A DNA stretch of 55,101 bases from a virus, in the IMG/VR virus record IMGVR_UViG_3300029448_000053, positions 1 to 55,101 of that record. One strand, 5' to 3'. Under the pieces are notes generated by a model. The model was given only the letters and a program-made list of their open reading frames with translations. It was not told where the DNA came from and searched no databases. The position numbers and the translations under genes were made by a program. This document shows, one piece after another, positions 1-55,101 of this stretch. Within the stretch, counting starts at the first letter, position 1, and every line of letters starts with the position of its first letter.

Positions 1-166
1 CGCTACCAGCATTGGCAATTTGCCAAGCCTCTCCGACGGCTGAACCATCGGAACCTGTGCCTGTGAGAGTAAATGATGCGTTGTCTTGACCGTAGTCCGT
101 GAGTGAAGACGGGTCGCCTCCATTCATACGGCTGGTCCAGTATTCTGTTGTTGTTGCTATGCTCAT
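1..166 (-). CDS. Virion tail protein, N-terminal fragment (cut by window edge)
   Basis: Only the first 55 codons lie in the window; the frame stays open through base 1. The ATG at 166 overlaps the stop of the upstream completion protein by four bases (ATGA), so the two are translationally coupled. The visible part begins MSIATTTEYW and is rich in Gly, Ser and Thr with no membrane segment. It follows a connector and a gp10-like protein, the place where tailed viruses usually keep the tail terminator or tail-tube gene. That identity comes from gene order only. Confidence 0.6.
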   Translation of the reverse strand, partial: MSIATTTEYWTSRMNGGDPSSLTDYGQDNASFTLTGTGSDGSAVGEAWQIANAGS

Positions 167-729
167 GCGTATGCCTCCTGTAATGCTTGTTGAATCCTTA
201 ATTCAATTTTAGGTGCGGCTCTATCACGAGTCTTACTCAACCAATCAAGAGGCTCAAATCCTTCGTGCACTTGATTACCTGTTCCTTTGGCATTGATGAA
301 TCCTCCACCAATAGAACCCCAAGAACTTGAGTTCTTAATGGTCTTAAATGTAAATGGGTAGTCAAAGGGTCGCGCTCCGTATTCAAGGATGGCGGCTAAT
401 TTACCACCACGCTTTCCTTCTACACCACCGTTGTCTATCGGGTCGGAACCAAAGCGAACTTCGGCTTCGTTGTTGGCGTTATTACCTACTTCTACTATGA
501 GTGAGTCAGCGACTTCATTTGCCATGTAGCGCAACTTTGGTCCTGCGTCTTTTTTCAATTCGCTTTGGGTTCTACTTAATTCTTCTCGTAGGACTTCTTT
601 AATTGCTCTCGCCATAATCTCCCCCGAAGTCTTGTCCATTCGCTTCGACATCGAATTAAATGGACCATCGGACATTTTAAAATGAACGGATGCAAAATCC
701 GTTGTCATATTTACGTTAAGACCGGCCAT
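163..729 (-). CDS. HK97 gp10-like tail completion / neck protein
   Basis: This 188-residue protein has the size and build of the HK97 gp10 family, which seals the neck between connector and tail. After an N-terminal beta-rich part there is a basic helix (MARAIKEVLREELSRTQSEL) and then the hallmark region LEYGARPFDYPF followed by a GFEPLDWL helix near the C terminus, as in gp10 proteins where a His/Tyr-rich loop precedes a final long helix. It lies one base after the connector gene and overlaps the next tail gene by four bases. Family assignment rests on pattern and gene order. Confidence 0.65.
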   Translation of the reverse strand: MAGLNVNMTTDFASVHFKMSDGPFNSMSKRMDKTSGEIMARAIKEVLREELSRTQSELKKDAGPKLRYMANEVADSLIVEVGNNANNEAEVRFGSDPIDNGGVEGKRGGKLAAILEYGARPFDYPFTFKTIKNSSSWGSIGGGFINAKGTGNQVHEGFEPLDWLSKTRDRAAPKIELRIQQALQEAYA

Positions 730-730
730 T

Positions 731-1261
731 TCAGTCCACCGAACCTAAGTGAGCAAGTCGTCGGAGTTCTCCGGTTCCACGCATTCTTAGGATGTTGGAC
801 CGAACAGGGTCGGCTCCGGCTTGATGAAACGCCGACTCATCCTCAAGGTAAATTGAGGCTGAAAGGTCAGCACATACTTCTCGGATAACTGCGGCGAACT
901 CGCCTTCTTCGACAGTCTCACCGGATGCGTGGTCGAAAGAAACACCAGTTACTCCCGTAAGAGTGTGGGTGCTTTTACCGGTCCACTTGAATGTATCTCC
1001 GTCAATGTTTCCTATGCCGGAGGCGCTGAACCCTGTGCCGCTTGTTAAGACCACACTTGTCGCACCTGCGGCAACTGTGCCGTTAAGAGTAGTTGTAGCG
1101 ATACTCGCTGATGGAGCATCACGACCATAGTCTCGGAACTCTTGGTCTATGTTGACCGATGCTCTACGGATGGCACTTGTTATGCGGGTGGATGCTCTCG
1201 CTTTTTGAGCAGAGTCAAGTCCGAGTCGGATTGATACGTCAGTGGTAGTGCAATATGACAT
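731..1261 (-). CDS. Head-tail connector (gp6-like adaptor)
   Basis: This 176-residue protein starts with the adaptor pattern MSYCTTTDVSIRLGL, followed by helices carrying Arg and Asp (ITSAIRRASVNIDQEF), as in gp6/gp15 connectors that bind below the portal. The helices are split by a beta-rich insertion at about residues 58-115 (Gly/Thr-rich, with FKWTGKS and LTGVTGV) of a kind seen in other viral connectors. The C-terminal helix LRRLAHLG closes the fold. Its ATG overlaps the stop of the upstream 51-codon gene (TAATG). The role is inferred from fold pattern and position. Confidence 0.6.
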   Translation of the reverse strand: MSYCTTTDVSIRLGLDSAQKARASTRITSAIRRASVNIDQEFRDYGRDAPSASIATTTLNGTVAAGATSVVLTSGTGFSASGIGNIDGDTFKWTGKSTHTLTGVTGVSFDHASGETVEEGEFAAVIREVCADLSASIYLEDESAFHQAGADPVRSNILRMRGTGELRRLAHLGSVD

Positions 1262-1416
1262 TACATTACCCCCTGCACATCAACACCAAAGGAAGCGAAC
1301 AGGGCGATAGCGGCGTATTTAATGTATTTAGCCATTGTAGACAATTCGAGAACCGCTTGTTCAAGTAGGCGAACTCGGTCGTCTAAATCATCGAGTCTAT
1401 CATCATTCCTTGACAT
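1261..1416 (-). CDS. Small coiled-coil plus membrane-anchor protein
   Basis: This is a 51-residue reading frame. The first 28 residues are a charged heptad-like helix (DDRLDDLDDRVRLLEQAVLE), followed by a short hydrophobic stretch (YAAIALFASFGV). That layout, coiled coil then a single membrane helix, resembles XhlA-type small phage proteins linked to lysis, but the resemblance is structural only. It overlaps its upstream neighbour by 14 bases and its stop overlaps the connector start, so it is embedded in the virion operon. Confidence 0.55.
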   Translation of the reverse strand: MSRNDDRLDDLDDRVRLLEQAVLELSTMAKYIKYAAIALFASFGVDVQGVM

Positions 1417-1714
1417 TTTCAATCACCTTCTTTGCTTCTTCAAGTCGGGAGATAAGGTCAGCCTTTGTTCCATCAACTGCGAGGCCGTTATCGTTGGCGA
1501 GCGCAATTAACTCGGCTTTTTTCATTTTCTTAATGGAGGATAGTGAGGGGAGGTCTTCGACAATATCCTTTATGTCTTCGGCCAAGTCAAGGACTTCGCC
1601 AAGAGTAATTTTGCCGTCAGCCATCAATTTTTTGTATGCTTTGTAGCCAGCCAGTCCAAGACCGACGGCGATAGCGGCAATTAGTATAATCATTTCAATG
1701 TCCATGTATCTCAT
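1403..1714 (-). CDS. Membrane protein with C-terminal SAP-like domain
   Basis: The protein has 103 residues. Residues 7-26 form one membrane helix (IEMIILIAAIAVGLGLAGY). A charged linker follows, and residues 64-96 fit the SAP/HeH helix-extended loop-helix pattern (KKAELIALANDNGLAV then TKADLISRLEEA), a small DNA-binding motif. A membrane-tethered SAP domain in a virion operon could act in lysis, packaging or DNA ejection; nothing in the sequence decides between these. The ATG at 1714 overlaps the previous stop (ATGA). Confidence 0.55.
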   Translation of the reverse strand: MRYMDIEMIILIAAIAVGLGLAGYKAYKKLMADGKITLGEVLDLAEDIKDIVEDLPSLSSIKKMKKAELIALANDNGLAVDGTKADLISRLEEAKKVIENVKE

Positions 1715-1878
1715 TCCTTATATTCAATTTGCTTCACAGCGGATGTCGGGATGAACGAAAATGGCTTAGATTCGCCTACCCTATATACTGCGTAGCCGTG
1801 GTCCGTCTTTTCAATGTTCACATTTGTATAACACCTTTCGGGAGGGATATAGATTATTTTTCCTTTTCTTTTTGTCAT
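1711..1878 (-). CDS. Small basic protein of unknown function
   Basis: This is a 55-residue protein beginning MTKRKGKIIYIPPERC. The start at 1878 is chosen because it sits behind the strong site AAGGTGAATAATATG, a leader reused before the capsid and scaffold genes. The composition suggests a small beta barrel (alternating IIYIPP, YAVYRV, FSFIP), but no family is recognised. It ends in an ATGA overlap with the membrane/SAP gene. Confidence 0.5.
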   Translation of the reverse strand: MTKRKGKIIYIPPERCYTNVNIEKTDHGYAVYRVGESKPFSFIPTSAVKQIEYKE

Positions 1879-1879
1879 A

Positions 1880-2065
1880 TTATTCACCTTGTAAAAACGC
1901 GAGTATTTCATCATGGGTCCAGTCGGGTAATCCCGAAGGCCACTTAGCGGGGTTGATTCTATGCTGTCCTTTGAAGTAGTAAAATGGAGTGTCGTCATCA
2001 GTCCAAGCCCAGTCTTCATCGGGGAACCTTGTTTCTAATTTTTGCCTTAAGTTAATTCGAGTCAT
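1880..2065 (-). CDS. Small acidic protein of unknown function
   Basis: This is a 61-residue protein (MTRINLRQKLETRF...) rich in Trp, Asp and Pro. Its ATG shares one base with the stop of the fibre gene (TGATG), so it is probably made by reinitiation after the fibre. Immediately downstream is the well-supported start of the next small gene. No family is recognised; it could be a fibre-assembly partner judging only by linkage. Confidence 0.5.
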   Translation of the reverse strand: MTRINLRQKLETRFPDEDWAWTDDDTPFYYFKGQHRINPAKWPSGLPDWTHDEILAFLQGE

Positions 2066-4509
2066 CAAGCATCACCTAATCTAATTATTTTTACCGATGT
2101 TCGGTAGTCGTTGTATGAGGCAAAGTAAAAGTTTGAGCCAATAATATAACCGCCAAAATAGATATTGACTGGTGAACCACCGGTTTTTATTTTTGCATTA
2201 CATTGAGTATTCCATTTGACATTTGTTCCATTGATATACTTTGCATCTCTTTGAGTGGCGTATCGTCTATCGTTGCTGTTATTAGTGGATATTGAAAGCC
2301 AACAGTCATCTGTTCCGGCACTTGTTGATGTTCCGAATAAATCCGCCGAAAACCACACATCGTATATTCCGTTGGCGGCGAGTGTTACATATCCATCGGA
2401 ATGCAATACAATACTTGTATGGTCGCTGGATGTAGTAGCCTGTGCCCAAAAAGAAGTGTCGGCTAAGTCAAGACATTTGAATGACCCTCCCGTAGCACCA
2501 CTTGTCGAAGGGTCGTGATTTTCTAATCTCCATTCAGCAAACTCCAATGCAGTGCCGCCACTCATAGCGGCCCATGTCAAACCACCGCTCGCCGCACTTT
2601 GCGCTGTAAGAGCGTAGCCATTGGTGGGACTGTTTGATACCTTGAGGTTTGCTTCATCTACTACATCGTCAGCAATAGTCAAAGCGGTTGCTCCTGTAAC
2701 TTCGCCACTGTGTGTAGCGTTGGTAACTTTTGCTGTATTAGCGGTGATTTCACTATTGATTGAGTTTGCTAATTTAGCCGCAGTTACTTGGTCGTCGGCT
2801 ATGTGGGCGGTGTCAATCGAACCATCTACATAATGCTCGCTGTTAATCGAATCATCGGCTATATTATCCCCATCGACGCAATCAGCATCCAACATAGCAT
2901 GTTCAACTGCACCTGCGGCGATAGTAGCCGCTACTGAGCCGGAGCCACTGGCGGTTACATCTCCTGTGAGTGCTGTGATGCCACCACCACCACCAGCACC
3001 GAGTGTGGTATCGGTTCCGGCATCGTCGGTGAATATGAGTGTGCTTGGTGCGGTATTCTTGACCCATATTAAGCCTGTTGCCGCACTTGGGGCAATAGGA
3101 TGGTCGCTACCTTCTGTCAATTTAATCCCTTTGTCAGCGTGTAGTGTATCGTTTGCGAATGACAAACCTTCATCCGAGGTGAATGTTCCTCCAGCGTTTG
3201 ATAGTTGCACTCTTGTTGCTGGACCATCGGAGGGAGTGATTGGGAATGTATCGGACATCAATGAGACATATACTCCGTCGGATAATTGAGAGAAGTTCCA
3301 TGACCCTTTAATGACTGGTCTACGGACTGAGCACACTGTGCTTGTTGCCCCACTACCTGCTGTAATGTGGCCCTTGAGAACTGCGTCAGCCTCTACTGTA
3401 AGACTGTTGACCGATAGAGTGCGATTGTTGGGGACTAAGGCTTTGAACCCTGCCGTAGCGGGAGTGCGTAGAATGAAATTGTAGAATCTACAAACAAATG
3501 GGGCTGTTCCGAAAGTAGTATCTCCTGTTACGGGGATAGTCCAATTGGTAGCATTCACAGTAAATGCAAAGGTGGAGAATCCCGCATCAAATGTAGTTCC
3601 TCCAATAGCAAAAGTAGATGTGTTTAGAATCTCGAATACCTTACTCGCATTTAGAGTAGAAGTAGCGGATGGGCTGGCATCGGGTGCAAACGTAGATGCC
3701 GAACCTATGTTCATTGAATAAAATGTAGCCTCGTTATGTTCTGTGTATGTGGGAGCAACATATTCGGGAGTGAAGTAGGATGTTCCGGCTGTTGTTACAT
3801 TAGGGTATGGCCCATCATCGAACTTCATTTTCCCAGTTCCATTTGCCGAAGTATTGAATGTGTATGTGAGAATGTCTTGATTTTCAATGACAGCGTTTTC
3901 ACCGTTAAGAACATAGCGATTACCAGTCCCCGAAGGGTAGGCACCGCTTAGAGTAATGGTTTTATTTGAACCGGTAGAGTTTCTCAATGTTGTATCGAGT
4001 GTGAACTTAGTAGTAGTAATGTTTTCATTCATGGCTAATTTTATAGTAGCGACAACTGTAACTGCTGGCCCTGCTGATTCAGTTTGCAGGGTTGATTGAG
4101 TGGTAGTAATAGCATTAGATGAAATACCGGCTATGTCGAATGTTCCGTTGTTGGCGACGTTGCTCGCCCCCGACACTACAATTTGCATACCGACCCTAAA
4201 GCCTAAGTCAGCCCAATTGGTATTGGCATGTGTTATTGTTTGCCCTGCCGTAAATGAAATTAGGCTGGCTGTAACAGTAGCAGTATTATATCCAGCGTAT
4301 GTGGTAAAAGAAGTAAGAGTAAGAGCCAAGTCCCATAGACACACAGCGTTGCCTTTGTTAGCCCCTAATGTATCAGCATGGCCGATATGCACATTATCAT
4401 TAGTGGTAGGAATACCGGCGGAACCAGAGCCATCAGCCGTTGTATTCCAAGCCGAAGCAGTATTAGCACTTGTAGAGCCGCCATTTTGAACCCAGTATCT
4501 ATCGGCCAT
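2065..4509 (-). CDS. Fibre / receptor-binding protein with C1q-like tip
   Basis: The protein has 814 residues, mostly Thr, Ser, Ala and Gly, with the beta-rich look of a trimeric fibre. A central part (about 515-640) has short acidic repeats such as DGSIDTAHIADDQVTAAKL, typical of viral fibre shafts. The last roughly 150 residues (AEWRLENHDP... to KIIRLGDA) look like a C1q/TNF-type jelly roll, a common receptor-binding tip. It lies between connector genes, so it could decorate the head or neck as easily as the tail. Ends of this kind are usually host-range determinants. Confidence 0.7.
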   Translation of the reverse strand: MADRYWVQNGGSTSANTASAWNTTADGSGSAGIPTTNDNVHIGHADTLGANKGNAVCLWDLALTLTSFTTYAGYNTATVTASLISFTAGQTITHANTNWADLGFRVGMQIVVSGASNVANNGTFDIAGISSNAITTTQSTLQTESAGPAVTVVATIKLAMNENITTTKFTLDTTLRNSTGSNKTITLSGAYPSGTGNRYVLNGENAVIENQDILTYTFNTSANGTGKMKFDDGPYPNVTTAGTSYFTPEYVAPTYTEHNEATFYSMNIGSASTFAPDASPSATSTLNASKVFEILNTSTFAIGGTTFDAGFSTFAFTVNATNWTIPVTGDTTFGTAPFVCRFYNFILRTPATAGFKALVPNNRTLSVNSLTVEADAVLKGHITAGSGATSTVCSVRRPVIKGSWNFSQLSDGVYVSLMSDTFPITPSDGPATRVQLSNAGGTFTSDEGLSFANDTLHADKGIKLTEGSDHPIAPSAATGLIWVKNTAPSTLIFTDDAGTDTTLGAGGGGGITALTGDVTASGSGSVAATIAAGAVEHAMLDADCVDGDNIADDSINSEHYVDGSIDTAHIADDQVTAAKLANSINSEITANTAKVTNATHSGEVTGATALTIADDVVDEANLKVSNSPTNGYALTAQSAASGGLTWAAMSGGTALEFAEWRLENHDPSTSGATGGSFKCLDLADTSFWAQATTSSDHTSIVLHSDGYVTLAANGIYDVWFSADLFGTSTSAGTDDCWLSISTNNSNDRRYATQRDAKYINGTNVKWNTQCNAKIKTGGSPVNIYFGGYIIGSNFYFASYNDYRTSVKIIRLGDA

Positions 4510-4518
4510 TTAATCAAC

Positions 4519-4905
4519 TCATACAAGGCGGGTCTTTGAATTACCAGTAGCAAAGGTTGCAGTTCCTAAGTCAGTAATCAAAGCCAATGCCTCGTCAGCC
4601 CTTTGCTGAAAAGTCAGTATTTGCTGTTGAAAACGCCTGTCATATACCCTTTGCTGTTCTTCACTATAATACGACGGGACAGTATCTATGAGTATGTTAA
4701 GGCAATCGAGAGCAACCAGCATTTTGATTGCTCCTTCTTTGAGGTCAGTGCTTGGTGCTTCGCTCGCTCCAACTCCGTATAAAGTTCCACGGGCCACTTT
4801 ATTAACCTCGTTGGTCCGAATTGAAAGCAACTCGGTAATGGTGCCCTCATTCAAACCTCTCGGTCTGTTTAGGACATCACGGATGTTGTCATTAGTTACT
4901 GCCAT
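4519..4905 (-). CDS. Putative connector / neck protein
   Basis: This 128-residue protein is mainly helical, with a long C-terminal helix (YSEEQQRVYDRRFQQQILTF...). It overlaps the SAP-like gene upstream by 14 bases and lies just behind the major capsid gene, where viruses of this type carry head-completion adaptors. No diagnostic motif is visible. The ATG at 4905 (MAVTNDNIRDVL) is the first in frame. Confidence 0.5.
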   Translation of the reverse strand: MAVTNDNIRDVLNRPRGLNEGTITELLSIRTNEVNKVARGTLYGVGASEAPSTDLKEGAIKMLVALDCLNILIDTVPSYYSEEQQRVYDRRFQQQILTFQQRADEALALITDLGTATFATGNSKTRLV

Positions 4906-5245
4906 TATCTACACCTATTCCCCATCTGTCGTTAAAGTCTTTTGGAACATCAAGTAGAGTAGCACTTTTTGGTGCGTTAAGTTCTCTACCCATGATAAAG
5001 ACCAAGCGGGTTTCGGCAATTAGTCGAGCAAATCTACTATTAGGAACCCAGTAAATACTACCGAACTCAAGTAGGTGTGCTGGATTATCCGCTCCCTTAC
5101 GAGAGGGAGGGATAGCGAGTCTAAAGAGGTAGCCTTTGCCACCATCCCAAGTATCAAGTCGATGCTTTAATTCATCGAGACCTGCGCCTTTTGGCACTGG
5201 GATGTCTTTAGCCTTGAGTCTCTTTATGATTTGAGCCTTATTCAA
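4892..5245 (-). CDS. Head-module protein with N-terminal HeH/SAP-like motif
   Basis: The protein has 117 residues. The first 35 (MNKAQIIKRLKAKDIPV ... GLDELKHRLDTW) fit the helix-extended loop-helix fold of SAP/HeH domains, often found in small phage head proteins. The remainder is beta-rich and ends near WGIGVDNG. It starts 16 bases after the major capsid gene. This is the second SAP-like protein in the virion operon; the other is the membrane protein at 1403-1714. Confidence 0.5.
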   Translation of the reverse strand: MNKAQIIKRLKAKDIPVPKGAGLDELKHRLDTWDGGKGYLFRLAIPPSRKGADNPAHLLEFGSIYWVPNSRFARLIAETRLVFIMGRELNAPKSATLLDVPKDFNDRWGIGVDNGSN

Positions 5246-5261
5246 GGAAAATCACCAGTAA

Positions 5262-6176
5262 TCAAACGACTCCGGTGATTTTGAAAATGCGGTTGTTTTT
5301 GCCAGCGGCGGCTCCATCCTGCATTTCGTGAATCACTGAACCCATGTAGGAGGTGAGTAGCCAAGAGTAGCCAACACCTTCAATTCGAGTAAGTTCTGTT
5401 TCGGTAAATCCGTCGCCGTTGTATTGGAAAAACTCAGCAGTTTGCGAGCCACCAATCAAAAGGAGAGCGTCGCTACCGATTGCTCCGGTTGCACCGAAGT
5501 CTCGTGTGTAGTAGACCGACAAGTTAATCATAGTGTTCAAACGCTCTTGGAGAGATTGAAGAACATTCGTGTAAAGACGAGTATTCAACATTTGAGCACG
5601 GCATGATGCTGGGAGGATAAGAGCGAGTGGTTCGTTACCGGAAACACGAGCGTTCTCGAAGATTTTGTCCATAGCGTTAAGAACGTCAAGTTCTTCGTCA
5701 GCGGCACCAGCACCCCAAACAACACCGCCAGTTGTAGCGGCTGTTTGACCTGCACCTGCGTGCAACTTAGCGAGGATGTGGTTGTCGATAAGGTCAGCAC
5801 GGGCTTGAACGATAGCCATTTGCTGTCGGTTCATGTTTTCCCATGTTTCGCCACGGAGTAGTGTAGAGTCGAGGAAAATACATCGACCTTGACCCTTTTC
5901 AAGTTTGACGGAGTAGTTTGCTGTTCCGATTTTGGTCGGGTCAACAACTGCGTTGTCATCGAGAGGGTAGGTAAATGTTCCTGTTGCTCCGGTATACCAA
6001 GTAAAGGTCAACCACGGGACAGTTCGGACACCAATAACTTGAGTTCCGACAGCAATCGTAGTTGATTGAAGTTGGATAAAGTCTCGGAGGGTTTGTTCAA
6101 GCACTGCGTCGCCTTTACCGAATGGTCCGGTAGCGGCTGTAACTTCGAGTAATTCTTCTAATGATTTGTTAGCCAT
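5262..6176 (-). CDS. Major capsid protein (HK97 fold)
   Basis: The protein has 304 residues. It follows protease/scaffold and decoration genes and precedes connectors, the standard place of the HK97-fold shell protein. The middle and C-terminal parts show features of the family: a spine-helix region (ENMNRQQMAIVQARADLIDN), an A-domain stretch with ALILPASCRAQML, and a late strand region TRIEGVGYSWLL. I start it at 6176 (MANKSLEELLEV) because GAAGTGAATAATATG places a GTGA site seven bases upstream; an ATG five codons earlier lacks a site of its own. The family call is by context and pattern. Confidence 0.8.
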   Translation of the reverse strand: MANKSLEELLEVTAATGPFGKGDAVLEQTLRDFIQLQSTTIAVGTQVIGVRTVPWLTFTWYTGATGTFTYPLDDNAVVDPTKIGTANYSVKLEKGQGRCIFLDSTLLRGETWENMNRQQMAIVQARADLIDNHILAKLHAGAGQTAATTGGVVWGAGAADEELDVLNAMDKIFENARVSGNEPLALILPASCRAQMLNTRLYTNVLQSLQERLNTMINLSVYYTRDFGATGAIGSDALLLIGGSQTAEFFQYNGDGFTETELTRIEGVGYSWLLTSYMGSVIHEMQDGAAAGKNNRIFKITGVV

Positions 6177-6218
6177 ATTATTCACTTCCATTTATTTTTA
6201 TCATGCTTTCAGTCAGCC

Positions 6219-6644
6219 TCAAATGTGGGCACCTCGACAGAAGACAGGAATTAGGTCGCCAGCGGCAGGGGTAATGCCATCCTCACCGAAGTAATATCCG
6301 ACAAAGGTTGCGCTGTTTGCGGCGTTTGTATGACAGAATCCATCGGACTCTGCGGTTTGGGAGGTGTATAGTGCTTCTCCAGTCTTCATAACACCGCCGC
6401 CAACACACTTAATGTATTGAACGCCGGTCAAAGGTAGGATTGAAACAGTTCCGGTTCCAGCCGCTTCGAGAGTTCCTGCGGCATCACGGCTTGATTCATC
6501 AATTGTTACACCGATTGGTTTGTCTGTAACGCTCGCAGTTATCATAATACCTGCGGCGTTGTATTTCACGAGCAATCCGCCGGATGCGAATGTGTTCTGT
6601 ATGTCTTTTGCGTTAACTGGGGTTTGTCCACTGTATGCTACCAT
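6219..6644 (-). CDS. Capsid decoration (cement) protein
   Basis: This 141-residue, Gly/Ala/Thr-rich, beta-type protein has the build of DUF2190-like capsid cement proteins: an N-terminal arm with paired Gly, a central GVTIDESSRDAAGT stretch and repeated short hydrophobic strands (VSILPLTGVQYI, ATFVGYYFGE). These proteins bind the outside of the mature shell and stabilise it. It sits between protease/scaffold and capsid genes, the usual place for cement proteins. Two Cys residues could be structural. Confidence 0.6.
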   Translation of the reverse strand: MVAYSGQTPVNAKDIQNTFASGGLLVKYNAAGIMITASVTDKPIGVTIDESSRDAAGTLEAAGTGTVSILPLTGVQYIKCVGGGVMKTGEALYTSQTAESDGFCHTNAANSATFVGYYFGEDGITPAAGDLIPVFCRGAHI

Positions 6645-6658
6645 TTTTCATCACCTAT

Positions 6659-7126
6659 TTATTGGAGTTCCTCATATAACTTAGCCTTTTGCATATCGGC
6701 TCCAGCCATAACAGTATTGTAGGCGTTTGCCCAACTGTTGTAGCATCGTGCATAGAGGGATTCGGAGGATTCGACAACTTTACCGTTTAGGTAGTTGGCG
6801 ATAACTGGTTCGGAGGATTCTTCGGAAGCCTCGACTGGTTCGGAGGTTGCTGGAGTTGCAGGTGCCATTTCAACAACTGCTTCTTCAACTGGCGCAGGTC
6901 GGGAGGATTCCCACGATGCGATAACGGAGTTCAATGTTTCTGTTGAGAAGTCGTCATGGCCTTTAAGTCCCATGTCGGATGCTTTCTTAACAAGAGCGAG
7001 TCTTGATTCTTCGACACGAGCGAGGTCTGCGGCTTCGTATTCTGCGATTTTTGCTTCTCGCAAAACGAGTTCGGCTTGTAGTGCCTCCATGTCGGATGCG
7101 GTTGATTCAATTTGTTCTTCGGTCAT
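6659..7126 (-). CDS. Nested in-frame scaffold protein (internal start)
   Basis: Inside the protease gene, codon 402 is an ATG preceded by AAGGTGAATAATATG, the same strong leader found before the capsid gene and the gene at 1711-1878. Translation from it would give a separate 155-residue acidic, helical protein (MTEEQIESTASDMEALQAEL...), the size and composition of a scaffold. Nested scaffold genes in the same frame as the protease are known from lambda (C/Nu3). The start site is seen directly; the product is inferred. Confidence 0.6.
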   Translation of the reverse strand: MTEEQIESTASDMEALQAELVLREAKIAEYEAADLARVEESRLALVKKASDMGLKGHDDFSTETLNSVIASWESSRPAPVEEAVVEMAPATPATSEPVEASEESSEPVIANYLNGKVVESSESLYARCYNSWANAYNTVMAGADMQKAKLYEELQ

Positions 7127-8329
7127 ATTATTCACCTTCGAGTAATCAGTGCTACTTTCGGGTTGACACTTAAAGGTTTCATTGGCAATCACCTTTTCTA
7201 CGGTTTCTATGTTCGCTTCGGAATAAGCCGGCCTGTGAACAATGGCGAGATGGTCGAACTCAAAGTCATCAGCGAACCACATAGTAGGGCGACCGCCTTC
7301 TTCGTCGGCTTCTATAATCTCGGTAGGGATTCCTGTTCCACCAATAGATACTCCGTATTCGGGTCGCATCCATAGGCCGGATTCAAGAGAAGCAAAGAGT
7401 TCTGTGCGGTGGACTTCGGCCACGTAGCGAACTTCATATCCTTTTTCGGTAACATGATATGATGCTTCGGTAACAATACCTACTGTGGCTTCATCTACTC
7501 CGCCATCCATGTTTCGACGGAACCTGCCCATCTCGGCTTTTGGATGATTAAGTGTTACATCAGCACCAACCATTTTAGCAGTTAAGCGAGATGCGAGTTC
7601 GGGTTTAATTCCCCAATTGTTTTTGTTAATACCACTTGTAAATGCAATACCACTAATTCGCATAATGCTTTTACCGGTGCTCGCTTCGATTCTTGTTTCG
7701 ATACTGTCAATTTCAATTTCACAGGTTACTGCTACTCTTACACATTCACCATCAATAAGTTCTTCTCCGATAGCACATTGTTCATCACAGGATGCAGTCT
7801 TTTTCTTTTTGTCATCATCGTATGCGGCCTCTTCTTTGAAAGAGTGGCCTTGATGTGCGGCCATACATTCTTCTTCGGAATAACCGGCCTCTTGGCAACG
7901 AGTCATATATTCGCCATGCGTTTCATCAGCCGACGGCGTAGGTTCAGCCGCCTCTACTGATTCGCCTTTGCATCCGCATCCACAGCCCATATCACCTGCT
8001 ACGGTATCGTTTGCTTTATCATCATTTGCTTCTACTTTGTTTGTAGACCATTGACGACAGGACCAATAACCAGCGGTTGTTTTGTCTTTCTTTTCCGCAC
8101 AGTTATGGCGGTCTCGGAATGCTTTGCGTCGCTTTGGGTCATCACGTTTAATCTCCATATTCGGGTCTCCGAATCGGACAATGATAACATTACCTTTATT
8201 ATTTTTAACATAGACGGCGAACTTTTTTGCGCCACCCTTTGTTCGGAATGGTTTGTTAAGTGTAACCTTTCGACCTTGATATTCAGCGGCGGAGAATGTC
8301 TCGCCCCAGTCTTCATATTCTTCTTCCAT
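6659..8329 (-). CDS. Prohead protease with N-terminal accessory domain, fused to scaffold
   Basis: The protein has 556 residues in several parts. Residues 18-95 form a basic module (VTLNKPFRTKGGAKKF, FGDPNMEIKRDDPKRR, RHNC, YWSCRQW) that I associate with virion proteins of uncultured viruses. A Cys-rich stretch follows (MGCGCGCKG, then EEECMAAH and CDEQCAIG). Residues about 205-385 are protease-like, with TLNHPKAEMGRF and the typical end FDHLAIVHRPAYSEANIE. The C-terminal part is an acidic, coiled-coil delta/scaffold region. The protease should cleave the scaffold and shell during maturation. A second start within the same frame makes the scaffold alone. Confidence 0.7.
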   Translation of the reverse strand: MEEEYEDWGETFSAAEYQGRKVTLNKPFRTKGGAKKFAVYVKNNKGNVIIVRFGDPNMEIKRDDPKRRKAFRDRHNCAEKKDKTTAGYWSCRQWSTNKVEANDDKANDTVAGDMGCGCGCKGESVEAAEPTPSADETHGEYMTRCQEAGYSEEECMAAHQGHSFKEEAAYDDDKKKKTASCDEQCAIGEELIDGECVRVAVTCEIEIDSIETRIEASTGKSIMRISGIAFTSGINKNNWGIKPELASRLTAKMVGADVTLNHPKAEMGRFRRNMDGGVDEATVGIVTEASYHVTEKGYEVRYVAEVHRTELFASLESGLWMRPEYGVSIGGTGIPTEIIEADEEGGRPTMWFADDFEFDHLAIVHRPAYSEANIETVEKVIANETFKCQPESSTDYSKVNNMTEEQIESTASDMEALQAELVLREAKIAEYEAADLARVEESRLALVKKASDMGLKGHDDFSTETLNSVIASWESSRPAPVEEAVVEMAPATPATSEPVEASEESSEPVIANYLNGKVVESSESLYARCYNSWANAYNTVMAGADMQKAKLYEELQ

Positions 8330-8335
8330 AAAAAA

Positions 8336-8764
8336 TCACTTCTTTGGTTTAATTGGAGTTAATTTAACAATGGTCTCTTTATGCTTTTCAACAACATGAG
8401 AGTGTTCCTGTGCGGCTTTAAGCATTAGTTGTTGGTGCTCTTGTTCGGACTTTTCCATCTCTATTATATGTTGCTTTTTCATTGCATCACGGATGCGCTC
8501 GTGTTCCATTTCAACACCCATGTTATCAATCTCAATTTGCTGTTCCGATTCCCACATACGGAGAACTGTTCCAAGTGCCGGAACTGCAACGCCACTAATA
8601 ATTGCCAAAAGTGCAATGAAGCCATCAAGGTTCATTAGAACGACTTCGGGTTTCCATATACCCATAGCCACTACCGCACCTGCGGCGAGAAGCCAAAGGT
8701 AGATTGTTGGTAATACTGTTCGCTTAACCATACGGTCATTAAATGTGTCTTTGTTTTTCATCAT
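8336..8764 (-). CDS. Two-helix membrane protein with long cytoplasmic coiled coil
   Basis: The protein has 142 residues. Two hydrophobic helices (TIYLWLLAAGAVVAMGIW and GFIALLAIISGVAVPAL) are followed by about 80 charged residues predicted as coiled coil (EMEHERIRDAMKKQHIIEME...). The start at 8764 lies eight bases after GGAGG inside the portal stop region. Holins often have two helices and a charged tail, so a lysis or membrane role is possible; a virion assembly role next to the portal is equally possible. Confidence 0.55.
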   Translation of the reverse strand: MMKNKDTFNDRMVKRTVLPTIYLWLLAAGAVVAMGIWKPEVVLMNLDGFIALLAIISGVAVPALGTVLRMWESEQQIEIDNMGVEMEHERIRDAMKKQHIIEMEKSEQEHQQLMLKAAQEHSHVVEKHKETIVKLTPIKPKK

Positions 8765-8765
8765 T

Positions 8766-10181
8766 TCATATTCCTCCATCATCACTTGGGGCTTCGGATT
8801 CTTCGGGCGGCTTGTTTTCATTTTCACGAGGCAACTCTCCTACATTAGTATCGGAGGTCGGCGCGTTGTATCTACCTTTCCCAATACTGGCCTTTTCAGC
8901 AGGTAGACTTAATTCAAATCGAGCCTCATTTAAAGTAGTAATTCCAGACTCAAATGCCATAGTTGTTCGGCGGGTTTGCTCGAATGGCGATTCCTCATCC
9001 ATTGGTTCAAACATGACCTTTGGTAAGTCCGACTTAATATGGGCAATACCAAGCAGTTCTAAGTGCTTTGAAAAGAGAGCATTCATAGATTGAGCGAGAA
9101 TAGATTGTAGACGGCGAATTGCTTGGACCGACCATTGACTCGCATTGTATGTAGCGGCAAAAGTAGAACCACGTTCCTGTCCCATAGAAACTCTTGGGAC
9201 ATGGAGAACTGATGAGATGTCAGCATTGACTGAATCTAAAAAGCCGGAGTTATCGGGCACTGTATTCTTGAGGTCAACAAACTCCATGTTCACATAGTGA
9301 GGGAGGATAGGCACTTGGTCGGAGCGGAGGCCGTCAAGTAGACTGCCTACTGAATCCATAACATAGTTAAGGCGAGCCTCGGCTTCGTCGGGGTCATTGA
9401 TATTCTCAACTGCTTCGGGGCCAATAGTAATGTATTGTTTAGTGAGTGAGTCTTCGAGAGCAATGCGGTTATTCATACTGTTGTATTTTGCACGGATGGC
9501 TTGTTTGAGAGCGGTAAAGCGAGATGCTCCCCATACGCCATAGGTCCATCGACCCAACCGGTCTCTAAACCAGTTGGAGCGGTAATCAATACGGATGTGT
9601 AGGATTTCCTTTGCTGGGTATGATTGAGTGTCCCTCGCTTGTTCTCGCAACAAATACTTCTCCGCTTTCATAATAGCGTTTTCTTTATCGGTCTGTGTAG
9701 AGCCGGTTCGACTATCCATAATTGTTATTTGCGCGATAGGCAGGGATTGTAATTCAGTAACACCGACTCCGGTTTTACCGACATACTTTGAGATGTCGTT
9801 GCCGTAGACCATGAGGTTTCGCATACCGTTAATGAGTAGGTCATCAAAGTCAAGTGTCTCTTCTACCAATGTTTTGATAGCGTTTCGTATAGCGGCATTT
9901 TTACCGCCGATAACTTGATACTTGTTTGCTGTGAGGCTGATAGTTCGGACTGCCCCATTAAGTTCGGGGTCGTAATTTAGCATGTCGTCGTATAGGTCGA
10001 ACTCATTTGTATGGTCGAAAGAGCCTCGCAGTCCCTCGGTATTCTTTACAATTTCATCAATACCAGCGGCCATCACTGTAAAGGGACTATCCCCCTTACG
10101 ACTCGCAGTAGTATATACTGGGACTTTAGTCTGTTGCTCTGCCGAAACAGTCCGAGAAGAAAATGGATTCCACCATGCCAT
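8766..10181 (-). CDS. Portal protein
   Basis: The protein has 471 residues, a normal length for HK97/SPP1-type portals, the dodecameric ring through which DNA enters the head. The pattern is right: an N-terminal clip/wing (DYDP-like MLNYDPELNGAVRTISL), the stem region with KEILHIRIDYRSNWF, a typical RFTALKQAIRAKYNSMNNR helix, the DISSVLHVPRVSMGQERGS region and an acidic tail with EENKPPEESEAPSDD-like composition. It lies between terminase and protease, as expected. It starts MAWWNPFSSR and is preceded by a spacer carrying one small gene. Confidence 0.8.
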   Translation of the reverse strand: MAWWNPFSSRTVSAEQQTKVPVYTTASRKGDSPFTVMAAGIDEIVKNTEGLRGSFDHTNEFDLYDDMLNYDPELNGAVRTISLTANKYQVIGGKNAAIRNAIKTLVEETLDFDDLLINGMRNLMVYGNDISKYVGKTGVGVTELQSLPIAQITIMDSRTGSTQTDKENAIMKAEKYLLREQARDTQSYPAKEILHIRIDYRSNWFRDRLGRWTYGVWGASRFTALKQAIRAKYNSMNNRIALEDSLTKQYITIGPEAVENINDPDEAEARLNYVMDSVGSLLDGLRSDQVPILPHYVNMEFVDLKNTVPDNSGFLDSVNADISSVLHVPRVSMGQERGSTFAATYNASQWSVQAIRRLQSILAQSMNALFSKHLELLGIAHIKSDLPKVMFEPMDEESPFEQTRRTTMAFESGITTLNEARFELSLPAEKASIGKGRYNAPTSDTNVGELPRENENKPPEESEAPSDDGGI

Positions 10182-10213
10182 GCTTTACGCACATATCATA
10201 TGTTATTTGAACA

Positions 10214-10393
10214 TCACTCATCCGACATGCTGTTTTTCTTTCTTTTTCTTTTATATATTAAGTAGCCTACTGTTAACCAAAACAGACATTCTATGATGAT
10301 AAGACCATATAGTGCAAAGAAAGGGTGGAGCATAGGACTCATGTTTGGTATTTTTTGGTGTGAGCCTTTAACATTACGCTCCAAAGCGCACAT
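10214..10393 (-). CDS. Small membrane protein between terminase and portal
   Basis: This is a frame of 59 residues from the ATG at 10393, overlapping the end of the terminase gene by 20 bases; a shorter start (MSPMLHPFF, 42 residues) is possible. It contains one membrane helix (ALYGLIIIECLFWLTVGYLI) followed at once by a strongly basic run (KRKRKK), which predicts that the C terminus stays in the cytoplasm. The function is unknown. Confidence 0.45.
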   Translation of the reverse strand: MCALERNVKGSHQKIPNMSPMLHPFFALYGLIIIECLFWLTVGYLIYKRKRKKNSMSDE

Positions 10394-11891
10394 ATTTTCC
10401 ACCGGAACTTCGATTCCGGCTTGGTTTCGTAGGTTTTTTGCCTTTCGACCACCCACCCATGCTTGTCGTTTTAGTTGCCATAGGCATAAAGTCGGAACGC
10501 TTTGGTTTGAATTGGTCTATTGCGTGCGCAAAAGCCATAACTGTATCGTTATGTTTGCCCACATCTATAATCTCACCATTTTTCCATACGTGGTTTTCGA
10601 GTTCGTCAAGAAGTATGCCAATTTTTTTCCGCATATCGGCGGTAGCATACGGGAAAACGATAAGTTCTCGCTCAAACCATACCCTTAACCGGTTCATTAG
10701 CCCCTGTTTAAGTCCTTTATTCGACACTTTAGATGGTCTATAATCAACCATGCCTCCTTTTTGCTCTATGATTGTTTGATACAGTCTTTGAAAACCTACA
10801 TCCTCAGCGGCCACTGCCGCCTTAAAGTGTTTAGCCCATTCGATTATAATATCAGCCTGTCTATCCGGCGCAAAATCATTACGCCTCCACATATCAACAA
10901 AGTGGACATAGCCGTCAGCATCCTGTCGCAACGATATTAAAACGGAGTAGTCTTTACCAATACCATGAGAAGGGTCGAAGCCGAGGATGAAGACGGAACT
11001 ATTGTCGAATTGACTATCGAATCCTCCGTCGGCACTTATGTCTATGTTTTTTCGGATGAGGTGCCTATTGAATACTTGGGCATCATCATCAACGACCTTA
11101 CACAGATACTCTTGAGAGAAGGCGAGGTCGTCATCCATGCTGATTTTTTGTTCCAAGAGAAAAGCGGTGGGTCGGAACTTGGGCCAAAGTGGTGTTAACT
11201 CTACTTCGGGATTAACTCGGTGCTCATCCCAATTGGGGAATGCCGACCATACACCACTTTTCCATACTTGTTTAGCCTTCTCGGATAACATCTCGGTTTG
11301 ATAAAGGTCAGTGTGGGACATTGGCGTGCCGACACAGAACAGTGATGTTTCGGGGTCGAGCATTGGAGTAACTACTTTCTTGAACCACTCTCGCACCGAG
11401 TCCATAGTCATATCCCCCATTTCAGCGAGGACATCATCAAGTGCTACTACGGCAGGGTGCTCTCCACGGATAGCGGAACCTACACCGGTTGCTTGAATCC
11501 AAGCACCGTTGGTAAATTGTATTTTTTGCTTGTTTGATTTACGTTCATTGAGATACTTTCGTAGTTCGGGGTGTCGGCGCATATCAGTCTTAATCTCCTC
11601 AAGACGGTTTGTTGCTTGGCGAATAGATGCGGAAAATAACCACACCTCCATAGGGTTGCCGTTGCGTTCTTCAAACAAACACATGTGAAGTAATTTAACA
11701 CGTAGTGTTGCTGATTTGCTGTGTGAGCGGGGAGCGATAATACAGACACGATGAACTGCCGCGCCTTTACGGTCGCCGTATAATTCCATCCATTCGCCTA
11801 TGTGGTCGGCCCATTCGTATTCGGGGGATAACCATTCATAAAAGTGGCGGATGTCATACTTGGAGCGTTGAAAGTCAAAGTTGGTTATCAT
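10374..11891 (-). CDS. Terminase large subunit
   Basis: This 505-residue protein is the DNA-packaging motor and nuclease. Visible motifs: Walker A-like APRSHSKS at 53-60, Walker B VVALDD at 148-153, the coupling motif VGTP near 187-190, and the RNase H-like nuclease acidic residues in FDPSHG (305-310), E363-D364 and HND (447-449). The Walker A is unusual because both glycines of the common PRGHGKS form are serines. The start overlaps the small zinc-finger gene by four bases, and the portal follows after a small membrane gene. Confidence 0.9.
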   Translation of the reverse strand: MITNFDFQRSKYDIRHFYEWLSPEYEWADHIGEWMELYGDRKGAAVHRVCIIAPRSHSKSATLRVKLLHMCLFEERNGNPMEVWLFSASIRQATNRLEEIKTDMRRHPELRKYLNERKSNKQKIQFTNGAWIQATGVGSAIRGEHPAVVALDDVLAEMGDMTMDSVREWFKKVVTPMLDPETSLFCVGTPMSHTDLYQTEMLSEKAKQVWKSGVWSAFPNWDEHRVNPEVELTPLWPKFRPTAFLLEQKISMDDDLAFSQEYLCKVVDDDAQVFNRHLIRKNIDISADGGFDSQFDNSSVFILGFDPSHGIGKDYSVLISLRQDADGYVHFVDMWRRNDFAPDRQADIIIEWAKHFKAAVAAEDVGFQRLYQTIIEQKGGMVDYRPSKVSNKGLKQGLMNRLRVWFERELIVFPYATADMRKKIGILLDELENHVWKNGEIIDVGKHNDTVMAFAHAIDQFKPKRSDFMPMATKTTSMGGWSKGKKPTKPSRNRSSGGKYVRFGA

Positions 11892-12031
11892 CGAACCACC
11901 CGCATATAACCGCAGTATATCATTTTCTTGGTTTTCTTACACCATTTTTTATGACTGTTATATCGAGAAGTAGTAGTATGACCGCAGGTTTGGCACTGTC
12001 GTTCTTTCTTATGTAAAGGACTGGCTGGCAT
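11888..12031 (-). CDS. C2HC zinc-finger microprotein
   Basis: This is a 47-residue basic protein with CQTCGHTTTSRYNSHKKWC, that is Cys-x2-Cys-x12-His-x4-Cys spacing, a single likely zinc finger with a lysine-rich flank. It lies five bases after the metallophosphoesterase and overlaps the terminase start by four bases (ATGA). A small nucleic-acid-binding protein just before the large terminase could take the small-terminase role, but this is position-based inference. Confidence 0.6.
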   Translation of the reverse strand: MPASPLHKKERQCQTCGHTTTSRYNSHKKWCKKTKKMIYCGYMRVVR

Positions 12032-12036
12032 AATAC

Positions 12037-13410
12037 TCACTCATGTGATACTGGGGCAAAGAGAGAGCCAATGTAGCCTTCTTTGTAATCAATTAAGTAT
12101 GCGGCGAGACCGGCTTTGCTTGTAGTATAACCTGCTCTCGCATGGTATCGGTCATGTCCCGCTAAGGATGGCATCTGTATAATGAGGCATCCGTCTTTTT
12201 CGTGCATCTGTTGATGGTGAAGGTGGCCGTGGAACCAAACCTTATGCTCGTTTGTTCCCCATAGTTCACGGGCTTCGACGGACATAATAGAACCAAGACT
12301 GCTACCTCTACTCATACTGTCTCCATGAGTAAAACCAAGTAGTGTGTTTCCGTATTCGATATAACGGCGGTTGTTGGCAGTGATGGTTATTTCAACATCA
12401 TTGATACCTTCGTATGCGGCGGATAAATACATCATTAGTGCGAGGGATGTATGGCGGTCGTGATTACCTGCCATCATTACTATTTCAACAGGAGCGACTT
12501 GTCGCAGTAGGTCAATATGCTCACGGGCTAATTTGCATCCGGTGATTAGGATTTCAGCAGGGGTAGCACACATATCCTGTGGTGTCCCACGGGTTGTTTG
12601 CCCAGCATCGTTATCTACATGGAACCAGTCGGAACCTGCACCTACATATATTTTTTCGGGCTTAGTTGAGATACGGGACACGAGTGTTTCGGTCTTTTCC
12701 ATCAGTCGCTTACGTGCCTCATCAAAGTTATAGGTTTCACCGACTTCATCGGCCCATCCATATTTGCCCCAATGAAAATCAGTAGGACATACAACGAGAG
12801 CGTATGAGTTCTTTGGCTTTGTTAATTTAATTTTGGGGACAGACTTAGGTGCTTTGGAGAGTGTTGTCATGTGGACTACATAGTCATCCATGAGTGTTCT
12901 CCAATTCTTCGAGTCCTCGGACATCCGCTTATGCTGTTCTTTGGCGAGGTCAGCCGCGAGAGTATGACGACGCGAGATAATGATTTCATCAATCAATCCG
13001 TCTTGGTTGTCAACCTCCATCAATTGTTCTCCAGTTACAGGAATTGCGGAACGAGTAATTTTATGGATGCGCTTGTATTGCTTAAAGTAGGACTCGGCAA
13101 TACCGTGAGTGTGGCACAGTTGCCCCGTAGACATACCATTGGACCAGTCCGATATAATTTGCCGGTGCTTTGCCCCCGACACGGTGAGTGCACCAGTGGA
13201 TAGATACGTGGTGTAGTTGTCGGTCTTTTCCTCGTATGTGTATGTCCCTGTCTTTGTTGGCGAGGCCACATTGTCCTGTTGTCGGATAAGTCGCATCTCC
13301 CAACCTTTGACGGAGAGGAACGGGTAATGCTCGTTTAGGAATCGAGCAAATGCGAGTCGGCTTGAGTGGTCTTTTTGGCTATGCTCGGATAGTATGGTGT
13401 CTATGTCCAT
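12037..13410 (-). CDS. HTH-metallophosphoesterase
   Basis: The protein has 457 residues from the ATG at 13410. The N-terminal part includes an HTH-like segment (MSTGQLCHTHGIAESYFKQY). The C-terminal half has all five metal-binding motifs of calcineurin-like phosphoesterases: TDFHWGK, GAGSDWFH, MAGNHDRH, FTHGD and WFHGHLHH. Such enzymes hydrolyse phosphodiester or phosphomonoester bonds, often in DNA repair or end processing. It heads the terminase operon behind a TATA-type promoter, so a part in genome-end processing or site recognition is a possibility. Earlier in-frame starts would run through the promoter. Confidence 0.75.
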   Translation of the reverse strand: MDIDTILSEHSQKDHSSRLAFARFLNEHYPFLSVKGWEMRLIRQQDNVASPTKTGTYTYEEKTDNYTTYLSTGALTVSGAKHRQIISDWSNGMSTGQLCHTHGIAESYFKQYKRIHKITRSAIPVTGEQLMEVDNQDGLIDEIIISRRHTLAADLAKEQHKRMSEDSKNWRTLMDDYVVHMTTLSKAPKSVPKIKLTKPKNSYALVVCPTDFHWGKYGWADEVGETYNFDEARKRLMEKTETLVSRISTKPEKIYVGAGSDWFHVDNDAGQTTRGTPQDMCATPAEILITGCKLAREHIDLLRQVAPVEIVMMAGNHDRHTSLALMMYLSAAYEGINDVEITITANNRRYIEYGNTLLGFTHGDSMSRGSSLGSIMSVEARELWGTNEHKVWFHGHLHHQQMHEKDGCLIIQMPSLAGHDRYHARAGYTTSKAGLAAYLIDYKEGYIGSLFAPVSHE

Positions 13411-13479
13411 TAAAATGTATGGTATGGTCGCCACCTTATGAATGTTTCTAAAAAAAATTACCCAGAAAAACGTATGGTG

Positions 13480-13500
13480 CTGGGCTGTCCCTATATACCT
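13480..13500 (-). promoter_or_regulatory. TATA promoter of the terminase operon
   Basis: On the minus strand GGTATATAGGGACAGCCC lies about 80 bases before the phosphoesterase start. The box TATATAGG followed by a GC-rich stretch fits the viral promoter style seen elsewhere in the window. Confidence 0.45.
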
Positions 13501-13563
13501 TATAGGTCGTGTTTTTGGCGGCTCATCGAACAAGGCGTGGCCTCAAAGAGAGAGGGCCACCTC

Positions 13564-13581
13564 CACCCGTCGAAACGGGTG
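13564..13581 (-). terminator. UUCG-capped hairpin after a small early gene
   Basis: On the minus strand CACCCGT-TTCG-ACGGGTG forms a perfect 7-bp stem with a UUCG loop, about 50 bases after the stop of the gene at 13630-14025. There is no T-run, so it may protect or process an RNA end rather than terminate. Confidence 0.4.
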
Positions 13582-13629
13582 AAGGGGCGGCATCGGTTAA
13601 ACCGTATTACTGTATCACTGTGTTATTGA

Positions 13630-14025
13630 TTAACTACAATTACAGGTTGTCGTTTGACAGTGGCACCAACCACCATAATCCGCTTCTTCATCATCTACTT
13701 GGTGCATCGGTGGCACTGCATCATCAAGTGCTTGACGGAACTTGTCAAGTTCTTTCTGTGTATATCCTTCACTGTGTAGGTATTCCTTGTTGAGACTGAG
13801 ATACTCTCTCATCAACGCTTGAAACACTGTGGGCCACTTGACGGCAAAGTCAAGGGTGTTCTTTTGTAGTCGGTCGTATTCGGCATTGTAATAATACCTC
13901 ATATATCCTGTCTCCATGTGTTTCAACATCACCGTGAACTCAGTCCATGTGGCAGTCCATAGCATGACCTGCATAACCATTAACGACGGTATCTCGCTCA
14001 ATCTCATTTTTTTGCTGTTGTCCAT
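13630..14025 (-). CDS. Protein of unknown function with Cys-rich tail
   Basis: The protein has 131 residues and starts at 14025 behind GGAGATATGAAAA. The body is helical and Met/Tyr-rich; the end is acidic and then has a Cys cluster (WCHCQTTTCNCS) that could bind a metal. No family is recognised. It is expressed from its own TATA-like site and ends before a UUCG hairpin, so it appears to be a single-gene unit. Confidence 0.5.
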   Translation of the reverse strand: MDNSKKMRLSEIPSLMVMQVMLWTATWTEFTVMLKHMETGYMRYYYNAEYDRLQKNTLDFAVKWPTVFQALMREYLSLNKEYLHSEGYTQKELDKFRQALDDAVPPMHQVDDEEADYGGWCHCQTTTCNCS

Positions 14026-14080
14026 TTTTCATATCTCCATAGGCCGACCTCTTCTGTTTCTGTGTCGGTTATTCCGACAT

Positions 14081-14100
14081 GGGGAGCCACTACTATATCA
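14081..14100 (-). promoter_or_regulatory. TATA promoter of the 131-residue gene
   Basis: On the minus strand TGATATAGTAGTGGCTCCCC matches the GATATA-GGC-CCC promoter family seen before genes at 27.6 kb and 25.1 kb. Confidence 0.45.
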
Positions 14101-14200
14101 ATACTCACTGAATTATCACCATATTTTGCATGATTTGAGCATGATTGAGGTGAGCCACAGTATAGGCCGATAGGTGGGGGATGTTGCCCTATATTGTATG

Positions 14201-14250
14201 TATAGTCTTATCAGTCTTTACTTAGGAGGAAAATGCGTGGGAGAGAGATT
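14201..14250 (+). promoter_or_regulatory. Operator/leader element D (TATAGTCTTA ... GGAGAGAGATT)
   Basis: TATAGTCTTA at 14201 is followed by AGGAGGAAAATG and GGGAGAGAGATT. The same two blocks, at similar spacing, recur at 15348, 20893 and 21024. This is the most diverged copy: its hairpin is not intact. Confidence 0.4.
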
Positions 14251-14490
14251 CGTAGGGAGAGAGATTCTCAAACCTACAAAACCCCAATCGAATATGCCAC
14301 CACCACCGACGGATTGAAGGGCCGTCGCCCTATCTGTGCTACCTACCTATTCGACCAATTCAAGAAGGGCTGTGTAGGCTTCTACAATGTGCTTGAGTTG
14401 GGTGTTCATTGTCAAACCCATACGGCTCTTTTTGTATTCGGTTGTTTCGACTTGATACAGTGGAGTTATTTTGTAACCTGTCCGAGTTGA
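14233..14490 (+). CDS. Doubtful 85-codon reading frame behind a perfect SD
   Basis: The ATG at 14233 has an ideal AGGAGG site three bases upstream and lies behind element D. The frame begins MRGREIRRERDSQ and overlaps the end of the convergent gene at 14347-14817 by 144 bases. The second half looks like an antisense shadow. It may be a short real peptide, or the region may act only as RNA. Confidence 0.25.
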   Translation: MRGREIRRERDSQTYKTPIEYATTTDGLKGRRPICATYLFDQFKKGCVGFYNVLELGVHCQTHTALFVFGCFDLIQWSYFVTCPS

Positions 14491-14817
14491 TGCACCCATG
14501 CACTCTCCATGCTCTTTACCGCCACCGCTTCTCTTATTGGCACCGGACTTCTTGATTGGGCCGGTTGAACGGCCATGTGAACGACCACTCAATGAGGTTT
14601 GGGTTTTGGTGTATCGGTGTCCGGTTAATCGCTTCTCTCTCTTAGCCACTGTTATGCGAGTTGCGTTATGTGTTACATCACTTTCAATCGCTTCTTCAAT
14701 CTGTGCGATATATCGGCTTTGGTCGGCTTTAATTCTCTTGATTAGTTGCTTCGATGCTTGGGGCTTCGCTTCATCTATTCCGTAGTGCGTCAATAGGCGT
14801 TTTAGTTGTCGGGCCAT
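14347..14817 (-). CDS. Basic protein of unknown function
   Basis: The protein has 156 residues, is rich in Lys, Arg, Ser and Gly (SLSGRSHGRSTGPIKKSGAN) and ends in a helix (HIVEAYTALLELVE). The start at 14817 (MARQLKRLLTHYG) follows CGGAGAATC. A GTG at 14934 would add 39 codons and overlap the upstream stop, but that stretch contains a GC hairpin and reads as low-complexity Pro/Arg, so I reject it. The composition suggests nucleic acid binding. No family is recognised. Confidence 0.5.
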   Translation of the reverse strand: MARQLKRLLTHYGIDEAKPQASKQLIKRIKADQSRYIAQIEEAIESDVTHNATRITVAKREKRLTGHRYTKTQTSLSGRSHGRSTGPIKKSGANKRSGGGKEHGECMGASTRTGYKITPLYQVETTEYKKSRMGLTMNTQLKHIVEAYTALLELVE

Positions 14818-14865
14818 GATTCTCCGAGGGAGTGGTAGTATATCAACGGTGGGGTGTGGCTCCCC

Positions 14866-14892
14866 CGCCCTCCGAAGAAGGCGAGGGGGCGG
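14866..14892 (-). terminator. GC-rich hairpin between two minus-strand genes
   Basis: Blocks CCCCCGCC and GGCGAGGGGG pair across a short loop in the spacer between the 60- and 156-residue genes. There is no T-run; it may act in mRNA processing or attenuation. Confidence 0.35.
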
Positions 14893-14930
14893 CTCATAGG
14901 CTCTCAGTGGCCCGATTGTTTGAGTGATGC

Positions 14931-15113
14931 TCACTCAAAAGAGGGTAGGTTTCCGTTCCGGTCTTGTTGTCGGTCAAGGTAGACCTGCAACACATCGTCA
15001 AAGAGAGAGGGGCGTTCCATCATGGACATATCCCTTACCCGTGTGTCTTCCAACAAGCAAATAATGTTCCTCAACCTGCGTATTTCATTCATCAGTTCTT
15101 CGTTTGTTTTCAT
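14931..15113 (-). CDS. Small helical protein, first gene of a minus-strand pair
   Basis: This is a 60-residue protein starting at 15113 behind GGAGGAAAAAAC. It is mostly one helix (NEELMNEIRRLRNIICLLED) followed by an acidic region. A longer frame would begin 17 codons earlier but lacks a ribosome site. The function is unknown; a small regulator or coiled-coil adaptor is plausible from the composition. Confidence 0.5.
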   Translation of the reverse strand: MKTNEELMNEIRRLRNIICLLEDTRVRDMSMMERPSLFDDVLQVYLDRQQDRNGNLPSFE

Positions 15114-15190
15114 GTTTTTTCCTCCATTGTTTTTACGGTTCGCCTGTTTTCTGTTCTTGTCCACTGACTTTCCCGTATGTGCATACTAAC

Positions 15191-15208
15191 ACCTATATCA
15201 TATATAAA
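15191..15208 (-). promoter_or_regulatory. TATA promoter for the 14.3-15.1 kb genes
   Basis: On the minus strand TTTATATATGATATAGGT lies about 80 bases before the 60-residue gene. It is divergent from the plus-strand element at 15348. Confidence 0.4.
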
Positions 15209-15347
15209 CGGTTCCCGAATAATGCTCATACCTATTGTTGAGTGGATGGGGGGTTGCCCCACGCACGGCCCCGCCGCCGGTATAAGACTGTTAATAGAAA
15301 ACGCGCTTGGGGAGAGATACTCGGCGTTTAGCCTCTGTAATATACTA

Positions 15348-15420
15348 TATAGTCTTAGGAAGGAACCGTGAACGGGAGGGGGCTTGGGAGAGAGATTTTG
15401 ACTTCTCCAAAAGTCCAAAC
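15348..15420 (+). promoter_or_regulatory. Operator/hairpin element C
   Basis: TATAGTCTTA (15348-15357, inside ACTATATAGTCTTA) is followed by GGAGAGAGATTTT (15387-15399), a short loop and AAAAGTCC-AAAC. The flanks GATTTT and AAAAGTC can pair, with one T-G pair. The copies at 20893 and 21024 keep this hairpin with different bases. It may drive a small RNA that ends in the T-runs near 15506-15549. Confidence 0.5.
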
Positions 15421-15505
15421 TTTTCATGCTGTCGGCTCATGGTCTGTCGAATGTGTCCGAGGTTATGAACCCTTTGTTTTCTTGCTTTTTTGGCTGGAAT
15501 TGAAC

Positions 15506-15549
15506 TTTTTTCTGTTTTTTTTTCTGTCTGTTTTTTTCTGTTTTTCTTT
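15506..15549 (+). terminator. Poly-T archaeal terminator
   Basis: Four T-runs of five to nine bases in 44 bases, split by CTG and CTGTCTG, form a classic archaeal termination signal for plus-strand transcription from element C. On either strand the stretch encodes only low-complexity Phe/Leu or Lys runs. Confidence 0.5.
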
Positions 15550-15670
15550 CGGTCTTGAATCGTTGCCCCTGATGTCCTAAACGGGGCACTGCGAGACCGG
15601 TGGCCCCTCCGCTCTCAAATGTGCCTTTTTTGGGCTGTTTTGGGCTTTGTCCGGCCAATGACAGGCCGAC

Positions 15671-15699
15671 GATTTAGGGCACCCTAAATCTCTTTTTTT
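15671..15699 (+). terminator. Hairpin plus T-run terminator
   Basis: GATTTAGG-GCAC-CCTAAATC is a perfect 8-bp stem with a 4-base loop, followed by TCTTTTTTT. It is the clearest hairpin-plus-U-tract terminator of the window and closes the region upstream of the large RNA candidate. Confidence 0.6.
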
Positions 15700-15754
15700 G
15701 TCTTCTATTCGATGGACTGCGAGCCTGTTTTTTGCAGAATGCCACTTGGATAAG

Positions 15755-15768
15755 TTGATATACTTGAG
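15755..15768 (+). promoter_or_regulatory. Probable promoter of the large RNA
   Basis: TTGATATACTTGAGCGGG resembles the GATATA promoter family. Initiation about 25 bases downstream would be near 15785; the first paired segment I see (15769-15775) begins slightly before that, so the exact start is uncertain. Confidence 0.35.
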
Positions 15769-16871
15769 CGGGAATCGGTAATTGCTTCTCCAACCGGAGG
15801 GAGCCGAAGTGAATAATTTGCCCCACACTCATTCCCGATAGTTTAGGGATTCAATGAACGGGGAGTTTCGGAGGGTCATTAAAGTGGCCGTCGAAGAACC
15901 AAGAACAATACAGCGAACACATCATGTTCCCTTCAAAAACTGAAAACATCCAGAAAAAGGAGGGATTGCGTAGCCGTGCACTGCCTCTCTTGAGAGGTGG
16001 GGTAACGGACTCTTGAAGCCGGCTTTTGAGACACCCTCTCAAATATATTCAACGGCATGGGCGTGAGTCATAGGACAAACACGAACATTTGATAGACGGG
16101 TCGGGAACACCTTGACCCTCATGGGAGTTGCCTTCGACAGAAGAGGCACTGAAAGCATGAATTAGTGGATGGTTGAGAAGCATCACTTCTCGACAGGGGC
16201 GACCCGACTCCATCCAATAATCACCGCTTACAACTCTATGACAGTGGACTTAAAACCCCACTTGAGAGCATATATGACAAACAAGACCGCAATGAACTTA
16301 TGGGAACATATATCCGAAAGGAGGCTGTTTAAAGGTGTGCGCATCAGATTCGGGTGTTTCCCGACTGATGACACTATTTAGTAGCGAATTATTGAATTAC
16401 CGATGTAACCGGCGACGGGTGCATCAAACCATTAGATTTTGAGTCTCCACAGGCGGAGGTTCGCATATACCCACCGTGGTTATGCCTTACAGGAACTTTA
16501 TTTTTCAAGACGGCGTGGCTATGCGGTAGCAATACCGGCGGAGTGTCTATGATGCGAGGGAGGCGTGAACTTTTTTGAATAGGTGAGTCGGTCCGGTTGT
16601 ATAGCCGGCTCACTGAATTATCACGGCTCGGATTCATGCTCCAACATACACTACAATACACGGACATGATGAAAGGCAATCCTCCCGAATAATCTTCTAA
16701 TCCTGTGAAAAACGGCGCTTGAGGTGCTCCGCCAATGACGGCCCCAATCACAGTCCTCGCCCACATACGGGCAGAGCGTGGGATTATCTACGGCCTAAAC
16801 CGGACCACGCAGTATGAAAATGGAGCGGAGACTCTACCGCTACCGAACTCTCTCCCTCAAAGAAAGAGAGT
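15769..16871 (+). ncRNA. Large structured non-coding RNA candidate (about 1.1 kb)
   Basis: No protein gene fits here. I find a dense series of stems: 15769-15775 with 15831-15837; 15914-15918/15924-15928; CCTCTC-TT-GAGAGG near 15984; 16025-16031/16037-16043; 16098-16102/16114-16118; a three-way junction at 16165-16215; 16243-16247/16258-16262; 16270-16276/16307-16313; a long composite hairpin at 16335-16374; 16402-16425; 16524-16537; a 10-bp stem 16583-16592/16604-16613; GGATT/CATG stems at 16630-16682; 16760-16764/16778-16782; 16824-16828/16837-16841; and 16847-16852/16866-16871. Several plus-strand loops are GNRA (GCGA at 16197 and 16412, GAAA at 16316, GCAA at 16529); on the minus strand they would not be. 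It could be a free RNA or a very long leader of the amidoligase gene. Confidence 0.6.
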
Positions 16872-16944
16872 GCTTGAAAGAGAGCAAAGAAAAGAGAGGC
16901 GCGACTTGTAGGCAAAGAGTCAAAAAAAACGGAGGAAAAAACAA

Positions 16945-19644
16945 ATGTATGAAAATGCAATGAACACAGATAGTGGTTTAGGCATGATTTTTGCTATGCT
17001 ATGGGTATTCCTACTCATGGGCGCAGTAATGACGGCCTTCATCACCCAACGATTAGAAGAAACAATGCGAATGCGTGTTGGACTCGAAATAGAAGTTCTA
17101 CGGAACGACCATACCGAGAATGCACCCAACCACTCAATTGCGACTTGGCTTGACATGAAAGCGGCCGCCGAAGGCGACGCCTACAATCAAGCGTATGAAA
17201 AGACACGAAAGAAGCGTGTCAGCATGTATCGAAAGACTCGTGCGAAGCGGCGAGAGGCAATACATAAAGCCCTGCCCCATTCATACTACAATAGACGTTT
17301 TAGAGTTCGTGATGAGTCGTGGTCTCAAGGCCGCACTGCACCACATACCAAAGTCATACCCGATGGTTCACTATCGAGTGGTGGCTTTGAAGTCGTGTCG
17401 CACCCTTTAACAGATGGTGCACATCATGGTTGGATTGCCACACTTGGTAGACTACTACGACACATAACTCGTATTGACCGCTCATGTGGGCTTCATGTCC
17501 ACATTGGCCTAAGAGACCCCGACGCTAATTTTGGCGACGGCGGTCAACTTACAATGACCGATGCAAAATCAATTGCTGGTCGAGTTGCTTGGGCCTATGC
17601 TTACTTCACCGATGCTTTCAACCAGATTGTATCACCGAGTAGACACTCCGGTCAATACTGCCAACGGTCCTACCATATGCTTCGGACTCACCCGAACCCA
17701 ACAAACCACACTACACGCCGACGAGACACTCATGTGATGGATAACCCATCACAGGAAGCCTACATACTTGATGGGACACATGAATACGAACAACTGTATG
17801 ACAATGACCCAAGTGAAGGATATGTAATCTACCGAGTTGAAAAACTTGAAGGGCAGACCTTGTGGCATAAAATGTATGACAACGCACGGAGTCATGGTCG
17901 TTATTACCATCTCAATGTGTGCAGTCTCCTTGACAGGCCCTTTGGCACTGTCGAGTTCCGTCAACATCAAGGAACATCAAACCCAGTGAAAATGAGTAAC
18001 TGGGTCGACTTATGCTATGAGTTTGTATTGCGGTGCGCCAGTGTCGAAAACTTTAATGGAATACAGGCATACTCACAGGACCTCAAAGGACTGTGGGCAT
18101 TCCTTGACTATGCGGAGGATGACCCAGTGGTTGACTATTATACCAAGCGTGCATATGTTCTAAATGGAGGCAACTTCATACGGGACTGCGACAATTGCGG
18201 TAGTAATACCTGTGTGCATTACGAGTGTGTAACAAAACTTGACAGCGACATTTCCGATGACGCCAAAAGATTCTTTGCCAACTCTCGTGATTGGTCTTGT
18301 TATGACTGCGGTAGTAGTAATTACCTTAGTGAGATTAACACTGAATATGAAACTGCTCACTGTGAATACTGCGACAATGAAGTGTCAATACACTGTTCCG
18401 GTGCAATTGCATCACTCGCCCTCGGCCTCTTTGTAGCCGCACCACTCGTGGGTGCAGTTGCACTGGTAGTCGGATGCGGTATAGGTGCAATCCATGTTGG
18501 TGCCAAGAAGTTCCAATCAAAGAAGAACTTCAAGCGTTTGTTCAATGACCTCGCAGTGCGTGGTGGACAAGCGTCTGGTTTTGCGTGGCAAAAGTCCAAA
18601 GGTGGCGAGACATCCGAACTGTGGTATATCAAATCGCCCACTCCCTCGACTCATCTCAAGAAGCGTGTCGATGACCTTGTAAAAGGCGACACTATTTGGA
18701 TAATGGGACATACTCGATTTGCCACACACGGTGAAAACAATTCCGACAATGCACACCCGCACTGGAGTCCAGACGGACACATAACACTTATTCACAACGG
18801 TGTTGTAGGTAATTATGACAAGGTGTGGAAAACCCTCGGCCTCAAACCGACGGGTCCAGTAGACAGCCAAGCAGTTGCCGCCGCTCTCGAAGTTGGTGGT
18901 ATCGAAAAGGTTGTTGAACTGTGCGTGGGCAATATGTCATTGATTTGGTCGGACAACCGAGACCCGAAAGGGACACTCAAGTTCTGGACAAACGGTGGCA
19001 ACCCACTATGTGCTGGTAGACTACATCATCCAAACAAAGGTCCACTCGTCATAGCATCGACATTACCAATCCTCAAGCAGTCTCAAAAGGGCTTGAAAAC
19101 ACACTGGTCGTGCACTATCGGAACTGAATACACAGTTCACCCCGATGGTTCAATCGAAAAGCGTGATATTGAAGGAAGTGAGGATAGTGTCGGTGTTGGC
19201 ATGTATAACTGGCGAACATATGCGAGCCTATACGGTGGTAAGTCAAAGTCCAACAAGACTCGGACTATTACAGTCAACGCACCAACGGGTAAAGCCGATG
19301 GTGTGGCTGATAATTGCACACTACCCGATGTATCGGACAGTTACGAATACGATGACATGGTGCTCAACGATGTTCTAAATGACGTGTGGGCACAGATGAG
19401 CATAGATGGTTGGATTCCAATTGACGAATACCACGGTTACGACACACAGACACATGTTGGCGTGCGGCCCGATGGAACATCCTACAAACTACCAAATTAC
19501 TACGGTGGTAAGGCTATGGACCCAGTTATGGACACAGACCAAATGGTAATGGTATTGCGTGGCGAGTTTGACCCACGCACTACGACCAAAGGATTCAATG
19601 AAGTAGAATCCTACTGGAATGACGTGCAGGAATACTACAACTAA
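16945..19644 (+). CDS. Membrane-anchored amidoligase / zinc-finger / class II glutamine amidotransferase fusion
   Basis: The protein has 899 residues and starts after GGAGG. Residues 13-33 form a membrane helix. An amidoligase_2-type (COOH-NH2 ligase) domain follows, with GLEIE at 46-50, CGLHVHI at 181-187 and EFRQHQGT from 337. A Cys-rich double zinc site lies at about 413-484 (CDNCG, CYDCG, CEYC). A second hydrophobic stretch (about 487-510) ends in VVG-C511. From C511 the sequence fits a class II glutamine amidotransferase: CGIGAI, RGGQASG, GHTRFATHG near 587-595 and HNGVVGNYD near 618. These enzymes need Cys as the N-terminal residue, so cleavage before C511 is expected if it is active. 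Known amidoligases join amines or ammonia to carboxylates on peptides; the target here is unknown. Confidence 0.8.
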   Translation: MYENAMNTDSGLGMIFAMLWVFLLMGAVMTAFITQRLEETMRMRVGLEIEVLRNDHTENAPNHSIATWLDMKAAAEGDAYNQAYEKTRKKRVSMYRKTRAKRREAIHKALPHSYYNRRFRVRDESWSQGRTAPHTKVIPDGSLSSGGFEVVSHPLTDGAHHGWIATLGRLLRHITRIDRSCGLHVHIGLRDPDANFGDGGQLTMTDAKSIAGRVAWAYAYFTDAFNQIVSPSRHSGQYCQRSYHMLRTHPNPTNHTTRRRDTHVMDNPSQEAYILDGTHEYEQLYDNDPSEGYVIYRVEKLEGQTLWHKMYDNARSHGRYYHLNVCSLLDRPFGTVEFRQHQGTSNPVKMSNWVDLCYEFVLRCASVENFNGIQAYSQDLKGLWAFLDYAEDDPVVDYYTKRAYVLNGGNFIRDCDNCGSNTCVHYECVTKLDSDISDDAKRFFANSRDWSCYDCGSSNYLSEINTEYETAHCEYCDNEVSIHCSGAIASLALGLFVAAPLVGAVALVVGCGIGAIHVGAKKFQSKKNFKRLFNDLAVRGGQASGFAWQKSKGGETSELWYIKSPTPSTHLKKRVDDLVKGDTIWIMGHTRFATHGENNSDNAHPHWSPDGHITLIHNGVVGNYDKVWKTLGLKPTGPVDSQAVAAALEVGGIEKVVELCVGNMSLIWSDNRDPKGTLKFWTNGGNPLCAGRLHHPNKGPLVIASTLPILKQSQKGLKTHWSCTIGTEYTVHPDGSIEKRDIEGSEDSVGVGMYNWRTYASLYGGKSKSNKTRTITVNAPTGKADGVADNCTLPDVSDSYEYDDMVLNDVLNDVWAQMSIDGWIPIDEYHGYDTQTHVGVRPDGTSYKLPNYYGGKAMDPVMDTDQMVMVLRGEFDPRTTTKGFNEVESYWNDVQEYYN

Positions 19645-19728
19645 GCATTGTTTCTTTAATCGACCGATGTCCTTAGTGTAATACACACTGAGGTTCCTTA
19701 ACCGATGGTTGAGGTTGCCGCCAATCTT

Positions 19729-19742
19729 GGGGCTTCGGCCCC
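19729..19742 (+). terminator. UUCG hairpin after the amidoligase gene
   Basis: GGGGC-TTCG-GCCCC is a perfect 5-bp stem with a UUCG loop, 85 bases after the stop. It lies just before the first copy of the cassette module. Confidence 0.4.
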
Positions 19743-19753
19743 TTGAGAGGCCC

Positions 19754-19833
19754 CCGCTGGCGAGCGGTTTACAAATACGCATTCACATTCCAGCCTTCGG
19801 GCATTCCTATTCCCTCACAGGGAGGTATAACAA
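19754..19833 (+). repeat. Cassette module copy 1 (hairpin, TATA-like box, SD leader)
   Basis: The stem CCGCT-GGCG-AGCGG (19754-19767) is followed by TTTACAAATACGCAT, then TTCCCTCACAGGGAGG and TATAACAA just before an ATG. Related modules lie before the genes at 20080 and 20566 (leader only) and at 20757. The box AAATACGC may be the promoter of each small gene. Confidence 0.55.
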
Positions 19834-19935
19834 ATGATGACTGCAAATGAAATTGAAGATGCAATAATCGCTGAACAAGTGGCTATTGATACTGCAAACA
19901 AAGAAGCATGGGCATTGGCTATTAGTCAATGCTAA
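19834..19935 (+). CDS. 33-residue acidic microprotein
   Basis: The frame starts ATGATG behind GGGAGGTATAACAA and encodes MMTANEIEDAIIAEQVAIDT and 13 more residues, ending in SQC. It is acidic, helical and has a C-terminal Cys. It is too short for a known fold. Its own promoter-like module and strong ribosome site argue that it is made in quantity. Being next to the amidoligase gene, it could be a peptide substrate or inhibitor; this is a guess. Confidence 0.5.
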   Translation: MMTANEIEDAIIAEQVAIDTANKEAWALAISQC

Positions 19936-20013
19936 GTAATTGTAATACAATTACTACTGTTAAACCGATGACTTGGCATACTCCAAGACGGCTGAGGAGC
20001 CACCCCAAATAGA

Positions 20014-20079
20014 TGCGACCGTCGTGGGCGCTATACAAATACACGCATATTCCCCCACAGGAAAGGAGGTAAAACAAAC
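20014..20079 (+). repeat. Cassette module copy 2
   Basis: GCG-A-CC...GG-G-CGC forms an imperfect hairpin (20014-20031), followed by TATACAAATACACGCAT, CCCCCACAGG and AAGGAGGTAAAACAAAC before the ATG. Block order and spacing match copy 1. Confidence 0.5.
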
Positions 20080-20415
20080 ATGGATAAATACAAGCAACAA
20101 ATTATGCAACTGTATGCTACGCTACTGCGTGCACACATAGCATTACTTGATGAGATATTGGATGCGGCTACAAGTAAAGCCGCACGCCGATGTGCAACCA
20201 AAGCCAGTGAGCAAATCTGCTCAACTGTGTATCATTTGATACATGACACTGGTGTTATGCCCAACAGCCACATGATACCATATATCGACGACTTGGCCCC
20301 AACAGCCGACGACTTCGATTTCGGTCTCATGCACTCTGTTCGGGATATGGAGAAGCAAGTGTTCCCGTCGACAGTCGGCGGTCGCACTGGCTTCGGCCTA
20401 TACCCAAGCAACTGA
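20080..20415 (+). CDS. Helical protein of unknown function in the cassette array
   Basis: The protein has 111 residues with a strong AAGGAGG site. The first 60 are helical (QQIMQLYATLLRAHIALLDE) and include a small Cys/Ala region (RRCATKASEQIC). The second half holds DDLAPTADDFDFG and ends GGRTGFGLYPSN. It has no known family that I recognise. It is the longest product of the microgene array and has its own module upstream and a UUCG hairpin downstream. Confidence 0.6.
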   Translation: MDKYKQQIMQLYATLLRAHIALLDEILDAATSKAARRCATKASEQICSTVYHLIHDTGVMPNSHMIPYIDDLAPTADDFDFGLMHSVRDMEKQVFPSTVGGRTGFGLYPSN

Positions 20416-20492
20416 TGTCTCATTAGTAATCCAGTATATCGGTAGGCCGTAGATAACTCGGCACTACTGTTCCCGAAAGGGTAGCCGCACTG

Positions 20493-20512
20493 CCCCTCGC
20501 TTCGGCGGGGGG
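20493..20512 (+). terminator. UUCG hairpin between microgenes
   Basis: CCCCTCGC-TTCG-GCGGGGGG pairs over eight positions (one T-G pair) with a UUCG loop, 78 bases after the 111-residue gene. Confidence 0.4.
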
Positions 20513-20565
20513 TGGTGCCCAACACCTCCTCTCACATCACACTCCACACAGGAGGTATAACAAAA

Positions 20566-20676
20566 ATGGAAAATGAATGGGAATGCGGTTGCATTCAAAC
20601 AGGAACAAATTGGATTCTGTGCAAAGACTGTAAGGCGGCGCGTGAGCACCCTCTTGCATGTGCTTGTTGCCAGTAA
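20566..20676 (+). CDS. 36-residue zinc-ribbon microprotein
   Basis: The frame starts behind CACAGGAGGTATAACAA, identical in style to the 33-residue gene. The product MENEWECGCIQTGTN... has seven Cys residues, including CGC, CKDC and CACC, enough for one or two metal sites. Such small ribbons usually bind nucleic acid or protein. It belongs to the array downstream of the amidoligase. Confidence 0.6.
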   Translation: MENEWECGCIQTGTNWILCKDCKAAREHPLACACCQ

Positions 20677-20756
20677 GCATAATCCAAATGCCAAGCCAAA
20701 AATACCAAATGGATGACGGGCATTTTAACCCGACGGTTGAGGAACCACCCACATAA

Positions 20757-20822
20757 ATGCGCTGGCGAGCGCCATATAAATACGCTTCATTTTTTTTATC
20801 ACAGGTAGAGGATGACAAACAG
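20757..20822 (+). repeat. Cassette module copy 4, without an intact gene
   Basis: GCGCT-GGCG-AGCGC, then CATATAAATACGC, a T-run and TCACAGG, followed by GTAGAGG and ATGACAAACAGATAG, which stops after four codons. The stem differs from copy 1 by paired changes (CCGCT/AGCGG to GCGCT/AGCGC), so base pairing is kept. The gene that followed seems to have been lost. Confidence 0.5.
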
Positions 20823-20838
20823 ATAGTCAGTAGACTAT
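20823..20838 (+). promoter_or_regulatory. Inverted-repeat operator ATAGTC-AGTA-GACTAT
   Basis: This is a perfect 6-bp inverted repeat around four bases. Its half-site ATAGTC is also the core of elements A-D, so one viral or host regulator may bind all of them. Confidence 0.45.
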
Positions 20839-20892
20839 GCTCCCCGTCGTGGGGGATGGATGGGCATGACTGGAGATGCTCTCTCTCTCTCT

Positions 20893-20963
20893 TATAGTCT
20901 TAAGACTTAAGACTATACCACATGCGCTAAGGAGAGCGATTTTTGGCGGCGAAAAATCCAAAC
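20893..20963 (+). promoter_or_regulatory. Operator/hairpin element A
   Basis: It begins with TATAGTCTTAAG facing CTTAAGACTATA (20893-20917), a near-perfect 25-base palindrome. GGAGAGCGATTTTT, the loop GGCGGCG and AAAAATCC-AAAC follow, with a 7-bp GATTTTT/AAAAATC stem. It has no start codon, so it is probably a regulatory or small-RNA element. Confidence 0.55.
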
Positions 20964-21023
20964 ATTCGCACACGCACACACACATGCGTCATACACTGCT
21001 AAAACCGAGGCTCTCTACGCACA

Positions 21024-21096
21024 TATAGTCTTAAGACTAATCCCCCCACCATACACGTATTAGGAGAGCGGTTTTTCACCTAAAAAAATCCAAATC
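21024..21096 (+). promoter_or_regulatory. Operator/hairpin element B
   Basis: TAGTCTTAAGACTA (21026-21039) is a perfect 14-base palindrome. GGAGAGCGGTTTTT, a short loop and AAAAAATCC-AAAT follow. Elements A and B are about 130 bases apart and both continue into CACACACACATGC, so they look like a tandem duplication. Confidence 0.55.
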
Positions 21097-21457
21097 AAAA
21101 TGCTTATGAGGCACACACACATGCACATATGTGCGTATATACGGTGCCGAATCCCTACGAAAAAGCCCCTAAACAGGCGAAAAAGCGAACATATGTGCGG
21201 AATCAGGCGCAAAACACCGGCAAAACGCCGAAAAACGAGGCACTTGTATCTGTGTGGGTAGGCTCACACGCTACATGCGAGTATTTCGATTACGCCAAAA
21301 ACCAAACATGTTATAATGCGTATGTGCTGGAACTCTCTACTTTCGCACCCGTTCCGCATACACATCCATACATGACGCATATATCTACGCTTACGCATAG
21401 GGCCAGCAAACAGTGGAGCAGTGGTCTCTTTAAGTATCGAATGTAGGGGGAGAATCC

Positions 21458-21474
21458 TAATATACCGGCGGCCT
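21458..21474 (+). promoter_or_regulatory. TATA promoter of the microgene train
   Basis: AATATACCGGCGGCC lies 30 bases before the ATG at 21489, which would give an almost leaderless mRNA. From 20964 to this point I see no well-supported protein gene. Confidence 0.5.
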
Positions 21475-21488
21475 CACATTTCACTTTG

Positions 21489-21896
21489 ATGGCAACCGAA
21501 ACGGAAACCAACGAAGCGAGAGGCTCACTGAGTCTCGATAACCTACAAGACGGCACCTATTGGTTGGCCGACGGCATTTTACGCCGGTCTGGGGCGACCA
21601 AAGGATATTGGGTAGCCTCGCATAGAGGCACAGACGCCCTGCTTGACCGAGAATTAACGCTGTATCACCCCGCCGTAACTGGAGCGACTGTAAAGGCCAT
21701 GCTTGAAGCCCCTCGAATCCTTAACCAAAGCCGCACATTTTATGTGGGTGTTTGGACTGATAAATCCGGCAACCAACATCTCGACTACGCATACCATGTG
21801 GATAAGTATAACGAGGCTATGTCAATCGCAAAATACAGAAAGCAACTCGCATTTTGGGATATTGGCATGGGTCGTGAAGTGGTGGTGAACCAATGA
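21489..21896 (+). CDS. Unknown protein, first gene of the microgene train
   Basis: The protein has 135 residues and starts at the ATG at 21489 (MATETETNEARG); a TTG one codon earlier is unlikely. It has a beta-rich centre (DGTYWLADGILRR, GYWVASHRG) and a final helix. No family is recognised. It sits 30 bases from its TATA box and overlaps the next gene by four bases, the pattern of the whole operon. Confidence 0.6.
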   Translation: MATETETNEARGSLSLDNLQDGTYWLADGILRRSGATKGYWVASHRGTDALLDRELTLYHPAVTGATVKAMLEAPRILNQSRTFYVGVWTDKSGNQHLDYAYHVDKYNEAMSIAKYRKQLAFWDIGMGREVVVNQ

Positions 21897-22300
21897 GCGA
21901 ACCGGATTATACCTCCGAATTAGCCTATCTCGCAGATGGGTGTGCGCCTTTGCATAAGGCAGAGGTGGAATACATCAATGTTGACCGAAAATCCAAACAT
22001 TTCGGTGAGCGAAAGACCATGATGAGCACCTTCATGTGTCTACAACCGAGCGAGACATCCGAAGTCGCACCTGTATGTGGCGGTGCAATCTATCGTTTCG
22101 GTGGGGATGGAACATGGTGTGCCTCATGTGGCCCCATACAAATCTCCAAATCACGCCTCAATAAGCAGTCTTGGTCGGCAATCATTTCAGGTTGGGTTCA
22201 GCGAAAGGCCCATCATGGATGGCTGTGCAATTGGACTGAGACCGAACAAGCCGAAGCCGAAGCACAGTGGCAGTCGGACATGGATAGGTGTGAACTATGA
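21893..22300 (+). CDS. Unknown zinc-ribbon-like protein
   Basis: The protein has 135 residues. A Cys-rich core (VCGGAIYRFGGDGTWCASCG) has the spacing of a zinc ribbon, with further Cys and His residues near the end (HHGWLCNW). The N terminus is acidic. It overlaps both neighbours by four bases. A role as a small nucleic-acid or protein adaptor is possible but not shown. Confidence 0.6.
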   Translation: MSEPDYTSELAYLADGCAPLHKAEVEYINVDRKSKHFGERKTMMSTFMCLQPSETSEVAPVCGGAIYRFGGDGTWCASCGPIQISKSRLNKQSWSAIISGWVQRKAHHGWLCNWTETEQAEAEAQWQSDMDRCEL

Positions 22301-22470
22301 GTCCAAGACTACCCACATACACACGCTTTAGAGCGGCGAATGCTTTCATGTTCGATTTGCCCTCCGAGTTCACATACATGCCCTTAGACATCAGTGCTCG
22401 CCGGCAAATATCCAAGCGTGTATGGGTGTATGAGAGGCTCGACTTATCGAAAATCGAGGTGGTCGCATGA
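22297..22470 (+). CDS. 57-residue unknown protein
   Basis: It begins MSPRLPTYTRFRAANAF and is basic, with several aromatic residues. Both ends overlap neighbours by ATGA. The frame is supported by this coupling rather than by similarity. Confidence 0.5.
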   Translation: MSPRLPTYTRFRAANAFMFDLPSEFTYMPLDISARRQISKRVWVYERLDLSKIEVVA

Positions 22471-22607
22471 GTGCCGTTGAAATCATGGGCTACGAAGCCG
22501 CCGTCAAAAGCCCTGCCGTTTGCATGGTGTCATACTGGCACTACTTCGGCGTGGATGAGATATGCGAATGCAATACCTGCATGGATAAACACGGGGTGAG
22601 CGAATGA
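22467..22607 (+). CDS. 46-residue unknown protein with a Cys cluster
   Basis: It begins MSAVEIMGYEAAVK and near the end carries CECNTC, a possible metal site, plus an upstream Cys. It is coupled to both neighbours by four-base overlaps. Confidence 0.5.
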   Translation: MSAVEIMGYEAAVKSPAVCMVSYWHYFGVDEICECNTCMDKHGVSE

Positions 22608-22771
22608 GCGATTGGTTTTCCGGCGAGATTTTCAAGCCGTCATTTGGATTCACTCGAATAAAATTACAGTATGTAACAAGATTGCCTCCTGTCGCACGAG
22701 ACAAGAAAGGCAACACTTACACATGGCACTCATACAAGGCATACTGGCGAAAGGATGAGGTGAGCGAATGA
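22604..22771 (+). CDS. 55-residue unknown basic protein
   Basis: It begins MSDWFSGEIFKPSFG, with many aromatic and basic residues and a C-terminal YKAYWRKDEVSE. It ends in the same GTGAGCGAATGA bases as the upstream gene, so the two gene ends are duplicated in sequence. Confidence 0.45.
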   Translation: MSDWFSGEIFKPSFGFTRIKLQYVTRLPPVARDKKGNTYTWHSYKAYWRKDEVSE

Positions 22772-22827
22772 TTACAGCGTGGCTAATACGCATGACGATT
22801 CGATACAACAGGTGGCGATTTCAATGA
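22768..22827 (+). CDS. Tiny 19-codon coupled reading frame
   Basis: MITAWLIRMTIRYNRWRFQ is basic and amphipathic. It bridges two neighbours by ATGA overlaps at each end, so it may serve mainly to carry ribosomes to the next start. Confidence 0.35.
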   Translation: MITAWLIRMTIRYNRWRFQ

Positions 22828-23000
22828 GCGAATGGTGTCCGAAGAAGAAAGAAGAATGGATGGGTAGATGGTATGAATTACGAGATACCCGAAACGAGAT
22901 TGAAAGAATCGAAAAAGGAATAGCCAAATATCAAGAATTGATTGCCGAAAAAGAAAGGGTATTGAAAATACTCAAGGCTAAATTGGAGGCGATTGAATGA
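22824..23000 (+). CDS. 58-residue coiled-coil protein
   Basis: It starts at 22824 (MSEWCPKKKEEWMGRWYE) and then forms one long helix with clear heptads (ERIEKGIAKYQELIAEKERV). A GTG 15 codons upstream is less likely because it ignores the ATGA overlap. It could be an oligomeric adaptor. Confidence 0.55.
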   Translation: MSEWCPKKKEEWMGRWYELRDTRNEIERIEKGIAKYQELIAEKERVLKILKAKLEAIE

Positions 23001-23030
23001 GTCGAGCATTCCGAGCCGATAGAGACCGAA

Positions 23031-23098
23031 CACTATATATGGGGGAGGCCACCCATAGTAAAACAACGGCCAACAAACCGAAACAAGGAGAACTGAAA
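23031..23098 (+). promoter_or_regulatory. Internal TATA promoter with conserved leader
   Basis: CTATATATGGGGGAGGCCACCC is followed by AAAACAACGGCCAACAAACC and AAGGAGAACTGAAA before the ATG. The stretch GGCCAACAA-CC-AAA is shared with the leader at 26068-26141, so the two are copies of one module. Confidence 0.5.
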
Positions 23099-23260
23099 AT
23101 GAAAACAGCAACACAGAAAATAGACGAAGCGATTGAGCGAGATAATGAAACAGGTTATGCCTGTGGCACTCTCGTGAATGATATAGACCTACTTAGACGA
23201 ATGGGATTCAGCGACGAAGAGTTGTTGATTCGACTTACTGAGATGGGGTTGATTGAATGA
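23099..23260 (+). CDS. 53-residue unknown helical protein
   Basis: It starts at 23099 (MKTATQKIDEAIER) behind AAGGAGAA and 66 bases from a TATA box. The same frame is open back to an ATGA-coupled ATG at 22997, but those codons span the promoter, so the shorter form is preferred. The end is a short helical domain (RRMGFSDEELLIRLTEMGL). Confidence 0.5.
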   Translation: MKTATQKIDEAIERDNETGYACGTLVNDIDLLRRMGFSDEELLIRLTEMGLIE

Positions 23261-23433
23261 GAACAGCAATGGATGAATTGAAAGAAACGATAGACGAAAA
23301 GTTCGATGAACTCTCACACATGCTCATCGAGGACTACCCGACCGGATATGCAAAAGCAACCACAGGCGAGAAAATGTCTTGGTTCGATGGTTATGTAGCC
23401 GCACTCGAATGGATAATGGGGATGATTGAATGA
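23257..23433 (+). CDS. 58-residue unknown protein
   Basis: It begins MRTAMDELKETIDEKFDE, is acidic and helical, and ends WFDGYVAALEWIMGMIE. It is coupled to both neighbours by four-base overlaps. The Trp/Tyr-rich end suggests a small protein-binding surface; no family is recognised. Confidence 0.5.
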   Translation: MRTAMDELKETIDEKFDELSHMLIEDYPTGYAKATTGEKMSWFDGYVAALEWIMGMIE

Positions 23434-23600
23434 GGGATATGAGCATAGATGTAACACCATCACGGAAACAATATGTGCGAATGCTCTATTTCCTTATCAT
23501 ACATTCTACGATTGATGATGACAAGGCATGGGCCGAAGAACAACTGGGCAAACTCGAAGTCTCACAGTTCTTGGTCGGTCGCTTGGAGGCGGTAGTATGA
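23430..23600 (+). CDS. 56-residue unknown protein
   Basis: It begins MRDMSIDVTPSRKQYVRM, followed by a hydrophobic helix (LYFLIIHSTI) too short to be a sure membrane segment and an acidic second helix. It is coupled at both ends. Confidence 0.5.
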   Translation: MRDMSIDVTPSRKQYVRMLYFLIIHSTIDDDKAWAEEQLGKLEVSQFLVGRLEAVV

Positions 23601-23803
23601 GCGTAGCAGTAGATAGCACAGTCTTTGCGGATTGCCCACATTGCCGTAGTGAAAATGACGCAATAGACCTATGGGATGCAAACATTGAGTCATTCGATGG
23701 CGACCAAGTAACAATGCGAGCCGAGGTATCATGCGAGACATGCGGTGAGTCATACAGCGTCATATGGTATTCAACCATTCACAGCACGGAGGTGGAGGAA
23801 TGA
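23597..23803 (+). CDS. 68-residue zinc-ribbon protein
   Basis: CPHC near residue 13 and CETC near residue 47 are separated by a beta-rich stretch, the typical two-knuckle zinc ribbon. The rest is acidic. Small ribbons of this type often act as transcription or replication adaptors. It is coupled to neighbours by ATGA on each side. Confidence 0.6.
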   Translation: MSVAVDSTVFADCPHCRSENDAIDLWDANIESFDGDQVTMRAEVSCETCGESYSVIWYSTIHSTEVEE

Positions 23804-25083
23804 GTAAGCACGAGATAGTCGTTGCAGTCGCATCAAAGCCACGTATCGAGAAGTTGCTCGCTCGCCTTGAGAGGGCACATGACATGCGAGGATTGGATTT
23901 CTCGTATGATTTCACGGGCCTGTGGACTCGAAAGCGTCGAGTAGGCCCAAATGCGTTCATACATGAGACTGTGCAAACACTTGAGGTGAACATGGAGGAA
24001 CTCTCCGATGACTGGCAAATGCTATTCAAGACCGAGCCGGTGGATATTAACGCCGATATTCTTGACGGTTCACCTGCGATACGCAAATGGAACCCAATGA
24101 TAAACAGTGAAGACCATGCGATTGAGGCTATTCATGGCGACTTCGAGGACAAGTGCGACCATTGCACATCAGGTCGTCGTGGTCGTCATAGAACATACAC
24201 GCTCCAGCGTCGAGATGACCCTTCGATTACAAAAACGGTAGGCTCATCATGCCTGTATGAATACACGGCCATAGACCCTGCGGATGTCGAAGCATTACTT
24301 CGATTGAAAGGATATGCCGAGGCCGGATATACAGGACCTCGTAATAGACGCACACACCCAAGCATGGGCTTGGGCGACTTTGCACTGCTCGCTGGAGTAT
24401 GGGCATACAACGGATTACATTATCAAAAAGGACTCGGTAGTATGTTCTTCAACCAAGTGATATTTGCCAAGTATCAAGGTAGAGGTAAGCATGACTTAGG
24501 CCATTACAGAAGCGACGACCAAAAGTTTGTTGCCGTGATTAAGGGCGTAGAAGGATTGACTGGTGAAGGTGGATTGCTTGACGGTGATGTCGAGTTCAAT
24601 TTGGCCGTAGTAACTCATGCCAACAACTACATGCTCTACATGCGTGAACTCGCAGGTGTGAACTCGTTTGAGCAAAATGTGCGGAACATAGCCAAAGCAG
24701 GTGTTGTTACCAACAAAACAGCGAACCTCGCAGGGGGAGCGATTGGTGGCTACATCCGTGAGAACAAAAGACGTGCTATGATACACCTTCGAGAAGCACA
24801 GGAACGTAAGCAGTCGAACTCGAAGTGGGTTGGCGAAGTGGGTAAGCGACAATCATTTGGTGAATGCACAGTAGCGTTCACCCGTAGGCTTGAGAATCAG
24901 TGGGGTTCAACCACACTTACACGCTTCACGGATAGCCAAGACAACATACTGGTGTGGTTCCGTAGCGGAGACCATAACGATTTACAGGTGGGGATGAAGG
25001 TGAACCTCGTCGCCACCGTCAAAAAGCATGACTCCTACAAGGAGGCACAGCAAACAACGATTACAAGGGGGAGGATAGAGTGA
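23800..25083 (+). CDS. Zinc-finger and OB-fold-like protein of a phage-conserved family
   Basis: The protein has 427 residues from the ATG at 23800 (MSKHEIVVAVASKPRIEK). The centre has FEDKCDHCTSGRRGRHRTYTL and then VGSSCLYEYT, a Cys pattern I know from large conserved phage and plasmid proteins of unknown role. The last 90 residues (KWVGEVGKRQSFGECTVAF ... TTITRGRIE) read like an OB-fold that binds single-stranded nucleic acid. It is the largest protein of the train, so the small neighbours may serve with it. The function is not known. Confidence 0.6.
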   Translation: MSKHEIVVAVASKPRIEKLLARLERAHDMRGLDFSYDFTGLWTRKRRVGPNAFIHETVQTLEVNMEELSDDWQMLFKTEPVDINADILDGSPAIRKWNPMINSEDHAIEAIHGDFEDKCDHCTSGRRGRHRTYTLQRRDDPSITKTVGSSCLYEYTAIDPADVEALLRLKGYAEAGYTGPRNRRTHPSMGLGDFALLAGVWAYNGLHYQKGLGSMFFNQVIFAKYQGRGKHDLGHYRSDDQKFVAVIKGVEGLTGEGGLLDGDVEFNLAVVTHANNYMLYMRELAGVNSFEQNVRNIAKAGVVTNKTANLAGGAIGGYIRENKRRAMIHLREAQERKQSNSKWVGEVGKRQSFGECTVAFTRRLENQWGSTTLTRFTDSQDNILVWFRSGDHNDLQVGMKVNLVATVKKHDSYKEAQQTTITRGRIE

Positions 25084-25111
25084 TATACCGGCGACCCCTA
25101 ATTGAAACGAA
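25081..25111 (+). promoter_or_regulatory. TATA promoter within the train
   Basis: TGATATACCGGCGACCCC starts at the stop codon of the upstream gene. Initiation about 25 bases on would be at the tiny leader frame ATGGAGGAATTGATTTGA (25112). Confidence 0.45.
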
Positions 25112-25126
25112 AATGGAGGAATTGAT

Positions 25127-25603
25127 TTGAGATACCCAAAAATACCGAAAGACAAGCGAAACGATGTGATTACTATTCACACCGTCGAAACCACCGAGAA
25201 GGTAACAAGTTACTACACAGTAGTAGGATTGAACAAGAAACAAGCGAGGGAGGCCGTTGAAAATGATGGCTACTATGACGCCGATGACAAGTGGGTGAAT
25301 GTGCATTACGATGACGACCACCGAGATTACTCCGGCTCGACAAAGCCCAAAATTAGCGATACAAAGCACTACATACCATGTGTCAACCACAGTGAAGAAA
25401 TGTATAAAACGAGGGAGGGATTTTCCTATCCTTCATACTATAAGTGCACTCAAATTATGGAGATACCCAAGCATGTGCTTGAGGGCCACCGCTATGTTGT
25501 AACCGATAAGGCCGCATGGATTCGACAAAATCCTGTGTGCTATGAATGCCGTAGAAAAATCAAACAGGGCTACACATCGGAGAAGCCGGAGGTGAGTGCA
25601 TGA
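25127..25603 (+). CDS. 158-residue unknown protein with C-terminal Cys pair
   Basis: The start is a TTG at 25127, seven bases after GGAGGAA, and it overlaps the stop of a five-codon leader frame. The protein has a basic N terminus, an acidic centre (YYDADDKWVNVHYDDDHRD) and a later Cys motif (CYECRRKIKQG) that may join Cys residues at PCVNH and KCTQ to bind zinc. No family is recognised. Confidence 0.55.
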   Translation: MRYPKIPKDKRNDVITIHTVETTEKVTSYYTVVGLNKKQAREAVENDGYYDADDKWVNVHYDDDHRDYSGSTKPKISDTKHYIPCVNHSEEMYKTREGFSYPSYYKCTQIMEIPKHVLEGHRYVVTDKAAWIRQNPVCYECRRKIKQGYTSEKPEVSA

Positions 25604-25818
25604 CTACGCATTGGGAATTGCTTAATGTGAAACTTGATACACTACGTGAAACGGCTAAGTGCCGGTGCTTTGCAGTAGCAAAAAAGTTTGACAAGTTGCT
25701 CAAGAATGTAGAGCACGAACCAACCTTTCAGCCTTGTTGCTGGGTGTGTTGCGATTGTAGCATAGACAGACTATTTGACGAGTGGGGCGACGAACTCGAT
25801 GTGGAGGTGAAGGCATGA
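25600..25818 (+). CDS. 72-residue Cys-rich protein
   Basis: A helical start (MTTHWELLNVKLDTLRE) is followed by CRCF and then CCWVCCDC, seven Cys residues in all, suggesting one or two metal sites. The end is acidic. It is coupled by ATGA on both sides. Confidence 0.5.
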   Translation: MTTHWELLNVKLDTLRETAKCRCFAVAKKFDKLLKNVEHEPTFQPCCWVCCDCSIDRLFDEWGDELDVEVKA

Positions 25819-26030
25819 TGTCTACACACGAGATACAGAAAGCCATAGATGAAGCGTGGTTCATAGCCATGTTACTGCATGATGAAATGCACATATCGGG
25901 GCGAGTCAATGAATATACCAAAGACGAACTCGACTGGATGCACGAAGCCGAGGGTGCGTGTCTATGCCACATCAAACAGATGAGCGAACTGCTCGGAGAC
26001 TTCAATCCATTCGGAGGGCGAAAAGCATGA
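25815..26030 (+). CDS. 71-residue unknown protein
   Basis: It begins MMSTHEIQKAIDEAWFIAM and is acidic and helical, with His residues spread along it (LLHDEMHISG) and one CLCH. It could bind metal. It is coupled to both neighbours. Confidence 0.5.
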   Translation: MMSTHEIQKAIDEAWFIAMLLHDEMHISGRVNEYTKDELDWMHEAEGACLCHIKQMSELLGDFNPFGGRKA

Positions 26031-26067
26031 GTAGTCCTACGGACTGGTATGATACCACCGACCAAAA

Positions 26068-26141
26068 CGAATATATAGGTCCGGCCCCCCTAAATGAAAA
26101 CATGGGCCAACAACCAAAACCCAAAACAGGAATGAATAATA
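26068..26141 (+). promoter_or_regulatory. Internal TATA promoter with conserved leader, second copy
   Basis: AATATATAGGTCCGGCCCCCC is followed by AAAACATGGGCCAACAACC and CAGGAATGAATAAT before the ATG at 26142. It matches the leader at 23031-23098 over the GGCCAACAA block. Confidence 0.5.
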
Positions 26142-26533
26142 TGCGAGCAAAAAATGTAAGCGAAAACACAGCGAAGGAGGCATTTAGAATTGCCACCGGA
26201 TTTACCCCCGAACTACCAGCCGTCATCGAGTGGGCGAAACAATGCCTCACCGATTTTGAAATCGAACCGAATGCGGAGTGGCTCGACTTTGAGCGAGTCC
26301 TCGCAGACTATGCCGATACAGAAGCAGGTCGCAACTCATACTACCTCAACGCACTGATTGCCGCCGACGGTGGCATTTGGGTGTCATCTCGACTGGATGA
26401 TTACGGCTTCGGCCACAGCGACCCAAGCGGTGCATTACAGATGGATGAGGTGCTCACAGCCTTTGCCTATGAGGTAACATGTGAGTTGATTCTCGCATTT
26501 GTCAGTATGCTCGATGGGGAGGTGAAAGCATGA
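26142..26533 (+). CDS. 130-residue acidic unknown protein
   Basis: It starts at 26142 (MRAKNVSENTAKEAF) after GGAATGAATAAT. The frame is also open from an ATGA-coupled ATG at 26027, which would add 38 codons spanning the promoter; both forms may be made. The protein is acidic, with a helical centre (WLDFERVLADYADTEAGR) and a hydrophobic C-terminal helix. No family is recognised. Confidence 0.5.
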
Positions 26534-27444
26534 GTGCTACTCGAACCCAACAAAAAGTTGTCCGAGGTGGAGGCACTGTTGAACAATGGCAACTTATGCA
26601 AATCATAGCCGAAGCCCGTCGAGCAGTGAAGACATACACAGGTAGTAATGGCAAAGAATACCCGAACAACAAATACCGAACAATGATTCGAGATGGCAAA
26701 CAGCAAACAGTGCAATACACGAAGAAAGAAATGATGGGCATAGAATACTTGACTACGCTAATAGCACATCAAGGCCGCACCCATTACTCAATTGTAAGAA
26801 CTATAAAAGCACTGAGACACCCATCCGTTGAGGATTTGCTACGGCTTACATACGGCAATCAACCCGTTACAGTAGCCGTTACAGTGTATAACATTCACGA
26901 CGACAAGCATGTTAAGTTGTATCAACACTCCGATGGCCCACTACTCGACAAGGATGGCAACGAAACGAATTACCCTAAGCATGGACAATGGTTGAACTCA
27001 TGGAAAAACCGAGTAGTCTTGACGCCTAAGTGGGCTAAGGACTTTCGCAGTTGGATGGCTCGCAACAAGGTGCTCATGGACACCATCGAGGCCAAGTATG
27101 TGATTAAGCAAAACCATGAATCTCACATACGAGCAAAGTCAAGCCTCAGTCAAGCCGAGATGCACAGGGCGATGAGCATAAAGAAATTAGATGCGTTTGG
27201 CGCCAACTATGATGAATACTGCGAAAAGTGGGAGGCTGAGGAGGCGTGGCTCAAGGCCGCACCGAAGCACATGGGCGTCATTTACCGACGAAATATCAGT
27301 AATAACCCAATGAAGTATAAGTTATCACCGGATGCACAGATGAAACAATTAACCCGTAATTTGGATATGGCTACTAAGGAGGTTACACACTGGCAACAAC
27401 AGGTAGAATCACTGGCACAGATGTTCGGAGATGAGGAGGAGTGA
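26530..27444 (+). CDS. 304-residue unknown helical protein
   Basis: It begins MSATRTQQKVVRGGGTVEQW. It is basic, mostly helical, with a beta-rich segment at about 115-150 (QPVTVAVTVYNIHDDKHVKL) and a C-terminal coiled coil (LTRNLDMATKEVTHWQQQ). The first 70 residues, with NNKYRTMIRDGKQQ, could contact nucleic acid. I do not recognise the family. It is the second largest product of the train and is coupled to genes at both ends. Confidence 0.55.
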   Translation: MSATRTQQKVVRGGGTVEQWQLMQIIAEARRAVKTYTGSNGKEYPNNKYRTMIRDGKQQTVQYTKKEMMGIEYLTTLIAHQGRTHYSIVRTIKALRHPSVEDLLRLTYGNQPVTVAVTVYNIHDDKHVKLYQHSDGPLLDKDGNETNYPKHGQWLNSWKNRVVLTPKWAKDFRSWMARNKVLMDTIEAKYVIKQNHESHIRAKSSLSQAEMHRAMSIKKLDAFGANYDEYCEKWEAEEAWLKAAPKHMGVIYRRNISNNPMKYKLSPDAQMKQLTRNLDMATKEVTHWQQQVESLAQMFGDEEE

Positions 27445-27638
27445 GTAATCGGCCACACGACCAAATACGCACCATGATTGATGATGCCAATGCGCTCAAA
27501 GAAGTATGGTTTGAGAGGATGGCAAACGCTACCTCACGGAGTGAGCGAGCGGAGTCTATACGGAATTACAACGCCCTGCGTGGTGTCGTCAAGGCACTAC
27601 GTTGGGCATACTTCGGTGGAGATACACCACTGAATTGA
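27441..27638 (+). CDS. 65-residue basic helical protein
   Basis: The GTG start at 27441 overlaps the previous stop (GTGA) and follows GAGGAGGA. The product (MSNRPHDQIRTMIDDANALK...) is one or two helices ending in ALRWAYFGGDTPLN. The function is unknown. Confidence 0.5.
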   Translation: MSNRPHDQIRTMIDDANALKEVWFERMANATSRSERAESIRNYNALRGVVKALRWAYFGGDTPLN

Positions 27639-27655
27639 TATAGGAGTGGCCCCTA
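27635..27655 (+). promoter_or_regulatory. TATA promoter within the train
   Basis: TTGATATAGGAGTGGCCCC lies right after a stop codon. The predicted start of RNA, about 25 bases from the box, is near the ATG at 27665, allowing a leaderless form of the next gene. Confidence 0.45.
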
Positions 27656-27904
27656 ATGACAAACATGAACCCTTACAGAATACAGTTCATCAACGGCTAC
27701 ATCGAAGTCGAAGAACGCAAATCGCCCAACGGAACACCCGAAGCCAAGTGCACCCTGCACCCAATGGCACAGACTGCTATGCTCTTTCGAGAGGTAGTGG
27801 CATGGGCAAACGAAAACAATTACACCCACACCAAGTTGCTAATGCGGGGTGGCGACCCTTATGTCGTTGCATGGCAACAAATCTCTACGGAGGAATTAGA
27901 ATGA
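27656..27904 (+). CDS. 82-residue unknown protein
   Basis: It begins MTNMNPYRIQFINGYIEV; the ATG at 27665 is an alternative leaderless start. It has beta strands first (IQFINGYIEVEERKS) and then helices (MLFREVVAWANENNY). It ends in ATGA coupling. No family is recognised. Confidence 0.55.
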   Translation: MTNMNPYRIQFINGYIEVEERKSPNGTPEAKCTLHPMAQTAMLFREVVAWANENNYTHTKLLMRGGDPYVVAWQQISTEELE

Positions 27905-28212
27905 AAAAATATAGTGAATACTTAAACGAGCAATATACCCCGCTTACACGGGATGAAGTAATGAAATTACAGAAGACAGTGAACAACTACTTGGGTCAAA
28001 TGGACCCGAACTGTGAGGCCCAAGACGAGTTACGGCGGATGACTGTTAATCTCAATGTGGCCTTAAGTGAGGTCGCATTCCTACGAGAACAATTGGCGGT
28101 TGCCTACCAATACATAGGGCGACGAGCACCCAACCCAGCACCGACCAAGTATCGTGAGGTCATGCACCATGCGACACGGATTCGGGGCGAGGAACGGGGG
28201 GTGAGCCAATGA
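27901..28212 (+). CDS. 103-residue coiled-coil protein
   Basis: It starts at 27901 (MKKYSEYLNEQYTPLTR) after GGAGGAATTAG. The centre is a helix with heptads (LNVALSEVAFLREQLAVAY) and the tail is basic (HHATRIRGEERGVSQ). A competing longer frame that starts at 27646 runs over the previous gene and is rejected. The function is unknown. Confidence 0.55.
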   Translation: MKKYSEYLNEQYTPLTRDEVMKLQKTVNNYLGQMDPNCEAQDELRRMTVNLNVALSEVAFLREQLAVAYQYIGRRAPNPAPTKYREVMHHATRIRGEERGVSQ

Positions 28213-28943
28213 ACATATTCGCATTATCAACCGACCCCATAAGAGCGGCGCAAATGGTGTGCGACAGACACGCCAGTAAAATGTGCGTCGAGACTGCACA
28301 GATGATGGCTTCGGCCCTGCTTCGCAACGGATTCGAGTCGGAGGACATGCCGCTTACAAGTAAGGGCACACCTTACAAGGGTGGCTACAAGCACCATCCC
28401 TGCACAGTATGGGCTGGCGATAACTGGGCTAATTTTCTATGGCTCGCTCAACATGGGCTGGCACTATGTGATGAGTTCAAAATGCGATACGGCGAAGGGC
28501 GAGTAGAACATGCTTGTCGTAAGCCTATCAATAAAATGCTCAACATGGCCGTGAACCGTAAAGACACAGGCATATACTATCACATGCGAGGCATAACTAC
28601 TACTGGCCCCTTTGGGCATTTGTTAAATCAAGAATGGCCGAAGAAGACTGCCTTCGCTATGGCTATGCCCGACGAGTTCAAGCGTGATGATGGCAAAGAG
28701 GTGCTCGCATACCGAGAATACTACAAGTCAAAGGTGTTCAAGGATGGCTCCCGCCCTACATGGGCAAAGGGGCGAAGTGCACCCGAATGGTGGGAACTTA
28801 GAGTTGGATTTCAACGAATGATGGAGAACCTCACCGAAGGACTTGACGGACTCGTTGCGCAAACCGCCGAAGCGATAGACACGGCACGGGCACGGCGGGC
28901 TTTGGGTTACACATATGTTGGAGGTGATTGGGAAAATGAATAA
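28209..28943 (+). CDS. Conserved phage protein (CDxHxxKM-ETAQM family)
   Basis: The protein has 244 residues. It begins MNIFALSTDPIRAAQMVCDR, and the pattern CDRHASKMCVETAQM, then YKHHPCTVWAG, NFLWLAQHGLALCDEF and YREYYKSK ... PEWW fits a family I know from many phages and large viruses, of unproven function. I have a weak memory of a link to DNA-repair glycosylase folds, but nothing in this sequence proves it. The His and Cys in the first block may be active or metal-binding residues. Confidence 0.6.
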   Translation: MNIFALSTDPIRAAQMVCDRHASKMCVETAQMMASALLRNGFESEDMPLTSKGTPYKGGYKHHPCTVWAGDNWANFLWLAQHGLALCDEFKMRYGEGRVEHACRKPINKMLNMAVNRKDTGIYYHMRGITTTGPFGHLLNQEWPKKTAFAMAMPDEFKRDDGKEVLAYREYYKSKVFKDGSRPTWAKGRSAPEWWELRVGFQRMMENLTEGLDGLVAQTAEAIDTARARRALGYTYVGGDWENE

Positions 28944-29136
28944 TAATGCTGGATATGCCGAATACCACGAGATTACACAGGCTCTCACTACAACGACAGA
29001 CATAGCCCTCGATGCGATAAAAATTATCCGTATGCTTGGGCATGATGAACTCGCAAACACATTAACAAAGAGGCTATTGATAGCACAGAAAAATATATAT
29101 GGGGGCAACCCCCCAATACAAAATGGAGGCAACTGA
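28936..29136 (+). CDS. 66-residue protein with NAGYAEYHE start
   Basis: It starts at 28936 (MNNNAGYAEYHEITQ) behind GGAGGTGATTGGGAAA. The first residues are shared with the gene at 29344 through a 29-base exact repeat. The rest is helical (ALDAIKIIRMLGHDELANTL). The end of the gene contains the TATA box for the next gene. Confidence 0.5.
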   Translation: MNNNAGYAEYHEITQALTTTTDIALDAIKIIRMLGHDELANTLTKRLLIAQKNIYGGNPPIQNGGN

Positions 29137-29138
29137 AA
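29090..29138 (+). promoter_or_regulatory. TATA promoter and leader
   Basis: AAATATATATGGGGGCAACC is followed by ATGGAGGCAACTGAAA and an ATG. The end ACTGAAAATG equals that of the 23031 leader. Confidence 0.45.
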
Positions 29139-29351
29139 ATGAATATAGAACTTTTAGAAGCGGCGAAGGACTTACTACGGTGGGTTTTGATTAAGAACGA
29201 AGGAACGCTACCACTACCCTTATTGGATGCACAGCATGTCATTATGGAGGAACAGCGAGAACAGGACCTTGAGGACCTGCGACATAGCGAGAGGGCGAGT
29301 TTTCACTCGAACCTCATGTATGTCCTATACGGAGATGAACCACATGAGTAA
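29139..29351 (+). CDS. 70-residue acidic protein
   Basis: It begins MNIELLEAAKDLLRWVL and contains HVIMEEQREQDLEDL. A similar HVVMEE block with a similar DNA sequence occurs in the next gene, so the two share a segment. It is mostly helical with unknown function. Confidence 0.5.
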   Translation: MNIELLEAAKDLLRWVLIKNEGTLPLPLLDAQHVIMEEQREQDLEDLRHSERASFHSNLMYVLYGDEPHE

Positions 29352-29553
29352 TGCTGGATATGCCGAATACCACGAGACAACGGTGCACGCAGTCCTTGAC
29401 GAATACATGACGAAGGAGGCCGCAATAGAGGCACTCATGGAATACTTTCGCAAAGCGGATAAGCATGTCGTTATGGAGGAATTGGCCGAGTGGGTGTATG
29501 CCGACGAAGAATGTAGCATAGTAGACCTTCGGGGGTGGATTAAGTATGAATGA
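29344..29553 (+). CDS. 69-residue protein sharing parts with two neighbours
   Basis: It begins MSNAGYAEYHETTVHAVL. Its first nine codons repeat the gene at 28936 and its HVVMEE block repeats the gene at 29139, so it looks like a recombined copy. It is acidic and helical and ends DLRGWIKYE. Confidence 0.5.
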   Translation: MSNAGYAEYHETTVHAVLDEYMTKEAAIEALMEYFRKADKHVVMEELAEWVYADEECSIVDLRGWIKYE

Positions 29554-29713
29554 AGGCCGAAGAGTATGCAACAATCCATACTGCGAATCCACACCTAATT
29601 GGTTTGGCAACTTCGCACTGTGCACCAAGTGCCTGTATGAAGCGGCGAATGTGTTTGTTATGAACAAGTTGCTCGAAAAGACTCTTAGTGGACTCAAGGA
29701 GGGGAGTGAATGA
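29546..29713 (+). CDS. 55-residue zinc-finger protein
   Basis: It begins MNEGRRVCNNPYCESTPNWF and continues to CTKC, giving Cys-x4-Cys and Cys-x2-Cys knuckles. The second half is a helix. It is coupled to the next gene by ATGA. Confidence 0.55.
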   Translation: MNEGRRVCNNPYCESTPNWFGNFALCTKCLYEAANVFVMNKLLEKTLSGLKEGSE

Positions 29714-29970
29714 TACCATACACAGAATACCTGCTCACGGTAGATGACATGAAAGTGAGCGACATGCTATGGACTGCGCCCGACAAAGAACCACAGGCGG
29801 TAGCGAAGTATGCCGCTAAAATGAAAAGACTCTCCGAGCATAACTTGAGGTTGATGAAAGCCGAGTATGTGCGAAAGAAGACTCAATATCAACGTCAAGT
29901 GAAGAATGCTACCTACTGGGGCATGGCTTTAGATTTGGCTAAAGAAGACTTGAAGGGGGGCTTACAATGA
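29710..29970 (+). CDS. 86-residue basic helical protein
   Basis: It begins MIPYTEYLLTVDDMKVSDM. The central region is a basic coiled coil (AAKMKRLSEHNLRLMKAEYV). It is coupled at both ends. The function is unknown. Confidence 0.5.
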   Translation: MIPYTEYLLTVDDMKVSDMLWTAPDKEPQAVAKYAAKMKRLSEHNLRLMKAEYVRKKTQYQRQVKNATYWGMALDLAKEDLKGGLQ

Positions 29971-30239
29971 TTGGTGCATACACCGACAGGAAAAATAGAC
30001 GCTCAACATTTGCCATAGGTATGTGCGAAACATGCGGGATTGGTGGAAAAATACAGGGTAGCGTTGTCAAAGACTCCAAAGAAAAGGCAATGTTTATACT
30101 TAGTCGAGCAGTGCCTTTATTGTTCGAGAAACAGGATATAACGGGTCGTCGGTATGACCGACTTTGCGGCCCCTGTATCGAGCGCATCGAGTTAATCGAA
30201 GCGAAGCGAGCAGGTGAAAAAGAGGTGCCTAATCAATAA
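29967..30239 (+). CDS. 90-residue zinc-ribbon protein, last gene of the train
   Basis: It begins MIGAYTDRKNRRSTFAIG, then CETCG near residue 20 and CGPC near residue 67, a zinc ribbon with a helical insert. The tail is basic. It ends four bases before the next promoter, closing the operon. Confidence 0.6.
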   Translation: MIGAYTDRKNRRSTFAIGMCETCGIGGKIQGSVVKDSKEKAMFILSRAVPLLFEKQDITGRRYDRLCGPCIERIELIEAKRAGEKEVPNQ

Positions 30240-30241
30240 GG

Positions 30242-30254
30242 CTATATAGTGGCG
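30242..30254 (+). promoter_or_regulatory. Promoter of the TTATATAGTGGCG family (CTATATAGTGGCG)
   Basis: CTATATAGTGGCG lies 157 bases before the ATG at 30399. It is the only member of this family with a long leader. Confidence 0.6.
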
Positions 30255-30280
30255 TGAACAAAGAGTAAATTACAACACGG

Positions 30281-30398
30281 GGTGGGCTTCGGCCCTCATC
30301 AACCCACGTAATGTGGCGTTGCCTCCGTTTTAGTTGCTCTTGGTTTCTCCTGTAATGGTCGAACCCACCCCACCTTGAGCAACACGGAGATGAATAAT
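30281..30398 (+). promoter_or_regulatory. Structured leader that can hide its ribosome-binding site
   Basis: The leader holds GGGC-TTCG-GCCC, CCAC-GTAAT-GTGG and a long stem: CTCCG (30323-30327) with CGGAG (30385-30389) and GTTGCTC (30333-30339) with GAGCAAC (30377-30383). The GGAG of the last part is the ribosome site of the gene at 30399, so folding would block translation. A riboswitch, protein-binding leader or temperature-sensing leader is possible. Confidence 0.55.
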
Positions 30399-30686
30399 AT
30401 GAGTAATACATACATTTTAGCGGATAGCGTAGCCCGACTACTGATAGCAAACCCCGAAGGCTTGTCATCATATGAGATTTTTAATCACTTGGCCGACAGC
30501 GACCTTAACAGGCGTTGGTTGCCCACTCGCAATTCTATCGGCCCAAAGTTAAGGGCCATCGGCGGTCTTGAAAAGGCCGGTAAAAGCACAGCATATACAA
30601 CCATTAGCACTCGAAGCGTGGTTGTATGGAAAATAAACATGGAGGATTATATCAAATGGAGGGGTGCGGATGTTATCGGTAATTGA
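30399..30686 (+). CDS. Small winged-helix-like protein
   Basis: The protein has 95 residues from the ATG at 30399 in GGAGATGAATAATATG. The core (ARLLIANPEGLSSYEIFNHLADSD) followed by WLPTRNSIGPKLRAIGG fits a winged-helix domain with a recognition helix. It is controlled by the structured leader, so it may regulate itself or replication genes downstream. It overlaps the next gene by 17 bases. Confidence 0.55.
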   Translation: MSNTYILADSVARLLIANPEGLSSYEIFNHLADSDLNRRWLPTRNSIGPKLRAIGGLEKAGKSTAYTTISTRSVVVWKINMEDYIKWRGADVIGN

Positions 30687-31440
30687 TTTGAAGTCAATTC
30701 GGTATGAGCGAACATACCCCTACACCCGCAATAGGCAGGGGCGTATGATACAAGAGCCATACTTCACACTCAATGATGGAGGGGAAACCTTTCATTTACA
30801 TGGGCGATTAGTAATGTGGTCGTTTCTCGACTCACTATATCCCAAGCAACCTCTACCAAGAGGGCCTGTGGAGGATGATATATTCGCACCGGACATAACT
30901 ACCCCGTCAATGCTCGCATTGTTTCAAGACTTTGCTAATGAAGCGGTTAATTACAATCGCTATCTAATTCTTGAGCACGACAAGAAGAATACGGTTTCTT
31001 TAGTTCGGAACCTCGACCAGTATGCACTATCAAGTGAAATTGAAAAGGTGGGTCGGATGCTTGAGAACTCCGGTTTCGGGGTGGAGTATAGACCAAGCGT
31101 GTATATTGACTCTAAAGGCTCGCATCTAAGGGCCTCATTATTCTCACGTATAGGCACACACACGCTTAGAGTCATAGACATAGGCTCGTCTTACTACATG
31201 AGCATTAGTGCTCTCGATACATCCGGCAAAAAATACTGCGTTATGCCACCACTGACCTGTAAAAAGACAAGTCTAAGCATACAAAGCAAATTAAGAGACA
31301 TGATGGATGTCGCCTCGGTAGGAGTATCGAAGGAACAACTGTGGCAAATGGGTAAAACGCCCGAAGTAAATGAGTCGCCATATCTAATGACTCGTGAATT
31401 AGATACATTACTGCACGATAGATTGCGGAGGTGCATATAA
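30670..31440 (+). CDS. 256-residue unknown protein before the origin
   Basis: It starts at 30670 behind GGAGGGG. Begin: MLSVIDLKSIRYERTYPYTR. It is a mixed alpha/beta protein with a central segment ILEHDKKNTVSLVRNLDQY and a C-terminal helix ELDTLLHDRLRRCI. No family is recognised. Its location between a regulator and the AT-rich origin candidate is suggestive but proves nothing. Confidence 0.55.
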   Translation: MLSVIDLKSIRYERTYPYTRNRQGRMIQEPYFTLNDGGETFHLHGRLVMWSFLDSLYPKQPLPRGPVEDDIFAPDITTPSMLALFQDFANEAVNYNRYLILEHDKKNTVSLVRNLDQYALSSEIEKVGRMLENSGFGVEYRPSVYIDSKGSHLRASLFSRIGTHTLRVIDIGSSYYMSISALDTSGKKYCVMPPLTCKKTSLSIQSKLRDMMDVASVGVSKEQLWQMGKTPEVNESPYLMTRELDTLLHDRLRRCI

Positions 31441-31729
31441 GCGTTTTGGAATTAAGTTGTAATAATTTTTTTTGAGCAACTTAAAAGAACCAGCATACTG
31501 CACCTCTATTGCTCTAATTAAGTTATTACGTTAAAGACATTTATTTTAATATGGTCTATACTATACTATTACTATACTATACTATAACCTTTTTATTGAA
31601 TATCCTTTATACGAATTAACTTAATACATGCGAATCGGGGAGCAGTGTCTTGGTTTAATTTAGTTTATTGAATTGAAGTAACCAACTTAATTAGGGAACA
31701 CTTAAGTAGTGAAGAAGGATTGATGAAGA
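31441..31729 (+). other. Candidate replication origin (AT-rich, iterons)
   Basis: These 289 bases have no gene and are much richer in A and T than their surroundings. TTAAGTT/AACTTAA occurs five times in either direction (31452, 31478, 31518, 31618, 31684). The first two form an inverted repeat (TTAAGTTG ... CAACTTAA) around an eight-T run. A run of CTATA units spans 31557-31588 and would melt easily. It lies directly upstream of the helicase operon. Confidence 0.5.
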
Positions 31730-32566
31730 ATGATGATGAAGAAACATAACACCATAGACATATACCAACGAGAAGAGTGGCCGGATGCTCTACGAGGAGT
31801 GCTCATATACTCCGAGAATGAATACGGTTGCGCTTCGCACATAGCCATTAAATCACTATTGGGTGATACTGAACCTTCGGGTCGTATTCTCACCCACTTA
31901 ATCAATCAAATGGTTTTCAATCAAACAAAGGACTATGAGCAGGTAGGCTGGGCATATTACTTTTACGAAGACATACTGATTGTTAATATCAACAAGTGGC
32001 CCCAAACACCTATCATGCCCTTAGATGAAGCACAGGCAACATGGATTCACTGCTACCCACCTGTTCGAGACCTTCTCTCATTCCTCTACGAAAAGTATGG
32101 GTCTATGGGTTGGTTATCATATATGACATCAACAACTCTACATGACTCTTTGAATACAGATATTTTTAGAATACATGACCCAAAGGAAACGATTGCCTTT
32201 TGGCATTCCTCACAGAAAATGATACCTTTGCCAGCCACCGGAAAAAAAGTAAAGGGTGATTTGTTCTTTACCCCTCCCGCGTGGATGTTTCCTCACTTTG
32301 CGAATGCTATGGGCTTCACCAATTGCTTGACTCTTTTCAGTGGGCATGACCCCGAATCGGGAGACATTGACGAGGTAGCGGCTCTCACTCTTTTCCGATG
32401 GGCAAACCAAGTATCGGGTAATAAACAAACAAAGCACGCATTCAATCGTGCCCTCAAAAAGACGAAGGCTCAAGTGGCCGAAACACTAAGCCTAAGAAAA
32501 GACCTTGAAGCACTACTCGAAAGTGCCGAACAAAAAACAGAAGCACCGAATGTGCTATGGGGATGA
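31730..32566 (+). CDS. 278-residue protein next to the origin candidate
   Basis: It starts at the first of three ATGs (31730) and continues KKHNTIDIYQREEWPDAL. The N-terminal half has helices that could form a winged helix (CASHIAIKSLLGDTEPSGRIL); the C-terminal part ends in a helix with many Lys and Glu residues (AQVAETLSLRKDLEALLE). As the first gene after the origin candidate and just before the helicase it could be an initiator or helicase loader. This is inference from position; the family is not recognised. Confidence 0.5.
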   Translation: MMMKKHNTIDIYQREEWPDALRGVLIYSENEYGCASHIAIKSLLGDTEPSGRILTHLINQMVFNQTKDYEQVGWAYYFYEDILIVNINKWPQTPIMPLDEAQATWIHCYPPVRDLLSFLYEKYGSMGWLSYMTSTTLHDSLNTDIFRIHDPKETIAFWHSSQKMIPLPATGKKVKGDLFFTPPAWMFPHFANAMGFTNCLTLFSGHDPESGDIDEVAALTLFRWANQVSGNKQTKHAFNRALKKTKAQVAETLSLRKDLEALLESAEQKTEAPNVLWG

Positions 32567-32570
32567 TTAC

Positions 32571-33887
32571 ATGAATGTATTTGATGCTATGGCCGAGTAT
32601 GTGAACCGCAACCACTATGTTGATGTCGAAGACAAGGTTCCAGTATTCCTGTGTTCCATTGGCACTCACATATTCAACGGACTTAACAAGTGCGGCACCT
32701 GCCCTTTCATTCCTTTCGAGGACAACGAAGGGTTTGAGATTGAATCCTGTATTCTACGACACGACAAAGACCCAATCTATACACCTATGTCTCACGTCGC
32801 TGACACGAGACTTCACATACTGATGCGGGGTATGAAAGGGTCGGGTAAATCCGTGCTCATACAGTTGTTCCTAAGCCCCAAAACAGGGCTACTCTCGAAT
32901 GTGGCTAATGCTGAAATCGGCATGGGCTTTAGAACTGACATCGGACCGAACTCAATTACCGAAGCAGGTATGTTTGGTTCCGTTGACGAAGAAGGTAATA
33001 TCATGGGCCGACCACTCGCTCGTGAAATGTGCGGAGGGTTCCTCGGTTTCGAGGAGTTCTCCTCTATCACTGATGCTGGAAAAAAGGAACACAGCACCGA
33101 CATTAAGAATCAATTACTCACTTCTACCGATAACGGCAGAGTCAAGAAGGTTATGCGTGCTGGATGGGTAGAATACACTACTCGATATACGTTATGGGCT
33201 GGCACTCAACCTGCTCGATTCGAGATGGAGTCCGGTCTTGACCGACGATTCTTCATCATTGACATTGAAATGAACCCCGAAAAGGAACGGTTATTCAAGG
33301 TCGCACAGGCCAAACAAGCGAGCATGACTCCGAGTGAGCGTGCGGAACTCATCGGCATGGCCGATAAACTACGCAACTTCTTTACCGACCGAGCGTTGGA
33401 TGTCATTATGAATCCACCCACAGGTCTACGCTTCGATGACGAGTTCAATGAGTGGTTGTTCCGGCCCGAAGTGCGTAGCCATGAGGCCGACCTGTTTCGA
33501 CGCTTGGCTCTCGGCTACTCTATCATGTCTCCCGAATACAAAGGTGGGGGCATACTACACATCAAAATGACAGACCAATTACGCTCCATCCTCGACCGTT
33601 GCTTAGATATGCGACGAACTGTTATGGATTCCGACCTGCGCCTCATCAAGACGGCGTTTTGGAACCAAGCCATGTCTCGCTCCAACCTCATTAAAGAGGT
33701 AGCACGGATGATTACGAATGGTGATTATCAATCCGCTAAACGATGGATTGAGGACAACCTACATATACAGGCGTGGTATAATGAAGAAAGGCCGAAGGGC
33801 GGAGGTAGAGGCCGTAAGGGAGTGTCGTGTTATATCGGCTACCCCCAAGCCTCCTACGAAGCAGTTGAAGCAAAACAGGTGAAATAA
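32571..33887 (+). CDS. AAA+ ATPase, putative replicative helicase (MCM-like)
   Basis: The protein has 438 residues from the ATG at 32571. It has Walker A GMKGSGKS at 87-94, Walker B-like FLGFEEF near 157-163, a segment TSTDNGRVKKVMRAGWVEYT near 185-203 that looks like the pre-sensor hairpin of MCM-type ATPases, a sensor region LWAGTQP near 208-214 and RRFF at 225-228. A Cys pair (CGTC, 41-44) may bind zinc. The order helicase, regulators, clamp loader and polymerase supports a role in unwinding at the fork. It could also be an ATPase of another AAA+ branch. Confidence 0.65.
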   Translation: MNVFDAMAEYVNRNHYVDVEDKVPVFLCSIGTHIFNGLNKCGTCPFIPFEDNEGFEIESCILRHDKDPIYTPMSHVADTRLHILMRGMKGSGKSVLIQLFLSPKTGLLSNVANAEIGMGFRTDIGPNSITEAGMFGSVDEEGNIMGRPLAREMCGGFLGFEEFSSITDAGKKEHSTDIKNQLLTSTDNGRVKKVMRAGWVEYTTRYTLWAGTQPARFEMESGLDRRFFIIDIEMNPEKERLFKVAQAKQASMTPSERAELIGMADKLRNFFTDRALDVIMNPPTGLRFDDEFNEWLFRPEVRSHEADLFRRLALGYSIMSPEYKGGGILHIKMTDQLRSILDRCLDMRRTVMDSDLRLIKTAFWNQAMSRSNLIKEVARMITNGDYQSAKRWIEDNLHIQAWYNEERPKGGGRGRKGVSCYIGYPQASYEAVEAKQVK

Positions 33888-33888
33888 A

Positions 33889-34170
33889 ATGAAAATAAAT
33901 AAAGGTAAAAAGCGATTCCTTCAAGACGCAGTAGAATACATCAAGGCAAACGGACCGTCTACTGCCGAACAACTACATGATGGTTGTCGATATACAGTAA
34001 CAGGTAAATTACTTAGAGATAGTCCTTCGAGACCACAGGTGCAACAAATACTCGCCCGAAGTAAATTATTTAAGTCCGACTACACAGAAGTTGCTTATCC
34101 ATACTCAAAGGACAATCCTCGATACACTACTTATCCGGTAAAGCAATACTCTTTGGTAGGTGAGGAGTAA
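33889..34170 (+). CDS. Small winged-helix-like protein
   Basis: The protein has 93 residues with a basic start (MKINKGKKRFLQDAVEYIKA). NGPSTAEQLHDGCRY ... SRPQVQQILARSKLF fits a winged helix in which the second helix reads DNA. It directly follows the helicase and overlaps the next, similar gene by one base (TAATG), so the two may be old duplicates. Confidence 0.55.
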   Translation: MKINKGKKRFLQDAVEYIKANGPSTAEQLHDGCRYTVTGKLLRDSPSRPQVQQILARSKLFKSDYTEVAYPYSKDNPRYTTYPVKQYSLVGEE

Positions 34171-34439
34171 TGGCGAGATACACTCAATGGTGCGACCGAG
34201 CACGAGAACAGATACTACGCAACGGCGAGATGACATCCCGCACACTTATGTATAACATAGCACAGTCGGGATTCAGCCAAAAGCGCAGTCCTACAAGCGT
34301 GCGCTCGGCATCTCAAGCCCTACTCCGAGACAACAGGTTCACATCACACGAACCCGATATAGGTGAATATCAATTCGGTGATGGCGAAGTGGCGAGAGGT
34401 TATCATTACAAAATAAAGTTATGGAGTGTGATACGATGA
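34170..34439 (+). CDS. Small winged-helix-like protein
   Basis: The protein has 89 residues. AREQILRNGEMTSRTLMYNI, then SPTSVRSASQALLRDNRF, has the same layout as the preceding gene. It is probably a small DNA-binding regulator. It overlaps the next gene by ATGA. Confidence 0.55.
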   Translation: MARYTQWCDRAREQILRNGEMTSRTLMYNIAQSGFSQKRSPTSVRSASQALLRDNRFTSHEPDIGEYQFGDGEVARGYHYKIKLWSVIR

Positions 34440-35086
34440 AGACCCGACGACAAATCCAAGACCGCATAGATTATTTGCTTACGAACATACCTAATACCAA
34501 TGCTCACGCTCACGCCGAAGCACTAAGTTGGGTAATTGAAGACAACAACTGTGCTGTATGTCAATTGGCAAACAAGCGTGATGTCGAAGTAAAAATCCAC
34601 AGGGGTGAGATGACAAGCACATTCCTTGAATCAAAGTATTCATGGCCTGTTGGCACAGTGATGACTCACATGGATGAGCACCTGCAATACGACCCCAACG
34701 AAGCATCACACATCGAACAAATGCGTGATGAGTCTATAAGCACACTCAATGTTGCCGAGAACCTCGTGCAACGCCTTGTCTCATGGCTCGATGAATTGGA
34801 ACAACGTAAGGTTACAGAAGGCTTGACATCCGAATGGATTGGGGATGCAACGAAGTTATTATCTCAAGGTCAAGGGTTTTTGAAATTAGTAGGTCAACTC
34901 AAGAGTGAGATTGGCATTGACTCCCAATTACTATTGGCCGACCGAAAGGTAGATGCTATGATGGGTATTCTTGTTGAGGTTCTACGCAACGAGCCTCTTT
35001 ATCTCGACCAAATACAATTACGACTCGCAACCATACAAGCCCCGACTGTATCATATGATGATGCCGAGTTCGAGGTGATTGAATGA
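34436..35086 (+). CDS. Cys-pair HTH protein with long helical tail
   Basis: The protein has 216 residues. CAVCQLANKRDVEVKIHRGE and then PVGTVMTHMDEHLQYD follows the layout Cys-x2-Cys, helix and a recognition helix ending in His, seen in HTH proteins of phages. The rest is helical (AENLVQRLVSWLDELEQRK). Such a protein may act as a small terminase or replication regulator; the sequence does not decide. It starts at 34436 by the ATGA overlap. Confidence 0.55.
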   Translation: MKTRRQIQDRIDYLLTNIPNTNAHAHAEALSWVIEDNNCAVCQLANKRDVEVKIHRGEMTSTFLESKYSWPVGTVMTHMDEHLQYDPNEASHIEQMRDESISTLNVAENLVQRLVSWLDELEQRKVTEGLTSEWIGDATKLLSQGQGFLKLVGQLKSEIGIDSQLLLADRKVDAMMGILVEVLRNEPLYLDQIQLRLATIQAPTVSYDDAEFEVIE

Positions 35087-35127
35087 AGCGTGAATGGGAT
35101 TGGATGCTGGATGGTGAAGAGGAATGA
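35083..35127 (+). CDS. Tiny 14-codon coupled frame
   Basis: MKREWDWMLDGEEE is joined by ATGA overlaps to both neighbours. Its last codons (GAAGAGGAATG) hold the ribosome site of the next gene, so it probably acts as a translational bridge. Confidence 0.35.
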   Translation: MKREWDWMLDGEEE

Positions 35128-35387
35128 GTATTAAATCATGGCGAAGTAAAAGTGCAACCATGCTATTTACCCGACCTATTTACGAGCGTGAGTTTCCCGC
35201 TCTCGCCCAAGCCATGTCCGATGATGGTTTAAGCATTCGCTTAGTGAATAAAGGTAATGGTTATGAGTTGTATGTTGCAGACTACCAAGTCCCGCTAAAG
35301 TCTGTGCGCGAAGTGTGGGGCCTATCGCCCCACCAAATGCGCCGATTTTTAGATTGGGCCTTGACAAATGATACGGAGTTGATGTGA
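35124..35387 (+). CDS. 87-residue unknown protein
   Basis: It begins MSIKSWRSKSATMLFTRP, with an alpha/beta pattern (LSIRLVNKGNGYELYVADY) and a helix near the C terminus. It starts by ATGA coupling. No family is recognised. Confidence 0.5.
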   Translation: MSIKSWRSKSATMLFTRPIYEREFPALAQAMSDDGLSIRLVNKGNGYELYVADYQVPLKSVREVWGLSPHQMRRFLDWALTNDTELM

Positions 35388-35388
35388 T

Positions 35389-36057
35389 ATGGGCGTAGTA
35401 ATTTTTACCAAAGACGATGAGCGATACCGAACTGGGAATTACTTCGCTATGTATGGCGAACTCACAGTCTCCCCAAGCCTACCACACACTACTTACATTC
35501 TACACATTAACAAGTTCACTGAAAAGGATGCGCTCTATTGGGCAAAAATAGTTCCCTTTAGACTTGTTGTAGTCTCCGATAAAATGCCTAAATTAACAAA
35601 GGCGAGTGAAGAATGTGTCATCCTCGACCAATCAATCAAGACCAGTAAGCCGGACTTCTCTCGCAAAATGAGAGCCGCCTTATGCTGGGCCGACCGAGAC
35701 CGTGCACACACCGCTCTCGGACCTATCCCTCTCCCCTTAGCCAACGCATTCATCAAGGTTAATGTTCACGACATCAACCTCGGTCGCCTCTTGGCTCGAT
35801 GTCGCTATACCCTGCATGACAATTACACTCGTGCCGCTATTGCATACGGCATCAGTCCTATTCGCAATTTTAAATGGCCTTCTAAGAAGGCCAGTAATGA
35901 CTATATAGTGCCGAAAGGTATTAGACAAACAGACAAGCACATAAGCACTATCATAAATAATGATGTGATAGTAGCCAATGAGTTGCGTATCAATGATACC
36001 GCCGCTCTACCTGCTCGTCTAAACAAAACAAAACAGGATGTAATACAATGGGTATGA
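35389..36057 (+). CDS. 222-residue unknown alpha/beta protein
   Basis: It begins MGVVIFTKDDERYRTGNYF. Strands (YILHINKF, FRLVVVSDKMPKL) followed by helices look like a Rossmann-type or ATPase-like core without a P-loop. The last third is basic (YGISPIRNFKWPSKKASND). An inactive clamp-loader subunit is conceivable because this part of the genome carries the RFC gene, but I cannot support it from motifs. A TATATAGTGCCG element lies in the gene at 35902. Confidence 0.5.
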   Translation: MGVVIFTKDDERYRTGNYFAMYGELTVSPSLPHTTYILHINKFTEKDALYWAKIVPFRLVVVSDKMPKLTKASEECVILDQSIKTSKPDFSRKMRAALCWADRDRAHTALGPIPLPLANAFIKVNVHDINLGRLLARCRYTLHDNYTRAAIAYGISPIRNFKWPSKKASNDYIVPKGIRQTDKHISTIINNDVIVANELRINDTAALPARLNKTKQDVIQWV

Positions 36058-36422
36058 TGATGAAACAAAAAGCAATAGATACGGTGTTTGTTTATGGAAC
36101 ACTAAAACAAGGATATACGAACCACTATTTTCTTGAAGACTCCCTTTACTTGGGGGAGTTCAAGACTAATCCTAAGTGGGGCTTATTAGATTTAGGTTTA
36201 TTCCCTGCTATGGTTGTAGGGTCCTTAGAAGTAGAAGGTGAGGCGTATGGTGTCAGTGAGGAAACTCTCGACCGACTCGACCGACTCGAAGGCGTAGAAC
36301 AAGGACTCTACCGACGAAAAAGAATCAGTGTCAACGACAGTCTCGGCAACAGTATCAGTGCTTGGGCATACATTTACAATGCCATTCCTCATAACGAAAC
36401 AACATTATTAGCGGAGTGGTGA
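36054..36422 (+). CDS. Gamma-glutamylcyclotransferase (AIG2-like) family protein
   Basis: The protein has 122 residues. It has the family start VFVYGTLKQGYTN (substrate loop) and the pattern GEAYGVSEETLDRLDRLEG...LYRRKRI, in which the Glu of GEAYGV is the usual catalytic acid. These enzymes release 5-oxoproline from gamma-glutamyl amines or peptides. The family is known to be linked with amidoligases in peptide-modification gene sets, and this genome carries such an amidoligase at 16945-19644, so the two may work on the same bond. The start at 36054 uses the ATGA overlap. Confidence 0.8.
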   Translation: MMMKQKAIDTVFVYGTLKQGYTNHYFLEDSLYLGEFKTNPKWGLLDLGLFPAMVVGSLEVEGEAYGVSEETLDRLDRLEGVEQGLYRRKRISVNDSLGNSISAWAYIYNAIPHNETTLLAEW

Positions 36423-36424
36423 AC

Positions 36425-36616
36425 ATGGAATACGGTGGCGGTGGATTACTTATCATACTGGGATTCTTATTGATGATTATTATTCCTGTTCTATTCGACC
36501 CCGAATCATATGATTACGGGGGAGCATATCAATTTGATGTCAAGACTACAATGGAGCATGAACAACAAGCAATGCGTTCCGAATCACTTATTTGGATGAA
36601 TCAACAAAATGAGTGA
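36425..36616 (+). CDS. 63-residue membrane protein
   Basis: It starts at 36425 (MEYGGGGLLIILGFLLMIII) with one membrane helix at about residues 7-23, followed by a polar tail (YDYGGAYQFDVKTTMEHEQQ). A GTG three codons earlier overlaps the previous stop. It lies directly after the cyclotransferase. Its role is unknown; it may anchor a partner at the membrane. Confidence 0.5.
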   Translation: MEYGGGGLLIILGFLLMIIIPVLFDPESYDYGGAYQFDVKTTMEHEQQAMRSESLIWMNQQNE

Positions 36617-37056
36617 GTCTAATAAAGCATCGGCTTTTACCCTTAAGTGTGTCGGGCAACAATAATAACAAGAGGGTTCGACGCGCAATAGTAGAATTGC
36701 TCCTTGAGTATGGACCTGCAACTCGTGAAGAAGTGGCGGAATTACTACAAACATACAAGGGTGTTAAAAATGTCCCTTCTCCTCACAGCCTTAGTGCTCT
36801 CATGTCAAAAAATCCGCAGGTTGTTATCGTGGGCAAACAAAAAGTTGAGATGACTCTTGGGATTAACACCCATCATATGTTGTTTGATATTGACAGACAA
36901 GTAATCAAGACTAAGGATGATTTAATTTTGACTCGCCCTATTTCAGTTATGACTCCCAGTGAACGTAAAGTCGCAATACAGTGTCAAACCTGTGGTCGAA
37001 CTCGAATCATGCCTAAAGAATCAAGCCAATGTATCTCATGCTCTCGACAAGAGTAG
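36613..37056 (+). CDS. Winged helix plus zinc-ribbon regulator
   Basis: The protein has 147 residues from a GTG that overlaps the previous stop. A winged-helix region (RRAIVELLLEYGPATREEVA) is followed by SPHSLSALMSKNPQVV, and the C terminus holds a zinc ribbon (CQTCGRTR ... QCISC). It is probably a transcription factor or DNA-binding adaptor. It ends just before the RFC promoter. Confidence 0.6.
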   Translation: MSLIKHRLLPLSVSGNNNNKRVRRAIVELLLEYGPATREEVAELLQTYKGVKNVPSPHSLSALMSKNPQVVIVGKQKVEMTLGINTHHMLFDIDRQVIKTKDDLILTRPISVMTPSERKVAIQCQTCGRTRIMPKESSQCISCSRQE

Positions 37057-37058
37057 AG

Positions 37059-37071
37059 TTATATAGTGGCG
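37059..37071 (+). promoter_or_regulatory. Promoter TTATATAGTGGCG
   Basis: This is an exact copy of the family motif, 30 bases before the RFC start. It predicts a nearly leaderless mRNA. Confidence 0.7.
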
Positions 37072-37088
37072 TAGACTGATGTTAAGGC

Positions 37089-37991
37089 ATGAGACAAGTA
37101 TGGGCTACCAAGCATCGACCTTCTACTCTCGATGATTTTGTCGGACAGGAACACATGATAGATGAGTTCCGCCGTATTGTTTCCGACAACAATGGTATGC
37201 AACACTACATTTTTTATTCTCCCGAAGCGGGAACAGGCAAAACCTCTCTCGCTCATATACTGGCTAATCAACTTGGCTACACCATTCACATGTATAATGC
37301 GTCGTCTAAAAGACAGCGTGGTATTGATTTCATTGAAGACGAGATAGGGCCGATGGCTCGGCTCGGTCAATGGGAAACAATTTTCTTTTTAGATGAAGCC
37401 GACCAACTTACTGATGCGGCACAGTCGGCACTGAAAGGTGTTATCGAAGGTGCTCAAGGCTACTTCATCCTCACCTGCAACGACTTGACTAAGTTATCGC
37501 CGTGGCTACAATCTCGGTGTCAAGTAAGAACCTTTGAACCCATAGGTGATAGCGAGATGTTTTACCGACTGCACCAAGTAGACGGTAGAGAGGGATTCTT
37601 TACAAACAACGATGACCTTGACAAAATCATAGGTGCCAACAAAGGCGACTTACGAAACGCTATCAATACCCTTCAAGCATACCACACTATGCCGGAGGAG
37701 ACCCGACAACAATTTTTACTCTCAATATCCGAACCCGAAGTCGACGTGCCTAAAATCCTCTCGCTTTGTATCAAAGAGAAGCAGGTAGAAGAGGCAGTGA
37801 AGTGCATGGGCACTCCGGCCAACCTGCGAAAGACAATAGACGCCGTGTTCAATTACGGCATAAACTCCCCCGCTAAACCCGAAAGCAAATTGCTCTTGGT
37901 GGATGCCGCTACACAGGCCCAAAGGGACTTGTTGAGTGGTGTCGAGGCCCACTATGTTATGTGGGACTTTTGCCGGAGACTGGCTGAATAG
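37089..37991 (+). CDS. rfcS: Replication factor C small subunit (clamp loader)
   Basis: The protein has 300 residues. It starts MRQVWATKHRPSTLDDFVGQ, the RFC box pattern. Walker A SPEAGTGKT is at 44-52, Walker B FFLDEAD near 99-105 and the SRC arginine-finger motif at 142-144. The clamp loader opens PCNA and sets it on primed DNA. The C-terminal collar helices are shorter than in cellular RFC (about 320-330 residues). A sliding clamp-like gene lies 2.4 kb downstream. No separate large subunit is visible in the window. Confidence 0.9.
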   Translation: MRQVWATKHRPSTLDDFVGQEHMIDEFRRIVSDNNGMQHYIFYSPEAGTGKTSLAHILANQLGYTIHMYNASSKRQRGIDFIEDEIGPMARLGQWETIFFLDEADQLTDAAQSALKGVIEGAQGYFILTCNDLTKLSPWLQSRCQVRTFEPIGDSEMFYRLHQVDGREGFFTNNDDLDKIIGANKGDLRNAINTLQAYHTMPEETRQQFLLSISEPEVDVPKILSLCIKEKQVEEAVKCMGTPANLRKTIDAVFNYGINSPAKPESKLLLVDAATQAQRDLLSGVEAHYVMWDFCRRLAE

Positions 37992-37997
37992 GTAGGG

Positions 37998-38010
37998 TTA
38001 TATAGTGGCG
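37998..38010 (+). promoter_or_regulatory. Promoter TTATATAGTGGCG
   Basis: This is a second exact copy, 41 bases before the start of the putative SSB gene and seven bases after the RFC stop. Confidence 0.7.
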
Positions 38011-38038
38011 GAGACAGATGGAAATATGAGGTTTTACT

Positions 38039-39229
38039 ATGGTAGATATACAACAGATGATTGAAAGAATAAGCAAAAATGTGAACTGCACACTCGACGC
38101 ACTTAGTGCTCGAATGGACTCCGTGCTCGACGAGAATCGAGCGGCATGGATGGATGCAGGGAAAACAGAAGAAGAGTGCAATATCAATGCACTAAGAATT
38201 GCAGGGCGACAAGTGAAAAGCGAAGGAGAGCGACTAAAGCGTTCCGGCGCAACTCTCTTTGAAGGAATGTTCCTTAGTGCACCACGATACAAAGACTGGG
38301 CCGAGTTCGCATACAAGAAAGCGGCTAAGAGTATTGGCGACTCCGCTATTGCGGATGCTATGGTAGAAGACGGATTGGCAACAGTCTATGAAGACAACAA
38401 TGACGGCACATATACCAAAAAATACAACGGGTCTTTGGCTCGTGGCGAAGCATTCGACCCCGATGTTACTACAACTGACATCTCGGAACTCCCAAAGAAT
38501 ACATATGATGCCGGCAACGGATTACACTTTCACTTGATTTGGGACAAGGCCAGCCCTACATTCCCTTCGGGCGATAAGAACTTCAAGTATGGCAACCCTC
38601 GCCCATTGAGTGAGAAGGACCGTAACTGTATGTTCTTGGGTCGCAAACAAGGTGAGAAGGATATTCAAATCTACTCGATGCGCTTTACTGGTGCGTTGGC
38701 CGAAGTAGACCACCCAACATTTGTAGCAGGAACTATCGCTATGCGACCTGCTCGCAACGGTAACACTGCCTATGCAAAGGCAGGTGTCTCCGCTTTCACA
38801 GTGGATGACTCACTACAAACAATTTTCTCCGACGCACCCGATGCCATGAACTATGATGGTGTCAAGCGACTCGAAGGTGGACTACAAGACATCGAATCCT
38901 TTGTTGGTGGACTCACCGATAAAGAGAAGTGGGATGCTCTCGTTTCTGTTGTTGTTGAAGTGGTTCACATTGACCCACGAGACAACGGTGGCTACATTAT
39001 GACTGTTGGCGACCTTGATATTATGAGTATGGCTGGCACTACGGACATTTATGTCCCTGCCTCCCAAGAATCTCTTGTTGACTTCTCGGTCGGCTCGACT
39101 CTCATGGTGATAGGTCAACCATACATGAGCCGTGATGATGAAGCACGTCTTGTAACTACTGGTTGGTATTGCGCCGAATCTCTTGGTTCCTCCGAAACCT
39201 CCACTACTGATGTTGAGGGGTGGGACTGA
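38039..39229 (+). CDS. Putative single-stranded DNA-binding protein (OB fold)
   Basis: The protein has 396 residues. A helical, charged N terminus (MVDIQQMIERISKNVNCTLD...) precedes beta-rich regions that could hold two OB folds: around residues 195-255 (IQIYSMRFTGALAEVDHPTF) and 305-385 (WDALVSVVVEVVHIDPRDNG ... STLMVIGQPY). It ends in the acidic tail STTDVEGWD, typical of SSBs that bind partners by the tail. It sits between clamp loader and RecA-like genes and has its own promoter. The assignment is by structure pattern and context. Confidence 0.55.
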   Translation: MVDIQQMIERISKNVNCTLDALSARMDSVLDENRAAWMDAGKTEEECNINALRIAGRQVKSEGERLKRSGATLFEGMFLSAPRYKDWAEFAYKKAAKSIGDSAIADAMVEDGLATVYEDNNDGTYTKKYNGSLARGEAFDPDVTTTDISELPKNTYDAGNGLHFHLIWDKASPTFPSGDKNFKYGNPRPLSEKDRNCMFLGRKQGEKDIQIYSMRFTGALAEVDHPTFVAGTIAMRPARNGNTAYAKAGVSAFTVDDSLQTIFSDAPDAMNYDGVKRLEGGLQDIESFVGGLTDKEKWDALVSVVVEVVHIDPRDNGGYIMTVGDLDIMSMAGTTDIYVPASQESLVDFSVGSTLMVIGQPYMSRDDEARLVTTGWYCAESLGSSETSTTDVEGWD

Positions 39230-40158
39230 TGGCTTGGGCACAGTCTAAGACCGAGGCGGCACCTGCGAAAGCGGGTGCTACCTACGGGGCCGATTACTAC
39301 CGTGAGTTGTTTGAACAAAAGCGTGATACTCATGCTCCTATTCGCATGGCACTTGTTGGCAAAGAGAACACAGCAAAGACTGGTCTATCTCTTGACCTCG
39401 CACTCAAGCACACGGACAAGCAAATTATTGTCCTCGATTGCGACAACTCCGCACAGAATACAGTTGATTACCTACTCTCTACCAAAGTTGAGGGTGCTGA
39501 GAATATCCGTGTCATCCCTATGATTGATGAGATGGATGACGCTATGTGGAATGATGACAACACTACCGATTGGCTCGCAGTAGTCAAGAAGTTGGAATGG
39601 TTCACTGCCTACTTAGGTGAGAATCACTCCGAGATTGGTGCAGTAGTTATGGATGGCGGCTCTACATTCCTTAAGTGGTGTGAGTTTGTTATGACTGAAC
39701 GCCTACTTGAGCGTGGTGTCATCAAAGACGAGAGTGATAACTTCAATCAGAAAGAATGGCGTGAGCGCAACCGTGTGTTCAAGAGCGTTCTCAACAGGTT
39801 GACTGCTCTCCCTATCCCTTACATTTTCTTTACCTTTCACTTGAAAGACAAGAAGCAATTTATGGACATCGGCAACGGCACTAAAGCCATGATGAAAATT
39901 GGCGAGATTGTTGATTGGGTTGACGGCACACAGCGTTTCGTGAGCCAACAGATTTTACTACGTCGATACACCAAGAAAGGCGACAAGACCGCAGGTGTTG
40001 AGGCTGACAAAAAATTGGGTGAGGATGACTTTGTTATCCGTGCTACGGTTAATGAGATGAAAGGCCGCAACATGGAACACTTGGGCAAACAATATGACTT
40101 GATGAGTGTTGTCAATAGCAAAGTGGCTTGGAATGGACTACCTTTCGGGTGGGACTAA
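39229..40158 (+). CDS. RecA-like ATPase (Sak4-type)
   Basis: The protein has 309 residues from the ATG at 39229, sharing one base with the previous stop. Walker A LVGKENTAKTGLS is near 44-56, and a Walker B-like strand (IGAVVMDGGST) and a later strand (PYIFFTFHLKD) give a compact RecA core. This is the layout of phage Sak4/RecA-like ATPases, which promote strand annealing or exchange with an SSB partner, here perhaps the protein just upstream. The Lys-Thr of the P-loop is present. Confidence 0.75.
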   Translation: MAWAQSKTEAAPAKAGATYGADYYRELFEQKRDTHAPIRMALVGKENTAKTGLSLDLALKHTDKQIIVLDCDNSAQNTVDYLLSTKVEGAENIRVIPMIDEMDDAMWNDDNTTDWLAVVKKLEWFTAYLGENHSEIGAVVMDGGSTFLKWCEFVMTERLLERGVIKDESDNFNQKEWRERNRVFKSVLNRLTALPIPYIFFTFHLKDKKQFMDIGNGTKAMMKIGEIVDWVDGTQRFVSQQILLRRYTKKGDKTAGVEADKKLGEDDFVIRATVNEMKGRNMEHLGKQYDLMSVVNSKVAWNGLPFGWD

Positions 40159-40352
40159 TGGCGTTTGAGGCTAAGTTGTTTGAGATGGGTAAAGAATTAA
40201 CCCGTCTACGCTCAAGGATTGCTGACCTTGAAAGCATCATTGATGAGATACCCAATTTGGGTGCTCTCTTTGCCGCAGTTCAAGAACTACAAGAGAAGTA
40301 TGATGCACCAGCCTCCGAGTTCATCCATTATGTCGGAGGTGCTCGACGGTGA
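40158..40352 (+). CDS. 64-residue coiled-coil protein
   Basis: It starts at 40158 (MAFEAKLFEMGKELTRLR), with heptads through LRSRIADLESIIDEI and a second helix. It sits between RecA-like and clamp genes and overlaps the clamp start (GTGA). It may be an adaptor for either; the function is unknown. Confidence 0.5.
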   Translation: MAFEAKLFEMGKELTRLRSRIADLESIIDEIPNLGALFAAVQELQEKYDAPASEFIHYVGGARR

Positions 40353-41161
40353 GCGGGGTTAAGGTAGGGTGCAAAGCACTTATTCAATTACTCTCCGCTA
40401 CAAGCAGGGAGCAACACATCAATGGTAAAGCACAGAAGCAGGTTGCTGGGTGCATCCTTACTTTGAATGACAAAGTATTGTCTACTACATCAATTGTCAA
40501 GGATGGCAAAACCTCCCTCTCTCGTTTTTCTATACTCACTGATTCGGAGTTAACTGCCACTATACCAGTTCCCGACATAGAAAGAATGCTGGGTGTTCTA
40601 AAATACCACGGTGATTATGTTACTCTACTTTACAAGTCCGACACTGGCAAAGTGGTAGTTAAGTCAACAAACAAACAGACTACCCTTGTTGGGGGCTTCG
40701 ATTCCAAAGCATTCGCCAATAGCCAAGACACACTCAAAGAGTGGCATAATAAGGCACTTGAGCGTTCCCATCAAATAAAGGGGAATGTCTACAAGACAGG
40801 GGATGGGGATGTAATTACTCCTTTCTTTGTTGCCGAACTTGGTGCCAATGAACTATATGATGCACTTAAATGCGACGGTATCAACGGACAAAAGTTAAAC
40901 CGCTACACCTTCAAGGTAGATAATGGTTCACTATTACTCTCCGTTGGTGATGCTTTTAAGGGCCAAACAACTATTGACTTCGGACCACACACCAGTAAGG
41001 ACTTCGAGGCTACGTTTGAAGGAGGTCTTGAGCATATTGTCAAGCACTACTCAAACGCTATCAAATTATCATTCATGGACTTTAGTGAGTATGCACAGGG
41101 AACTCGCCTATTGCTCACTATGGATAATGGAGACTGGGTATTCCAAGCAGGGGTATTGTAA
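40349..41161 (+). CDS. Sliding clamp (divergent PCNA-like)
   Basis: The protein has 270 residues from a GTG start. The pattern is of repeated beta strands with two short helices per half, as in PCNA: first half with CILTLNDKVLSTTSIV and PDIERMLGVLKYHGDYVTLL, second half with GANELYDALKC, LLLSVGDAFKGQTTIDF and the end GLEHIVKHYSNAIKLSF ... LLLTMDNGDWVFQAGVL. The C-terminal strand pattern and the place between RFC and PolB support a processivity clamp. Direct similarity is weak. Confidence 0.65.
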   Translation: MSGVKVGCKALIQLLSATSREQHINGKAQKQVAGCILTLNDKVLSTTSIVKDGKTSLSRFSILTDSELTATIPVPDIERMLGVLKYHGDYVTLLYKSDTGKVVVKSTNKQTTLVGGFDSKAFANSQDTLKEWHNKALERSHQIKGNVYKTGDGDVITPFFVAELGANELYDALKCDGINGQKLNRYTFKVDNGSLLLSVGDAFKGQTTIDFGPHTSKDFEATFEGGLEHIVKHYSNAIKLSFMDFSEYAQGTRLLLTMDNGDWVFQAGVL

Positions 41162-41568
41162 TGTCTCTATTTGACACTGGTAAAACCGGTAATAATGGTA
41201 ATGGCTTTAAGAAGGGTAGAAGAGACAGTATAACAGGCTTCACTATCGGCCAAGTGGAGGAGGCATGTGAACATCCTCAATTAAACCGCTGGATTTATAG
41301 AGGCTCGAAAAGACGTAGGCGTATGAGAATGCTATTGTCTCTTATTTGGTATTATGAAATGAAAGAAAATGAGTGGTATACAACAGAACAGATTTGCCAA
41401 ATGTGCTTAGAGCATGATGCGAGGGGAACCTCGGCTATGGTTATCACCAACCAACGGATAGGCACACTATTTAGAGTGTTTATCGCTCGTGGTATGGTGC
41501 AATATCGTGTTGTTCGAGGAAAAAGAGAATACAAAAAAGGTGAAAAAAATGAGAATGAAATGTTATAA
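41161..41568 (+). CDS. Winged-helix-like regulator
   Basis: The protein has 135 residues. A basic stretch (GSKRRRRMRMLLSLIWYYE) is followed by YTTEQICQMCLEHDA and a recognition-like helix VITNQRIGTLFRVF. It is the fifth small winged-helix candidate in the plus-strand half. It overlaps the next gene by 20 bases. Confidence 0.5.
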   Translation: MSLFDTGKTGNNGNGFKKGRRDSITGFTIGQVEEACEHPQLNRWIYRGSKRRRRMRMLLSLIWYYEMKENEWYTTEQICQMCLEHDARGTSAMVITNQRIGTLFRVFIARGMVQYRVVRGKREYKKGEKNENEML

Positions 41569-41881
41569 TTGTAATAAAGAACAAATAGTGAATGAAGTGC
41601 AACCTATGGTAGAAGTAGGCGAGATACGAGAACAGATGATTGCGTGCATCAAGTGCAAATCAGTGTTTAAATTATGCTTAACTCTCAAGTCCCTACGGGA
41701 TGACTACCGAGACCCGCATTGGTTGCGTGAGCACTATGTGGACAAAGGATATTCTATGGCGGCAATAGCCGACATGTGTGCAGTTACTCCAATGACTATT
41801 CAAAACTGGCTAAGACGCCACGACATCGAAACAAGAGGTCGGGGTTATAGGGCTGGTTTAAGTAGTGCCGACGATAAATGA
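41549..41881 (+). CDS. Zinc ribbon plus HTH protein
   Basis: The protein has 110 residues from the ATG at 41549. A zinc ribbon (CYNCNKEQ ... CIKCKSVF) is followed by a clear HTH (YSMAAIADMCAVTPMTIQNW) and RRHDIETRGRGYRA, the pattern of HTH regions found in resolvases and small regulators. It is just upstream of the DNA polymerase gene and may control it. Confidence 0.6.
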   Translation: MRMKCYNCNKEQIVNEVQPMVEVGEIREQMIACIKCKSVFKLCLTLKSLRDDYRDPHWLREHYVDKGYSMAAIADMCAVTPMTIQNWLRRHDIETRGRGYRAGLSSADDK

Positions 41882-41887
41882 TAAAGC

Positions 41888-44110
41888 ATGATAGTAACAC
41901 AGGTTGGCGGTAGAGATATACGCATACGGAGTAGAGACCCCGAAACACTTGAGCGTCAAGACCTAAAGGTCATGGCATACCCCTATTGTTTTTCAAACAA
42001 TGTAGGTGATACCTACGGACTGGTTAAAATCCAAGAAGGATTCGAGGGACTATACGGTCAAAAGTTAAACAAGGTGTATTTTCGCACCGAGTATGACCGA
42101 CGCTTATGGGCTAAAGGAAAAGAGACATGGGAGGCGAATGTAACATTCCCCAACCAAGTGTTGATTGACCGACTCGAAAAGGGCGAAGACCCCATCCCGA
42201 ACTACCAGCACCGTATTTGGTATCTCGATGGTGAATGGAAAACCACCTCCGGTGAAATAACCATGTTGTCGGTGCAGGACTCCTACACAGGTAGACTTTA
42301 TTCTTGGGTTCATCACCCCGACATAAAGGCCGGCGTCTACAAATCTCTCGAAGAATATGATTATGATACTCCAATTAAGGCGTTTGCTAATGAACGTCAA
42401 TTGCTCGCTGATTTTGCCGCACATATGGCAAAACAAGACCCCGATATTATAGCCGGTTGGTATGTGGTTGACGCCGACATTAAACAAATATGCGACCGTA
42501 TGAGAGCAGTGGGATTAGACCCAAAGAGTCTATCCCCATACAACCGACATGACTTCAAATACAACTGGAGCGATAAGCATTGGTCCCAACCGATTGCAGG
42601 TAGGTTATGTTTTGATTTGATGATTGGATTTAAAACATTATGGACTCTAAAGAACGGACAATTAGCGAGTCAAAAATTAGATGATATTGCTTGGCATGTG
42701 CTACAAGAGCGCAAAGTAGAGTTGCCCGACGGACACGACACATACTACTCCGACCCCGTAAAGTATCTCGATTACAACCGACAGGATGTGAGGCTACTAC
42801 CTCGGCTTGATGAAGCAGTGAATGCAACAGGCTACTATACTTCTATGCAACATGTGGTTCAATGTCAACTCGGCATTACTCCTCTCATCACCGCTATGAG
42901 CACGAGCCTATTCCTCCAAGACAATGAGTTTGACTTACGCATTCCCGACTCACCTCAATTTGAGAAGAAGGAGTATGCAGGGGCCGACATTCAAGAACCG
43001 GAGCCGGACCGTTATGAGAACATGGCTATCATGGATATTAAGGCCATGTATCACAGTAATGTAAAATTACATCGGATATGCTGGACCAACCTTAGTGAAG
43101 ACGGGGTGGATTGCGGCAACGGTATCAAGTTCACTCAAAGAGAAGGCTTACTGGGCCGCACTATGGATAAATTAACAATCAAACGTAATGAATACAAGGC
43201 TTTGATGAAGGAGGCTCGTGCCACTGGTGATGAAATCGCCTACAAGAAGTGGGATGGAGCGCAATTTGCTACGAAGTCTATGGTCGCATCCCTCTATGGG
43301 ATATGTGGCGATTCTAAATACGGCATGTATCACCCCGATATAGCCGCCGCTATCACATTCACCTCTCGCCAAACGCTGTTCCGATTACGGGATGAATGCA
43401 ACGAGCGAGGTTATCCTGTTCGATACGGACACACTGATTCAATTTTCTGTGAAGTGCCCTCTCCCGAAGAAGGCATGAAGTTGGTAATTGAAATCAACAA
43501 GTCTATGGCACCTATCGAGACCGAGTTCGAGAAGTGGTGTGAGTCTATGGTTCTCAAGGCTAAGAATCGCTATGCCGGTAAAGTTACATGGACTGATGGC
43601 GAATACCATGAGCCGGACTACTACTACAAGGGACTTGAACTAATACAGGCTCGAATGCCAAAGGCTATGAAATCCGCTATGGACTCCACTCTCCGTGCTA
43701 TTCTTGACGGAAAATCACGGGATGAAGTGGATGAGGACTTGAGTCAATTGATAAGCAAAGGTTTGGCCGGAGAACTTGGTGAGGACTTGTTGATGGTTGG
43801 TAAATTAAAGAAGCGATTGAGTGAATACAAGGTCTTGTCCGGCGCATCGGCAGGTGCATATTGGGCTAAGAAAACCCTCAATAAGAATTACAAAGTCAAT
43901 GAATCATTTTTGACTGCTGTGGATATTAAGGGCCAACATATAGCCTTTGATGACATACAGGATTTGGTGGGGACTACCGAGATTGATTGGTCGGAGATGA
44001 CCGAGAAGTTCATTGTCAATAAGGCATCGAGTATCTATGACCTTGTAGGATGGTCCACTATTGAATTAAACAACGCTCATCGAGGATTGGGTGCTGTTCA
44101 GTGGGTATAA
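41888..44110 (+). CDS. polB: Family B DNA polymerase with proofreading exonuclease
   Basis: The protein has 740 residues, close to archaeal PolB. Exonuclease motifs: Exo I DGE at 114-116, Exo II around D195/D197 (PDIIAGWYVVDAD) and Exo III YNRQD at 296-300. Polymerase motifs: A DIKAMYHS at 383-390, B KSMVASLYG at 463-471 and C YGHTDS at 513-518; KAKNRYAGK at 557-565 is the KKRY-like motif. Two unusual points: the usual Asn of motif B is Ala, and the first Asp of YGDTDS is His. The catalytic Asp of TDS is kept. It should replicate the viral genome with the clamp and RFC. Confidence 0.9.
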   Translation: MIVTQVGGRDIRIRSRDPETLERQDLKVMAYPYCFSNNVGDTYGLVKIQEGFEGLYGQKLNKVYFRTEYDRRLWAKGKETWEANVTFPNQVLIDRLEKGEDPIPNYQHRIWYLDGEWKTTSGEITMLSVQDSYTGRLYSWVHHPDIKAGVYKSLEEYDYDTPIKAFANERQLLADFAAHMAKQDPDIIAGWYVVDADIKQICDRMRAVGLDPKSLSPYNRHDFKYNWSDKHWSQPIAGRLCFDLMIGFKTLWTLKNGQLASQKLDDIAWHVLQERKVELPDGHDTYYSDPVKYLDYNRQDVRLLPRLDEAVNATGYYTSMQHVVQCQLGITPLITAMSTSLFLQDNEFDLRIPDSPQFEKKEYAGADIQEPEPDRYENMAIMDIKAMYHSNVKLHRICWTNLSEDGVDCGNGIKFTQREGLLGRTMDKLTIKRNEYKALMKEARATGDEIAYKKWDGAQFATKSMVASLYGICGDSKYGMYHPDIAAAITFTSRQTLFRLRDECNERGYPVRYGHTDSIFCEVPSPEEGMKLVIEINKSMAPIETEFEKWCESMVLKAKNRYAGKVTWTDGEYHEPDYYYKGLELIQARMPKAMKSAMDSTLRAILDGKSRDEVDEDLSQLISKGLAGELGEDLLMVGKLKKRLSEYKVLSGASAGAYWAKKTLNKNYKVNESFLTAVDIKGQHIAFDDIQDLVGTTEIDWSEMTEKFIVNKASSIYDLVGWSTIELNNAHRGLGAVQWV

Positions 44111-44111
44111 C

Positions 44112-44124
44112 TTATATAGTGGCG
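44112..44124 (+). promoter_or_regulatory. Promoter TTATATAGTGGCG
   Basis: This is a third exact copy, two bases after the polymerase stop and 30 bases before the next ATG. Confidence 0.7.
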
Positions 44125-44141
44125 TGGATAAAGTGAGTAAT

Positions 44142-44423
44142 ATGACCGAAGAACGGACACCTCGCAAAATGACAACGAAAGAACTTACAGAAGCAGTGCA
44201 TAACATTGGTTCATCACTCAATAGTCTCGCACATGCTCTATCAAACGATATTGCACAGATTATGGGTGTCCTTTCGGGCATCCTTGTTCACATGGACTTA
44301 CTACAAACAATCACATGCCCCTCCTGTGGCAGTGAATTACAGCACCCTAAATTAGAAGGTGTGCCCGAACCAACACATTGTCCTCACTGCGGTAGCGATT
44401 TGGACTTAAATGAAGAAGAATGA
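44142..44423 (+). CDS. Zinc-ribbon protein
   Basis: The protein has 93 residues from the ATG at 44142 (MTEERTPRKMTTKEL), within GTGAGTAATATG. It is helical first, then CPSCG ... CPHCG, a standard two-knuckle zinc ribbon, with an acidic end. It may be a transcription or replication adaptor. It is probably leaderless given the TATA spacing. Confidence 0.6.
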   Translation: MTEERTPRKMTTKELTEAVHNIGSSLNSLAHALSNDIAQIMGVLSGILVHMDLLQTITCPSCGSELQHPKLEGVPEPTHCPHCGSDLDLNEEE

Positions 44424-44713
44424 TTAAAACACAGACGGGGCGTGGAATAAATATGGCACGAGTATTGTTAACAAGTATGGATGAAGAATTGGTCGCTAAG
44501 GCTATTGAACTTCACGGTAAAAGAGATGTATATGTCGCAGTAGATGCAACAGTCCTCTCTCGCATGAAGGCACTTGAACTCGGACTTGACACTCACGCAT
44601 TGGTCGGCGTTGACGCCGATGCTTCGACTTACGAAGCATTCCCTGCCCCTACAAAGAAGGCTACAAAGCCTAAGAAAGTAGAGGCGAAGAAGGATGCACC
44701 AAAGTCCGAGTAA
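44420..44713 (+). CDS. 97-residue unknown protein with Lys/Ala-rich tail
   Basis: It starts at 44420 by ATGA overlap; an ATG at 44453 (MARVLLTSMDEELVAK) is an alternative. A small alpha/beta domain is followed by a tail PTKKATKPKKVEAKKDAPKS, like histone or SSB tails that bind nucleic acid. It overlaps the nuclease gene by 20 bases. Confidence 0.5.
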   Translation: MIKTQTGRGINMARVLLTSMDEELVAKAIELHGKRDVYVAVDATVLSRMKALELGLDTHALVGVDADASTYEAFPAPTKKATKPKKVEAKKDAPKSE

Positions 44714-45659
44714 ATACAGCAAAGAGTGGTTTGAAATCCACGGCCCCGAACACGGGCACGCTAATCCATTCAAAGCGGCTAATAATAACTGGCCGGTTCG
44801 ACTATCTAAGTCGGCATTTATGACCTACTTAGGTTGCCCTCGTAAGTATTGGTGGGGTAATGTAGCCGAGATACGAGGTCCACGTAATCATTTCATGGTT
44901 CATGGGACTGCGGTTCATCGTGCTCTGGAAAATCTCTATGGTAATTGGGATGCTACTACTGAAAAGACATTCCCTACTTTGATGATGAAGGACTGGGAGG
45001 ATAAATCCACCCACGAACCGCATTTGGAGTGGGATGAGATGCAAAAACAAATCTATACTGGTTCTGTTGAGGCTCTCGCTCAACTTGAAGAGGAGAGGTT
45101 GCGTCGCTGGGGGACTGAATCATTTGCTCCCGAAGAGTTCGAGGTCAAGCACACTATCAAGGCACCGGACAATAATTTTATTCTCGTAGGTATGATTGAC
45201 GGAGTGCATAGGCACCCCGACGGTGGCCTTGTTATCACTGAATTGAAGACAGGTAAAGCAACCTCCGGCAAATTGAGTAAGACCCGTAAGGAACTATGCT
45301 ACTACCGCTACATGCTGGCCCTGTTGGGTTGGGATGAAGCAGTCTACTTCTACTACCTATTCCCCGAAGCAACCAACACTAAGTTGTTTCACGAACTTGA
45401 CGGCAAAAAGAACACCGAGGTGTGGCTTGGCGACCTTCAAGGCATGGCTGTTTTAGAGAAGGTGCAAAAGCGTTCTGTAACGGCTATGCACAGGTCTCTC
45501 GACAAGACTTTCGAGGGCATTAGCAACTCAATATGGGACATAAAATGGAACGATTACTTCTGTTCGGAGTGGTGTGAGTTCAATATGTCCTGTGAGTCTC
45601 AATTGATGGGTATTGATGAAGACCCAACGGTCTTATATAGTGCCGATGAGGAATGGTGA
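44694..45659 (+). CDS. Cas4/RecB-like PD-(D/E)XK nuclease with Fe-S cluster
   Basis: The protein has 321 residues. The nuclease core is visible: SAFMTYLGCPRKYWW (C48), H75 in GTAVHRALE, D169 in VGMIDG and E183-x-K185 in ITELKTGK. The C-terminal CSEWCEFNMSC adds C290, C294 and C300, so together with C48 there are four Cys residues as in the 4Fe-4S cluster of Cas4/AddB nucleases. Such enzymes trim DNA ends in recombination. With the RecA-like and SSB genes it suggests a viral recombination pathway. No cas genes or repeats are nearby. Confidence 0.8.
   Translation: MHQSPSKYSKEWFEIHGPEHGHANPFKAANNNWPVRLSKSAFMTYLGCPRKYWWGNVAEIRGPRNHFMVHGTAVHRALENLYGNWDATTEKTFPTLMMKDWEDKSTHEPHLEWDEMQKQIYTGSVEALAQLEEERLRRWGTESFAPEEFEVKHTIKAPDNNFILVGMIDGVHRHPDGGLVITELKTGKATSGKLSKTRKELCYYRYMLALLGWDEAVYFYYLFPEATNTKLFHELDGKKNTEVWLGDLQGMAVLEKVQKRSVTAMHRSLDKTFEGISNSIWDIKWNDYFCSEWCEFNMSCESQLMGIDEDPTVLYSADEEW
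45633..45645 (+). promoter_or_regulatory. Promoter TTATATAGTGCCG, inside the nuclease gene end
   Basis: This is a one-base variant of the family motif within the last codons of the nuclease gene, 31 bases before the next ATG. Confidence 0.6.
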
Positions 45660-45663
45660 TAAC

Positions 45664-45816
45664 ATGGAGACTAAAATACAGTGCCCCGAATGTGGGGATA
45701 AAGACTTTGAGACTGATGCTATGATGCTTGTTACTGGGCAAATTGGCGGAGAACAGAAAATGCTTATTGTTCATACCTGTAATGGCTGTGGACATAAGTG
45801 GAGGGGTCATGTTTGA
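45664..45816 (+). CDS. TFIIS/RPB9-like zinc ribbon microprotein
   Basis: The protein has 50 residues. It starts METKIQCPECGDKDF and ends CNGCGHKWRGHV. The pattern CPECG ... CNGCGHKW is like the C-terminal ribbon of TFS/TFIIS and RPB9, the factors that act in the RNA polymerase pore, although the usual Asp-Glu pair is not seen. It may modify host transcription. It is coupled to the primase gene by a TTGA overlap. Confidence 0.6.
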   Translation: METKIQCPECGDKDFETDAMMLVTGQIGGEQKMLIVHTCNGCGHKWRGHV

Positions 45817-46850
45817 CCCTCCTCTCTTTTCCGAGAGAGATAGGTTTGAAGCGTGCGGTAATCACCAAGCAGTATCAATACAAACATTATCTCGACAAAA
45901 TGCGCTCGAAAACATCGTGCTACACCAGCCTATACTCGTTTAATAAAATGAATGACGACGGCAAACCCGATTACAGATACGCTGAAATAGATAGAGCATG
46001 GTGGGACTTTGATGCGGGAGAGCGAGGCGGAATTGAACTTGTCAAGCGGGATGTGGCTGAACTCATCCGCCGCTTGGAGGGGGACATACGTGTCGTTGCC
46101 ACCGGTAGAGGTTTTCATGTGCACCAACTCTTCAACGATTCAGTCTGTGGACCGGAGTTCCGCTTAACATTAGAACACTACCAGCGAAGAAAGGCAAAGG
46201 GACTCGTTACTCTTGATGGAGTAGGGTTCCCCGAAAAAATGACTCGTATTCCAAACACATTCAATCCTAAGCGTGGTCGCTGGTGTGTGGTTATAGACGG
46301 TAGAGAGTTCGCCAAAGACTTCGACAATTTCGTAATCCCTAAATCCCCTTCTATAATGTCGAGAACACTGCATCCTTTTGGCGAAGCAACAGATAATGGC
46401 TTTGATTTCATAAATTGGGCAAAAAATTACGCTCCCGAACAAGAAGACTACAACTTCACAGAAGGCGTCTGTCTGGACTCGGATGTGCTCACTGCTGGGT
46501 CGGTGCCTTTGATGCCCTGTTTGGCCCGTGCAGTGCACGAGAACAAGCCTAATCACCATGTGCGTGTCGCACTCGTGCAACATATGGCTGATACACTGCG
46601 AGATTTTGCCGACCCCGACGCTTTGACTAAGGAACAAAGGTTGGCAATTGAGGATGAGATTTTTGACTACATCAAAGGTCTTAACTGGTCCAACTGGAAT
46701 GCGACCAACTCAAGAAAGGGAATCAAAAGCACCATGAAATACCGCAGAGTTCCCTCATGTGCTTGGTTTGTAGCGAGAGGTATGTGTGCATCTAAATGTT
46801 GGCGTTATGATGGGACCGCCGAAGTTCCCGAATCGCCGCAGTCCTCTTAA
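45813..46850 (+). CDS. PriS-PriL-like fusion primase
   Basis: The protein has 345 residues from a TTG at 45813, with GGAGGGG upstream and a TTGA overlap. The N-terminal part has the archaeo-eukaryotic primase motifs DFD (65-67), TGRGFHVH (97-104) and MTRIPNTFNPKRG (143-155). The C-terminal part has C236 (MPCLARAVHENKPNHHVR) and then C316, C325 and C329 (PSCAWFVARGMCASKC), the order of the 4Fe-4S domain of the large primase subunit. One chain thus combines catalytic and Fe-S functions. It should make primers for PolB. Confidence 0.8.
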   Translation: MTLLSFPREIGLKRAVITKQYQYKHYLDKMRSKTSCYTSLYSFNKMNDDGKPDYRYAEIDRAWWDFDAGERGGIELVKRDVAELIRRLEGDIRVVATGRGFHVHQLFNDSVCGPEFRLTLEHYQRRKAKGLVTLDGVGFPEKMTRIPNTFNPKRGRWCVVIDGREFAKDFDNFVIPKSPSIMSRTLHPFGEATDNGFDFINWAKNYAPEQEDYNFTEGVCLDSDVLTAGSVPLMPCLARAVHENKPNHHVRVALVQHMADTLRDFADPDALTKEQRLAIEDEIFDYIKGLNWSNWNATNSRKGIKSTMKYRRVPSCAWFVARGMCASKCWRYDGTAEVPESPQSS

Positions 46851-46874
46851 AGAGTTAGCCGCAACGCTTATACA

Positions 46875-47579
46875 ATGCTGGTAGTAGACGACCGAGAAAA
46901 CGACCTTCTAAAACATAAACTACTTGTCGCTATGGGCGAACATGTCAAGGTCAAAAGACTGATTTCAGCCGACTATATCATCGGTGAGATTGGCATAGAG
47001 GCCAAAGAGATAAATGACCTCTACCACTCAATCATGGGACATGGTAGAAGCCGCACTATTGTCGGTCAATTACATGACCTCAACGAGAACTTCGAGCGAC
47101 CTATGCTCGTAGTCTACAATACCAAGTTGAAACCGTATGTGCGTAATGGAGGGCGTGCCGCAATTGCGAGGGAGATGAAAAAAATGCACGCTGTCATCAA
47201 AAAGTTCAAACAGAACTTTGCTATTCAATTCCCCAACATTCAATACATGGAGTTATCCAGCATGGATGAGTTTGTCGACTGGCTAAACGCTATGCACCAC
47301 GGTCTAAGAATCCGTAAAATTACCACTGCTGAACCCAAAGAGATTCAAAGAAAGAGCAATCGTAATGTGGACCCAAGAGTGGCAGTTCTCTCGTCTATCG
47401 AAGGAGTGTCCGAAAGAGCGGCGCATGATTTACTCACACACTTCGGTTCTATTCCTCGAATACTACGTTCAAGAACAAGTCAGCGTATGCTTATGGAGAT
47501 TGACGGCATAGGTAGAAAGAGAGCAAAGGCTATCCTATCTCTTAGGGATAGATACCTCGACCAACCCGACCGTTCTTAG
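46875..47579 (+). CDS. XPF/Hef-like ERCC4 nuclease with helix-hairpin-helix
   Basis: The protein has 234 residues. The ERCC4 fold shows VDDRE (4-8) and GIEAKEINDL (40-49), corresponding to the usual ERKxxxDL although Arg is replaced by Ala. The C terminus holds two HhH units (IEGVSERAAHDLLTHFG and EIDGIGRKRAKAILSL). These nucleases cut forked or branched DNA. It is the last plus-strand gene and overlaps the convergent GNAT gene by four bases. Confidence 0.8.
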   Translation: MLVVDDRENDLLKHKLLVAMGEHVKVKRLISADYIIGEIGIEAKEINDLYHSIMGHGRSRTIVGQLHDLNENFERPMLVVYNTKLKPYVRNGGRAAIAREMKKMHAVIKKFKQNFAIQFPNIQYMELSSMDEFVDWLNAMHHGLRIRKITTAEPKEIQRKSNRNVDPRVAVLSSIEGVSERAAHDLLTHFGSIPRILRSRTSQRMLMEIDGIGRKRAKAILSLRDRYLDQPDRS

Positions 47580-48028
47580 TCAAGTCTCCACACATTATGA
47601 TGGCATATGTCCTCATACAACCATTCATCCATACACTCTTCTACATCCTCGAAGTAATTCACTTTAGTGTAGCCAAGAGAAGACACTACCGATTCAAGTT
47701 GCGGCATCTCTATACCCTGTATTGGATTAAGAATGGTAATTTTGGGGACATCTCCGAGAGTATCGTTTCTTTCACGGAGTAGATGCTTATGCAAACCTTT
47801 ACTTCTCCAAGACTTACGAACATAAGTGTTGCCAACGAAAATGCAGTGTCCTAAAGAGAGAGAAGCAGTGTGTGCCACTGCCTCATCCCCAACAGAAAGA
47901 ACCCAATACTTCATATCATCGAACAGTATAGGGTAGCCTTTTTCGGATGCTGTCAATAAGGTAGAACCCCATAACTCTTCAAGTTCGGAATGACTCTCGA
48001 TAATTTGTATTGTCATATCGTTGAGCAT
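47576..48028 (-). CDS. GNAT-family acetyltransferase
   Basis: The protein has 150 residues. It has the build of GNAT enzymes: a strand region CIFVGNTYVRKSWRSKGLHK (motif A, the acetyl-CoA loop with R-x-x-G-L) and then KHLLRERND, and later VVSSLGYTKVNYFED (motif B-like). It follows the large tail gene by five bases behind GGAGTAATTTAA, so it is expressed late. The target may be a virion or host protein; it is unknown. Confidence 0.65.
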   Translation of the reverse strand: MLNDMTIQIIESHSELEELWGSTLLTASEKGYPILFDDMKYWVLSVGDEAVAHTASLSLGHCIFVGNTYVRKSWRSKGLHKHLLRERNDTLGDVPKITILNPIQGIEMPQLESVVSSLGYTKVNYFEDVEECMDEWLYEDICHHNVWRLD

Positions 48029-48033
48029 TTAAA

Positions 48034-51000
48034 TTACTCCGAATAACTGAACGAGTTCGATTGCGATTTACCTGCTACTGAGCGGTTATCGGTAGCAATC
48101 TGTATGTTATGTAACTCGACCGAGGCGTGAGATGCGTTGTCATCACCTTGACCTGCGTTCCGCTCTACTGTTACCTTGATAGTATTGTTTGATACATTAG
48201 CACCGAGCACACTACCACTAAACAAAACGACATTACCACGTTCAATTTGTTCTACCGTTACAGTGTTGGTGTGTGTTGCACCAGTCTCTACACATTCAAC
48301 GCTCACCAGTAGAACTGCACTGCCGGAGGCGGCACCCATACTGGCTCTACCAAATACTCTAATGCTGTTCGATTGAGCGTTGGGTGGGATTCGAGCAGTA
48401 GCAGTGAAGGATGTAGGGGGCGAGACCCAATCTCCGGCACCAGCAAAGACCATACCGTCTTCACCCATGATTGCATCTCCCGATGTAGGGGAGATAAACG
48501 AGTCAATGCCGGATATACCGTTGCCATCTCTCGGAGCCGCCGCCGGTTTTGTTTGACCGAGGACTCCGAATGAACCACCGGTAACACTGTCATTGTTAAA
48601 GTCCATAGTTCCCTTGACACGATTAAGGGTAGTATTGCCTAATGCCGATGACGATAGGGTATGCACTCCGGTTATTGAAGTGCTTAGTCCGTCGGGTCGA
48701 GAGATACGATTTGGATTTGTAATTGGATTGAGTTGAGAACTGCTTGTTTGAGCAGGGCCACCGTCGCCCCAACCACCCCAGTCCTGCCATCCTCCGCCTT
48801 GAGGATTACCTGCGTTATCGCCACCTCGACCACCAGTAGTGCTACCTCCCGATGGAGGAGTCTGTGGTGCTACACTATCACCGCCGCCACCAGTATTACC
48901 TTGACCGGATGACTGAACGCCGCCTCGTGCTACCTTTGGTAGAATATATGAGGTGAAGTTCTTTGCCGCTCTCGACACATCTCTTTCAAGTCCTATTGAT
49001 AGACTCTCACTGTTTCGGCCGTCAATAGACCAATTGATATTACGAATACTTAATTTTTCACTACTCAATCCCATTTGAGCGTCAGTGTATGTCAACGTAG
49101 TTGCTGGCACGAAGTTCCAATCATCGACAATGTGGAGGCGAGGAGCATACCATTCAGCATTCTTGTTCCAGTAATCAGCCTGTCCGAACTTACGAACACC
49201 GAGAGGGAAAATACTATCGGTATTAAATCCAGCAGTGTATGTAACTCCAGCCCAATTATGTGCATTTAGATGAGTGTTGCTACCGCCGCAACGGTTGCGT
49301 AGGAGAGAGGTCAAGTAATCGTAGTTCACTGAAATAACCATTTTTTCATTACCTACTTGGTCGCTCCAATAAGTAGAAGGAATGCCTATCTCATAGAAAC
49401 CATTCGATGAAACGGTAATTGAACTACTGCTTCTTAAGGTGCCGTCAAATCCACCAGTGTTTAAGACGGCCCAATCGTAATCCAATAAGTATATTCGGAA
49501 CAAAGCGAGGTTCGGGTCTTGAAATGCGCCCCATCTGTCGTCAATATCAATTGCTATTCTCAAGTGTCCGTCGGCATTATTCTTTGTTGGGATTCCGCCG
49601 GCTGGTGTTTTCATTGTAGTCTTTGGCATGCCTTGAGGAACATGGACTACCTGCATAGCGTAGGACAGTGAATTAGCACCATACCAATAATAATTTGCCG
49701 AGTATGCGAGAGTGCCCTGCTCGTCAGTATTACTTGGAGTAGCACCATCTCGACCATCAAGTGCATTTTGAATACCACTAAACAAGTTGCCACCCCAAAG
49801 AGAAGCCCAAGCCCATGCTTTATCATCAGTATAGGACCCTGCTAAAGTGCATGTTCGGGGGATTGTTCGAGATTGGTCGGCTACATATCCGTAGCGAGCG
49901 TTGTATAGCATGGTATCGTTGAGTCCGTTGAGAGTATGACTATCGCTGAATCGAATAATCTCGGCTGTAACTGCAAATGGTGCGGCCTTGTTCTTCTCAT
50001 ACTCTTGTTTCGCTACAATCAGTGCTTCATTTTTTGATTGCACCGAATCCACATGAATGATGTCCCAACGAGGGCGAGTTCCAAGCGTAGCCGCCGGATA
50101 ATCAACGAATGATGTTCCGCCGTTGTAGAATAGGCGAACATTGGAGATTTGCCCACCGGATTCGGTATTCAAGTTGGAGACTTTTAGGTTGGTAGTGTTA
50201 AACACGAAACCGTTGCCGTATGTAGGTCGGAATGACGGCTGTGAGTCTCGACCCATGAGCCAAGACATAACCGAGCGAGTTCCGTCAGTGTGTCCTATGC
50301 CACTACCGCTTTGAGTAGAAGAGAATATGTTGGCAATAGTAGTGTTGCGGCAATCATTAACGGAGCCGAATGTATCTACCGACCCTACCTTACGCCAATA
50401 ACCTGCATTGGCTGTCGCACTTTTACCTGCGGCAGTTACTCTAAAGTTATACGGACCACTCCCCCCAACATCGGAGACAACATATCTCGTCTTGTAGTTA
50501 TCAGCCGCGAGGCTTAGTTGAGAATTGTTGACAATTTCAACAATATCACCATTAGCGAGGTTTCCGTCGAGCCGCTCCCCTGCGATATTACCGAGAACTA
50601 TTACTGTTCCGTCGCCTTGAGTGTGGCTTGAGGTTGCGATAATCGAGTTTGTTCCACCAGTCGAAGCGTCGTTTTGAGTATTAGTCATGTTGCCCATCAC
50701 AGGAATAGATGCGAGAGAAGGTATTCCGTAGAGAGATGCTTGGGTCAACCAATTCTGTGTGAGTGAGTCGAGCCATGTAACACGGAACTTGTCGCTTTCA
50801 TTGAAGGTGAGGCTCGCTTCATTCTCAATGAAGCCGTCAACCTGCATCATCAAGCGCATAGGGAATACATTAGCGAGGCCGACATGCACTGTCGCATCCT
50901 CGTAAGCATTTGTTGCGTCTTCATCAATAGGGATGTCAATAAAGGTATGTGCTGAAAACGGCGAGCCTCCGTCTTGAACTAAATACTCAGCGTCATTGAT

Positions 51001-54000
51001 ACCAGTTCCATAACCAGCACCGTTCCACTCACCAACCGCAGTAGTTCCTTCTACTGCCACCCCTAAGTCAGCCATACAATCGACTATGTATGTTGCTCCG
51101 GCACCGATAATTGTTCCTGTTCCGCCGCTTGACATTGTAGTTGAAGGGTCAATTGCGAATCTAAGTTCCCAACCGGCAGTTGTAACAGTTCCGTTGTCAG
51201 CGGTAATAGTGTATGTGCCATCTACATTAGGAGTTGTATTTGAACTTGAAATTGTAATTTGCTGTCCTGCCCTAAAGTATTTGATAATATCACTACTACC
51301 CGTTATTTTGCATATTCCTTGACCGTAGGGCGCAATAGCCATGCCTGTAACTGCGGCAGGTTGACTCGTTGCGTTGAAGTGAAATATCTTCTCTTTGCTT
51401 TGACTGGTTATAGAACCTGCTACTGCTCCACTGGAGGGAAAGTTAATAATGTCGTCAGTCAATTGTAGCAACCTGTCTCCACTTTCAAAGCCGACAAGTA
51501 GAGTAGTGCTTCGGCTGTTAAAGTGCTTGTAATTACTATTCCAATTTGCTGAATCGGCACTGTCGAGATTGTAAGGCCCAGTAGGTGCCCTCTCCCAATA
51601 GTTGTCAATGAGTATAGGAAACCCTTCTGTCTCTACGAGGTAGTCGCCAATCTCCTTTCTACCACCGGATGTTTGAAATGTGCTACCTCCGTTTGATTCA
51701 GTGTTGAGATTGAAGAACTTAGATGTATCAACAAAGAGAAATGACCCCCCTTTACCCTCCCAGTTCTTGTATCGGTTATCGTCGGAACCAGTAAATGAGT
51801 CGGGTGTAAATGAGTCGGAGTTGACGGAGGACCAAGTGTTGCCTGTGATTGGGTCTTGGGTCGCATCCATTTGCCACAGGTCCACATCAGTTCCTATCGC
51901 CAAATCAACAAACTCTTGTCTTTCGGAATCATTTGAGACCGTAGAGTCAGCGAGGACCATAGATACTGCGTAGTTCTGTGAGTATGGTGCCATCAATCCG
52001 AAGTTCTTTTTACGGAATCCTAAGTCAGCATTAGCCGAGCCATCATTCCTCATGTCAGCCCACATAACCCAAACATGCTTGTAGTCATCAAGAAGTTCCC
52101 TTATTCTAACAGTAGAGCCGCTGTCGTGGTCTCTTTGAAAGAAGTTGGTCGCTGGCGCAACTGCCGTAGTGCCGAGCATCTGTAAAGTCCCACCCGTCGC
52201 TTCGGTTGCTATGACCTGCCCCACACCGAACATAGGCGCGGCGGCGACATCACTAAGGGCAGTTGGATTTGTAGTATAGACTAATCCTGTTAAGACTGTT
52301 TGCTTAGTCGTAATGTTTGTAAAGTGAAAAAGGTCGTATTTGTATGGAGAATGTCTCGCTCCTCTTGGCTTTAGAATAAGTCGGAGACACGGAACTCCGT
52401 TTCTTGTTACGAGAGAAGTATGGCTGGTGGATGCGGCAGTAGCGGGGTATGTGGTGGAGGTATCGGCATACATAGCCTGTGGTTTCCACTCTCCGTTTAG
52501 ATTGGCATTTGAGCAACCAGTGATTGTCATTGTTTGGTCGGTCATAGTGCTTGAGTTCCATGCTGATGCGGCGATATACACTACGGGGAACCATGTGTAG
52601 GGCTGATGAGTTCCATAGGTAGTGCTGAACCCATTAACAATCCAATCTATCGCCACTATTGCAGTAGAGGTAGTAGCGGTTGCACTGTTCACTACGCCGG
52701 AGTCAATTGTTCCGTCGGCATCAATGATTTCAATACTACCGCCACTTACTAAACCGCCGCAGTAACCTACCAAGTCAATTTGAGTATCGCCAACACTGAA
52801 TGCCGACGCGAGTGTAGTCTGCACCCCACCGCTACTATCTATGCGACCAAACATGTGTTTGAACCACTGAGAGTTCTTGAAATCCAACATCCATCGAGAC
52901 TGGAGTGCTCGATACTGCGCTGATGCCGTTGCTGTTCCGTCATCACACGCGTCATCCCAATTGGCATAGGGAGTATTGGGTCCAATGAGTGTGTCTTCGC
53001 CGCCATACATTTGAATAGGATGTGCTGAACGGTTTCGCATTCGAGAGTCTTTATGTGCGAGGAACACGCCGGACCCGTCATCTACTTCATTGAATCCGAG
53101 GGTAGCATTGGATGAAACCAAACGTGATGCTCCGAAGTAGTAGGTGTTGAGGTTGTTCTGTGCTTCGCTACGGTTATATGCAACGCTCGCTGTGCTGTCA
53201 GCATCTCCCGAATCACCAAGTTCCCATGTGGGGATTTGCTGGTCGAGTGATGAGAAGTAGTCCTGTGCACTTAACTTGATTGTCGGAGTGCGCTCTACTG
53301 CTCCCATAGAATAATTGAGAGAGTTGATTGCCCCTCGCCATAGTGGTCGGTCAATGTTATCTCGGAACATTAGGAGGGACCAATCAGCATATGATGAGGC
53401 ATTGAAGAACTCAATTAGGCTCAACTGTGCGTCATCATCAATCAATGTGAGATTTAGAGTAGACACAGCGTTCACAGAGGTGTTGTATGCCATAGAGACC
53501 GCTGGAGGCATCTCTAAGCCGCTTGGATAGTCGTTAAGGGGTCTTACCAGCCCCACACGGTCAATGAGCACAGCGGCCTTCTTAGAGCAACTATGAGCCT
53601 GTATCATCCAACCATACATGTCGGCGGCTGTGAAGTTGGTTCCGTCAGCCTTTGTAGTCATGGTTTGGTTTGTTACTACGGCAGTGCCGTTTTTGTAGAG
53701 AGTGTAGCGATTATTTGTATAGTCAATTACAAAGTCGTAGTCATCCCAAAGAGAAGCAACCGTAGGTGGACTGGCATATGATGTCGAGTCGGTTTCTTGG
53801 TATGCCACAGGAGTAATCTCTAATTCTATTGCGGCGCGTGAATATCCAGTATCACCGGATGCGGCACTGGTGAACGCAGTTCCCTCGCAACCAATACTCA
53901 ATTTGAATCGGGCGGCTGAGGTATCGACAGCACATGCGTGCATACGCATAGTAAATATGTCTCCGTCGCCTTTTGAGTTAAGGCTACCGTCGAATGAGAG

Positions 54001-54771
54001 AACTGGTGCGTAACTGGCCGAGGTCATGTAGACCTCGCTTACCAAGAATGGTTTGCCAGCGGGAGATTCAATAGGGTAAAGGTATGCCTTTGGGTTACTA
54101 TTGGTGTAGGCATTGTTAAACAAAACCTCTCCCGAATACACACCTGCGAGGTGAGTTCTTACGACGGTAGTTGGTGCTGATACACCAGTAGGTATTCCAG
54201 CGATAGCGTCGAGGGTGCTTGTTGAACCGCCGTCGTAGTCGGGAGTCTTTGAAGTTGCTCTACCGTAGGAACTGTCGTTGGTCCCGATAGCGGAGTAATA
54301 ACGGCTGGCTGTGTTGTAGCCGTATGAGAATAGGAGGTATGCGTCTTTGGCATCGGCGGCTTTGTATGCTTCTCCGAGGATGCCTGTTCCGCCGTCGAAT
54401 CGCTGGCGGTTCGCATTTGTTAATGAGTCGGGATATTGCAGTTGAGCAGTTCCCTCGTATGTTCCGGCGTTGCGTCGGTTTTGGTCGTATGCCAACCACT
54501 CGTTGATACCGCCGTTATGCTTGTATTGGTCGGCTGTGGCTGTGGCGGCATTGTTGAACCTGCCGCTGGCACCGTCGCCTCGCTCACACCATGCGTAGGT
54601 GTAGCGTGTGTTTAGATTGGCCCAGCCGTTGAGCGGGTTGCCGTGATGACTCTTTGCTGAGGACCATGTAGTTCCCTGTATGTTTAGGTCATCGGGGAGT
54701 GCACGAGCACCGATGAAGTCGTCGTAATAGCCAGCCATCCAAAATGTTAATCGTCTATCCACTGTTCGCAT
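48034..54771 (-). CDS. Giant tail / baseplate protein (2245 residues)
   Basis: It starts at 54771 behind GGTGA-AGTAA. The first 400 residues look like a beta-sandwich (FVIDYTNNRYTLYKNGTAVV is LamG-like). Residues about 430-520 (LNLTLIDDDAQLSLIEFF ... WRGAINSLNYSMG ... IKLSAQDYFSSLDQQIPTW) resemble tail-hub domains. Several long Thr/Ser/Gly-rich regions follow, a Gly-rich low-complexity hinge (GGRGGDNAGNPQGGGWQDWG) near 1970 and a final beta domain. It probably forms the hub plus central spike or receptor-binding part of the tail tip. It directly follows the probable tape-measure gene, as expected. Confidence 0.7.
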   Translation of the reverse strand: MRTVDRRLTFWMAGYYDDFIGARALPDDLNIQGTTWSSAKSHHGNPLNGWANLNTRYTYAWCERGDGASGRFNNAATATADQYKHNGGINEWLAYDQNRRNAGTYEGTAQLQYPDSLTNANRQRFDGGTGILGEAYKAADAKDAYLLFSYGYNTASRYYSAIGTNDSSYGRATSKTPDYDGGSTSTLDAIAGIPTGVSAPTTVVRTHLAGVYSGEVLFNNAYTNSNPKAYLYPIESPAGKPFLVSEVYMTSASYAPVLSFDGSLNSKGDGDIFTMRMHACAVDTSAARFKLSIGCEGTAFTSAASGDTGYSRAAIELEITPVAYQETDSTSYASPPTVASLWDDYDFVIDYTNNRYTLYKNGTAVVTNQTMTTKADGTNFTAADMYGWMIQAHSCSKKAAVLIDRVGLVRPLNDYPSGLEMPPAVSMAYNTSVNAVSTLNLTLIDDDAQLSLIEFFNASSYADWSLLMFRDNIDRPLWRGAINSLNYSMGAVERTPTIKLSAQDYFSSLDQQIPTWELGDSGDADSTASVAYNRSEAQNNLNTYYFGASRLVSSNATLGFNEVDDGSGVFLAHKDSRMRNRSAHPIQMYGGEDTLIGPNTPYANWDDACDDGTATASAQYRALQSRWMLDFKNSQWFKHMFGRIDSSGGVQTTLASAFSVGDTQIDLVGYCGGLVSGGSIEIIDADGTIDSGVVNSATATTSTAIVAIDWIVNGFSTTYGTHQPYTWFPVVYIAASAWNSSTMTDQTMTITGCSNANLNGEWKPQAMYADTSTTYPATAASTSHTSLVTRNGVPCLRLILKPRGARHSPYKYDLFHFTNITTKQTVLTGLVYTTNPTALSDVAAAPMFGVGQVIATEATGGTLQMLGTTAVAPATNFFQRDHDSGSTVRIRELLDDYKHVWVMWADMRNDGSANADLGFRKKNFGLMAPYSQNYAVSMVLADSTVSNDSERQEFVDLAIGTDVDLWQMDATQDPITGNTWSSVNSDSFTPDSFTGSDDNRYKNWEGKGGSFLFVDTSKFFNLNTESNGGSTFQTSGGRKEIGDYLVETEGFPILIDNYWERAPTGPYNLDSADSANWNSNYKHFNSRSTTLLVGFESGDRLLQLTDDIINFPSSGAVAGSITSQSKEKIFHFNATSQPAAVTGMAIAPYGQGICKITGSSDIIKYFRAGQQITISSSNTTPNVDGTYTITADNGTVTTAGWELRFAIDPSTTMSSGGTGTIIGAGATYIVDCMADLGVAVEGTTAVGEWNGAGYGTGINDAEYLVQDGGSPFSAHTFIDIPIDEDATNAYEDATVHVGLANVFPMRLMMQVDGFIENEASLTFNESDKFRVTWLDSLTQNWLTQASLYGIPSLASIPVMGNMTNTQNDASTGGTNSIIATSSHTQGDGTVIVLGNIAGERLDGNLANGDIVEIVNNSQLSLAADNYKTRYVVSDVGGSGPYNFRVTAAGKSATANAGYWRKVGSVDTFGSVNDCRNTTIANIFSSTQSGSGIGHTDGTRSVMSWLMGRDSQPSFRPTYGNGFVFNTTNLKVSNLNTESGGQISNVRLFYNGGTSFVDYPAATLGTRPRWDIIHVDSVQSKNEALIVAKQEYEKNKAAPFAVTAEIIRFSDSHTLNGLNDTMLYNARYGYVADQSRTIPRTCTLAGSYTDDKAWAWASLWGGNLFSGIQNALDGRDGATPSNTDEQGTLAYSANYYWYGANSLSYAMQVVHVPQGMPKTTMKTPAGGIPTKNNADGHLRIAIDIDDRWGAFQDPNLALFRIYLLDYDWAVLNTGGFDGTLRSSSSITVSSNGFYEIGIPSTYWSDQVGNEKMVISVNYDYLTSLLRNRCGGSNTHLNAHNWAGVTYTAGFNTDSIFPLGVRKFGQADYWNKNAEWYAPRLHIVDDWNFVPATTLTYTDAQMGLSSEKLSIRNINWSIDGRNSESLSIGLERDVSRAAKNFTSYILPKVARGGVQSSGQGNTGGGGDSVAPQTPPSGGSTTGGRGGDNAGNPQGGGWQDWGGWGDGGPAQTSSSQLNPITNPNRISRPDGLSTSITGVHTLSSSALGNTTLNRVKGTMDFNNDSVTGGSFGVLGQTKPAAAPRDGNGISGIDSFISPTSGDAIMGEDGMVFAGAGDWVSPPTSFTATARIPPNAQSNSIRVFGRASMGAASGSAVLLVSVECVETGATHTNTVTVEQIERGNVVLFSGSVLGANVSNNTIKVTVERNAGQGDDNASHASVELHNIQIATDNRSVAGKSQSNSFSYSE

Positions 54772-54792
54772 TTACTTCACCTATTACTATTA

Positions 54793-55101
54793 CTATGCCG
54801 CTAAGACATCTGTTACTATTCTTGTTATTCTCTCCGCCGCTTCTTTCTCGTTAAAGAAGCCGTGGAAGTTCGTCGTCATTATGACCTCGTTCTTATGGTA
54901 TAAAGTGCCGACCCCTTGTTTCACTACTGTTTTGTAAAGAGAGCCGGTTACGTTCCCATATTTACCACCAAAGAACAACTCTTCACGAGCACCCGAAAAC
55001 GAGTATATCTCATCGGTCAAGTTCTTTAGTCCTTCGGCTGACGCATCGGTCAAGTCATTGGTGTTTTCTATTTCATCACCTAATTGACTTTGAACATAGG
55101 T
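54793..55101 (-). CDS. Tape-measure-like protein, C-terminal fragment (cut by window edge)
   Basis: The frame is open from base 55101 to the stop at 54793: 102 residues are seen. The end (SFSGAREELFFGGKYGNVTG, then EVIMTTNFHGFFNEKEAAER) resembles the C terminus of tail tape-measure proteins in archaeal viruses as I remember them. It sits directly upstream of the large tail protein. A TTG at 55053 would give an 86-residue protein but ignores the open frame upstream. Confidence 0.5.
   Translation of the reverse strand, partial: TYVQSQLGDEIENTNDLTDASAEGLKNLTDEIYSFSGAREELFFGGKYGNVTGSLYKTVVKQGVGTLYHKNEVIMTTNFHGFFNEKEAAERITRIVTDVLAA

Follow-up and report, generated by a model that had tools for sequence, protein, structure and literature searches.

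What does a virus keep in the gap between two divergent gene blocks, if not a protein gene? The window, that is, the whole stretch of DNA analysed here, is a virus record of 55,101 bases, and the segment under study is the gap between its two gene blocks, where the original prediction placed about 1.1 kb of plus-strand RNA structure (15769-16871). Kilobase-sized structured RNAs are rare; those known, GOLLD, ROOL and OLE, belong to bacteria and bacterial phages, and little is understood of what they do. Our analysis indicates, with a probability that we put at roughly 95%, that positions 15780-16940 encode a conserved structured RNA, for which the best reading is a new large structured RNA family that matches no known one. 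If true, this would extend kilobase structured RNAs to viruses of archaea, represented by about 15 uncultured tailed viruses. Beyond the original prediction, the RNA is found to have a putative promoter of its own and a 5' head that is conserved; homologues occur in about 15 viruses, and a link to the amidoligase transcript means that a cis-acting leader competes seriously with a stand-alone 'giant phage RNA'.

15780-16940, + strand: predicted extent of the complete structured non-coding RNA, whose 3' end may continue into the amidoligase mRNA

Genome context and related viruses

The genes left of about 15 kb (tail, head, portal and terminase) form a leftward block, while the rightward block starts at 16.9 kb with an amidoligase gene, followed by replication genes for an RFC small subunit, a family B polymerase and an ERCC4 nuclease. 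The virus is tailed and has an archaeal-type replisome, and the RFC small subunit, polymerase and ERCC4 nuclease suggest an archaeal host. For its polymerase, the matches are haloarchaeal tailed viruses and cyanophages (23-24%); no phage match was found for the capsid protein, blastn against GenBank phages gave no match, and an amidoligase scan of GTDB genomes returned distant bacterial amidoligases only. The accessible part of the literature on Poseidoniales viruses contains no mention of such an RNA. The AT skew flips sign near 15.75 kb, matching the change in transcription direction.

16931-16935, + strand: Shine-Dalgarno sequence GGAGG of the amidoligase gene, with the ATG at 16945
16945-19644, + strand: Amidoligase_2 - Cys cluster - GATase_6 fusion protein (899 aa), encoded by the gene that opens the rightward block

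Invariant cysteines (C415, C418, C423 and C428) lie between the two domains of this fusion protein. Hydrophobic stretches at about residues 12-36 and 490-515 of the protein resemble membrane segments.

Two scans of IMG/VR, one for the terminase and one with an amidoligase profile, yielded some 21 related viruses with an amidoligase gene; DNA-pattern and N-terminal amidoligase scans found no further homologues. The clades comprise the window and L057 (=L003) in A, L058 (=L006) and L059 (=L004) in B, L060 (=L012) and L066 (=L011) in C, L061, L062, L063, L064, L065, L067 and L075 in D, L069 (=L051) and L073 (=L018) in E, and L070, L071 and L076 in F. In clades A to E, the region 5' of the amidoligase gene is non-coding.

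Absence of a conserved reading frame

In a six-frame reading, positions 15780-16944 contain 14-21 stops in each frame, and the longest ORF beginning with ATG, GTG or TTG measures 70 aa on the plus strand and 125 aa on the minus strand (16389-16766). Viral intergenic regions can be misread and the minus-strand ORF is there, so that the segment might be taken for a decayed or unrecognised protein gene, or for a spacer with chance stems. This ORF, however, has no tblastn relative in syntenic loci, only 5 of the 19 indels relative to L057 are multiples of three, and the compensation reported below lies far above its null. Frames and indels led us to reject the protein-coding reading, and we find either form of this explanation scarcely credible. 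No reading frame is conserved, as befits a large structured non-coding RNA, and the homologues have no codon-level conservation, as the original reading requires; its statement that no plausible protein lies here is borne out by the stops in all frames, the frame-breaking indels and the lack of protein relatives.

Putative promoter and 5' head

15588-15595 and 15716-15723, + strand: operator-like motif ACTGCGAG, two copies 128 bp apart (within 15587-15724), in the divergent control region
15755-15763, + strand: TATA-like box TTGATATAC, 29 nt 5' of the 5' hairpin (29-30 nt in relatives)
15784-15809, + strand: 5'-terminal hairpin of 8 bp with a bulged G, then CGAAG; conserved head of the RNA

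Transcription of the RNA would start from its own archaeal-type promoter: the spacing of the TATA-like box at 15755 puts the predicted start some 4 nt 5' of the hairpin, near 15780. The positions of promoter and hairpin thus shift the 5' end to near 15780 from the 15769 first proposed; on the 3' side, conserved hairpins extend up to 16870, followed by the Shine-Dalgarno sequence at 16931 and the ATG at 16945.

About 15 related viruses have the same 5' head directly upstream of the amidoligase gene; the hairpin pairs in these relatives are G-C, C-G or U-A, and U-A or C-G, followed by CGAAG. A scan of 2.9 Mb on both strands, which demanded the first hairpin pairs and, within 27-32 nt, a TATA-like hexamer, found the signature at the heads of the clade A to E RNAs, with about five matches elsewhere; L058 and L063 have the head in a form that the scan missed. 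The perfect pairing of the first pairs results partly from selection, since those pairs are in the search rule, which does not impose the narrow spacing inside 27-32 nt or the fixed position before the amidoligase gene. Variants of ACTGCGAG occur at the same place in relatives, and the boxes resemble operators to which a viral regulator might bind. Besides these boxes, T-rich runs also lie 5' of the head. In the divergent control region, towards its leftward side, a block at 15245-15496 is 71-84% conserved in clades A and B and more weakly in C; it has no obvious protein and is a possible leftward promoter or leader.

Folding energy and compensatory changes

Folded over 1000 nt, the segment has a lower energy than its dinucleotide-shuffled controls (z -3.47, 0 of 20 shuffles as low), as anticipated. 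Positions 15958-16340 (383 nt) reach z -2.3 on the plus strand versus -0.9 on the minus strand, and over stretches of 150 nt the signal is uneven, with z from about +1 to -3.5. Folding energy by itself makes a modest case, and it is covariation that decides.

For the long form, this comparison is one of two sequences, the window and L057, its sole close homologue in the collections, whose alignment consists of near-identical blocks interrupted by variable loops. Relative to column-shuffled controls, the alifold z for the two sequences reaches -5 to -7 across much of 15859-16297, -3.8 at 16298-16447 and -6.7 at 16796-16945; the trend relative to coding sequence is the same in most other clades and absent in E. 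To avoid circularity, helices were predicted by folding the window alone, and the corresponding positions of L057 were then inspected wherever the aligned segments were at least 50% identical. Pairing is retained by 22 double changes and broken by 4, against a null of 3.3±1.6 compensatory double changes (maximum 9 in 2000 permutations), whereas the adjacent coding controls show no excess (9 vs 8.1 and 7 vs 6.3 expected). Secondary structure is thus kept by compensatory change, as in large structured RNAs, with many such changes in the stems and far above the null. The reading of the segment as a plus-strand structured RNA is thereby supported from three sides: compensation, folding energy and the lack of codon-level conservation.

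The minus-strand fold also has an excess (13 vs 3.6), as helices shared between the strands would lead one to expect, but a smaller one than the plus-strand fold. As originally read, GNRA loops occur on the plus strand only, and so do U-G pairs within conserved helices; both point to RNA and to that strand. These observations also bear on a different explanation, an origin-linked element whose transcript primes or licenses replication or whose stem-loops act as DNA. Such an element would suit the position at the switch between the leftward and rightward blocks. Yet the GC skew has no clear extremum at the segment, compensation is stronger in plus- than in minus-strand folds, and U-G pairs and GNRA loops indicate RNA, so we consider an origin-linked role improbable.

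Helices and domains of the RNA

15966-16292, + strand: multibranch domain, closed by helix 15966-15971/16286-16292
15972-16011, + strand: 17-bp hairpin inside the multibranch domain, 2 double compensations
16095-16120, + strand: hairpin inside the multibranch domain, 3 double compensations
16151-16231, + strand: 16-bp interrupted stem, 4 double compensations between the window and L057
16166-16216, + strand: three-way junction of an outer helix, a 9-bp hairpin and a hairpin with a GCGA loop (16198-16201); also in L057, L058 and L059
16234-16268, + strand: 10-bp hairpin, compensation from GUGG/CCAC to GUAG/CUAC
16341-16555, + strand: long-range helix, GCAUC / GACACU with AGUGUC / GAUGC (16542-16555), plus a hairpin at 16342-16370
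16583-16613, + strand: 10-bp stem of the original prediction, in the variable segment 16560-16795
16821-16870, + strand: two hairpins just 5' of the amidoligase gene, one (16821-16845) with 2 double compensations and one (16848-16870) unchanged in L057

The three-way junction, already proposed at 16165-16215, is the best supported element and recurs with compensatory changes in other viruses. Among the four sequences, 9 of its 17 pairs are altered on both sides, 91% pairing is maintained, versus 33-49% with slid partners, and the loop is GNRA throughout (GCGA, GCGA, GCGA and GUAA). A covariance model built from the window and L057 only (R1) matches L006 (E 0.039) and L004 (E 0.66) in the syntenic place and on the correct strand, with no others in 590 kb; these E-values are weak on their own, and the later re-finding of both sequences is by construction. 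With models R1 and R2, the junction was not found in clades C to E.

The composite hairpin proposed at 16335-16374 is present (CAUCAG..UCGGG/CCCGA..CUGAUG), and L057 has the same stems without a change. In the long-range helix 16368-16375/16542-16550, compared by eye, the clade B sequences L058 and L059 have UCCGA/UCGGA as the inner part between conserved flanks. Other elements fared less evenly. The 10-bp stem 16583-16592/16604-16613 exists in the window, where it includes two G-U pairs, but even L057 shows no conservation of this stem or over much of 16560-16795. As for the proposed GNRA loops, GCGA at 16198 is GNRA in all four sequences and GCGA at 16412 becomes GUGA in L057, whereas GAAA at 16316 is kept in L058 but lost in L057, and GCAA at 16529, although present in the window, is not kept in L057.

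Comparison with known RNA families

Rfam searches returned no family, neither for the window with gathering and permissive thresholds (E<=5, 15100-17000) nor for twelve relatives with gathering thresholds; matches to nrdJ, snoU25 and MEG8 (E 1-3) were rejected as chance-level. ARAGORN found no tRNA in the 55.1 kb. With both searches empty, the earlier impression that nothing connects the RNA with GOLLD, ROOL or tRNA genes is upheld.

In phages and prophages, GOLLD is often, though not always, encoded near tRNA genes. Like the window RNA it is a highly structured non-coding RNA, in many cases longer than 800 nt, with one conserved and one fast-changing region, and it is found in phages and marine metagenomes. 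The window RNA differs in that it fails the Rfam covariance model of GOLLD, has no tRNA genes nearby and belongs to a virus with archaeal-type replication proteins, and in that its conserved part, as far as known, includes the 5' head. With ROOL it shares the character of a large ornate phage RNA without known protein function; it has no Rfam match or tRNA island, lies beside an amidoligase gene and is 1.16 kb long, compared with about 0.66 kb for the solved ROOL. OLE is likewise a large structured RNA, and its partner gene oapA adjoins it. The window RNA, in contrast, has no Rfam match, is viral instead of cellular, and is followed by an Amidoligase_2 and GATase_6 fusion, not by the OLE-associated membrane protein. 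GOLLD and ROOL, phage RNAs that often lie near tRNA islands and have no known function, form RNA cages, and large ornate RNAs resemble the window RNA in size, helix density and rapid change outside the core (PMC12286853). GOLLD and ROOL, which assemble into homo-oligomeric nanocages, are analogues of the window RNA in size and complexity only.

Stand-alone RNA or leader

From the 5' hairpin to the amidoligase ATG, the window RNA spans 1161 nt; lengths are 0.95-1.19 kb in clades A to C and 0.33-0.57 kb in D and E. There is no clear terminator between the RNA and the amidoligase gene in the window, where the last T5 run lies 370 nt before the gene, and most relatives have none at all. Without a T5 run near the gene, read-through into it is likely. 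The RNA would thus form the head of a rightward transcript that runs on into the amidoligase mRNA and then the replication genes. We lean somewhat towards a stand-alone mode, in which the RNA acts in its own right rather than as a leader: it would fold into a compact multi-domain body, be released by processing or termination, and have a structural role, as RNA or RNP, in early infection, the way in which GOLLD, ROOL and OLE are thought to work. Against this mode stand the wide range of lengths, from 0.33 to 1.18 kb, and the lack of conservation over much of 16560-16795.

Alternatively, the segment could be a giant cis-acting 5' leader of the amidoligase and replication mRNA that controls elongation, stability or translation as an attenuator, a sensor or a protein-binding site. 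Every one of the 15 genomes that have the 5' head has the same gene directly adjacent, the Shine-Dalgarno sequence and ATG follow immediately after the RNA, hairpins are conserved up to the Shine-Dalgarno sequence, and T5 runs are missing inside the RNA of most relatives and from the last 370 nt in the window. Structured 5' leaders such as riboswitches and attenuators are similarly promoter-proximal and directly 5' of one conserved gene, with no nearby terminator. The window RNA is, however, several times larger than these, and Rfam recognises no aptamer or expression platform in it; a 1.2-kb leader would be exceptional. Moreover, no conserved alternative pairing over the Shine-Dalgarno sequence was found, and some clade D members have a T-run, about 115 nt 5' of the gene, at which a separate RNA could terminate. 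The constant place beside the amidoligase gene and the absence of a clear terminator suit a leader equally well, and we judge a leader to be a real, if less probable, option.

A further step from the stand-alone reading would see here the first giant structural RNA family in archaeal viruses, an RNA or RNP body that possibly includes the amidoligase-GATase protein, whose Cys cluster could bind nucleic acid. We regard this proposal as a whole as rather unlikely. The invariant cysteines do make the adjacent protein a conceivable partner, and as the constant neighbour its gene offers a candidate that can be tested. Enough is defined of the predicted promoter, the 5' end and the core of covarying pairs for the RNA to be ordered, probed and imaged.

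Divergence among clades

The clades are too diverged for a whole-family MAFFT alignment of the RNA. In clade C, GAUGAGAC/GUCUCAUC in one helix is replaced by GAUAUGAC/GUCAUAUC, and the short clade D RNAs have a covarying hairpin of their own (5 of 13 pairs, 98% paired). The clade E viruses L069 and L073 have the 5' head and a short RNA without alifold signal. In L061, L062, L064, L065 and L067 of clade D, long GAGAGA purine runs and repeated CCTATCATGAACGGG precede the short RNAs. The clade F viruses have non-coding, partly structured stretches 5' of the amidoligase gene without the TATA-hairpin-CGAAG head, and these may hold a different RNA. Finally, L058 (about -267 to -200 relative to the amidoligase start) shares a 75-nt module at 92-94% identity with L060 and L066 (about -250 to -176), in RNAs that can otherwise hardly be aligned, which suggests an exchange of RNA modules.

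Follow-up and report, generated by a model that had tools for sequence, protein, structure and literature searches.

Results

A small-gene array lies downstream of an amidoligase gene

Downstream of an amidoligase gene we found an array in which three small ORFs (33, 111 and 36 codons) alternate with four intergenic modules. The array is part of the IMG/VR virus record IMGVR_UViG_3300029448_000053, whose 55,101 bases are the whole stretch of DNA analysed here (the window). The upstream gene encodes a fusion protein with Pfam matches to PF12224 (E 2.8e-10) and PF13522 (E 1.3e-14). That the three small genes stand behind a leader of the CACAGG type, as an earlier note on this DNA had it, can be read directly in the sequence and its ORFs. 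The repeated leader is CACAGG-(n)-AGGAGGT-ATAACAA, also written CACAGG(n)AGGAGGTATAACAA, and a three-copy repeat family (D1) was detected in the window. The features are as follows.

16945..19644, + strand: Amidoligase_2 - class II glutamine amidotransferase fusion, 899 aa, upstream of the array
19702..19833, + strand: module 1, with UUCG hairpin, GGCG hairpin, TATA-like box and leader
19754-19767, + strand: module 1 hairpin CCGCT-GGCG-AGCGG, abutting TTTACAAATACGC
19768-19777, + strand: module 1 TATA-like sequence TTTACAAATA
19816-19833, + strand: module 1 leader CACAGGGAGGTATAACAA, the leader also having a GCC-TTCG-GGC mini-hairpin
19834..19935, + strand: 33-aa cassette gene, no homologue in relatives
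19961..20079, + strand: module 2, with palindrome, imperfect hairpin, box and leader
19990-20001, + strand: module 2 palindrome GGCTGAGGAGCC
20015-20031, + strand: module 2 imperfect stem GCG-a-CC-GTCGT-GG-g-CGC, without GGCG loop
20032-20041, + strand: module 2 box TATACAAATA
20056-20079, + strand: module 2 leader CACAGGAAAGGAGGTAAAACAAAC
20080..20415, + strand: 111-aa cassette gene, in all relatives, helical, no known family
20472..20565, + strand: module 3, two hairpins and leader, no TATA-like box
20472-20481, + strand: module 3 hairpin CCC-GAAA-GGG
20487-20518, + strand: module 3 14-bp UUCG hairpin, -32.7 kcal/mol for the segment
20547-20565, + strand: module 3 leader CACAGGAGGTATAACAAAA
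20566..20676, + strand: 36-aa Cys-rich cassette gene (MENEWECGCIQTGTNWILCKDCKAAREHPLACACCQ)
20730..20797, + strand: last module (module 4), with palindrome, GGCG hairpin, box and T8 run
20735-20746, + strand: last-module palindrome GGTTGAGGAACC
20759-20772, + strand: last-module hairpin GCGCT-GGCG-AGCGC, abutting CATATAAATACGC
20773-20782, + strand: last-module box CATATAAATA
20790-20797, + strand: last-module T8 run
20798..21485, + strand: conserved block of non-coding DNA following the last module; may be an ncRNA or an origin region
20812-20826, + strand: four-codon ORF at the start of this block

The modules differ in make-up, for module 3 lacks both a TATA-like box and a stem of the GGCG-hairpin kind. 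None of the internal hairpins is followed by a T-run; T8 occurs in the last module only.

Among the proteins encoded in the window are a terminase, a portal, a family B DNA polymerase and an RFC-like clamp loader, together with an ERCC4-type nuclease, a PD-(D/E)XK exonuclease and a Sak4-like annealing protein. Matches of the terminase include the haloarchaeal viruses phiH and PhiCh1, and Halorubrum tailed viruses head the list for the polymerase. Because of these matches and the archaeal-type replication genes we read the virus as an archaeal tailed virus; its habitat is probably marine plankton. Alignments of the amidoligase and the 111-aa gene against the genome collection returned no contig with either, and they therefore give no host or provirus link.

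Related viruses carry the same modules with other genes

A scan of the hairpin-box pattern over 2.9 million viral contigs retrieved exactly two relatives, L002, a 21-kb contig that begins inside module 1 (M1), and L003, a 61.6-kb contig. Protein searches added L027/L028 and L029. The resulting comparison set comprises five contigs including the window, two being 12-kb pieces and some being partial. Window and L003 are about 85% identical over much of the genome. We also searched the viral contigs for the exact leader CACAGGAGGTATAACAA; eight of its nine matches were without hairpin and box, and we took these as chance. The order of genes and modules is:

Window: amidoligase, M1, 33 aa, M2, 111 aa, M3, 36 aa, last module
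L003: amidoligase, M1, 111 aa, M3, 36 aa, last module
L002: M1, 111 aa, M3, 66 aa, mosaic module, 53 aa, last module
L027: amidoligase, M1-like module (CCCAGT-GGCG-ACTGGG, GTATCAACACGC), 111 aa, leader, 79 aa, leader with 10 codons, T-run
L029: amidoligase, M1-like module (CCGCT-GGCG-AGCGG, AACAAATACGC), 93-aa homologue of the 111-aa protein, leader with ATG-TAA, T-run

The earlier note had suspected an expandable cassette system and had proposed beforehand to look in related viruses for other genes behind the same module. This search was positive in four contigs, and among the relatives both the number and the identity of the genes behind these modules indeed differ. The 33-, 66-, 53- and 79-aa genes occur in one virus each among the five contigs and, together with the 36-aa gene, are mutually unrelated. 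For these four ORFs, which have no relatives, the assignment as genes depends on leader and start codon. Searches of the cassette proteins against Pfam and PHROGs gave no match besides a ribbon-helix-helix-like one below the Pfam cut-off for the 53-aa product of L002.

The 111-aa gene has a dN/dS of about 0.2-0.6, varying by pair. AlphaFold predicted a helical structure of low confidence (pLDDT 59), inadequate as a query for fold comparison. Among named phages no relative of the family was found with the 93-aa L029 homologue as query. This homologue (L029 10255-10536) is without one internal segment, in frame, and keeps the conserved C-terminal tail.

The hairpin arms covary around a fixed loop

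The consensus hairpin plus box was found twice in the window and never in 100 shuffles, and in all five contigs it is confined to the array locus. GGCG-loop hairpins with arms of at least 5 number three in the window, against 0.28 expected per random window, and only those at 19754-19767 and 20759-20772 precede a box. The three stems that had been noted before a box are two perfect GGCG hairpins and the imperfect stem of module 2, which lacks the GGCG loop and was left out of the covariation alignment. The proposed change from CCGCT/AGCGG to GCGCT/AGCGC, with pairing and loop kept, was borne out, since the arms covary among orthologous and paralogous copies and are 100% paired. Across six distinct rows from the five contigs, 30/30 cells of the arms were paired and four of the five pairs had double changes; the covariation score for these rows was 0.72, compared with 0.21 when shuffled and at most 0.11 in slid controls. 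At the orthologous M1 position two compensatory pairs distinguish the hairpin of L027 from that of L029, and the last-module hairpin of L002/L003 (GCGCA-GGCG-TGCGC) differs from that of the window by one pair. The GGCG loop is invariant across all aligned copies, orthologous and paralogous. In this alignment the constancy of the loop beside freely changing arms speaks for the folded form, or the loop plus symmetry, being what is recognised, and not a fixed palindromic DNA word. We regard it as a rather speculative extension, improbable at present, that a viral factor recognises the shape of the hairpin (as single-stranded DNA, cruciform or RNA) and that one tag thereby serves both capture and expression of cassettes. 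If true, archaeal viruses would have a counterpart of integron sites that works without a recombinase.

The hairpins could also serve the processing or the stability of a single long RNA, by 3'-end protection and 5'-leader tuning, with the TATA-like boxes being incidental. A fixed loop with varying arms resembles RNA-level selection, as do the UUCG and GNRA tetraloops, and module 3 has hairpins without a box. Its UUCG hairpin folds with z = -3.4 in the window and -4.1 in L003, and a compensatory change from G-C to U-A, which likewise resembles RNA-level selection, separates the two. However, conservation of the box AYAAATACGC is similar to that of the hairpin, next to which it directly sits in most copies, and the box lies 39-75 nt ahead of each start codon. 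This spacing would fit an archaeal box; with the 39 nt of the 53-aa module of L002, transcription would begin nearly at the Shine-Dalgarno sequence. Lying upstream of the box, the hairpin would be part of the previous transcript if the box acts as a promoter. We consider the account by RNA elements unlikely, yet worth keeping in mind, and since it concerns the working of the modules it could be compatible with gene exchange. An Rfam search gave no match. A leader hairpin inside the transcript (GCC-TTCG-GGC versus CTAC-GAAA-GTAG at the same place) is suggestive; it overlaps the predicted start site and we do not claim it.

Genes are swapped behind and between modules

Module 1 is 94.8% identical over 97 bp to its counterpart in L003, which there precedes the 111-aa gene. 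Module 3 shares 98.9% identity over 90 bp with the L002 module ahead of the unrelated 66-aa gene, which takes the place of the 36-aa gene; the 36-aa protein is identical in L003, with 3 synonymous changes in its gene. The L002 module ahead of the 53-aa gene is a mosaic whose successive, overlapping parts correspond to three window modules: first to the first half of module 2 (93.5% over 62 bp), followed by module 4 (95% over 59 bp) and module 3 (100% over 28 bp).

The comparison of window and L003 places one clean indel junction in a leader. The two contigs are about 60% identical through the end of the amidoligase gene and nearly identical from GAGGTTGCCGCC of module 1 across hairpin, box and TTCGGGCAT in the leader; the 33-aa gene and module 2 are then missing from L003. 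More precisely, L003 tracks window module 1 to CTTCGGGCAT and continues with the window module 2 leader from TTCCCCCACAGG. At this site the leaders of modules 1 and 2, 240 bp apart in the window, have 13/14 bases in common.

An exchange of units bounded by modules predicts that relatedness will conflict between the amidoligase and the 111-aa gene, and such a conflict was found. Window and L003 are 94.3% identical in the 111-aa gene and 62.6% in the amidoligase gene, with the switch inside module 1; window and L027 are 75.0% and 55.4% identical, respectively, while L027 and L029 show the reverse order (65.6% and 71.1%). Ordinary operon decay would instead assume a tandem duplication of promoter and leader, followed by deletion and divergence of the small ORFs, with no exchange between viruses. 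It would explain the deletion in L003 as simple recombination between two direct repeats, and the modules are adjacent and similar. It does not readily account for unrelated 36-aa and 66-aa genes behind a nearly identical module, for modules and flanks that are assorted as mosaics, or for the disagreement between amidoligase and 111-aa gene. We therefore judge decay without exchange to be distinctly unlikely.

The last module closes the array

The earlier note had read the last module as one that lost its gene. In that form the reading is not supported, since the last module of all four relatives likewise lacks a sizeable gene (0, 1 or 10 codons), yet box, T-run and non-coding block are kept. 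The four-codon ORF with its stop exists in the window; it is not conserved in the relatives. A TATA-like sequence and a run of 7-9 T are kept at the array end in all five viruses, and between 16 and 31 kb of the window the same strand has no run of at least 7 T besides T8. We read the T-run as the array end and a candidate terminator.

The block after the last module begins with CAGCGAGAGGACAG in four viruses, and its start is diverged in the window. Nucleotide identity between window and three relatives is 75.7-82.5% over about 700 bp, and about 650 bp (window 20830-21485; L029 10660-11357) are kept at 76-92% in the relatives covering it. In our reading an untranslated RNA may begin here, or else the block may be origin-like. 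A consensus fold showed negligible covariation, so that an ncRNA is unproven. The block also holds palindromes TATAGTCTTAAGACT and paired GGAGAGCG-ATTTTT...AAAATCC repeats.

Cassette genes change beside a retained amidoligase

It had also been suggested that the small genes encode peptide substrates of the neighbouring amidoligase, a proposal for which we found no support. Adjacency speaks for it, and the 111-aa gene, with its conserved C-terminal tail, lies beside the amidoligase in all relatives showing both. It is, however, the only cassette gene to stay there. Most cassettes vary while the amidoligase is kept: the 33-aa gene is missing from the three relatives whose amidoligase is seen, the 36-, 66-, 53- and 79-aa genes are related neither to it nor among themselves, and at least one product is ribbon-helix-helix-like, i.e. 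DNA-binding-like (below the Pfam cut-off). The substrate hypothesis is thus very improbable. Integron-like, site-specific cassettes with the hairpin as recombination site are suggested by the gene-plus-hairpin units and by a fixed loop with variable arms reminiscent of structure-recognised sites, and are extremely improbable, as the tyrosine and serine recombinase families (PF00589 and PF00239) were absent from all five contigs, some partial, and the one clean junction falls in the leader and not in the hairpin.

The amidoligase fusion has 52-59% aa identity in three relatives. Its DNA (16945-19644) is 62.6% identical between window and L003, though identity is about 85% elsewhere; from these values the gene appears to be either replaced or unusually fast-evolving between the two viruses.

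Discussion

We consider it likely that the array consists of small-gene cassettes with promoter and leader, whose exchange in an archaeal tailed virus proceeds through recombination over short homologies. Each module would carry one or more hairpins at the 3' edge of the preceding transcript, mostly a TATA-like box, and a Shine-Dalgarno leader. Because the module supplies these elements, a short ORF arriving behind the leader would be transcribed and translated at once. The repeated modules, the gene swaps, the indel with its junction in a leader, the mosaic module and the hairpin covariation can be seen directly in the sequences. From there we infer roles in promotion, termination and translation, and likewise recombination by homology: since the modules resemble each other, copies within one genome or in co-infecting relatives could recombine over short homologies, whereby an ORF would be inserted, deleted or swapped. 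Expression modules would thus double as homology for recombination, and the Sak4-like annealing protein, with the exonuclease system, is a candidate enzyme. At the array end the T-run would act as candidate terminator, and the adjoining box could start an RNA in the non-coding block. The ORFan cassette products may have an early role in host takeover.

The closest precedent is Halogranum tailed virus 1 (HGTV-1). According to a review, its genes have upstream a TATA-like box with an inverted repeat, a motif that was compared to the PeSLs of T4 and for which roles in transcription control and shuffling were proposed (PMC3950731). We inspected HGTV-1 (NC_021328) and found the motif CTCCTCGTG-GC-ACGAGGAG...GTATATAAA upstream of many short genes. 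Like the window virus as we read it, HGTV-1 is an archaeal tailed virus, and both have an inverted repeat just upstream of a TATA-like box, repeated before short ORFan genes; the window has two perfect and one imperfect instance, and the four relatives have more. The motifs themselves, compared by eye, show no evident sequence similarity and differ in arms, loop and spacing, and are likely analogous rather than homologous. Inverted repeat and box are several nt apart in HGTV-1 and 0-2 nt in the window. HGTV-1 has many copies with nearly constant arms, whereas the window has 3-4 modules with arms covarying around a fixed GGCG loop. Unlike the window, the HGTV-1 regions inspected have no conserved Shine-Dalgarno leader, and for the window modules gene exchange between genomes was seen.

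Functional analogues of the modules, by comparison of their parts, are the PeSLs of T4-type phages and the SAS/ESAS of mycobacteriophages. PeSLs of T4-type phages combine a bacterial sigma-70-type early promoter with a terminator. These promoter early stem-loops (Arbiol 2010, Comeau 2014) lie between small genes and are composites of promoter and stem-loop linked to gene shuffling among related phages (as cited in PMC4503421 and PMC3950731). The window likewise has a promoter-like element and a stem-loop between small genes, and the PeSL trait of different genes behind the same module was found here (33/111, 36/66 and the extra 53-aa gene); it differs in its archaeal-type box and the added Shine-Dalgarno leader. 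In cluster K mycobacteriophages, SAS is a repeated 13-bp ribosome-binding-site motif, GGGATAGGAGCCC, before a subset of non-structural genes; it is dispersed across the right half of the genome, about half of the copies have a 17-bp inverted repeat upstream (ESAS), and the same motif precedes different gene families (PMC3203893). A repeated ribosome-binding motif before different genes is common to both systems. Unlike for the window, no TATA-like box is described for SAS/ESAS, and the SAS sequence is not found at the window starts, where the CACAGG-type leader stands.

New beyond these systems are the covarying hairpin with fixed loop, the Shine-Dalgarno leader that forms part of the module, and exchange evidenced directly by comparison. 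The direct comparison of related uncultured viruses suggests that a promoter-leader-like module can serve as a plug-in socket for ORFan microgenes of archaeal tailed viruses. A module search (pattern GCTGGCGAGCGNNNWAYAAATACGC) is therefore a route to candidate host-takeover or anti-defence microgenes of archaeal viruses, and the array is a test case for short homologies driving gene content change.

Two further observations concern the genome outside the array. Relative to the window, the contigs L002 and L003 have the order of two adjacent gene blocks swapped (window 27441-28793 and 28981-29970), and gene shuffling therefore occurs also where the module is absent. A gamma-glutamyl cyclotransferase of the GGACT family is encoded at window 36048-36422, in the same genome as the amidoligase-amidotransferase fusion, and these activities may belong to one pathway.

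Follow-up and report, generated by a model that had tools for sequence, protein, structure and literature searches.

The window analysed here, the whole 55,101-nucleotide stretch of IMG/VR virus record IMGVR_UViG_3300029448_000053, carries four copies of one directional module, which we tentatively read, at slightly less than even confidence, as a transcription-start module of this virus clade that would serve non-coding + strand RNAs. This reading rests on the constant direction of the module, its near-fixed internal spacing, its lack of a TATA box and the T-runs nearby, which are strand-specific. All four copies are on the + strand and begin at 14201 (copy D), 15348 (C), 20893 (A) and 21024 (B), exactly where the sequence-only reading had placed a duplicated element (20893-21096) with extra copies at 15348 and 14201. 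Each consists of TATAGTCTTA, about 29 free bases and then GGAGAG, the distance from TATAGTCTTA to GGAGAG being 39 bases in B, C and D and 38 in A. All copies are intergenic and centrally placed, with the leftward structural arm and its terminase (10374-11891) on one side and the rightward replication arm and its PolB (41888-44110) on the other.

Architecture and conservation of the module

The combination of TATAGTCTTA with GGAGAG 20-40 bases further on was found four times in the window and in none of 100 dinucleotide shuffles. The decamer on its own is unremarkable and without significance, with 7 sites at up to one mismatch against 3.0 expected, a number reached by 5 of 100 shuffles. Copy A (20893-20962) has its AGTCTTA boxes inside a 21-bp palindromic stretch (20895-20915), followed by GGAGAG at 20931-20936, a stem of GATTTTT (20938-20944) with AAAAATC (20952-20958) and CCAAA. 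Copy B (21024-21094) opens with a perfect 14-bp palindrome, TAGTCTTAAGACTA (21026-21039), and continues with GGAGAG (21063-21068), a TTTTT/AAAAA stem and CCAAA, and the palindromes earlier described for these two copies are thus borne out. Copy C (15348-15419) comprises AGTCTTA at 15351-15357, GGAGAG at 15387-15392, TTTTG (15396-15400) facing CAAAA (15408-15412) and GTCCAAA, while copy D (14201-14287), in the 3' flank of a leftward gene, comprises AGTCTTA at 14204-14210, GGGAGAG at 14239-14245 and no TCCAA; neither C nor D has a palindrome of the A/B type. The hairpin that had been proposed for the element is good in A (7 pairs) and fair in B and C, but D has a different one, GTAGG (14252-14256) with CCTAC (14273-14277).

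Related viral contigs were gathered by terminase and amidoligase searches, the latter finding relatives when based on an alignment and none when based on a single sequence, and our conclusions rest on contigs with a terL or amidoligase relative plus L118, which was found by patterns only. We examined 21 loci, namely the window and L223-L242, for AGTCTTA followed at 30-39 bases by GAGAG on the matching strand. The pair was present at corresponding places in 15 of them, in 11 with a downstream CCAA as well; the module was absent from the other 6, reversed text gave no match, and the only - strand matches were four, all at the copy A palindrome. With a looser pattern, 13 of 16 related records matched, against one match of the reversed control. 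A lack of conservation of palindrome or hairpin in relatives, which the sequence-only reading had named as evidence against itself, is therefore not what we found. Counterparts of copy A occur in L223, L225, L226, L232, L235, L236, L238 and L118. In records that have them, C precedes the amidoligase gene by about 0.55-1.6 kb and A/B follow it at about 0.7-2.1 kb, and the modules persist although the stretches separating them vary much among relatives. Among the matches listed in a loose pattern scan of viral contigs most were chance, and at least L120, L122 and L123, of 10 pattern-matched stretches, look like chance, with no hairpin or TCCAA; a tighter scan of viral contigs gave no further copies.

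The distance from AGTCTTA to GAGAG was measured in 25 A/B/C copies, drawn from 10 records counting the window; it was 36-38 bases in 24 of them and 33 in one. Since these copies were picked by exact AGTCTTA, the invariance of that box among them is built in, and two degenerate copies, the second of L236 and the single one of L237, were omitted. The bases between AGTCTTA and GAGAG are unconserved between sub-clades. From GAGAG to CCAA the distance is about 27 by eye in copy C of the window and of L223 and in copy A of L226 and L232, for which the tabulated 19 refers to an earlier CCAA in the loop. D copies in relatives are spaced more loosely than A/B/C, and their number is one in the window and its nearest relatives and three each in L226 and L232. 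Three similar D-type copies each lie between small leftward genes in L226 (2463-3900), L232 (2601-3900) and L240 (3904-4860), and these have G+C-rich hairpins and CTCTCTC tracts resembling leftward terminators.

The T/A hairpin is conserved yet weak: the longest Watson-Crick stem of the 25 copies averaged 5.5 pairs against 3.65 in shuffles, whereas their folding energy was just slightly beyond that of shuffled sequence (mean z -0.95). Stems among them include GATTTTT/AAAAATC, TTTTG/CAAAA, TTTTCA/TGAAAA and CTTTTC/GAAAAG, with just 3-4 pairs in 5 of the 25 copies, and RNA folding of the window's A, B and C was weak (z -1.24, -0.20 and 0.54). No match at gathering score was obtained with Rfam in the window, and at E up to 5 the stretch 13500-22000 yielded one weak snoZ278 match, inside a gene.

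Exposure of GGAG had been suggested, and its use as a ribosome site is unsupported. Clear ribosome sites elsewhere are GGAGG just ahead of a start, and in A-C we found no start codon 5-10 bases downstream that opens a conserved frame. The accompanying statement that A and B have no start codon is true for the module itself, and the ATG at 21100, after B, opens no frame kept in relatives (by eye). Open frames running across the module were discarded as unconserved, the frame over D stopping early in L223 and L225 (by eye).

TATA boxes, T-runs and readings of the module

The pattern TT[GTC]ATATA, looked for from -6 to +37, was present in 0 of the 25 A/B/C copies, and a looser set of patterns in 2 of 25. 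Promoters of leftward genes have TTGATATA or TTTATATA boxes, in the window TTTATATA at 15201-15208 (- strand), 143 bp left of the AGTCTTA of C, and TTGATATA at 14094-14101 (- strand), which belongs to the leftward gene 13630-14025 and lies 103 bp left of the AGTCTTA of D. Upstream of the latter gene there is also an inverted repeat, TGTCGGTTATTCCGACA (14064-14080), which L124 retains and L021 nearly retains. A TAATATAC box stands about 27 bases ahead of the ATG (21489) of the first right-arm gene, with TTGATATA at the same place in L226 and L232. That this gene and the leftward genes own separate TATA-like boxes counts in favour of a start module.

T-runs are the usual terminators of archaea. 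On the + strand, six of nine C copies have a T6 run 60-200 bases downstream (background 8.6%; opposite strand 0/9; absent in L223, L226 and L232), and eight of nine A copies have one immediately upstream (background 6.9%; opposite strand none). A - strand TATA box stands to the left of six of nine C copies and of eight of 13 D copies, at a distance of 90-175 bp (background 1.5-1.6%; + strand none). These counts serve as a guide only, the genomes being kin, the binomial values not independent and the windows set after inspection. In the DNA studied here a cluster of T6-T9 runs (15486-15549, + strand) could be where a short RNA from C terminates, and a T8 run upstream of A (20790-20797, + strand) is a possible terminator of a + unit ending there; T8 runs behind + genes are found at 20790 and 31466. 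Within 450 bases downstream, a T6 run is absent for most B copies, the window's included, and for all D copies except one at +385. A second recurrent motif, approximately AACGATGGACTGCGAGCC and often with T-runs behind, stands at 15580-15593 and 15708-15721 (+ strand) and recurs in L304 (several direct copies), L226, L228, L230, L231, L237, L240 and L242, as well as in contigs without the AGTCTTA module; a scan with the pattern ACTGCG also matched unrelated contigs.

The promoter function, start site, regulator and every transcript proposed here are predictions from the sequence. AGTCTTA, which to our knowledge is not a known core promoter element, would replace the TATA box at roughly the TATA-box position relative to the GGGAGAG leader, and the paired half-sites of A/B could allow a regulator to bind as a dimer. 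The start of transcription is predicted to lie no more than about 10 bases upstream of GAGAG, which would give an RNA with (A/G)GGAGAG near its 5' start, then the T/A hairpin and then TCCAA. In contrast to the TTGATATA promoters of genes, each module would drive non-coding + strand transcription: C an RNA of about 100 nt terminated in the T-runs, A/B a transcript over the conserved non-coding stretch ahead of the right arm (21141-21470, + strand, between B and the gene starting at 21489), and D antisense RNAs against the 3' ends of leftward accessory genes. The suggestion of a small RNA is plausible for C, with its + strand T-runs behind, but the exposed GGAG attached to it is unsupported. For the putative C RNA no conserved fold was found past the hairpin (z -0.3 to +1.7 on the + strand in the first windows). 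In the stretch 21141-21470 consensus folds had z down to -5.0 in three relatives and not in L226/L232.

The same boxes could instead be operators for a virus regulator of the leftward accessory genes and the central region, with the GGGAGAG/hairpin part belonging to the same protein-DNA site and nothing transcribed there, a reading we regard as somewhat unlikely. It would fit the AGTCTTA half-sites, which are abutting, spaced or direct repeats and in A/B palindromic, and the placing of C and D mostly 102-148 bp from leftward TATA boxes, but a symmetrical site needs neither constant direction nor a 36-38 base spacing to GAGAG, and no convincing leftward gene lies left of A/B in the window. The several half-site arrangements do keep a binding site plausible, as had been proposed; the winged-helix regulator named for it is unsupported, because Pfam and PHROGs scans, which took in many, not all, of the window's proteins, found no regulator and gave one weak HTH_20 match (E 0.026) that fell short of the cut-off.

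Read leftward, the unit might also be a terminator (a hairpin with a CTCTCTC/T tract), with the next leftward gene's upstream region after it. This is good for the D copies of L226, L232 and L240, where G+C-rich hairpins precede - strand CTCTCTC or T/C tracts just past leftward stop codons, and the overlap of D with these apparent terminators counts against a start module. It is poor for A-C and improbable as a general account: no convincing leftward gene lies right of C in L235 or right of A/B in the window, no - strand T6 run follows any of the nine C copies, and a terminator needs no constrained spacing to AGTCTTA. Least probable is that A/B are repeats of a replication origin or other DNA-processing site and C and D stray copies, for which palindromes, repeats and a conserved non-coding stretch directly ahead of the replication arm would speak, but C and D are conserved too, among accessory genes, and GC skew has no origin signal separable from gene direction.

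The structured region upstream of the amidoligase gene

Between C and the large viral protein with amidoligase and glutamine amidotransferase (GATase) domains (16945-19644), a TATA-like TTGATATA at 15755-15762 (+ strand) is the likely start of a long leader. The structured, poorly coding region from this box to the amidoligase start at 16945 (15763-16940, + strand) is probably a long structured leader of that gene and not part of a C transcript, as suggested by the TTGATATA box and by the lack of signal in windows beside C. An extent beginning at C was dropped, z being near 0 there and the box lying at 15755.

When the entire interval between C and the amidoligase start was folded (25 shuffles per sequence), z on the + strand was -4.0 in the window, -6.5 in L223, -5.7 in L225, -2.9 in L224, -5.5 in L226, -3.6 in L232, -2.7 in L235 and -2.0 in L238; the - strand values were, in the same order, -2.0, -3.6, -4.4, -3.2, -2.2, -1.2, -3.4 and -2.5, so that the + strand folds better in 5 of 8 sequences. 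Consensus folds of the window with L223 reached z of -4.4 to -7.4 in windows at alignment columns 400-800 and -5.5 in one later window, with - strand windows down to -6.4. Coding controls had a mean z of -0.56 at equal identity (66%) and of -1.37 on the + strand at 82% identity, with individual windows as low as -3.9 (+ strand) and -4.9 (- strand). Mean consensus z was -2.42 for L226/L232, -0.80 for L225/L224 and -0.75 for L238/L235, and RNAalifold on L225/L224 left the structure unsupported except near the 3' end, perhaps through misalignment.

Compensatory changes beyond those of controls were found only in a core at 16155-16233 (+ strand) and not in the module itself. The helices of this core are P2 (16172-16180 with 16186-16194), P3 (16196-16198 with 16203-16205) and a hand-drawn P1 (16167-16172 with 16210-16215) that has one base in common with P2. 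In four sequences, 6 of 12 pairs changed on both sides, 95.7% of cells were paired, and the covariation score was 0.556 against 0.000-0.222 in slid controls. When 30 sources were searched with a model of the core, matches were limited to the 4 contigs from which it had been built. We regard the region upstream of the amidoligase gene as a candidate new viral RNA family.

Relation to known systems

Archaeal TATA/BRE promoters have a short box at a fixed distance of about 25-35 bases upstream of the start, and T-runs terminate their transcripts. The proposed start module resembles them in both the short box at such a distance from a presumed start and the candidate T-run terminators, but has no TATA-like box in the 25 A/B/C copies and instead an AGTCTTA box, often palindromic, followed by a conserved hairpin leader. 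Phage repressor operator sets place multiple palindromic sites in a central control region, as do the several copies here, which differ in their constant direction and in the 36-38 base spacing to the hairpin leader.

For the haloarchaeal tailed virus HFTV1, antisense and intragenic RNAs are reported, and its virus-coded antisense RNAs start inside operons or where operons end, as we propose for D (PMC12542753). The word "motif" is absent from the text of that report, and we saw no repeated start module in passages of it. Long structured RNAs such as GOLLD, ROOL and OLE, the first two of which occur in phages (PMC12286853), are comparable with the region upstream of the amidoligase gene, which differs in that the window has no Rfam match and the region reaches the gene start and may be a leader.

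An archaeal host is suggested by matches to PolB, an RFC-like AAA protein and ERCC4; the best PolB matches are Halorubrum viruses at 24%, and a search of GTDB genomes with terL found no relative. Profiles of Poseidoniales virus families have been published by the ICTV (PMC12999244, PMC13108676), and we assign the window to neither. In the open-licence literature we found no paper on AGTCTTAAGACT, on promoters of Poseidoniales viruses or on large noncoding RNAs of archaeal viruses. A bolder extension of the start-module reading, which we consider unlikely, is that AGTCTTA, the 36-38 base spacing and the GAGAG leader hairpin define a second, TATA-less promoter class that is reserved for a viral non-coding RNA family and recognised by an initiation factor, either virus-coded or redirected, while mRNAs use the TTGATATA promoters. 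Transcription control in uncultured archaeal tailed viruses is poorly understood, and the near-fixed spacing kept across this clade allows a precise prediction of start sites that is checkable in existing marine metatranscriptomes.
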